This document shows positions 1 through 21,712 of a stretch of DNA of 21,712 nucleotides, piece by piece. Numbering within the stretch: the first letter of the stretch is position 1; each line of letters opens with the position of its first letter. This DNA comes from a virus. The notes beneath the pieces are model-generated. The model saw only the letters and a list, made by a program, of their open reading frames with translations, had not been told where the DNA came from and searched no databases. A program made the position numbers and the translations under genes. The stretch lies in IMG/VR virus record IMGVR_UViG_3300050821_007258, positions 1 to 21,712 of that record. One strand, given 5' to 3'.

Positions 1-331
1 AGTCCATTTTCTTAATCCACTTCGGTCTTCCATTAGGATTCAGACCGTCGAGCAATTTACCGCAGCGAGGGCCGGAGCATTTCATCCGTGCCTTATCACC
101 GGATATACGCTCATTCATGATGTGCCCCGCCTGCTCACAAATCTTTCTGAGGTCTTCGAGGTAGAACATAGCTCGCTCGATGGGTAGTTCGCGGAAAGGT
201 TTCAGCCACTCTTCGACTTCCCGTTTCACGCTATCCCACCGGGCGAGGATAGCTTCCGTGCGTACTTTCGAGATGTGGCGCTTCACGGGCTTTCCTGCGT
301 AAGTCGTGCGCTCATACACTCCCGTTGGCAT
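1..331 (-). CDS. Partial hypothetical protein with a Cys pair, C-terminus off the window
   Basis: The frame is open from an ATG at 331 to the left edge, giving about 110 residues without a stop. The start is well supported: AGGAGG lies 9 bases upstream, inside the end of the preceding gene (stop TAA 335-333), so translation is probably coupled. The N-terminus MPTGVYERT resembles the short basic leader of many phage HNH and AP2-type proteins. The middle is helical and charged. Near the cut end there is a CSGPRCGK segment followed by LNPNGRPKW, which could be half of a zinc site. No catalytic motif is visible before the edge, so no function is assigned. It is the last visible gene of the leftward operon. 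Confidence 0.75.
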   Translation of the reverse strand, partial: MPTGVYERTTYAGKPVKRHISKVRTEAILARWDSVKREVEEWLKPFRELPIERAMFYLEDLRKICEQAGHIMNERISGDKARMKCSGPRCGKLLDGLNPNGRPKWIKKMD

Positions 332-332
332 T

Positions 333-527
333 TTACAGTCCTCCTCTTGACACTTTGAACCGCAGAATCTCCATTGGGGGTTTGCACTCCAGGCACTTCA
401 CGATAACCAGCCTCTCGCGCTCGAAGTACCTCACTTGGTAGCGGGATTCCTTACGGTGATACTGGCATCCAATTTCAGTGCACTGCGATACGCGCGGAAC
501 GAGAACGTGATTACCTCCGTCTGCCAA
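333..527 (-). CDS. Small Cys/His protein, possible zinc ribbon
   Basis: A 64-residue protein starting with TTG at 527. The start is chosen because GGAGGAGG ends a few bases upstream, inside the tail of the preceding gene, which it overlaps by 17 bases. Cysteines are arranged as CTEIGC..H in the first third and CLEC in the second half, a spacing typical of a small zinc-binding fold. The rest is basic and beta-rich. I do not recognise the family. Tight spacing on both sides makes it part of one leftward transcript. Confidence 0.7.
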   Translation of the reverse strand: MADGGNHVLVPRVSQCTEIGCQYHRKESRYQVRYFERERLVIVKCLECKPPMEILRFKVSRGGL

Positions 528-870
528 TGGCTCCTCCTCCGACCAGGCCAGTGAGCAAGGCCATGCCGTGATCCACCATCTCCTGCTGCATCCGAGTATC
601 GAACACTATCCCGAATCGTTTGAGGCGCACTCCGATTTCATCAGCTTCCTCTCTGAAGATATTTGCAACCGCTTCGTCAATGTTCACTGGAGTCTCTCGC
701 GCTGGAGCGGCTGGCAGAACAGTTTCCGGCGGGTCGGGGAGCGAATCCACTCGGACAAGTTCACGCGGAGCGCCATCGGTAATGTCGAAGGCAGCAGCCA
801 ATTCTTGATTTCCCTTTAGCGTGCGCTGTCGAGCGGCAGCTTCAGCGGACGATGGTTTTTTAGGCGACAA
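511..870 (-). CDS. Hypothetical protein, Ala/Glu-rich
   Basis: A 119-residue frame starting with TTG at 870, which overlaps the stop of the upstream gene (862-860). No in-frame ATG occurs until late in the protein and the ribosome site is weak, so the exact start is uncertain. The first 20 residues are basic. A Pro/Ala-rich linker follows at about 40-60, then a helical segment containing VNIDEAVANIFREEADEIG, and a Gly/Arg tail. No catalytic or metal-binding motif is seen. Retained frame and overlaps on both sides are the evidence that it is a gene. Confidence 0.6.
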   Translation of the reverse strand: MSPKKPSSAEAAARQRTLKGNQELAAAFDITDGAPRELVRVDSLPDPPETVLPAAPARETPVNIDEAVANIFREEADEIGVRLKRFGIVFDTRMQQEMVDHGMALLTGLVGGGAIGRRR

Positions 871-1105
871 AGTATTTCTTCTTTCTCATGCGAGCTTCGT
901 AAGCCTCTTCCATTTCCTTCTTGCGCTTCGCGGCCAACTCGAATTGTGATTTATCTCGCACACCGTCTTTGGAAACTACGAATAACAAACGGCAGGTTCG
1001 ACACCGGAAACTCCACGCTTCAGGAGTTTCGCGTTCAAGGATGACATCGGATTTCCAGCAGCCACCTTTCTTAACGAAGTTTACGCACTCAGGAATTTGT
1101 GCCAT
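860..1105 (-). CDS. Small zinc-ribbon-like protein
   Basis: An 81-residue protein with an ATG at 1105, overlapping the end of the preceding gene by 17 bases. It carries C7 and C16 near the start and a CRTC pair at about residue 35, followed by a beta-like LLFVVSKDG stretch. This suggests a single treble-clef or ribbon. The last 25 residues form a Lys/Glu/Arg-rich helix. It is one of several short Cys-rich proteins in the window. Function unknown; DNA or RNA binding is a guess from charge only. Confidence 0.65.
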   Translation of the reverse strand: MAQIPECVNFVKKGGCWKSDVILERETPEAWSFRCRTCRLLFVVSKDGVRDKSQFELAAKRKKEMEEAYEARMRKKKYFVA

Positions 1106-1493
1106 TCTTCATCTCGTAGAAGCGTTGCTTCATCATTTTCGGCACATCCTTCCGCCGATAGGTCGCCAAGTTTCCTTTCCACCAGATGATTCTGTACTCG
1201 GTCAATCTCAAGGTGTGGCCCCGATTGGGGTTGAGCGGCTTTTTCCACTTCGCTCCCTTATCTCGCCAGCGAGTCTTCCCGGTAACGAGTTCGAGCAGAT
1301 AGGCGTTGTAGGATTCCTTGATTACGGAGCGAACGAAGTGTTGCTGCTTCGTGGTGAGGTTCTTCATCTTCCCGGCGGCGGTGCCAAAGAGCAATCGGCG
1401 TGCTTCGTAGCGGCGTTCGTAGGCGGCTTGCTTCTCGGCCCGAATTTCGCTCTTCAGCCGAGAGCGTATTTCGCGTGCTGTGGGGAGTTGCAC
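1089..1493 (-). CDS. Basic hypothetical protein, first gene of the leftward operon
   Basis: A 134-residue, strongly basic protein. The only upstream start option is GTG at 1493, because an in-frame TAA lies at 1505-1503. No Shine-Dalgarno sequence precedes the GTG, but a -10 box ends 6 bases upstream, so the message would begin at or next to the start codon. The N-terminal third is a predicted Arg/Lys/Ala helix, and the middle contains TKQQHFVRSVIKESYN and a Trp-rich patch (EYRIIWWKGN). No known family recognised. It heads the coupled run down to position 1. Confidence 0.65.
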   Translation of the reverse strand: MQLPTAREIRSRLKSEIRAEKQAAYERRYEARRLLFGTAAGKMKNLTTKQQHFVRSVIKESYNAYLLELVTGKTRWRDKGAKWKKPLNPNRGHTLRLTEYRIIWWKGNLATYRRKDVPKMMKQRFYEMKNGTNS

Positions 1494-1499
1494 GGAGGC

Positions 1500-1529
1500 A
1501 TCTTAGGCTTTGAATCGCGGAACTGTCAA
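1500..1529 (-). promoter_or_regulatory. Sigma-70-type promoter for the leftward operon
   Basis: Reading leftward, TTGACA (1529-1524, a perfect -35) is followed after 18 bases by TAAGAT (1505-1500, 4 of 6 matches to the -10). Initiation 6-8 bases further on would fall at about 1494-1492, on the GTG start at 1493, which has no Shine-Dalgarno sequence. This is inferred from consensus matching only. Confidence 0.55.
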
Positions 1530-1535
1530 TCCCTC

Positions 1536-1564
1536 TTGTACTAACGGCTAGTAACGAGTATGAT
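1536..1564 (+). promoter_or_regulatory. Divergent sigma-70-type promoter for the 1560-2151 genes
   Basis: TTGTAC (1536-1541) and TATGAT (1559-1564, 5 of 6) are separated by 17 bases. The predicted start lies near 1571-1572, on the second in-frame ATG of the downstream gene (1572). The first ATG (1560) sits inside the -10 box, so this promoter would produce a leaderless message starting at the second ATG. Confidence 0.45.
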
Positions 1565-1730
1565 GTCGCGCATGGAAATGACCGAGCAGGAACGGCAAGC
1601 ACTATCAGAGAAAATGCGTGCCCTCGGAAAGTCGCGTTCAGCGAAGAAGCGCAAAGCGGTGCAGAACAACATCAAAGCGGCGCACGAAGCTAAGTACGGG
1701 AGACCTTACGGGTACAAGAAACCAAAATGA
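1560..1730 (+). CDS. Small basic protein
   Basis: A 56-residue frame from ATG 1560, or 52 residues if it starts at ATG 1572. The later start is favoured if the promoter at 1536-1564 is used, since the first ATG would then not be transcribed. Neither start has a clear Shine-Dalgarno sequence. The protein is helical and Lys/Arg-rich (RSAKKRKAVQNNIKAAHEAK), ending in a YGRPYGYKK segment, the look of a small nucleic-acid-binding protein. Its TGA overlaps the ATG of the next gene (ATGA at 1727-1730), good evidence that both are translated. Confidence 0.6.
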   Translation: MMSRMEMTEQERQALSEKMRALGKSRSAKKRKAVQNNIKAAHEAKYGRPYGYKKPK

Positions 1731-1897
1731 AAACTTCCGAACTCTACAGTTGTGAAGTGATGTACCTTCTTGGGCGCACGGTGAAGAACCTATTAGGTGA
1801 GAACAACATCCCGATTGAGAACGACAGCAACGGAAAGCCGATTCTGGACCGAGAACTCTATTGCGTCACGGTGAATGGAATCTTACCGGTAGAGTGA
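1727..1897 (+). CDS. Small hypothetical protein
   Basis: A 56-residue frame placed between two start/stop overlaps: ATGA with the gene before it and TGATG (1895-1899) with the gene after it. This strongly suggests translational coupling in a three-gene unit. The sequence MKTSELYSCEVMYLLGR with a later NIPIENDSNGKPILDRELY segment resembles an excisionase or MerR-type winged helix, in which a helix pair is followed by a short beta-wing. That resemblance is loose and the assignment is only a possibility. One Cys near the N-terminus and one near the C-terminus, no metal site. Confidence 0.6.
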   Translation: MKTSELYSCEVMYLLGRTVKNLLGENNIPIENDSNGKPILDRELYCVTVNGILPVE

Positions 1898-2151
1898 TGA
1901 TTACCCTCGACAAGATGCAGAAGCAGTTGGATGACATTTCACAGGCACAGGGAAAGTTGCTTGCGGCGCTTAACTCGATAGAGAACAAGATTAATGTGTT
2001 CGCCGCAAATCAGGTTCAGGTGTGCCGTGGTATTGACGTACTAACTACGAAGTTAGATGCCATACGTCTAGCGATGATAACGGGTATGGGTGACTTTCTG
2101 AATAAAAAGGCACCGGAGCCAACTAAGAAGAAGCGCAAGACTACATCGTAA
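1897..2151 (+). CDS. Coiled-coil hypothetical protein
   Basis: An 84-residue protein starting at ATG 1897, which shares a base with the previous stop. This start is preferred over an upstream in-frame one at 1861 that would sit deep in the preceding gene. Residues 1-55 show heptad spacing (MQKQLDDISQAQ, LLAALNSIENKI), predicting a coiled coil. The C-terminus is a basic tail (KKKRK). Its last 11 bases overlap the end of the convergent minus-strand gene. No family recognised; oligomerisation is the only inference. Confidence 0.65.
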   Translation: MITLDKMQKQLDDISQAQGKLLAALNSIENKINVFAANQVQVCRGIDVLTTKLDAIRLAMITGMGDFLNKKAPEPTKKKRKTTS

Positions 2152-2380
2152 CTTTCGGGCCTTTCCTCATCGCCGCAGCGACTCTCTCCAGCTTGCTCAT
2201 CTTCCCTTGAAACGCGATGGCGTCCTGGTCGGCAAGCAACCCGTCAACAACGCGGATAGCTTCGAGCAGCATGACGCGCATCAAAGCAAGCCGTTCCAAT
2301 TCGATGTCGCACTCGACATTGAACTTCTCCGCATCGGTGAGTTTCAGGATGATGGTGGGGACTTTCACTTCAACAGGCAT
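2141..2380 (-). CDS. Small helical hypothetical protein
   Basis: A 79-residue protein with ATG at 2380 overlapping the TAA of the upstream gene (TAATG). It begins with a short beta-like stretch (VEVKVPTIILKLT) and continues as an amphipathic helix with ALMRVMLLEAIRVVDGLL. The C-terminus is basic. It is the last gene of the leftward operon that starts near 3504 and ends convergently with the gene ending at 2151. No motif points to a function. Confidence 0.6.
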   Translation of the reverse strand: MPVEVKVPTIILKLTDAEKFNVECDIELERLALMRVMLLEAIRVVDGLLADQDAIAFQGKMSKLERVAAAMRKGPKVTM

Positions 2381-2688
2381 TATTTCTTCGGCTCCGGCTT
2401 TGGCGTGACATCGAGCGTGTCGGCGTTCAGTTCGTACTTTTTTGGATCTATGCCGCTGCGCTCCAGCGCGGTAGCCATTTTATCGGAAATCGTCTTCTGG
2501 GTCTCCGCCGCCTTCTGCTGCAACTGAGTGTACTGCTGCTCCAGCGACTTCATCTGCATGGCGAGCTTCGCGGACTCCCACTGCGCGTTGCGCAATTCAA
2601 GGGCCACTTCGGGCTTGAGTTTGGGTTTGTCCTGCGCGACGGCAAACCCGGCCATCAGCAGAGCAGTGAACATCAGTACCTTTTTCAT
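2380..2688 (-). CDS. Exported coiled-coil protein with signal peptide
   Basis: A 102-residue protein. The first 18 residues form a classical signal peptide (MKKVLMFTALLMAGFAVA, probable cleavage before QDKP) without a lipobox Cys, so the mature form is probably periplasmic and soluble. Residues 28-70 are Gln/Glu/Lys-rich with heptads (LEQQYTQLQQKAAETQ), predicting a coiled coil. The C-terminus is Pro/Lys-rich. ATG at 2688 overlaps the preceding TGA, with GGAAG upstream. An early-region phage gene encoding a periplasmic protein suggests host-envelope modification or exclusion, but that is inference only. Confidence 0.65.
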   Translation of the reverse strand: MKKVLMFTALLMAGFAVAQDKPKLKPEVALELRNAQWESAKLAMQMKSLEQQYTQLQQKAAETQKTISDKMATALERSGIDPKKYELNADTLDVTPKPEPKK

Positions 2689-2888
2689 CTCTGTCTTCCT
2701 TCCTGTTCAAAAGTCTGCTTCATCTTTTCAATGTAAGTTTCCCTGGCGCGGTGCATGGCGGATTGAACCTGGGTCACTAGGTCTGGCGAAGCCAGCCAGT
2801 TCCAGAGCCAAGCGGGAACCCAAGACTTCTTGCGGTACAGCGTCTCTGGCACACGCTCCATTGTGACGCTCATCGAATAGTCCTTCAT
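2685..2888 (-). CDS. Small Trp-rich amphipathic protein
   Basis: A 67-residue protein starting at ATG 2888 within an ATGA overlap, and itself overlapping the next gene by ATGA at 2688-2685. Residues 18-35 contain YRKKSWVPAWLWNWLASP, a short Trp-rich segment that might be interfacial at a membrane but is too short and polar for a confident transmembrane helix. The second half is a charged helix (ARETYIEKMKQTFEQEG). Function unknown. Tight coupling to the exported protein suggests a shared role. Confidence 0.6.
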   Translation of the reverse strand: MKDYSMSVTMERVPETLYRKKSWVPAWLWNWLASPDLVTQVQSAMHRARETYIEKMKQTFEQEGRQR

Positions 2889-3424
2889 CGGCGAGCCTTA
2901 CTTACGTGATTCCGGCAAGAAGAATGCTTGCAGAACCCCGGCGCGGCGGCGTGCTCGCAAATCATGGTCTTGCGGTCGGGGAGAGTGTTTTGGGGTTTAC
3001 GCGAAGCGGAGCGCGATACTCGCTTCTCAGCTCCTCCAGGCGAGCCAGTGCCCCGTTCAGCCACACCATCTGAACCAGCGTCCCGCAAATCTTGACTGTC
3101 ACTAGCCGCATTCTGTGTCTCCGCCGAAATCCTCTCCATGACCTTTAGCCCGCGGTCGCTTTTTGGGGTGGCGTACTGATTCAACCCTCTCCTCGCCCAC
3201 TCTGAAATGCTCAACCCTGCCAGGTTCGCGGAGCGAAGCCACACCTCCATATCCACCTTCTCGACCCGCATTGTGAACGACGACTTCATGCCCGCACGTA
3301 CGTCCATCCAAACCCGACGCGCCAAAACCAGAACGTACTGAACGATCCCTTCGGTCCGCGCAGCCATACTCGCCGGATTCCGCAAAATCCATCGTGCCGT
3401 AGCATGAAGCCCGTCCGCCACCAC
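2885..3424 (-). CDS. Ribbon-helix-helix-like DNA-binding protein with Cys-rich tail
   Basis: The frame from GTG 3424 encodes 179 residues. An alternative ATG at 3289 gives 134 residues and overlaps an upstream stop in an ATGA. From that ATG on, SSFTMRVEKVDMEVW followed by SANLAGLSISEWARRGLNQ has the beta-strand/helix/helix layout and LS-x-SEW-x-RR signature of CopG/Arc-type and MobC-like proteins. Such proteins bind operators or origins as dimers. A disordered Ser/Gly/Arg-rich linker follows, then a CEHAAAPGFCKHSSC tail that could bind a metal. An autorepressor of its own promoter at 3515-3543 is plausible but not shown. Confidence 0.6.
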   Translation of the reverse strand: MVADGLHATARWILRNPASMAARTEGIVQYVLVLARRVWMDVRAGMKSSFTMRVEKVDMEVWLRSANLAGLSISEWARRGLNQYATPKSDRGLKVMERISAETQNAASDSQDLRDAGSDGVAERGTGSPGGAEKRVSRSASRKPQNTLPDRKTMICEHAAAPGFCKHSSCRNHVSKARR

Positions 3425-3504
3425 ACTCGATACCGCCGGAGGTAGGCCGCGGGATGGCTGACTTGGTGGGCTGCCGGGGTGTCGGCCGTGGTCGTCGGTT
3501 CCAT
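3286..3504 (-). CDS. Candidate leaderless gene overlapping the RHH gene start
   Basis: From ATG 3504, 72 codons are open and end in a TGA that overlaps ATG 3289, the likely internal start of the ribbon-helix-helix gene. The ATG lies about 4 bases after the predicted transcription start of the promoter at 3515-3543 and has no Shine-Dalgarno sequence. Against it, the second half is rich in Trp, Phe and Arg, as out-of-frame reads of GC-rich genes often are, and it overlaps most of the alternative 5' extension of the neighbouring frame. Only one of the two readings of this 140-base stretch is likely to be right. Confidence 0.3.
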   Translation of the reverse strand: MEPTTTADTPAAHQVSHPAAYLRRYRVWWRTGFMLRHDGFCGIRRVWLRGPKGSFSTFWFWRVGFGWTYVRA

Positions 3505-3514
3505 GTCTGGCAGG

Positions 3515-3543
3515 ATTGTATGACAGACGTATGCCAGATGCAA
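3515..3543 (-). promoter_or_regulatory. Promoter for the 2141-3504 leftward operon
   Basis: Reading leftward, TTGCAT (3543-3538) and TACAAT (3520-3515, 5 of 6) are 17 bases apart. Predicted initiation is near 3508, just before an ATG at 3504. It is the best promoter match upstream of this coupled operon. Confidence 0.5.
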
Positions 3544-4149
3544 GCGGTAAGACAGCCTCGTTAGTACCAAAATCGGCCTAGGAAACGGATGGGGGCCTCG
3601 GTCTCGCTCACGCTACGCTTCCCGGTTCGATCCGGGGTTCGCATTTCGTATCTGGGGCCCGGCGTTCCTTGAAGGATTTCTTGCGCTTTGCCGTTCGCTT
3701 GCCGATTGCCGGCTGATTCGCTTTCGCTGTGTGCGCTTTGCCGCGCGTCCTACTTGAACCATTATGTAAACTAGCGCGCGTTGATTCGCTTGCACTTAGC
3801 TGTAAGTGTGTGATTATGCTCGTTTTCGCCGCTACTAATTGTGGTACTACGCAGGAGTTTTGCTTGATTCTGCTCAATCCGCTCACCTCGACCCGCTCCA
3901 ATCACGCTCGCAAAACTTACCCCACTGGCCGCAAAACGGCAGCCGATTTTTCCATGAAAGGCAAAAAGTTTTCGCGCGAAAGAAAAAATGCGCCACATCA
4001 AAAGTAATCTACCTTAATTCTCATGGATGCGTTGAACAGGGAAACATTCTGAGTCTGCGCTGAACTAGCCGAGGAAAAGCAGAGGAATGGACAAGGGAAT
4101 GACTGAATTGCTTCGCTTTGAGCGCTGGAATCGCTCTGCTTTGCAGAAA
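3544..4149. other. Gene-poor switch region with palindromic sites
   Basis: About 600 bases separate the leftward genes from the next operon, with no frame that I trust. Visible sites are a 6-bp inverted repeat CACTTA-gctg-TAAGTG at 3793-3808, a 12-bp perfect palindrome TTTCGCGCGAAA at 3970-3981, and A/T-rich tracts around 3950-4015. Short frames exist on both strands (for example 3608-3901 minus, Lys/Arg-rich from a TTG, and 3810-4007 plus) but lack ribosome sites and coupling. A control region or replication origin is possible; the sequence does not decide. Confidence 0.4.
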
Positions 4150-4356
4150 TTACACGCTTTTTGCGCGCGTGAGCGCTTTATGTCGGATATGGTCTCTTCT
4201 GCAAAGCCAGCGCACAACGAGCGGATATTCATAATCATCATGGTGCGCGATTACCTTCTTATTCCCGCACACTTCGCAAGGCTCCGGCTTGAGTATCCCG
4301 CGTTTAATCGCTCTGGCCGTGATCTGCCGAGCTTTATATTCAGAATGGTCTTTCAC
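4150..4356 (-). CDS. Phage HNH-like zinc protein (CEVCG..HHDDYxxPL type)
   Basis: A 68-residue protein from GTG 4356, with AAAGGA about 8 bases upstream and a GTGA overlap with the preceding gene. It matches a short family common in phages: a helical start, CEVCGNKK, then AHHDDYEYPLVVRWLC and a second His pair. The CxxC..HH..C core forms an HNH/treble-clef zinc fold. The usual final CxxCH is CRRDH here, so one zinc ligand is replaced and nuclease activity is doubtful. These proteins are generally uncharacterised. It is co-transcribed with a second zinc-ribbon gene. Confidence 0.8.
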   Translation of the reverse strand: MKDHSEYKARQITARAIKRGILKPEPCEVCGNKKVIAHHDDYEYPLVVRWLCRRDHIRHKALTRAKSV

Positions 4357-4496
4357 TTTCTTTGTCCTTTAGTAGCTTTCTCTCGGCAAGAATCACAGTA
4401 GGCCTTATATCGGTTGCGCTTAGCTCCACATCGGCGGCATTTTCCTTCTGCTTCTCGGCGAATCTGCCACTCCCTTTGTCTGGATAGCTTTCTCAT
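4353..4496 (-). CDS. 47-residue zinc-ribbon microprotein
   Basis: ATG 4496 to TGA 4353 encodes 47 residues with two knuckles, CRRCGAKRNRYKAYCDSC, spaced as in a zinc ribbon (CxxC, about 10 residues, CxxC). Flanks are basic (MRKLSRQREWQIRR). The stop overlaps the GTG of the next gene. A TTGACA -35 box lies upstream, and predicted initiation falls 2-3 bases before the ATG, so the message may be nearly leaderless. Nucleic-acid binding is likely from fold and charge; the target is unknown. Confidence 0.75.
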   Translation of the reverse strand: MRKLSRQREWQIRREAEGKCRRCGAKRNRYKAYCDSCREKATKGQRK

Positions 4497-4504
4497 AATG
4501 CGAC

Positions 4505-4533
4505 ACCGTATCAGAAACTATTTTGCGTGTCAA
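4505..4533 (-). promoter_or_regulatory. Leftward promoter inside the divergent operator
   Basis: Reading leftward, TTGACA (4533-4528) precedes TACGGT (4510-4505, 3 of 6) by 17 bases. The -35 is perfect and the -10 poor, so an activator or relief of repression may matter. Predicted initiation is near 4498, next to the ATG at 4496. Confidence 0.4.
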
Positions 4534-4550
4534 GCATTTTGTGCTTGACA
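4528..4550. repeat. 9-bp inverted repeat, probable operator between divergent genes
   Basis: TGTCAAGCA (4528-4536), 5-base spacer TTTTG, TGCTTGACA (4542-4550): a perfect dyad. Each arm contains a TTGACA/TGTCAA -35 hexamer, one for each direction, so a dimeric protein bound here would cover both promoters at once. The regulator is not identified; the ribbon-helix-helix protein at 2885 is one candidate within the window. Confidence 0.65.
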
Positions 4551-4573
4551 ACGTTTCCGCCTTTTGCTAGGAT
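4545..4573 (+). promoter_or_regulatory. Rightward promoter for the early block
   Basis: TTGACA (4545-4550) and TAGGAT (4568-4573, 4 of 6) are 17 bases apart. Initiation near 4580 would leave about 17 bases of leader containing GGAGAAAG before the ATG at 4597. This is probably the main promoter for the rightward genes that follow. Confidence 0.6.
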
Positions 4574-4596
4574 GCGCGTATTGGAGAAAGTTCCCA

Positions 4597-4929
4597 ATGC
4601 CACAAGTCAACAGAGCGGACAGGTTCTGGCGGCAAGTCTTCAAGACAAAGACCTGTTGGTTTTGGATTGGCGCTGTTTCCAAGAACGGTTACGGTGCTTT
4701 CATCGAAGGACGTGGAAACGTACGCACCGCTCACCGTGTAGCTTACGAACTCGCAATAGGCCCGATTCCAACAGGTCAGTTAGTTAGACATTCCTGCGAT
4801 ACTCCGCTCTGCATGAATCCCCTTCATTTGTTGCTAGGCACGGACGCTGATAATGGCCGTGATCGAACAGAGCGGGGGCATGATTACTTTGAAGCAAGGC
4901 GGCACCTCGCGCAAGCGAAGAAAGGATAA
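4597..4929 (+). CDS. HNH endonuclease (HNH_3-type, homing-like)
   Basis: A 110-residue protein starting at ATG 4597 behind GGAGAAAG; an upstream TTG lies within the promoter and is rejected. Order of motifs: CWFWIGAVSKNGYG (about 20-33), AHRVAYEL (45-52), GPIP, RHSCDTPLCMNPLHL (64-78) and GTDADN. This is the classic free-standing phage HNH layout: two Cys and His residues bind zinc, and the histidines of RHSC and NPLHL belong to the beta-beta-alpha metal active site. All key residues appear intact. The target is unknown. It is related in layout to the gene at 13662, whose second half is longer. Confidence 0.88.
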   Translation: MPQVNRADRFWRQVFKTKTCWFWIGAVSKNGYGAFIEGRGNVRTAHRVAYELAIGPIPTGQLVRHSCDTPLCMNPLHLLLGTDADNGRDRTERGHDYFEARRHLAQAKKG

Positions 4930-4935
4930 ACCCCG

Positions 4936-5127
4936 ATGGACCGTTGCTTGATACATGACATAGAAATGGCGTATGACTTCCGTAGCGGATTCACCTTGTG
5001 CTCGCAGTGTGAACGTTCTTGGAAGGTGGACTGTGAGCAATGCGGACTATTTAACTACATTGGACCGGAACCTGTAACCTGTCCGCAATGCCATAGCACA
5101 GAAATAGATACAGAATTGGAAGCCTAG
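4936..5127 (+). CDS. Small protein with three Cys pairs, zinc ribbon
   Basis: A 63-residue protein starting at ATG 4936 with AAGGA 9 bases upstream. Cysteines: C4, CSQC (22-25), CEQC (33-36) and CPQC (49-52), a double zinc-ribbon arrangement like rubredoxin or small transcription-type ribbons. Charge is acidic at the C-terminus, which argues against simple DNA coating. Function is not known. It is separated from the HNH gene by only 6 bases. Confidence 0.75.
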   Translation: MDRCLIHDIEMAYDFRSGFTLCSQCERSWKVDCEQCGLFNYIGPEPVTCPQCHSTEIDTELEA

Positions 5128-5179
5128 GTCCCGCAGCGCCGAGCGGAGAAGCGAGGCACCTGGACAGAGGAGAAAGAAT

Positions 5180-5491
5180 ATGGACTCAATAGATTACGCA
5201 ACAAAGTTACAGAAGGAGTTCGCAGTAGATCAAGGGGACGCAATCAAGATGCTGGACGCTGAAACAGACGATATGCGCTCTGACCCATTCTACCCAAACC
5301 GTAAATTGAGGTATCAAGAGGCCCTAGACTTAGCCTATGAGCATCTCCGTGACTGGCTGGCAACAGGCACCGAGTATGCTATCCGTCTTGACTGGAAAGA
5401 CATTGCGGAGTTTGCGGCCAGCCATCGGCGCGCCTGTGTGTGGGCTGTGCTCACCTGTAAAGCGCGGTTGTCCAAGGCGGTGCAATCATGA
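5180..5491 (+). CDS. Hypothetical helical protein
   Basis: A 103-residue protein starting at ATG 5180 after AGAGGAGAAAG, a strong ribosome site. The composition is acidic and helical in the first half (DAIKMLDAETDDM), with a central ALDLAYEHLRDWLATG helix and a hydrophobic C-terminus with two Cys. No recognisable domain. Its TGA overlaps the next ATG (5488-5491). The 52-base spacer before it is GC-rich with weak pairing potential (GTCC/GGAC). Confidence 0.65.
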   Translation: MDSIDYATKLQKEFAVDQGDAIKMLDAETDDMRSDPFYPNRKLRYQEALDLAYEHLRDWLATGTEYAIRLDWKDIAEFAASHRRACVWAVLTCKARLSKAVQS

Positions 5492-5676
5492 CGCGCACAC
5501 GAAAGACACGCGACTGTTGGCGCTTCTATCTCAACTATGGGCAAGGATGGGAGCACGAGATCACCGAGTACACCCGCGAAGAAATGAAAGTTAATCGCAA
5601 AGCGTACCGGGAGAACTGCCCACAATACCCGCTCAAGATTGTATTCGGGCGGGAGAGAATCGAACAAGCAGCCTAA
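5488..5676 (+). CDS. Small hypothetical protein
   Basis: A 62-residue protein coupled by an ATGA overlap to the gene before it. Composition is rich in Arg, Tyr and Glu (TRKTRDCWRFYLNYGQGW, then TREEMKVNRKAYREN). No signal peptide, membrane segment or metal site. The frame and the coupling are the only evidence for it. A 90-base structured spacer follows. Confidence 0.6.
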   Translation: MTRTRKTRDCWRFYLNYGQGWEHEITEYTREEMKVNRKAYRENCPQYPLKIVFGRERIEQAA

Positions 5677-5766
5677 GACCTTGCCGCCTGTCCGCAGCAA
5701 GACTCTGGCCGGAGAGTGCAGCAACCCGAGATGCCGGCCGCTCTCGGGACTCTTGGAAAGGAAAAT
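5677..5766 (+). other. Structured spacer: three hairpins with complementary loops
   Basis: Three potential hairpins precede the gene at 5767. They are CTTGC/GCAAG (5680-5700), ACTCT/AGAGT (5702-5717, loop GGCCGG) and CCCGAGA/TCTCGGG (5725-5748, loop TGCCGGCCGC). The loop GGCCGG is the exact reverse complement of CCGGCC (5734-5739) in the third loop, so a kissing interaction is possible. A second ACTCT (5749-5753) could also capture the AGAGT strand next to the ribosome site GGAAAGGA. An in-frame GTG at 5716 would make part of this coding, so an RNA role is uncertain. Confidence 0.35.
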
Positions 5767-6141
5767 ATGAGCGGAGAAATCGAAACAGTAAACGCAGTTA
5801 TTGAAGCCGCTGAAATAACGAACGATGGCCACGGATTACTTTCTGCGTGGGTCACGCTTGATTATGGCGATTGCGGCCATCAAGGGTTCGGGGGTTGGTC
5901 GCTTTATCTTCCGAAGTCTTTCACCCACCACAAACTCGAATCATTGGCTGGGCATTTCATTTGGCGCGTGATGGAGATTGCTGGAGTCGAGCGATGGTCG
6001 CAACTCAAAGGCAAAACCATCCGCGTGAAGAAAGAATGGAGCAAGGTTCACGCCATCGGACATATCGTGAAAGATGACTGGTTCAACCCAGAGGAAGATT
6101 TTAGGCCATTGCGCGAAGCGCAGGCTCAAGAGACTCTTTGA
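5767..6141 (+). CDS. Conserved phage hypothetical protein
   Basis: A 124-residue protein from ATG 5767 with GGAAAGGA upstream. A GTG at 5716 in the same frame would add 17 residues but has a weaker context. Motifs: GGWSLYLPKSF at about 45, AGHFIWRVMEIAGVERW near 65-80, then KTIRVKKEWSKVHAIGHI and DDWFNPEEDF. I recognise this as a widespread uncharacterised phage/prophage family, usually in early regions, with alternating beta strands and one helix. No catalytic residues are evident. Function unknown. Confidence 0.75.
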   Translation: MSGEIETVNAVIEAAEITNDGHGLLSAWVTLDYGDCGHQGFGGWSLYLPKSFTHHKLESLAGHFIWRVMEIAGVERWSQLKGKTIRVKKEWSKVHAIGHIVKDDWFNPEEDFRPLREAQAQETL

Positions 6142-6153
6142 AAGGAGAGAATT

Positions 6154-6357
6154 ATGGAACGCTTCGACGTGGATATGTGCTTGCGCGAGCTGGAAGAACA
6201 AGACGAACGCGAGAAAGAAGCCCTGCGAAAGTTTCTTGAGCGAGAACGCGAAACATCATTTCGGCCTGATTGGTGGAAGGTTGCTGCCTTCGTGAGCTAT
6301 ACGATATTTTGGGCCGTAGTGGCGTTTCTGATTGTTGCGGGGCTGATGGCGCTATGA
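6154..6357 (+). CDS. Small membrane protein with N-terminal coiled coil
   Basis: A 67-residue protein with an excellent ribosome site (AAAGGAGAG, 5 bases before ATG 6154). Residues 5-35 are highly charged and helical (LEEQDEREKEALRKFLERER). Residues 44-66 form one hydrophobic helix (AAFVSYTIFWAVVAFLIVAG). The coil would therefore lie in the cytoplasm with a C-terminal membrane anchor. The stop overlaps the next ATG. The role is unknown. Confidence 0.7.
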   Translation: MERFDVDMCLRELEEQDEREKEALRKFLERERETSFRPDWWKVAAFVSYTIFWAVVAFLIVAGLMAL

Positions 6358-6716
6358 ATCCTTGCCAGAGGAGCCTCGCGCACTTGAGAAAGAATGGCTG
6401 GCTCGCGTGTGTCGTGGAAAAGTTCTTGCCAGCACGCGGCAGCATGAAGTTCCCTCGCAGGATAGATGCGTTCGGGTTTGGGGACATCTTGGCGTGCCGC
6501 AGAGTTGAGCCAGCGCTTCACGGAGACATTGCGCTAGTGCAAACCACCGTAACGGGCAGCATGGCAGAGCACCGCGCGAAGATTCTCGCTTTGCCAGAGT
6601 TCCAGAAATGGAAAGACGCGGATGGAATCGTGATACTCCAGGGGTGGGGTAAGCGCTGCAAAGACGGCAAGCGCGGCGCACGAAAAGTTTGGGTGTTGAA
6701 GGAAGAAGTTCTCTAA
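6354..6716 (+). CDS. Possible PD-(D/E)XK nuclease-fold phage protein
   Basis: A 120-residue protein whose ATG 6354 overlaps the preceding TGA. The layout is an N-terminal helix with NPCQRSLAHLRKNGW, a glutamate (VVEKF), then RRIDAFGFGDILACR, a strand IALVQTT, a helix SMAEHRAKI and a terminal IVILQGWGKR. This helix-strand-strand-helix order with a conserved Asp and a Gln-Thr in place of ExK resembles resolvase-like or VRR-NUC-like members of the PD-(D/E)XK fold found near phage recombinases. The match is by pattern only, and activity is uncertain because the canonical Lys is not obvious. Confidence 0.6.
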   Translation: MNPCQRSLAHLRKNGWLACVVEKFLPARGSMKFPRRIDAFGFGDILACRRVEPALHGDIALVQTTVTGSMAEHRAKILALPEFQKWKDADGIVILQGWGKRCKDGKRGARKVWVLKEEVL

Positions 6717-6727
6717 CAGGAGGAAAT

Positions 6728-7504
6728 GTGGGGACACAAATAGTAAAGCCAGAAGATGTTCAGCTTCAACAGGGCCTTGAATCGCTCAAGGCCACAGCAG
6801 CGAGTCTCTCAATCGTCACAGCGGAGGATTGCGCTAAAGGGAAATTACTCTTGCGCGATATTCGCTCTTACAAGAAAGATGTGCATTTGAAACTGGATGG
6901 CTTTGTCTCGGATGCTCGCACAGCGCTCGACCGAGCAAGAGACCGTCTAGCAATCTGGATCACGCCGGCAGACGCGATAGATGACGTAGTGAGCCGCAAA
7001 CTCGAAGACTGGACGCGCAAGGAACGCGAAGAAGCGGCGGCCGAGGAGCGCCGCATCAACGAGGAGCGCCGCATCAACGCGCAACGCCTGGCAGACGAAC
7101 AGCGCAAGGCAGCCGAAGCCCAAGCCGAAGCCGACCGCAAGAAGAGGCAGAAGGAAATCGAGGACGCACGCAAGGCGGGCGAACTGAAAGCAGCCGAGGC
7201 GAAGAAGCTACAGAAGCAGGCCGAGGAAGACGCAGCACGCGCGAAGCAGCAAGCAGCAAAAGATGCAGAGGTCACAGCCGCGAATGTCCAGGAAGTGAAG
7301 GTGCACCCAGCTAATACCAAAGTCTCAGGTGTGCGTAGTCTTGTGCTCTGGAAGTTCCGCGTACTTGACGCTCGGAAGGTTAATCCAGCGTTCCTTATGC
7401 CCAACGAAGTGAAGATAGGAGCAGCGGTTCGCTTCACAAAAGACAAGGCGAAGTCTGAGGCCGAGATCGGCGGGATCGAAGTCTATACCGAAGACAGCAT
7501 CTAG
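6728..7504 (+). CDS. Long coiled-coil phage protein next to RecT
   Basis: A 258-residue protein from GTG 6728, chosen because AGGAGG (6718-6723) lies 4 bases upstream; an ATG one base earlier runs into a stop after five codons. The N-terminal domain (about 1-90) contains SIVTAEDCAKGKLLLRDI and is typical of a common uncharacterised phage family found beside RecT/Bet. Residues 95-190 form an almost uninterrupted Ala/Glu/Lys/Arg coiled coil. The C-terminal domain contains LWKFRVLDARKVNPAFLMP and ends in GGIEVYTED. A role in recombination or replication is inferred from neighbours only. Confidence 0.75.
   Translation: MGTQIVKPEDVQLQQGLESLKATAASLSIVTAEDCAKGKLLLRDIRSYKKDVHLKLDGFVSDARTALDRARDRLAIWITPADAIDDVVSRKLEDWTRKEREEAAAEERRINEERRINAQRLADEQRKAAEAQAEADRKKRQKEIEDARKAGELKAAEAKKLQKQAEEDAARAKQQAAKDAEVTAANVQEVKVHPANTKVSGVRSLVLWKFRVLDARKVNPAFLMPNEVKIGAAVRFTKDKAKSEAEIGGIEVYTEDSI
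7043..7078 (+). repeat. 18-bp exact tandem duplication within the coiled coil
   Basis: Two adjacent copies of the 18-base unit that begins GAGGAGCGCC (7043-7060 and 7061-7078) encode EERRIN twice. The duplication keeps frame and lengthens the coil by six residues, consistent with recent slippage. Confidence 0.85.
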
Positions 7505-7505
7505 C

Positions 7506-7841
7506 ATGAAGCAGCAGACCATTGACGCGATACTCTCGAAGCACGGACTTCCTTTCCTGCGCTTCAGTGAGCACCACGTCCGCATAGACGGGCGCCTCGA
7601 CATATTCGAGAGGAGCCGAAGATCAGGCTTCAGCTATCACGACCTGACAACCGACGAACGCGGAATGCAATACGATGGACTGGAAAAATTCGTTCTCGCG
7701 CGCATCGGCACGCAGACACGAACCGCAGCAACGAAGGAAGAGTTTGTTCGAGCTCTCGTTGGCATTGGATGGGAACGCGGCGAAGCAGAAGCAGAATACA
7801 TAAAGGCGGTGAAACGTGGAGAGGCAGCCAGTAGAGAGTAA
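7506..7841 (+). CDS. Hypothetical protein
   Basis: A 111-residue protein starting at ATG 7506, one base after the previous stop codon. It contains FLRFSEHHVRIDGRLDIFER and a YHDLTTDERGMQYDG stretch, predicting strands in the first half. The second half is a helical segment with WERGEAEAEYIKAVKRG that resembles a small C-terminal helical hairpin. No catalytic motif recognised. Its last 26 bases overlap the KTSC-domain gene. It lies between the coiled-coil protein and RecT, so a recombination-associated role is possible but unsupported. Confidence 0.65.
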   Translation: MKQQTIDAILSKHGLPFLRFSEHHVRIDGRLDIFERSRRSGFSYHDLTTDERGMQYDGLEKFVLARIGTQTRTAATKEEFVRALVGIGWERGEAEAEYIKAVKRGEAASRE

Positions 7842-8112
7842 ATTGGTCGTCAGTTACGGATACGACAAGGCAACGCGCACCCTTGAGATCGAACTGAAAA
7901 GCCACAAGGAAGGCCAAGCCAATAAGGTTTACCATTACTTTAACGTCTCAGAGGAGGAGTTCAACCGTTTCAATAGGGCTGAATCACACGGAAGCCATTA
8001 CCTGAAGTTTATTCGGCCATGCTTCGAGTGCAAGCGGCTCGAACCGGAAGGGAAAGCCAGTGAAGAAACAAAAGACAAAGCGCAAGCCAAAAGCGAAGAC
8101 AAAGCCAGTTAG
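7816..8112 (+). CDS. KTSC-domain protein
   Basis: A 98-residue protein from GTG 7816. The KTSC signature is clear: GYDKATRTLEIEL (15-27), then a K-VYHYFNVS strand, and AESHGSHYLKFIRP. KTSC domains are short single-domain modules common in phages and prophages, occasionally fused to lysyl-tRNA synthetase-related or nucleic-acid proteins; their biochemical role is not established. The C-terminus is a Lys/Glu-rich tail that overlaps the start of RecT by 53 bases. No better downstream start exists in frame. Confidence 0.75.
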   Translation: MERQPVESKLVVSYGYDKATRTLEIELKSHKEGQANKVYHYFNVSEEEFNRFNRAESHGSHYLKFIRPCFECKRLEPEGKASEETKDKAQAKSEDKAS

Positions 8113-9586
8113 CACGGCGATTGTCAAAGCCGAGCAGACTCCTCCCGCCACAGTGGTAAGCGGGGGACGGATTCGCAAACTGGGGCAGGACGAGATAGCT
8201 TTGCTCAAGCGCACAGTCGCCAAAGGAACGAGCGACGACGAGTTTGCGATGTTCCTCTGGGTGTGCCGCAATCATCAAGTAGACCCGGTAGTTGGAGAGG
8301 TCTACTGCATCATGCGATGGGACAGTAAGCGCGACGTGGTAGGCCAAGACGAAAACAACCGCCCTATCTATCAGGGCGGAATGAAGATGACGATTCAGAT
8401 GGGCATTGGGGGGCTTCGCGGGCTCGCAGCGCGGAAGCACAAAGACTACGGCAGCACGGATGATCCCGTATGGACATTCGGAGACCGTAAGACGCCAGCG
8501 GGAAAGAAGATACCAGACTCGGTGAGTGTCGCAGTATGGAAGAAAGGCGCCCAGAGGCCGACAAAGGCAACAATCTTCTGGGATGAGTTTGCTCCGAGGA
8601 CGCTACAGACGGAGCCTTTCAAGCATGACTTTTGGAATCACTCGCCTGCGAATCAACTGGCGAAGTGCTGCGAGGCCCAGGCACTCAGGAAGTCATATCC
8701 AGACCTGAATAACATCTACATCCCTGAAGAGATGGCACGGAGAGACGAGGACTACACGCTTGGAGGCCGCCAGATCACCGATGCCGATGGCTTCGCTCCG
8801 TCTGGCCGCGCTGTCACCTACGCAGCGCAGGCGAAAGGCCAGATTGAGGCCGAGGTCGAGCGCCAGAAGACAGGCGCCGCACCATCTAGCCAAAGCGAGA
8901 TGCGCCAGCCAGCCACGCAACCACCGAAGGCACAGATTCCAAACGAGCCGATAGACGTCAAGCCAGAGCCAGTGAGCAAGGGGATCGTGGAAATTGATGA
9001 GACAGACGAAGCGCACCCTATCATCCGCGGCGACATCGCGGAAATCCTTCCTCAACTCCAAGAGCGCTGCAAGACGATGACTTGGAAAGATGATTGGTGG
9101 CATATCGAGCCGCGCGACGTGGAGAACGCTAAAGCGCTTTGCGTGCGTCTAGGCTACAAGGTGCTGGAGATCCTGCCCAAGCCAGTTTCAGTTTCCCCTG
9201 CTCCAGAGAGGAAGCAGGGAGATACCACGGAAAAGGGACGGAGCGGCGGGAGTGCTGCTGGGCCTCAAGCCGCTCCGACCGTGGTAACAGGGATCATTGA
9301 GCAGGCAGCCACCGAATCCGGGAAGTCTCCTCGGGTCAGCGTCTTGCTCAAGATCGAGAAGGTCAAGCACTGGATGAGCGCGTTTGATACGGCGCTTTTT
9401 GGCTTTCTGATCGCCGGCAAAGGGCAAGAAGCAGAACTCTTCGTGACAAAAACCGTAAAAGGCGATAAGACGTTCACGAACATTGTCGGACTCAAGCGCG
9501 TCGGATCGAAGCACTTTGATGTTGACGGCAAGACGCCCTGCGTGCAGCGCAGTCAGCAAGAGGCAGGACAAAGGACACTGTACTAG
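8060..9586 (+). CDS. recT: RecT/Bet-type ssDNA annealing protein with C-terminal OB-like domain
   Basis: A 508-residue protein from GTG 8060, with GGAAGGG upstream. The recombinase core spans about 40-230: DDEFAMFLWVCRNHQVDP, EVYCIMRW, KMTIQMGIGGLRGLAAR, a WDEF strand, and FWNHSPANQLAKCCEAQAL followed by RKSYPD. These match Bet/RecT-family proteins, which coat single-stranded DNA and anneal complementary strands. Typical family members are 250-320 residues. Here a low-complexity linker (240-320), a short DDWWHIEPRDVENAKAL segment and a beta-rich C-terminus (405-495, with ELFVTKTVKGDKTFTNIVG) follow. The last segment looks like an OB fold. That part is inferred; the RecT assignment is firm. 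Confidence 0.88.
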   Translation: MKKQKTKRKPKAKTKPVSTAIVKAEQTPPATVVSGGRIRKLGQDEIALLKRTVAKGTSDDEFAMFLWVCRNHQVDPVVGEVYCIMRWDSKRDVVGQDENNRPIYQGGMKMTIQMGIGGLRGLAARKHKDYGSTDDPVWTFGDRKTPAGKKIPDSVSVAVWKKGAQRPTKATIFWDEFAPRTLQTEPFKHDFWNHSPANQLAKCCEAQALRKSYPDLNNIYIPEEMARRDEDYTLGGRQITDADGFAPSGRAVTYAAQAKGQIEAEVERQKTGAAPSSQSEMRQPATQPPKAQIPNEPIDVKPEPVSKGIVEIDETDEAHPIIRGDIAEILPQLQERCKTMTWKDDWWHIEPRDVENAKALCVRLGYKVLEILPKPVSVSPAPERKQGDTTEKGRSGGSAAGPQAAPTVVTGIIEQAATESGKSPRVSVLLKIEKVKHWMSAFDTALFGFLIAGKGQEAELFVTKTVKGDKTFTNIVGLKRVGSKHFDVDGKTPCVQRSQQEAGQRTLY

Positions 9587-9588
9587 CC

Positions 9589-9915
9589 ATGAGCAAAACG
9601 AAGAAGCCAGCGATAAACATTTCTGTTGGCGGACAGGATTGCACCGGCAATGGCAAGTGGAGCGCAAAGGATCTCCGCATTGTGTCCAACGTATTCTGGC
9701 AAGCCTCTGAAGCGCTCGAGAAAAAAGAACATGGATGTGTTGAGGACGAAATGGAACTTGCGAGCATTGGAATAGATTTTGGTCTCGACTTCGACGAAGA
9801 GAATGGATTGCCAAGGTTGGAGACTCGCTGCAATGAAGGCAAAGGCGGCGGTGGACGACTCTGCTATTTATCGCTAGGCCACAAGGGGTCGCACGCGTTT
9901 CAGTGCGGAAAGTAA
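9589..9915 (+). CDS. Hypothetical protein with C-terminal C..C..GHKGSH motif
   Basis: A 108-residue protein starting at ATG 9589, two bases after the RecT stop. The N-terminal two thirds are unremarkable. The C-terminus reads RCNEGKGGGGRLCYLSLGHKGSHAFQC, split here as C-x10-C-x4-GHKGSH-x3-C, a likely zinc knuckle. The same C-x4-6-GHKG-x-H pattern recurs in the unrelated gene at 17137. Similar short motifs are common in phage proteins of unknown role. The position directly after RecT suggests association with DNA metabolism. Confidence 0.65.
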   Translation: MSKTKKPAINISVGGQDCTGNGKWSAKDLRIVSNVFWQASEALEKKEHGCVEDEMELASIGIDFGLDFDEENGLPRLETRCNEGKGGGGRLCYLSLGHKGSHAFQCGK

Positions 9916-9919
9916 CTGG

Positions 9920-10165
9920 ATGGCTGAGTTGAGCGAGAGCGAGAAGGCCACTTTCAAGGCAGCTACGGAACGGCGAAAAGCGGCTGGGATCAAACTGGGA
10001 CGCATCACGCTGCTCGCAGAAAAGTCTCAGGTGGAGGGCTTCAACGAGTTATGGGATTCCTGGGTCGCTCGATGGGGCAAGAACTTGGCGGTAGACCACT
10101 TAATCAGGATCATGGGACAAGTTGAAGCGCGCTTGCAAGACAAAAAGCGCAGCGAGGAGCACTAG
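9920..10165 (+). CDS. Small hypothetical protein
   Basis: An 81-residue protein starting at ATG 9920 with GGAAAG upstream. The sequence contains an N-terminal charged helix, then IKLGRITLLAEKSQVEGF and ELWDSWVARWGKNLAVDHL. It is helical with a few Trp residues and resembles short adaptor or regulatory proteins, but no family is recognised. The stop TAG is immediately followed by the ATG of the next gene. Confidence 0.65.
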   Translation: MAELSESEKATFKAATERRKAAGIKLGRITLLAEKSQVEGFNELWDSWVARWGKNLAVDHLIRIMGQVEARLQDKKRSEEH

Positions 10166-10552
10166 ATGGGAGCAGCGCCGCCGCGACGGATTCAGAGGAA
10201 ACGTGAACGTGGCTGGACAATGCCGCCGAACACGGTCTATGTGGGCAGGCCGAGCAAGTGGGGTAATCCATTCTGGCACGCACAGAGATTTACTGGACTG
10301 GATTTTGCTCTACGTTGTTACCGAATGGCAGTGGACGGCTATTGGAATCCAGCAGAACTAGAGGACATGCCAGACGGTCCCTTCCATATCGCCACCAAAG
10401 AGTTTGGGGAGTGGACGAAGCAGTTTCCAGAAGGAGCGCGAAATGCTATTCAAAATGAACTTCGCGGCAAAAACCTAGCGTGTTGGTGCTACTTGGAGAA
10501 TCCCTGCCATGCGGATATTTTGTTGGAGATCGCCAATGCCGAGGCTGAATAA
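10166..10552 (+). CDS. DUF4326 protein
   Basis: A 128-residue protein. The DUF4326 hallmarks are present in order: RIQRKRERGWTMPPNTVYVG at 8-27, VGRPSKWGNPF (26-36), an ALRCY helix, LRGKNLACWC (99-108) and CHADILLEIAN (114-124). The length is normal for the family. DUF4326 proteins are frequent in phages and are uncharacterised; the conserved Cys-Trp-Cys and Cys-His-Ala-Asp residues suggest a metal or nucleotide site. The start ATG directly abuts the upstream stop. A 23-codon frame overlaps its end. Confidence 0.88.
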   Translation: MGAAPPRRIQRKRERGWTMPPNTVYVGRPSKWGNPFWHAQRFTGLDFALRCYRMAVDGYWNPAELEDMPDGPFHIATKEFGEWTKQFPEGARNAIQNELRGKNLACWCYLENPCHADILLEIANAEAE

Positions 10553-10607
10553 GCGTGAATCCGCCATTCGCTACGCCTTGGAGCACCCGGACTGTCTGGA
10601 GAAATGA
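10536..10607 (+). CDS. Candidate 23-residue micro-ORF
   Basis: ATG 10536 has GGAG 8 bases upstream and encodes MPRLNKRESAIRYALEHPDC plus three residues, overlapping the end of the DUF4326 gene and stopping two bases before ATG 10609. The residues read like the first helix of a small regulatory protein. Short length makes chance a real alternative. Its EHPD codons contain the exact 12-mer GGAGCACCCGGA that recurs at 10807-10818. Confidence 0.35.
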   Translation: MPRLNKRESAIRYALEHPDCLEK

Positions 10608-10608
10608 T

Positions 10609-10794
10609 ATGCCACCGTATTCGTATCGCGTAATCATCTTAGGCGAGCACAGCTATGTGGTGCGACGATTCAGTGGGAATGGCTGTGAAGAATCGCAGTT
10701 CATATTTGACGCACATGGCGACCCGCAGTTACGCGAGACAGAAAAGAAAATCATCGCAGAAGCAAATCGCCTAGAGCGTTGGGCTAAAGTTTGA
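10609..10794 (+). CDS. Small hypothetical protein
   Basis: A 61-residue protein from ATG 10609 with GGAG 8 bases upstream; an in-frame GTG at 10555 would extend it by 18 residues but overlaps the micro-ORF and lacks a ribosome site. It contains YRVIILGEHSYVVRRFSG and a helical C-terminus (ETEKKIIAEANRLERW). No domain recognised; predicted alpha/beta. A 66-base spacer with a small hairpin (GGCT-TTGG-AGCC, 10819-10830) follows. Confidence 0.6.
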   Translation: MPPYSYRVIILGEHSYVVRRFSGNGCEESQFIFDAHGDPQLRETEKKIIAEANRLERWAKV

Positions 10795-10860
10795 GCGCCC
10801 CCAACAGGAGCACCCGGAGGCTTTGGAGCCGCGCAAGATTCAGGAGGAGGGCAAGGCCAA

Positions 10861-11448
10861 GTGAAGCCATCCACGATTGACGAAGGAATTGACGAGGAGA
10901 AATTGCCTTTGCTGCCTACGCCAGGATTGCGCTTTGAGCGATTTTGGGAGATGCCCTGTAAGTTTACATTCTCAATGGAATCTGTGAAATCGCTACTCAA
11001 GCAAGAGATGCTGGGCCCAGATTGGATTGACCCTTTCGCTGGCAAGTATAGTCCGGCAAATCTCCAGAACGATGCAGACCTCGAGCGCGAATCAGATTTT
11101 CACATGGATGGCCTCGAGTTCTTGCGGCTGATGAATCTGGACAAACGGCACTTTGATGGCGGCATTTTCGACCCCCCGTACTCAGTGGAGCAGGCTTTGT
11201 GCTCCTACAAGGCGAAATGCGAAGGAACGGCGGGCCGCGAAGAGTATCACTCAAGGTGCAAAGACGAACTGGCGCGACTTATCAAGCCAGGAGGCAAAGC
11301 AATTTGTTTCGGCTGGACTTCGGCAGGTCTTGGCGTAAATAGAGGCTTCTCCCTCGAGCGAATCATGCTGGTATGCCACGGAGCAGCCCATTACGACACG
11401 ATTGTAACCGTTGAGCGCAAATGGAATACGCAGGCAGAGATGTGGTGA
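10861..11448 (+). CDS. DNA adenine-type methyltransferase, orphan
   Basis: A 195-residue protein from GTG 10861. DWIDPFAGKYSPAN (about 54-67) looks like the AdoMet-binding FxGxG-type motif, and FDPPYS (103-108) is the D-P-P-Y catalytic motif of amino-methyltransferases acting on N6-adenine or N4-cytosine. LIKPGGKAICFGW resembles the strand after motif VI. It is short for a Dam-type enzyme (usually 260 or more) and no separate target-recognition domain is visible. No cognate restriction enzyme is nearby, so protection from host restriction or epigenetic control is likely. Confidence 0.8.
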   Translation: MKPSTIDEGIDEEKLPLLPTPGLRFERFWEMPCKFTFSMESVKSLLKQEMLGPDWIDPFAGKYSPANLQNDADLERESDFHMDGLEFLRLMNLDKRHFDGGIFDPPYSVEQALCSYKAKCEGTAGREEYHSRCKDELARLIKPGGKAICFGWTSAGLGVNRGFSLERIMLVCHGAAHYDTIVTVERKWNTQAEMW

Positions 11449-11522
11449 GCGGTGAGCGCAGCCATGATTCAGCCGGGCGGGTGACTTTTCACACACCGAG
11501 CGGCGGCCAGCATCGAGGCTAG
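11421..11522 (+). CDS. Candidate 33-residue micro-ORF
   Basis: ATG 11421 lies in another frame inside the end of the methyltransferase and stays open across most of the spacer to TAG 11522, giving MEYAGRDVVSG... ending TPSGGQHRG. The residues look protein-like, but there is no strong ribosome site and nothing is coupled to it. It is recorded because it fills an otherwise gene-free 93-base spacer. Confidence 0.2.
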   Translation: MEYAGRDVVSGERSHDSAGRVTFHTPSGGQHRG

Positions 11523-11541
11523 CGCAGCAAGGAGGCTGGAT

Positions 11542-11856
11542 ATGGGCGGCTGTGGGTATCAAGGTTATGAGTTTGGGGCTGGGAGTTATCCTGATTCTAT
11601 TTGCGTTGAAGGCGTGCTTTTTGATGCCGATAACTGCGATGAACAACATAATCTCTATAAACCTACAGAGGAAATCCCTTGTCCAATGTGCCGCCCAGCG
11701 GCCGCAAAAGATTATTGGGCAGAACGGTTCTTTCATGGTGGAGGAGTGACTAAGCGGAATGCGCAAGCCAAAGCTCGTTCACTAGTAAATGACATTATCA
11801 AGAATCGGAAGAATGGGACAGAACCCTGGAAAGATGGGGCGATAGCCGAAAGCTGA
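11542..11856 (+). CDS. Cys-rich conserved phage protein
   Basis: A 104-residue protein from ATG 11542 with AAGGAGG 7 bases upstream. It starts MGGCGYQGYEFGAGSYPDS, continues with Cys residues in VEGVLFDADNCD, and then EIPCPMCRPAAA. The N-terminal MGGCGYxGYE..GSYPDS and CPMCRP segments appear in a phage family I recognise but that has no known role. Cys spacing would support one zinc ion. The C-terminus is basic (KARSLVNDIIKNRKNG). Confidence 0.7.
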   Translation: MGGCGYQGYEFGAGSYPDSICVEGVLFDADNCDEQHNLYKPTEEIPCPMCRPAAAKDYWAERFFHGGGVTKRNAQAKARSLVNDIIKNRKNGTEPWKDGAIAES

Positions 11857-11907
11857 GTCCGCATTGAGGTGGGTGAAAGCGCAGCGGATTCAGTCGGAGA
11901 GAGCGCA

Positions 11908-12072
11908 ATGAGCGATTTACTTAGATTGCTTTTGAACCTGCGTGAGAGCTTGGAAGCTATCGCAGACAAGGCGGAGGACTACGGTTACGGCGATGAACTG
12001 CCCGAGATAAAGGAAATGCAAAAGTTGGAGCGGGCAGCTTTTGAGAAAGTAAACGAATGGAGCAAGCCGTGA
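11908..12072 (+). CDS. Small acidic helical protein
   Basis: A 54-residue protein from ATG 11908 with GGAGAGAG upstream. An in-frame GTG at 11869 would add a VGESA..VGESA repeat. The sequence is helical (LLRLLLNLRESLEAIADKAE), with a central DYGYGDELPE turn and a second helix. Possibly a dimeric helical hairpin. No family recognised. The spacer before it can pair as GAGTCCGC with GCGGATTC (11855-11891, one G-U). Confidence 0.6.
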   Translation: MSDLLRLLLNLRESLEAIADKAEDYGYGDELPEIKEMQKLERAAFEKVNEWSKP

Positions 12073-12103
12073 CCCACCAGCCGGGACAGAGGAGCCGGAA
12101 GCC

Positions 12104-12289
12104 GTGAAAAAGCTGATCAAGCACAGGAAGGCTCGCAGCGTGTGGGTGGTGGAATGTGACAATGGCAATGGCTGGACTACATATGATGCATTTCTCACGC
12201 TCAAAGAGGCTGAGAGAAAAGTCCAATCCGAGGATGATGGGACCGACAGAGTAATTTGGCGCGTTGTGCGCTACGAGGCTACGCGATGA
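12104..12289 (+). CDS. Small hypothetical protein
   Basis: A 61-residue protein from GTG 12104, after GAGGAGCCGG. The sequence alternates strands and a helix: KARSVWVVECDNGNGWTTY, LTLKEAERKVQSE, then RVIWRVVRYE. This small beta-alpha-beta layout recalls short phage proteins of unknown role that monitor or modify host metabolism. Start and stop are coupled: the TGA overlaps the next ATG at 12286. Confidence 0.65.
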   Translation: MKKLIKHRKARSVWVVECDNGNGWTTYDAFLTLKEAERKVQSEDDGTDRVIWRVVRYEATR

Positions 12290-12543
12290 AACGGCAGAAG
12301 TTTCCATTGCTCAGGGAACGCCAAATAGGTCGCGTCACGCGGAAAAATATCTTTGTACCAATCGGAGCTTTAGGAGAAGTCATTCACATGGGAGTCGGTG
12401 CAAAAGCAAGGGTTTGGTATGGCATGCGGTTTATGTGTCAGCAGAATCCAGATGGATTCATGGACGTTACGATATGGGAAGGCCAGTTGCGTCCACTCAC
12501 CAGGCGCGAAGCAGGCCAGCCACGGAAAGGGAGACGAATATGA
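12286..12543 (+). CDS. Small basic hypothetical protein
   Basis: An 85-residue protein from ATG 12286 in an ATGA overlap. It is basic throughout, with a beta-rich centre (NIFVPIGALGEVIHMGVG, then ARVWYGMRFMCQQ) resembling a small SH3-like barrel, and ends with an Arg/Lys tail (GQPRKGRR). No family recognised. The stop is shared with the next ATG (12540-12543), so all four genes from 12104 to 13684 are coupled. Confidence 0.6.
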   Translation: MKRQKFPLLRERQIGRVTRKNIFVPIGALGEVIHMGVGAKARVWYGMRFMCQQNPDGFMDVTIWEGQLRPLTRREAGQPRKGRRI

Positions 12544-12842
12544 AGGCTGACCATACCTTCGCTGGGATGATCGCCCGCTGGCGCTCTAAAGCTCGGTGGA
12601 ATAGAGCGGAAATAGATAAGCTCCCAGATGATGATTGGAAAGGAGTTAAAGCTATACACCTGAGAGGCGTAGCTGCAAGACAAGATGAGTGCGCCGACGA
12701 AGGCCAAGCCATGCTAGACAGGCTGCGGGGGCTGACTGAGCTTATGCGAGAACGCGATGATTGGGGCAATAGCAAAGCGTGGGCCAACGCACTGGAGCAA
12801 CTTCTCGGCCCTAAGCAGGCGAGTGAAAGGACAAGCAGATGA
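12540..12842 (+). CDS. Hypothetical helical protein
   Basis: A 100-residue protein starting at ATG 12540 within the stop of the previous gene; upstream in-frame codons would duplicate that gene and are rejected. The protein contains MIARWRSKARWNRAEIDKLP, a VAARQDECADEGQAMLDRL helix and a Trp-containing C-terminus with ALEQLLGPK. No catalytic motif. The TGA overlaps the next ATG (12839-12842). Confidence 0.6.
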   Translation: MKADHTFAGMIARWRSKARWNRAEIDKLPDDDWKGVKAIHLRGVAARQDECADEGQAMLDRLRGLTELMRERDDWGNSKAWANALEQLLGPKQASERTSR

Positions 12843-13684
12843 GCGATTACATTACCGAGCCAAAAGGCCCATTTGACCCTAAAGATGCAGCGGGAAAGCC
12901 TGCGCCCGCCCCGCCAGCGAACGATGCGCCATGTAAGGTATGTTTGCAGCACGGACGCGCAAATTGTGAAGCTCACAGGTCTTCGGAGGCGTCAAACCAA
13001 CGCTCCCCGAGAGCGGGTAATTCAGAAGCTGAAGCTAGCGACGCTCGGGCTGGCTCCGAAGTGGAGGCCCCAACCGCTAAGGGGGTAGCTACGCAAACTT
13101 CGAACCCGCTACCCCCTGCGGTGGAACTGGCGCATCAGCTAATTGGTATCGTCACTGATGCCGTTACGGTAGAAGGCTGCCCAAGCGACAACCATACAAT
13201 CGAGTTATACAAGGCCGATGAAGTTGAGCAGCAAGTTGTTAAGGCGCTCGAATCCTACGCCCTCTCCGCGCAGCAACAGGACTGTTATCGTTGTGATGGA
13301 CCAATTGAGCGTGGCAAAGAAATAGCATTCCATCCCAAATGTTTAGCCGACTACACCGGGAGTCAGTTCCTTTTATTGCAGACCGAGGCCGAGCAATCCG
13401 CGTGGGCACAGGCGATTCTGCGGGCGGCGCAACGAGTGGATGCCGCTTTGGCCGACCACAACAAGACGCATCACGATGAAAAGCTAGAAGGCTGGCTATC
13501 AGGAATAAGTATCGGGATTCGCTCCCTTCAATTAGCGCCGAACTGGCTAGAGCAGCACGAGCAACGGGTGATTGCGAAGGCGCGGGAGCAAGGTCAAGAT
13601 GATGTGCTCAATGAAGTCAGTGAGGAATTGGCAACTGACTTGCGAGAACTTTTGGTGAGGCATGGCACAAGGCAAGCGCAATAG
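12839..13684 (+). CDS. Hypothetical protein with disordered N-terminus and zinc motif
   Basis: A 281-residue protein. Residues 1-90 are Pro/Ala/Ser-rich and contain CKVC and one more Cys in NCEAH, compatible with a small zinc site. A hairpin-forming DNA stretch (13080-13117) encodes the AKGVATQ...PLPPAV part. Residues 92-140 contain a VEQQVVKALESYAL helix. CYRCDGPIERG..HPKC (148-168) matches a second zinc site. The last third is helical, with QAILRAAQRVDAALADH. No enzyme motif is visible. It overlaps the next gene by 23 bases. Confidence 0.65.
   Translation: MSDYITEPKGPFDPKDAAGKPAPAPPANDAPCKVCLQHGRANCEAHRSSEASNQRSPRAGNSEAEASDARAGSEVEAPTAKGVATQTSNPLPPAVELAHQLIGIVTDAVTVEGCPSDNHTIELYKADEVEQQVVKALESYALSAQQQDCYRCDGPIERGKEIAFHPKCLADYTGSQFLLLQTEAEQSAWAQAILRAAQRVDAALADHNKTHHDEKLEGWLSGISIGIRSLQLAPNWLEQHEQRVIAKAREQGQDDVLNEVSEELATDLRELLVRHGTRQAQ
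13080..13117 (+). repeat. 10-bp hairpin in coding sequence, shared with 20009-20066
   Basis: AGGGGGTAGC (13080-13089) and GCTACCCCCT (13108-13117) form a perfect stem around an 18-base loop. The inner eight pairs, GGGGTAGC/GCTACCCC, recur in the hairpin before the endolysin, while the outer pairs differ in a compensating way. This could be a REP-like palindrome or a shared RNA stem. Confidence 0.6.
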
Positions 13685-14198
13685 CCTAGAAGACTTTTGG
13701 AAGTATGTCGTCAAGGATGGGCCGATCCCTGCTCACAAGCCAGAACTCGGCTGCTGCTGGACGTGGACTGGAACAATAGATAAGTCGCAAGGTTATGCCT
13801 ATTTCTCTTGCGCTGGGGAAAGACTGGCTGCTCACAGAGTTGCCTATGAGTTAGTGAAAGGGCCGATTCCTCCAGATAAGCAAATTGACCACCTGTGCCG
13901 GAACCGTGCTTGCCCACGACCATCGCATTTTGAAGCGGTAACTCGAAGGGTTAACATCCTGCGCGGGGAATCTCCGTTCGCTGTAAATCGCCGCAAGAAA
14001 AAGTGCATAAATGGACACCCGTTAAGTGGTCGCAATTTGCAAATAAGAGTCCGTGAGGGACAAGAGCGGCGGCAATGCCGAAAGTGTATGAGAGAACTTA
14101 GTAAAAAGCACATTAGGCTTCGTAGCGAGATGTTGAGAGCGCGGAGGCTAGAGCGCGAAGCCGCCCTTGAACGCGGAGTTTCAGGCGGTGAGAAATGA
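13662..14198 (+). CDS. HNH endonuclease with C-terminal zinc finger
   Basis: A 178-residue protein from ATG 13662, with GGTGAGG upstream. The first 100 residues follow the HNH_3 layout: CCWTWTGTIDKSQGYAYF, AHRVAYELVKGPIP, then IDHLCRNRACPRPSHFEAVT. Active-site histidines in IDHLC and PSHF are present. The usual N-P-x-H has become R-P-S-H, so the asparagine is lost. Residues 115-142 add CINGHP and CRKC, a separate zinc finger often seen in longer family members. It resembles the gene at 4597, with a longer tail. The stop overlaps the following ATG. Confidence 0.85.
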   Translation: MAQGKRNSLEDFWKYVVKDGPIPAHKPELGCCWTWTGTIDKSQGYAYFSCAGERLAAHRVAYELVKGPIPPDKQIDHLCRNRACPRPSHFEAVTRRVNILRGESPFAVNRRKKKCINGHPLSGRNLQIRVREGQERRQCRKCMRELSKKHIRLRSEMLRARRLEREAALERGVSGGEK

Positions 14199-14368
14199 AT
14201 TTCTGGCTGCAAGTTTTCTTTTGCTTTGGCGGAATAATCATCTGCTTCGGCGTGATTGGCGGACTGGTGGCTCTCGCTGTCAAATATGACATCGGTAAGG
14301 ATGCATTGCTAATGGCGATAGCGCTCTTATTTATTGCGGTTATTCTGCTTGTGCGCAAATTTATATAG
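14195..14368 (+). CDS. 57-residue membrane protein, two transmembrane helices
   Basis: ATG 14195 in an ATGA overlap with the HNH gene, ending at TAG 14368. Two hydrophobic helices are clear: VFFCFGGIIICFGVIGGLVA (8-27) and LLMAIALLFIAVILLV (38-53), joined by a short KYDIGKD loop that probably faces the cytoplasm, with a basic end RKFI. Size and topology would suit a holin or a small superinfection or envelope protein. It stands directly before a lipoprotein gene. A small hairpin GGCGC-aacca-GCGCC (14372-14386) follows. Confidence 0.7.
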   Translation: MNFWLQVFFCFGGIIICFGVIGGLVALAVKYDIGKDALLMAIALLFIAVILLVRKFI

Positions 14369-14400
14369 TCAGGCGCAACCAGCGCCGCGAAGGAGAGTAA

Positions 14401-15060
14401 ATGAGGAAACTATCAGTTTTGTTTGTTGTTTTAGCTGTAGCTGGATGTTCACATACCAGATCCTACCAGCCGAGCAATTCAGACGGTCTAGTAGGCAAGA
14501 ATTGGACAAAGGCAGACAGGTTCATTGACCGCGAGTTGAAAATAATCGAAGCGCACAAGCAGGAATTGGTCAAGTTAGGGCGAATGTCCAACGATTTCGG
14601 CATGGCAGAAATAATTCTTGGCCGATATGACTGGCATGGCGATGGCCCTGGATACTTCGGGGCGTATTCGTTTTACCAGCCAGCGTTCGAGCAAGCGAAA
14701 CGCGGGTGGTTCCTTCACGGTGAAGTCCTGGAAGGCAGTAACGAATTATGGCCGCATGATGATTGGGATACCAAGGGTCAGTCACATATAATTCACTTTG
14801 ACGAATCGATCATAGGCTACACATTGCCAGAGATGTATATGTCGTGGTTCAAAGACGGAAAGTACACTGGCGCTTGGTTCACTGCGAAAATTATCGGCAT
14901 AGCCGAGGACGGACATATCGCAATTTTAGACAGACGGGCACCGCACCATGCCGAGCAATGGCAAATGCAAATTGTACCGAATGATTGGCAGGATATGTGT
15001 GCCTGCACAGATAACTTCGGGCCAAAATTTGAGAACGGCAATCTGGTAGTCGAGCCATGA
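14401..15060 (+). CDS. Lipoprotein, function unknown
   Basis: A 219-residue protein from ATG 14401 with AAGGAGAG upstream. MRKLSVLFVVLAVAGC is a type II signal peptide; the lipobox LAVAGC puts the modified Cys at residue 16. The mature protein has a helical start (FIDRELKIIEAHKQELVKL), then repeated aromatic segments (YDWHGDGPGYFGAYSFYQP, HDDWDTKG) and ends in CACTDNFGPKFENGNL. No known domain recognised. In a lysis- and envelope-oriented cluster it may act at the outer membrane, for example in superinfection exclusion or as a spanin-like partner, but nothing proves it. Confidence 0.75.
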   Translation: MRKLSVLFVVLAVAGCSHTRSYQPSNSDGLVGKNWTKADRFIDRELKIIEAHKQELVKLGRMSNDFGMAEIILGRYDWHGDGPGYFGAYSFYQPAFEQAKRGWFLHGEVLEGSNELWPHDDWDTKGQSHIIHFDESIIGYTLPEMYMSWFKDGKYTGAWFTAKIIGIAEDGHIAILDRRAPHHAEQWQMQIVPNDWQDMCACTDNFGPKFENGNLVVEP

Positions 15061-15161
15061 CCCTTACACGCGGCGTCAACGCCAATCCTTTGAAGGAGCA
15101 CCAGGGTATCCAATCATATTTGCCATATGGGTCTGTAGCGCGACTGGCTGCGTGTACGTGA
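15057..15161 (+). CDS. Candidate 34-residue ORF
   Basis: ATG 15057 forms an ATGA overlap with the lipoprotein stop and encodes MTLTRGVNANPLKEHQGIQS followed by 14 residues. A competing frame in the same spacer encodes a hydrophobic stretch ending in ATGCVYVKQEKP but has no ATG, GTG or TTG start. Neither is well supported. Confidence 0.3.
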   Translation: MTLTRGVNANPLKEHQGIQSYLPYGSVARLAACT

Positions 15162-15174
15162 AGCAGGAGAAGCC

Positions 15175-15666
15175 GTGAAACATTTCATCAGGCTCGTACA
15201 GGGCAAAGGGTTTGTCTCGCGCCTGATAGAGTTCAGGACTAGCTCCGATTGGCCCACGCATGTCGAACTTGTCGCTACGACCGATGATGATGTGCCGAGT
15301 TATGGAGTATTGAGTTCGCGCTATCCACGAGGCGTTCAGTACCGAGGCTATAGCGATTATCCCATCCAGCGCGACAGATGGTACAAAGTTATTTTGCCAT
15401 CGGACGCTTGCGAGCGAGCGTGGAAAGCAATGGAAACCATTATAGGTCAGAAGTATGATGTACGGGACATCATCGGCTGCAAGTACGGCATTGCTCTTAA
15501 CGAGGATTGGCATACTGACCATCGTTGGATTTGCTCCGAGGCTGTGGCATGGGCCTTTGAAAAAGCAGGTACTCCTCTTTTTAATCCAGCGGAACCTGTT
15601 GCGCGTATTACTCCGAGAGATTTTCTCCTAAGCACATTATTGTCTCTGGCAAAGGTCATCAAGTGA
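15175..15666 (+). CDS. Permuted NlpC/P60-like (YiiX-type) protein
   Basis: A 163-residue protein from GTG 15175 with AGGAGA upstream. THVELVA (28-34) supplies the probable catalytic His before the Cys in RWICSEAVAWAFEKAG (C120), the order found in the permuted papain-like clan (YiiX, LRAT-related) of the NlpC/P60 superfamily. A loop DIIGCKYGI lies between them. Members cleave or transfer acyl groups on peptides, lipids or cell-wall material. No signal peptide is seen, so export would need holins or lysis. The TGA overlaps GTG 15663. Confidence 0.65.
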   Translation: MKHFIRLVQGKGFVSRLIEFRTSSDWPTHVELVATTDDDVPSYGVLSSRYPRGVQYRGYSDYPIQRDRWYKVILPSDACERAWKAMETIIGQKYDVRDIIGCKYGIALNEDWHTDHRWICSEAVAWAFEKAGTPLFNPAEPVARITPRDFLLSTLLSLAKVIK

Positions 15667-15983
15667 AGCGCGACGTGCAGGCTACTGAGGCGGCACACTT
15701 TCAAGACCCGCGCAGCTACGTCGCCAAGGATGGCCGCGAAGTCCTCTACAAGGAAGATTGGGAAGCAAGAAAAGATGAACTTAGAATGCGCTCTGGCGGG
15801 AAGTGTGAAGCGATGCTTTTGTTTGGCCGCTGCATGAATTGGGCCGCGCACCCAGACCACATTATCAAGCGAAGCAAGGCGAGAGACGACAGAATGAGCA
15901 ATCTGCAAGCCCTGTGCATAGGATGTCACCGAGCGAAGCACCCAGAAAAGGAGCCGCGATGGACGAAACGAAGCCAGTCTTGA
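15663..15983 (+). CDS. HNH endonuclease
   Basis: A 106-residue protein from GTG 15663 in a GTGA overlap. Motif order: GGKCEAMLLFGRC (45-57), HPDHIIKRS (63-71), RMSNLQALCIGCHRAKH (77-93). This is a standard HNH (PF01844-like) core: Asp-His in the first strand, Asn in the middle, His in CHxAKH, with zinc from the Cys residues. All key residues are present. Next to envelope genes it could be a free-standing nuclease or a homing gene. Confidence 0.88.
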   Translation: MKRDVQATEAAHFQDPRSYVAKDGREVLYKEDWEARKDELRMRSGGKCEAMLLFGRCMNWAAHPDHIIKRSKARDDRMSNLQALCIGCHRAKHPEKEPRWTKRSQS

Positions 15984-16153
15984 TGCTCGCAAAAGTGCTG
16001 AAGGTGCCGCCAAGCGGAGAAAGTAATTTCACCGACACGCCGAAGTACAAACTCCTGCCGCTCGATGAAGTGGTGCTGTATCCGGCGGTGTCGCGCCAGA
16101 GAGCAGCATTGGAATATCTTGCGCTCACAAAAGACTTGACTCAGGAGAAGTGA
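15959..16153 (+). CDS. Small hypothetical protein
   Basis: A 64-residue protein from ATG 15959 with AAGGAG 7 bases upstream, overlapping the HNH gene by 25 bases; the longer in-frame extension from 15839 lies inside that gene and is rejected. Sequence: KPVLMLAKVLKVPPSG, YKLLPLDEVVLYP, then a helix (RQRAALEYLALTKDL). Domain unknown. Probable cytoplasmic protein. Confidence 0.6.
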   Translation: MDETKPVLMLAKVLKVPPSGESNFTDTPKYKLLPLDEVVLYPAVSRQRAALEYLALTKDLTQEK

Positions 16154-16176
16154 ACTTTTATGATTTGCGATACGCG

Positions 16177-16247
16177 CGGACGCGGCAACGGATGGGGTTG
16201 CTTCGGTCCGACCTTGAGGGCGGGGTGCCATGCACACCTCGCCTTCA
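16177..16247 (+). other. Multi-hairpin leader before the winged-helix gene
   Basis: CGGAC (16177-16181) can pair with GTCCG (16206-16210), enclosing GCAAC/GTTGC (16185-16201). Directly after comes a 13-bp stem: TGAGGGCGGGGTG (16215-16227) with CACCTCGCCTTCA (16235-16247), two G-U pairs and a 7-base loop. The stem ends 8 bases before ATG 16256. No U-run follows, so it is not a typical terminator. It looks like a structured 5' leader or protein-binding operator. An alternative frame from 16160 would make it coding, but those residues look unnatural. Confidence 0.5.
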
Positions 16248-16255
16248 TCCCTTGC

Positions 16256-16756
16256 ATGGAGGGACTTTTGAGTTGGCAGGCAGCATCGTTCGTCACGAAT
16301 AATTCCCAACACAAGGGCAGTTACCTCCTCACGCTCCTAATGATTGCAAACCACGCCCATGCGGACGGTACAGGGGCATGGCCTTCTATCGCTACGCTCG
16401 CCAAAGAAACACGCCTCAGTGAGCGCGGGGTCCAGTACTGCATCCAGAAGCTCAAGGAGTCAGGTGAGTTAGAAATTATCCCTGATGGTGGCCCAAAAGG
16501 GGTGAATGGCTACCGAATCGTTGGCATGACGCAATCTTTGCGTGACGAAGCCCACGGCGTGACGCAAAATAGCCTTCCAGTGACGCAAACCAGCGTTGCT
16601 GGTGACGCAATAGCTATTGCACCCGAAAGTAAAGAACCATCAATAGAAAAGTCCTCGCTTACTCATCGTCAAATGATTTTAGAAGCCATCGAAGAAAGTC
16701 ACAGGACGGGCGAGAGCGCGGATGTGATTGTGAAGCGCCTGCGAGCGGAAGCATGA
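16256..16756 (+). CDS. Winged-helix DNA-binding protein (HTH_36-like)
   Basis: From ATG 16256, 166 residues. A TTG 12 bases later, with GGAGGG 6 bases before it, is an equally good start; the upstream start at 16160 would add 32 residues over the structured leader and is not preferred. The domain contains HKGSYLLTLLMIANHAHADG, AWPSIATLAKETRLSERGVQ and CIQKLKESGELEIIPDGG: a helix-turn-helix with wing, as in phage replication initiators and helicase loaders. The tail is low-complexity with VTQ and AIAIAPES repeats. Probable replication or transcription factor. Confidence 0.75.
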   Translation: MEGLLSWQAASFVTNNSQHKGSYLLTLLMIANHAHADGTGAWPSIATLAKETRLSERGVQYCIQKLKESGELEIIPDGGPKGVNGYRIVGMTQSLRDEAHGVTQNSLPVTQTSVAGDAIAIAPESKEPSIEKSSLTHRQMILEAIEESHRTGESADVIVKRLRAEA

Positions 16757-16784
16757 GTCTCTGGTGCATTGAAAACGAGGACGA

Positions 16785-17084
16785 ATGGCTGAATTAGAAA
16801 AGCGAACTTGGGTATACACTCAACGGCCACGGGAATATGGAATTGCTTTCCACGCCTGCGGCCATACTGACCCCGAGTGGTCAGAATACAATGGGCATCT
16901 CTGGTGTCCGCAGTGCAATGTGGATTTCATTCCAGAACATAGCGGTGTGTTCGATGGCCCTGTACCGATAAATTGCTCACACCTTCTTGGACTTTGTTTT
17001 GACAGGTTCAACTTGGTGACGCATATGCTAGAGCCATTTGAGAGTCCGCATATTAAAGGTTTGCTGAGCGCGGGGGAACGCTAA
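16785..17084 (+). CDS. Hypothetical protein with Cys/His zinc site
   Basis: A 99-residue protein from ATG 16785, with GAGGA upstream. ACGHTD at about 25 and LWCPQCNVDF at about 40-49 give a Cys, His and CxxC set consistent with one zinc ion. The rest (FDGPVPINCSHLLGLCFDR) is hydrophobic with further Cys. A micro-frame (ATG 16753, 14 codons) overlaps the previous stop and runs into this start, perhaps coupling the two. Function not known. Confidence 0.65.
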   Translation: MAELEKRTWVYTQRPREYGIAFHACGHTDPEWSEYNGHLWCPQCNVDFIPEHSGVFDGPVPINCSHLLGLCFDRFNLVTHMLEPFESPHIKGLLSAGER

Positions 17085-17136
17085 TAGGGAGCCTTTGCGC
17101 CAAAGAGAGCAGCGACCGTGAGCAAATAGGAGAGAT

Positions 17137-17379
17137 ATGGTCTGTAAAAAGTGCCGCAAAATACTTCCGCGAGGCTTTATTGAATATGAGCCTACTGAAA
17201 TTTGCCGTTGTGCTCCTGCTGGTGGGCCAAAAAAAATAACGCAATGTAACTTCTACTTTGGTGGATTTGATGGCGGCCATCGCTGCGAAAAGCAACGCGG
17301 TCACAAAGGAGAGCATGAATGGCATAGTCATAGATTGCGCGAAAGTGAGCAAAAAGGAGCGGGTGGGTTGCTGAAATGA
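17137..17379 (+). CDS. Small protein with GHKGEH zinc knuckle
   Basis: An 80-residue protein with AGGAGAG before ATG 17137. It starts CKKC, carries ICRC in the middle, and then QCNFYFGGFDGGHRC followed after five residues by GHKGEHEWH. Together these give at least two zinc sites. The GHKG-x-H knuckle is shared with the protein at 9589. The TGA overlaps the next ATG (17376). No known function. Confidence 0.65.
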   Translation: MVCKKCRKILPRGFIEYEPTEICRCAPAGGPKKITQCNFYFGGFDGGHRCEKQRGHKGEHEWHSHRLRESEQKGAGGLLK

Positions 17380-17609
17380 GCGAGAAGCGCAAAAACCAGC
17401 GAGATAGGATTCTAGCTTTGCTCATTGCGGCGGGGCCAATAGGGGTAACGAACCTAGTGCTCAATGAAGTAGCTTTCCGCTATGGCGGGCGCTTGTTCGA
17501 GTTGCGCAAAGCCGGGTGGGATATTGAAACCAAGGCCGAGGGCGAGAGTGTGTTCCGGTTTATCCTGAAGGGCCGCAAGGCCGCGCAGCAAATGAGATTG
17601 ATTGCCTAG
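17376..17609 (+). CDS. Winged helix-turn-helix protein (HTH_39-like)
   Basis: A 77-residue protein in an ATGA overlap. NQRDRILALLIAAGPIGVTN at 7-26, then FRYGGRLFELRKAGWDIETK, fits the small winged-helix domain found in many phage early proteins: helix, turn, recognition helix (RYGGRLFELRKAG), then a beta wing. Length is right for the whole domain. It may regulate the promoter that overlaps its own 3' end (17598-17626), but that is conjecture. Confidence 0.75.
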   Translation: MSEKRKNQRDRILALLIAAGPIGVTNLVLNEVAFRYGGRLFELRKAGWDIETKAEGESVFRFILKGRKAAQQMRLIA

Positions 17610-17626
17610 CTTTCTAAGTGTACTAT
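17598..17626 (+). promoter_or_regulatory. Promoter candidate for the lipoprotein/peptidase genes
   Basis: TTGATT (17598-17603) and TACTAT (17621-17626, 4 of 6) are 17 bases apart. Initiation near 17633 would leave a short leader with AAAGGAG before ATG 17656. It overlaps the end of the upstream winged-helix gene. Confidence 0.4.
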
Positions 17627-17655
17627 CGCTTCGCCCAGGTAAAGGAGAAAAAACG

Positions 17656-18318
17656 ATGCAGATGACCAAAAGGCAGTTCATTCAACGGGCCTCCCTTGCG
17701 ACACTCGGTATCCGCTTCGCGTATGCCACGGCTCTCTCAGGTCTCTCTTTGGCGCTCACAGGCTGCAACGTGTTCAGTGACATTTTGAACTGGGTGCCTG
17801 TAGGCGAAGCCTCACTGAACGCCATCCTTGCTGTTCTCACAGGGAACGGAGTGCTCATAAGCCCTGCGTTGCAAACTCTTGTTGGCTTGATTGAAGCGGG
17901 CTTTACAGCTCTAACTGCCGCCATAAAGGAATACCAATCCACAGTGCCCGCTCCTGTCGGCGCTCTCGCCAAGATCGAAACAGCCTTCAAAGATGTGGTG
18001 GATAATTTCAAGACGTTCCTATCATCGCTGAGTGTCAGCGGCGGACTTATGGGCATCGTGATTGGCCTTGCGCAAATCATCTTTTCCACGATTGCCGCGT
18101 TCCTGAATCGCCTGCCGGCCGCTTCCAGTCTTCGCAGAACAGTGGTTATCACCGAACCTGCGAGAGTGGGGAACACGCCATTCGCGGTTGTTCCCAAGGA
18201 ACGTACTCGCCGGGCGTTCAAGCATGACTTCAATCACGTTCTTGACGCTGGCCCAACCGTAGGCGTGATTGTGCCGCAATCGGCTTACTTGCACGTCACG
18301 TTCTGGGAGCACCTGTAA
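17656..18318 (+). CDS. Tat-like lipoprotein with helical mature domain
   Basis: A 220-residue protein from ATG 17656 with AAAGGAG 9 bases upstream. The N-terminus (MTKRQFIQRASLATLG, then a hydrophobic stretch ending LALTGC) has an S/T-K-R-x-F pattern reminiscent of Tat signals and a lipobox Cys at about residue 35. KR instead of RR weakens the Tat reading. The mature part has a repeated hydrophobic helical pattern (LNAILAVLTGNGVLIS, ALQTLVGLIEAGFTALTAAI, GLMGIVIGLAQIIFSTIAAF), which might be membrane-associated. It probably acts with the papain-like protein encoded after the HNH insertion. Confidence 0.7.
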   Translation: MQMTKRQFIQRASLATLGIRFAYATALSGLSLALTGCNVFSDILNWVPVGEASLNAILAVLTGNGVLISPALQTLVGLIEAGFTALTAAIKEYQSTVPAPVGALAKIETAFKDVVDNFKTFLSSLSVSGGLMGIVIGLAQIIFSTIAAFLNRLPAASSLRRTVVITEPARVGNTPFAVVPKERTRRAFKHDFNHVLDAGPTVGVIVPQSAYLHVTFWEHL

Positions 18319-18325
18319 GAAGAAC

Positions 18326-18961
18326 ATGTCCAGTAGAGAATCGGCTCGCAGACTTTATTACAAGAGGCTCTCCTTTGGGATGTGCGGTGGATGTGGTTGT
18401 AGACCGAGATTTGGAAATATCGTTCTATGCGAGATATGCAGAGACCGCCACAGAAAGAGATGGAGAACAAGGCATCCAAATCCAAGAACTAAAGACCCAA
18501 CTTCTCACAACCGAGCGTCTAACAAATATCGTATGAATAACCGAGACAAATGTAGACAGGCAGAATTGAGGTCGCGCAGGAAATTGAAGGCACAGATTTT
18601 CGCTCATTACGGTAATTGCCGATGTTGCGGTGAGCACCGATTGGAGTTTCTTACTTTGCACCACATTAATAACAATGGTGCAGAACATCGCAGGCAACTG
18701 AAGGCGGGTGGCATCGGGTCAAAGGACTTTTACCTATGGGTGAAACGCACAGGATACCCAAGTGATTTAGAGAGTGCCTGCATGAACTGCAACTTTTCCA
18801 AAGGTAGATTCGGCTATTGCCCACACGAAAGAGAGAAACAAAATGCCATACAAGTTGGGGAAACATCCCCCGAAGTACAACGAAAGGACACTTTCGTTTG
18901 CTCGCTACCTCTTACCAGAACCGACCTTCTCAGAACCGAGCAAACTCTTCAGAGAATATAA
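18326..18961 (+). CDS. HNH endonuclease with N-terminal zinc ribbon
   Basis: A 211-residue protein from ATG 18326. The N-terminus carries CGGCGCRPR and CEIC (zinc ribbon, residues 20-38) and a basic linker. The C-terminal module contains CRCCGEHRLEFLTLHHINNN (98-117), FYLWVKRTGYPSDLESACMN and CNFSKGRFGYCPH (155-167), a phage HNH family with a LxHHIN core. The domain ends naturally at about 167, but the frame continues 45 residues and overlaps the peptidase gene by 119 bases. The tail lacks HNH features and may be read-through of the neighbour's DNA. It looks inserted between two functionally linked genes. Confidence 0.82.
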   Translation: MSSRESARRLYYKRLSFGMCGGCGCRPRFGNIVLCEICRDRHRKRWRTRHPNPRTKDPTSHNRASNKYRMNNRDKCRQAELRSRRKLKAQIFAHYGNCRCCGEHRLEFLTLHHINNNGAEHRRQLKAGGIGSKDFYLWVKRTGYPSDLESACMNCNFSKGRFGYCPHEREKQNAIQVGETSPEVQRKDTFVCSLPLTRTDLLRTEQTLQRI

Positions 18962-19595
18962 AGTCCCAGAAGACTCTTGGGGTATGTATTTTAACGATAC
19001 GGCAGGCGATTGCACCTGCGCCGCGAAAGCTCACCGCATGATGCTGATGACCGCGCACACTGGAGAAATGTTCGTTCCCGACCCTGCGGATATTATGAAA
19101 GCTTACATTGACCTGACGGGCTACGACCCTGCGACCGGGAATAACGACACTGGTTGCGCCATGACGGACGTGTTGCAGTACGAACAGGTTACTGGAATCG
19201 CTGGCCGCAAGATCCTCGCATGGGCACAGATTGACCACAATAACATCGACCGCGTGAAGCAAGCCATGTACGTCTTCGGCTGTGTGGACATCGGAGTACA
19301 GTTCCCCAACTCCGCGATGGACCAATTCAGCGCAGGGACGGCTTGGGATGTGCTGCCAGACGACGGCGGTATCGGTGGAGGGCACGACGTACCGATGTTC
19401 GGCTACGGTTCCGTGGGCGATAGCGTTGTTACCTGGGGAAAGCGCCAAGAGATGACTTGGGACTGGTTCAGCAAGTACTGTGACGAAGCCTACGTTGTCA
19501 TCACAGACGATTGGCTCAATAACGCAGACGGCCTAGCGCCCAACACGATGAACCTAGACGCTCTGACCGCTGCCTTGCAGGTTTTCAAGCAGTAG
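18843..19595 (+). CDS. Papain-like cysteine peptidase
   Basis: A 250-residue protein from ATG 18843, overlapping the HNH gene by 119 bases. The C1-type layout is visible: NDTAGDCTCAAKAHRMML, in which C57 or C59 is the nucleophile; GGIGGGHDVPMFGYGS with H181; and VVTWGKRQEMTWDWF, in which the Asn normally following the His is not obvious but WG-x-x-x is conserved. No signal peptide is seen. Related phage proteins are thought to degrade host or particle proteins or act near the cell wall; the substrate here is unknown. Confidence 0.72.
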   Translation: MPYKLGKHPPKYNERTLSFARYLLPEPTFSEPSKLFREYKVPEDSWGMYFNDTAGDCTCAAKAHRMMLMTAHTGEMFVPDPADIMKAYIDLTGYDPATGNNDTGCAMTDVLQYEQVTGIAGRKILAWAQIDHNNIDRVKQAMYVFGCVDIGVQFPNSAMDQFSAGTAWDVLPDDGGIGGGHDVPMFGYGSVGDSVVTWGKRQEMTWDWFSKYCDEAYVVITDDWLNNADGLAPNTMNLDALTAALQVFKQ

Positions 19596-19642
19596 CTCTT
19601 GGGTGAGAAAAGCGGACGTTGAGGTTGTGGCAGTTAGCCTTG

Positions 19643-19722
19643 CGGGGAGACCGTTGGTTCAAATCCAACACCCTGGCCAGCGAAAGTTGGCTAGGGTTAG
19701 TCGAGCATGGTAAGACGCCCCG
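19643..19722 (+). ncRNA. tRNA-like cloverleaf in circularly permuted order
   Basis: Read with tRNA numbering, the 3' half comes first. CGGGG (19643-19647) is the anticodon-stem 3' strand, AGACC the 5-base variable loop, GTTGG-TTCAAAT-CCAAC (19653-19669) a perfect T-arm, and ACCCTGG (19670-19676) the acceptor 3' strand. A GAAA-capped linker leads to CTAGGGT (19691-19697), which pairs fully with the acceptor strand, one G-U. Next come T8, A9, a D-arm GTC/GAC whose loop has A14, G15, GG and A21, G26, and CCCCG (19718-19722), which pairs with CGGGG. Acceptor and linker also form one 12-bp hairpin. Base 33 is G, not U, so normal decoding is unlikely. Confidence 0.5.
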
Positions 19723-19841
19723 AGCATAAAACGCGCCATAGGAACGCGGGGCAGCGATGCTCCGAAGTCAGCGAGCGGGAAACTTTCAGACGCCGACAAG
19801 CCGAGGATATTGAACTTGAATCTGATAATGGCCCTCGGTAG
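19707..19841 (+). CDS. Candidate 44-residue ORF
   Basis: ATG 19707 lies inside the D-loop of the tRNA-like fold and opens a 44-codon frame to TAG 19841: MVRRPEHKTRHRNAGQRC, a charged middle and a C-terminus ending IELESDNGPR. Composition is plausible for a small basic phage protein, and an overlapping ATG (19828) starts the next frame. The ribosome site is weak (AGGG). The same bases form hairpins (GAGCAT/ATGCTC, CGCG/CGCG, CCGAGG/CCTCGG), so coding versus RNA function is undecided. Confidence 0.35.
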   Translation: MVRRPEHKTRHRNAGQRCSEVSERETFRRRQAEDIELESDNGPR

Positions 19842-19971
19842 AACTCGCAAACTGGCAGGGGTTGCCGCTCAACCTTCACCCATTCTTTGTCGGGCTTTTC
19901 CTGAGTCAGCCGTGTATGCGGCAGGCGAAGCAGCACTTAAATGTGCAACCGACTCCAGTTTAGGCGGCTGA
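19828..19971 (+). CDS. Candidate 47-residue ORF
   Basis: ATG 19828 overlaps the end of the preceding frame and reads to TGA 19971: MALGRTRKLAGVAAQPSPIL at the start, GLGG-free middle, ending CATDSSLGG. Composition is normal for a protein, with no rare clusters, but no clear Shine-Dalgarno sequence precedes it. The strand also allows GTCGG/CCGAC, GCAC/GTGC and GGTTG/CAACC pairings. It is a weak gene candidate in an otherwise gene-free region. Confidence 0.35.
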   Translation: MALGRTRKLAGVAAQPSPILCRAFPESAVYAAGEAALKCATDSSLGG

Positions 19972-20006
19972 AGCGCTGCTCTAGTCGCCGGGAAGGAGAA
20001 AGCGAT

Positions 20007-20070
20007 AGCCGGGGTAGCTTCCTCGAATCTCTCCCTCGCTCCCAAGCCAGGGCCGGGCTACCCCGGTTTT
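20007..20070 (+). terminator. Terminator-like hairpin with T-run
   Basis: CCGGGGTAGC (20009-20018) and GCTACCCCGG (20057-20066) form a perfect 10-bp stem, extendable by A-U and G-U pairs, followed at once by TTTTAAT. The 38-base loop is long for an intrinsic terminator and may fold itself (CCCT/AGGG). An orphan ribosome-site-like AAGGAG (19994-19999) precedes it without a start codon. The endolysin ATG follows 9 bases after the T-run. Confidence 0.55.
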
Positions 20071-20078
20071 AATCCTTT

Positions 20079-20591
20079 ATGGACGCTATTACTAGTACTC
20101 GTCTGCAAGAGCTTTACCCCGAACTAGCTCGCCGCTGGACGCAGGCCGACCAGATGCTCGAATCGCTAGGCTTTACCATTCGGGTTGACCAGGGGCTTCG
20201 TACATGGCCGCAACAGGCCGCTCTCTGGGCGCTAGGGCGCGACACAGAGGGAAATGTGATAGACAAGGCCAAGGTAGTCACGCACGCACGTCCTGGGGAG
20301 TCCTACCACAATTACGGCCTAGCCCTAGACTTCGTCCCAATGGAGAATGGCGAGCCGATCTGGGACAGGACACATCCAGCCTATGCCAAGACGATCGAGG
20401 TTGCGGAGAGCTTAGGACTGGTATCAGGAAGCCGCTGGCCGGAGCCAAAGACGGACTTCCCGCACATTCAACTTACAGGGAACTTTCCAGAGAACGCCCC
20501 GGATGACAACTGCAAGTATCTCTTCACCGAAGGCGGGTTGGCCGCTGTGTGGCGTGACGTAGACGCCGCGCTAGGGATTACCTCAGATTAA
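20079..20591 (+). CDS. Endolysin, M15 family (VanY/L-Ala-D-Glu peptidase type)
   Basis: A 170-residue protein from ATG 20079; an in-frame stop 9 bases upstream rules out a longer form. The M15 motif set is complete: GLRTWPQQAALW (39-50), SYHNYGLALDFV (75-86, zinc-binding His77 and Asp84) and FPHIQL (127-132, His129), with KTD before it. M15 phage endolysins cut peptide bonds in the peptidoglycan stem. No signal peptide, so release needs a holin. No Shine-Dalgarno sequence precedes the ATG, and the hairpin directly upstream may limit translation. Its stop overlaps the stop of the convergent minus-strand gene. Confidence 0.9.
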   Translation: MDAITSTRLQELYPELARRWTQADQMLESLGFTIRVDQGLRTWPQQAALWALGRDTEGNVIDKAKVVTHARPGESYHNYGLALDFVPMENGEPIWDRTHPAYAKTIEVAESLGLVSGSRWPEPKTDFPHIQLTGNFPENAPDDNCKYLFTEGGLAAVWRDVDAALGITSD

Positions 20592-20752
20592 TGCAGGAAC
20601 GTAATAGGATGCCCGCTCGCCACCATGAGCAGGAAAGCGAGCAAGCCAGCGAAGAACGATAGCCGCCCAATCTCCTGCAACTTCGGGTTGACGCACAGCG
20701 CGTACATTAAAACTCCCACCAACGCGACTAACAAACTGAGGTAAATAACCAT
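20588..20752 (-). CDS. 54-residue membrane protein, holin-like
   Basis: A 54-residue protein from ATG 20752 with a perfect AAGGAGG 6 bases upstream. Two hydrophobic helices: YLSLLVALVGVLMYALCV (4-21) and LSFFAGLLAFLLMVA (31-45), with a short NPKLQEIGR loop. Size and topology suit a class II holin or small antiholin. The gene lies convergently against the endolysin and shares the four-base TTAA overlap of stop codons with it. Function is by inference from location. Confidence 0.65.
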   Translation of the reverse strand: MVIYLSLLVALVGVLMYALCVNPKLQEIGRLSFFAGLLAFLLMVASGHPITFLH

Positions 20753-20763
20753 TTCTTTCCTCC

Positions 20764-20862
20764 TTAGAAGTTTCTTAACCACCGGGCAAACATAAAAACT
20801 GAAACGAGGGCTGCTGCGCTCACCAATATGATTTCGTAGGGGTATACATGGCGGCGCTTCAT
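20764..20862 (-). CDS. 32-residue single-helix microprotein
   Basis: ATG 20862 in an ATGA overlap with the upstream gene, ending at TAA 20764, which lies next to the ribosome site of the following gene. The protein MKRRHVYPYEIILVSAAALV continues to FMFARWLRNF: basic N-terminus, one hydrophobic helix (10-24), basic C-terminus. The coupling on both sides supports translation despite its length. Possible role as a small membrane lysis partner; unproved. Confidence 0.5.
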   Translation of the reverse strand: MKRRHVYPYEIILVSAAALVSVFMFARWLRNF

Positions 20863-21044
20863 GGCTTCAATCCATGCTGAGAAAAATACATGAAAATCTG
20901 GCTGGCGAGCCACAGCACCACAACGATAATCACGATCCGAATAGTACGTCTCTTCTCCTGGTCCGTCACCCTTGACGTGTAGACGACCAAATAGAGCAGC
21001 AGTCCCACCACGATTACGGAGAGAGCGATGATTTGAAGTTCCAA
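20859..21044 (-). CDS. 61-residue membrane protein, two helices
   Basis: Starts with TTG at 21044, 10 bases after AGGAG, which overlaps the stop of the preceding gene. Helix 1 is IIALSVIVVGLLLYLVVY (5-22), then a cytoplasmic-looking TSRVTDQEKRR loop, then helix 2 RIVIIVVVLWLASQIFMY (36-53). It is a third small membrane protein in the same unit, with an ATGA overlap to the next gene. Similar in topology to the gene at 20588 and hence to phage holins. Confidence 0.65.
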   Translation of the reverse strand: MELQIIALSVIVVGLLLYLVVYTSRVTDQEKRRTIRIVIIVVVLWLASQIFMYFSQHGLKP

Positions 21045-21056
21045 GCGTACAGGCTC

Positions 21057-21641
<585 letters not shown>

Positions 21642-21656
21642 AACTCTACCACCCTA

Positions 21657-21712
21657 TTAAGAATTACTTTCCAACAACTCTCCTATTTTCTCAGCTACCA
21701 GCTTTGGGCTGA
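21657..21712 (-). CDS. Partial gene, C-terminal 17 residues
   Basis: An open frame enters from the right edge and ends at TAA 21659-21657 with SPKLVAEKIGELLESNS. The amphipathic helical ending suggests a real C-terminus, but nothing else is visible. It precedes the membrane-anchored coiled-coil gene by 15 bases. Confidence 0.35.
   Translation of the reverse strand, partial: SPKLVAEKIGELLESNS

Follow-up and report, generated by a model that had tools for sequence, protein, structure and literature searches.

The segment at positions 19643-19722 of a viral DNA fragment folds on paper as a circularly permuted tRNA, and is probably the tRNA-mimic module of a non-coding RNA that resembles the Y RNAs of the YrlA type, in which the Ro60 tether has diverged or been lost. 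The source record is a 21.7-kb IMG/VR fragment, and the whole of it (21,712 nucleotides, here called the window) was analysed. By sequence and predicted pairing, the module has the makings of a tRNA L-shape, with the acceptor end closed by a hairpin and the strands leaving through the anticodon stem as in YrlA.

YrlA is a bacterial Y RNA: D, T and acceptor arms form its tRNA-like domain, and its basal stem binds Rsr/Ro60. In the RYPER machine PNPase is the partner of the tRNA-like end, and DusA and TruB act on YrlA as modifying enzymes (PMC8394870). Mycobacteriophages are reported to carry Y RNAs (PMC12282133), and YrlA has been described in several phages (PMC7765460).

The cloverleaf and its genomic setting

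The RNA lies in a stretch between two genes, and the surrounding features are as follows.

18843..19595, plus strand: upstream gene, phrog_19005; a relative in MW202816 is annotated as a cysteine protease
19596..20078, plus strand: stretch of 483 nt between two genes, without a convincing gene in the list of open reading frames; contains the RNA, and native ARAGORN and Rfam scans give no match at the RNA locus
20009..20070, plus strand: terminator-like hairpin CCGGGGUAGC...GCUACCCCGG-UUUU directly before the endolysin gene (sequence and pattern scan; a pattern only)
20079..20591, plus strand: downstream gene, peptidase M15 / VanY-type endolysin (Pfam PF13539 and PF02557, PHROG lysis families)

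Elsewhere in the 21.7-kb window there are three HNH endonuclease genes (4564-4929, 13662-14198 and 15663-15983). The open reading frame at 18269-18961 is HNH-like by its cysteine/histidine pattern and has no Pfam hit, and that at 21057-21641 on the minus strand ends in eleven glutamines, which come from a CTG/CAG triplet repeat near 21060-21093.

The cloverleaf itself is made up of the following parts.

19643..19722, plus strand: circularly permuted tRNA cloverleaf, the tRNA-mimic module (R1 covariance model, ARAGORN on re-ordered halves, circularised scan, fold z -5.0)
19643-19647 with 19718-19722, plus strand: anticodon stem, 5 bp, 3′ strand CGGGG with CCCCG (sequence, folding)
19648-19652, plus strand: variable loop AGACC (sequence)
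19653..19669, plus strand: T arm GUUGG-UUCAAAU-CCAAC (sequence; pairing probability 0.92 or higher in all contexts folded)
19670..19697, plus strand: acceptor stem with its prolongation to 12 bp and a GAAA loop at 19682-19685 (sequence; pairing probability 0.87-1.0 in every context)
19698-19699, plus strand: U8 A9 (sequence)
19700..19716, plus strand: D arm GUCGAGCAUGGUAAGAC (sequence; pairing probability 0.8 alone, about 0.03 inside the full 480-nt transcript)
19717, plus strand: G26 (sequence)

Read from 5′ to 3′, the sequence runs through the 3′ strand of the anticodon stem, a 5-nt variable loop, the T arm and the 3′ strand of the acceptor, and then through the GAAA-closed prolongation, the acceptor 5′ strand, UA, the D arm, a G and the 5′ strand of the anticodon stem. 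Within the acceptor, ACCCUGG (19670-19676) pairs with CUAGGGU (19691-19697) at 7/7 positions, one of them G-U, and CCAGC/GUUGG lengthens the helix to 12 bp, which GAAA at 19682-19685 closes. The D arm has three Watson-Crick pairs and a G13-A22, and A14, G15, G18G19 and A21 are present. The positions of the tRNA L-shape are there also: U8-A14-A21, G15 with C48, G18G19 with U55C56, U54 with A58, and G26 with A44.

The preliminary description had placed the cloverleaf at 19643-19722 with this layout, and the sequence bears it out; the ends need no change. Its D arm stands as regards A14, G15, GG and A21, but the stem consists of three pairs plus one mismatch. The CCA that it saw in the stem of the closing hairpin is present, but lies one base out of register and has no separate discriminator base. 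The lack of U33 also stands, position 33 being a G in every join at the 5-bp stem. The unit stretches beyond these coordinates, to the predicted tether and the terminator-like hairpin.

Rotated tRNAs and the Y RNAs of viral Ro60 loci

A scan with a rotated tRNA covariance model had been proposed as a check on the cloverleaf. The model R1 was trained on 25 ordinary tRNAs of phages and E. coli, each opened at the anticodon loop and with its acceptor ends joined; the window sequence was excluded from the training set. It matches exactly 19643-19722 with 44.5 bits and an E-value of 3.1e-14, where E-values, as with the model R2 below, come from a shortened calibration and bit-score comparisons are the firmer guide. 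The runner-up in the window reaches 9.1 bits, and the best match without a tRNA or Y RNA in 603 kb of other phage DNA reaches 16.4 bits. When the two halves are re-set in normal tRNA order, ARAGORN calls a tRNA with 6/6 trial anticodon loops. A circularised-window ARAGORN scan finds 19643-19722 as the sole place in the window, and the same scan on 3.26 Mb of shuffles gave about 7 loci. The exact R1 match, the ARAGORN call on the re-ordered halves and a fold z of -5.0 thus show the permuted cloverleaf of the preliminary description to be real.

Relatives of the upstream gene provided 80 loci; rotated cloverleaves were present in one only, L078, and this led to the Y RNAs. L078 has two rotated cloverleaves ahead of a Ro60 (TROVE) gene (E 4.7e-18), and the Rfam YrlA model RF02553 scores the two copies at 40.9 and 26.9 bits, under its cut-off of 69. 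By eye, a third Y RNA-like copy is found at L078:7950-8035, upstream of the two others, with the Ro60-side motifs and without the tRNA-like module.

Relatives of the L078 Ro60 protein are encoded in 102 phage records. Most of the phage and genome Ro60 loci that were fetched have R1 rotated cloverleaves of 41-66 bits, and such matches lie beside the TROVE genes of Streptomyces, Xanthomonas, Caulobacter, Brevundimonas, Rhizobium and Arthrobacter phages. At the Myxococcus, Vibrio and Desulfovibrio Ro60 loci (L112, L114, L118), R1 gave nothing above weak tRNA-type matches. A further 80 viral TROVE loci yielded 104 R1 matches at E<=1e-6, a count that takes in a few tandem-tRNA matches (L173, L175); 97 of these are on the same strand as the TROVE gene and 69-1027 nt upstream of it. 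Counted by locus, 66/80 have a same-strand cloverleaf upstream (69-1027 nt, median 156). One to three YrlA-like RNAs commonly sit directly upstream of viral Ro60 genes in this set (L122-L201). In the loci tested with RF02553 (L105-L119 and L078), such RNAs scored under the gathering score. An alignment of 20 viral Y RNAs displays compensatory changes through the acceptor, T and D stems. The link to TROVE genes, together with this covariation, therefore makes the rotated cloverleaf a hallmark of viral Y RNAs, and places the RNA at 19643-19722 in that architectural class.

Around the cloverleaf, viral Y RNAs have a set order: a 5′ GGUGCGNAG, a UACUUC-like element, the cloverleaf and a 3′ GACYUUGAUCUC. 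The UACUUC-like element usually stands 2-13 nt before the anticodon stem and precedes 93/102 cloverleaves; most of those without it are shifted matches or tRNA arrays. From their place in the basal stem, these three sequences appear to be Ro60-binding elements.

Two other RNAs were seen at these loci. Brevundimonas phage Domovoi has an Rfam permuted tmRNA (RF04321, 60.2 bits, cut-off 47) at L116:6481-6736, about 2.4 kb downstream of its TROVE gene. Streptomyces phage BRock has a manA RNA-like sequence (RF01745, 49.7 bits, cut-off 55.2) at L119:4974-5137, inside a tRNA cluster.

The window RNA shares with YrlA (RF02553) the permuted cloverleaf, the T arm, the loop-closed acceptor, the UA, the D arm and the strands that leave at the anticodon stem, and YrlA is known also from phages. 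R2, a covariance model of 20 viral Y RNAs from which the window sequence was excluded, matches 19652-19734 with 35.2 bits; it aligns the module only and leaves the tether unmatched. The tRNA-like module in permuted order, with D, T and acceptor arms and a closed acceptor, is thus found with both models (R1 44.5 bits, R2 35.2 bits). What the viral Y RNAs beside TROVE genes share with the window RNA is this module, whereas the tether differs.

The remaining differences are on the Ro60 side. RF02553 has no match in the window. With motif sets gathered by regular expression, the UACUUC-like 5′ element is absent at the window RNA (its best score is -2.1, where the training set averages 14.3), as is the 5′ GGUGCGNAG element (1.1 against 14.2); the 3′ element was not found in place, the best candidate, from a noisy motif set, scoring 9.2 against 12.0 and lying 225 nt downstream. 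The window has GUUAGCCUUG where viral Y RNAs carry the Ro60-side element. No TROVE gene is detected with PF05731 within the 21.7 kb, the record being a fragment and a gene elsewhere possible. In addition, the acceptor hairpin has 12 bp as compared with 7-9 in most YrlA-type RNAs. Binding to Ro60 is possible, but as its known signature was looked for and is missing, the window RNA is not filed as a YrlA member but only described as built like one.

Tether, competing folds and proposed function

Outside the cloverleaf, folding predicts the following helices.

19625..19635, plus strand: predicted tether helix, 5′ strand UUGUGGC-A-GUU, pairing with 19730-19741 (minimum-energy fold of 19596-19775 and of 19617-19773, z -3.4; single sequence)
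19730..19741, plus strand: predicted tether helix, 3′ strand AAC-GC-GCCAUAG (same folds)
19617..19622, plus strand: predicted outer helix, CGUUGA with UCAGCG at 19768-19773 (folding; weak)
19747..19764, plus strand: predicted side hairpin CGGGGCA-GCGA-UGCUCCG (folding; weak)

The fold of 19617-19773, tether and module together, has a z of -3.4. A basal stem of UUGUGGC/GCCAUAG and CGUUGA/UCAGCG is predicted from this single sequence in short contexts but does not appear when the 480-nt transcript is folded. In long transcripts, a second CGGGGC at 19747 is a rival partner for CCCCG (19718-19722), and in the full-transcript fold the preferred one. The anticodon and D arms are not the minimum-energy pairing in the long transcript, whereas the T arm and acceptor stay stable in all the contexts folded. 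CGAGCAT occurs twice (19702-19708 and 19721-19727) and is followed by ATGCTC (19757-19762); therefore 19757-19762 offers the D arm and the end of the anticodon stem an alternative to the cloverleaf pairing. This alternative pairing may be a switch, or may be due to chance.

Relatives of the RNA were sought by several routes. Exact and loose patterns in IMG/VR gave tandem tRNAs only, and blastn against phages and plasmids gave nothing. The endolysin led to a locus of 64% identity (L002) that has no such RNA, and RecT led to no relative RNA. R1 matches in two further loci (L030 and L039) are ordinary tRNA parts, the first being an isolated 3′ half of a tRNA that may represent an attachment site. 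Because no sister sequence was found in the IMG/VR patterns, phages or plasmids, what is said here of the tether and of function is inferred.

A Y RNA-like RNA with an altered tether appears to us the likeliest description, and its working might be pictured as follows. Transcription would yield a non-coding RNA, which probably stops at the terminator-like hairpin ahead of the endolysin gene and would not be cut and joined into a decoding tRNA. The end shaped like a tRNA would attach to a tRNA- or RNA-handling protein; parallels are PNPase in the Deinococcus Y RNA complex, and DusA and TruB, which modify YrlA. The helix on the open side would tether a second partner, which in ordinary YrlA is Ro60/Rsr. 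Since the usual Ro60 elements are missing, the tether either has changed to suit an atypical Ro60 whose gene lies elsewhere, or no longer serves Ro60. Recruitment of tRNA enzymes, which the preliminary description had also put forward, is possible and would fit a Y RNA-like mimic. Among the other identities it offered, the tRNA mimic is supported, in view of the rotated cloverleaf beside most viral Ro60 genes; the permuted tRNA and the tmRNA-like relic are not, for reasons given below.

Other readings and what the module implies

The main alternative is a decoy against anticodon nucleases. More broadly, the RNA could be a stand-alone tRNA mimic with no link to Ro60, acting as a decoy for a host protein that cuts or binds tRNA, and either derived from a Y RNA or of separate origin. 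An intact tRNA-like module, without Ro60-side elements and without a TROVE gene in the fragment, is what such a mimic might look like, and the authors of PMC7790460 raise YrlA as a possible competitive inhibitor of anticodon nuclease. However, the other high-scoring rotated cloverleaves examined outside tRNA arrays all adjoined TROVE genes, and no homologues were found; the proposal is possible, but on the unlikely side. We hold equally tentative the thought that a permuted tRNA mimic encoded by the phage functions independently of Ro60, with its open side connected to another partner or serving as a decoy for host tRNA-cutting defences or tRNA enzymes.

The cloverleaf can also be looked at as a relic or a chance event, i.e. 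what is left of two tandem tRNAs, or of an attachment site that contained the 3′ half of a tRNA, like the possible one in L030. Tandem tRNA genes do reach up to 41.8 bits with R1, since the 3′ half of one gene and the 5′ half of the next together resemble a rotated tRNA. Yet ARAGORN detects no complete tRNA in the window, and none either when introns as long as 2.5 kb are allowed over 18801-20600. The cloverleaf is fully paired in both stems, and its acceptor helix extends over 12 bp up to the GAAA loop, whereas in a cross-pairing of real unrelated tRNA halves only 3/12,210 match all 7 acceptor and 5 anticodon pairs as the cloverleaf does. We consider an origin of this kind improbable. A canonical tRNA gene was rejected, with the halves not in normal order and no ARAGORN tRNA over 18801-20600.

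More improbable still is a true circularly permuted tRNA gene, in which the transcript would be closed into a circle at the anticodon side, with the GAAA hairpin excised by RNase P and RNase Z. The order of 3′ half, spacer and 5′ half is that of the permuted tRNA genes of red and green algae and of Thermofilum pendens, which also have a short spacer, and the re-ordered sequence is acceptable to ARAGORN. Unlike in those genes, no anticodon loop is obtainable here, as no join of the strands at the 5-bp stem gives U33. The permuted genes known from algae and archaea depend on bulge-helix-bulge splicing endonucleases (PMC3978253), while the present setting is that of a bacterial virus, and no bulge-helix-bulge was seen at the RNA ends, as judged by eye. 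Furthermore, the acceptor helix continues through the spacer with perfect pairing, as it does in the acceptor hairpins of Y RNAs. The permuted tRNA of the preliminary description, taken as a gene that matures into a tRNA, is thus opposed by the impossible U33, by a bacterial setting and by the failure to find a splicing signal. Rfam has no match to a group I or II intron in 19560-20110 or 19720-19960, and a group I permuted intron-exon arrangement was rejected, with no Rfam match and no core that convinced on inspection by eye.

A permuted two-piece tmRNA, whole or in part, with its like order of T arm, 3′ acceptor, spacer and 5′ acceptor, has a negligible chance of being right, for the canonical D stem with A14, G15, G18G19 and A21 is present, there is no tag frame, and neither the ARAGORN tmRNA check proposed earlier nor the Rfam permuted-tmRNA models match anything here, though Rfam calls one in L116.

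The tRNA-mimic module of Y RNAs can therefore occur in a phage fragment without a neighbouring Ro60 gene or the usual Ro60 elements, and one may ask what the module does on its own. Moreover, a covariance model made from merely rotated tRNAs finds Y RNAs at most viral Ro60 genes, many of them under the Rfam cut-off, and thus allows surveys of Y RNAs that are free of known sequences.
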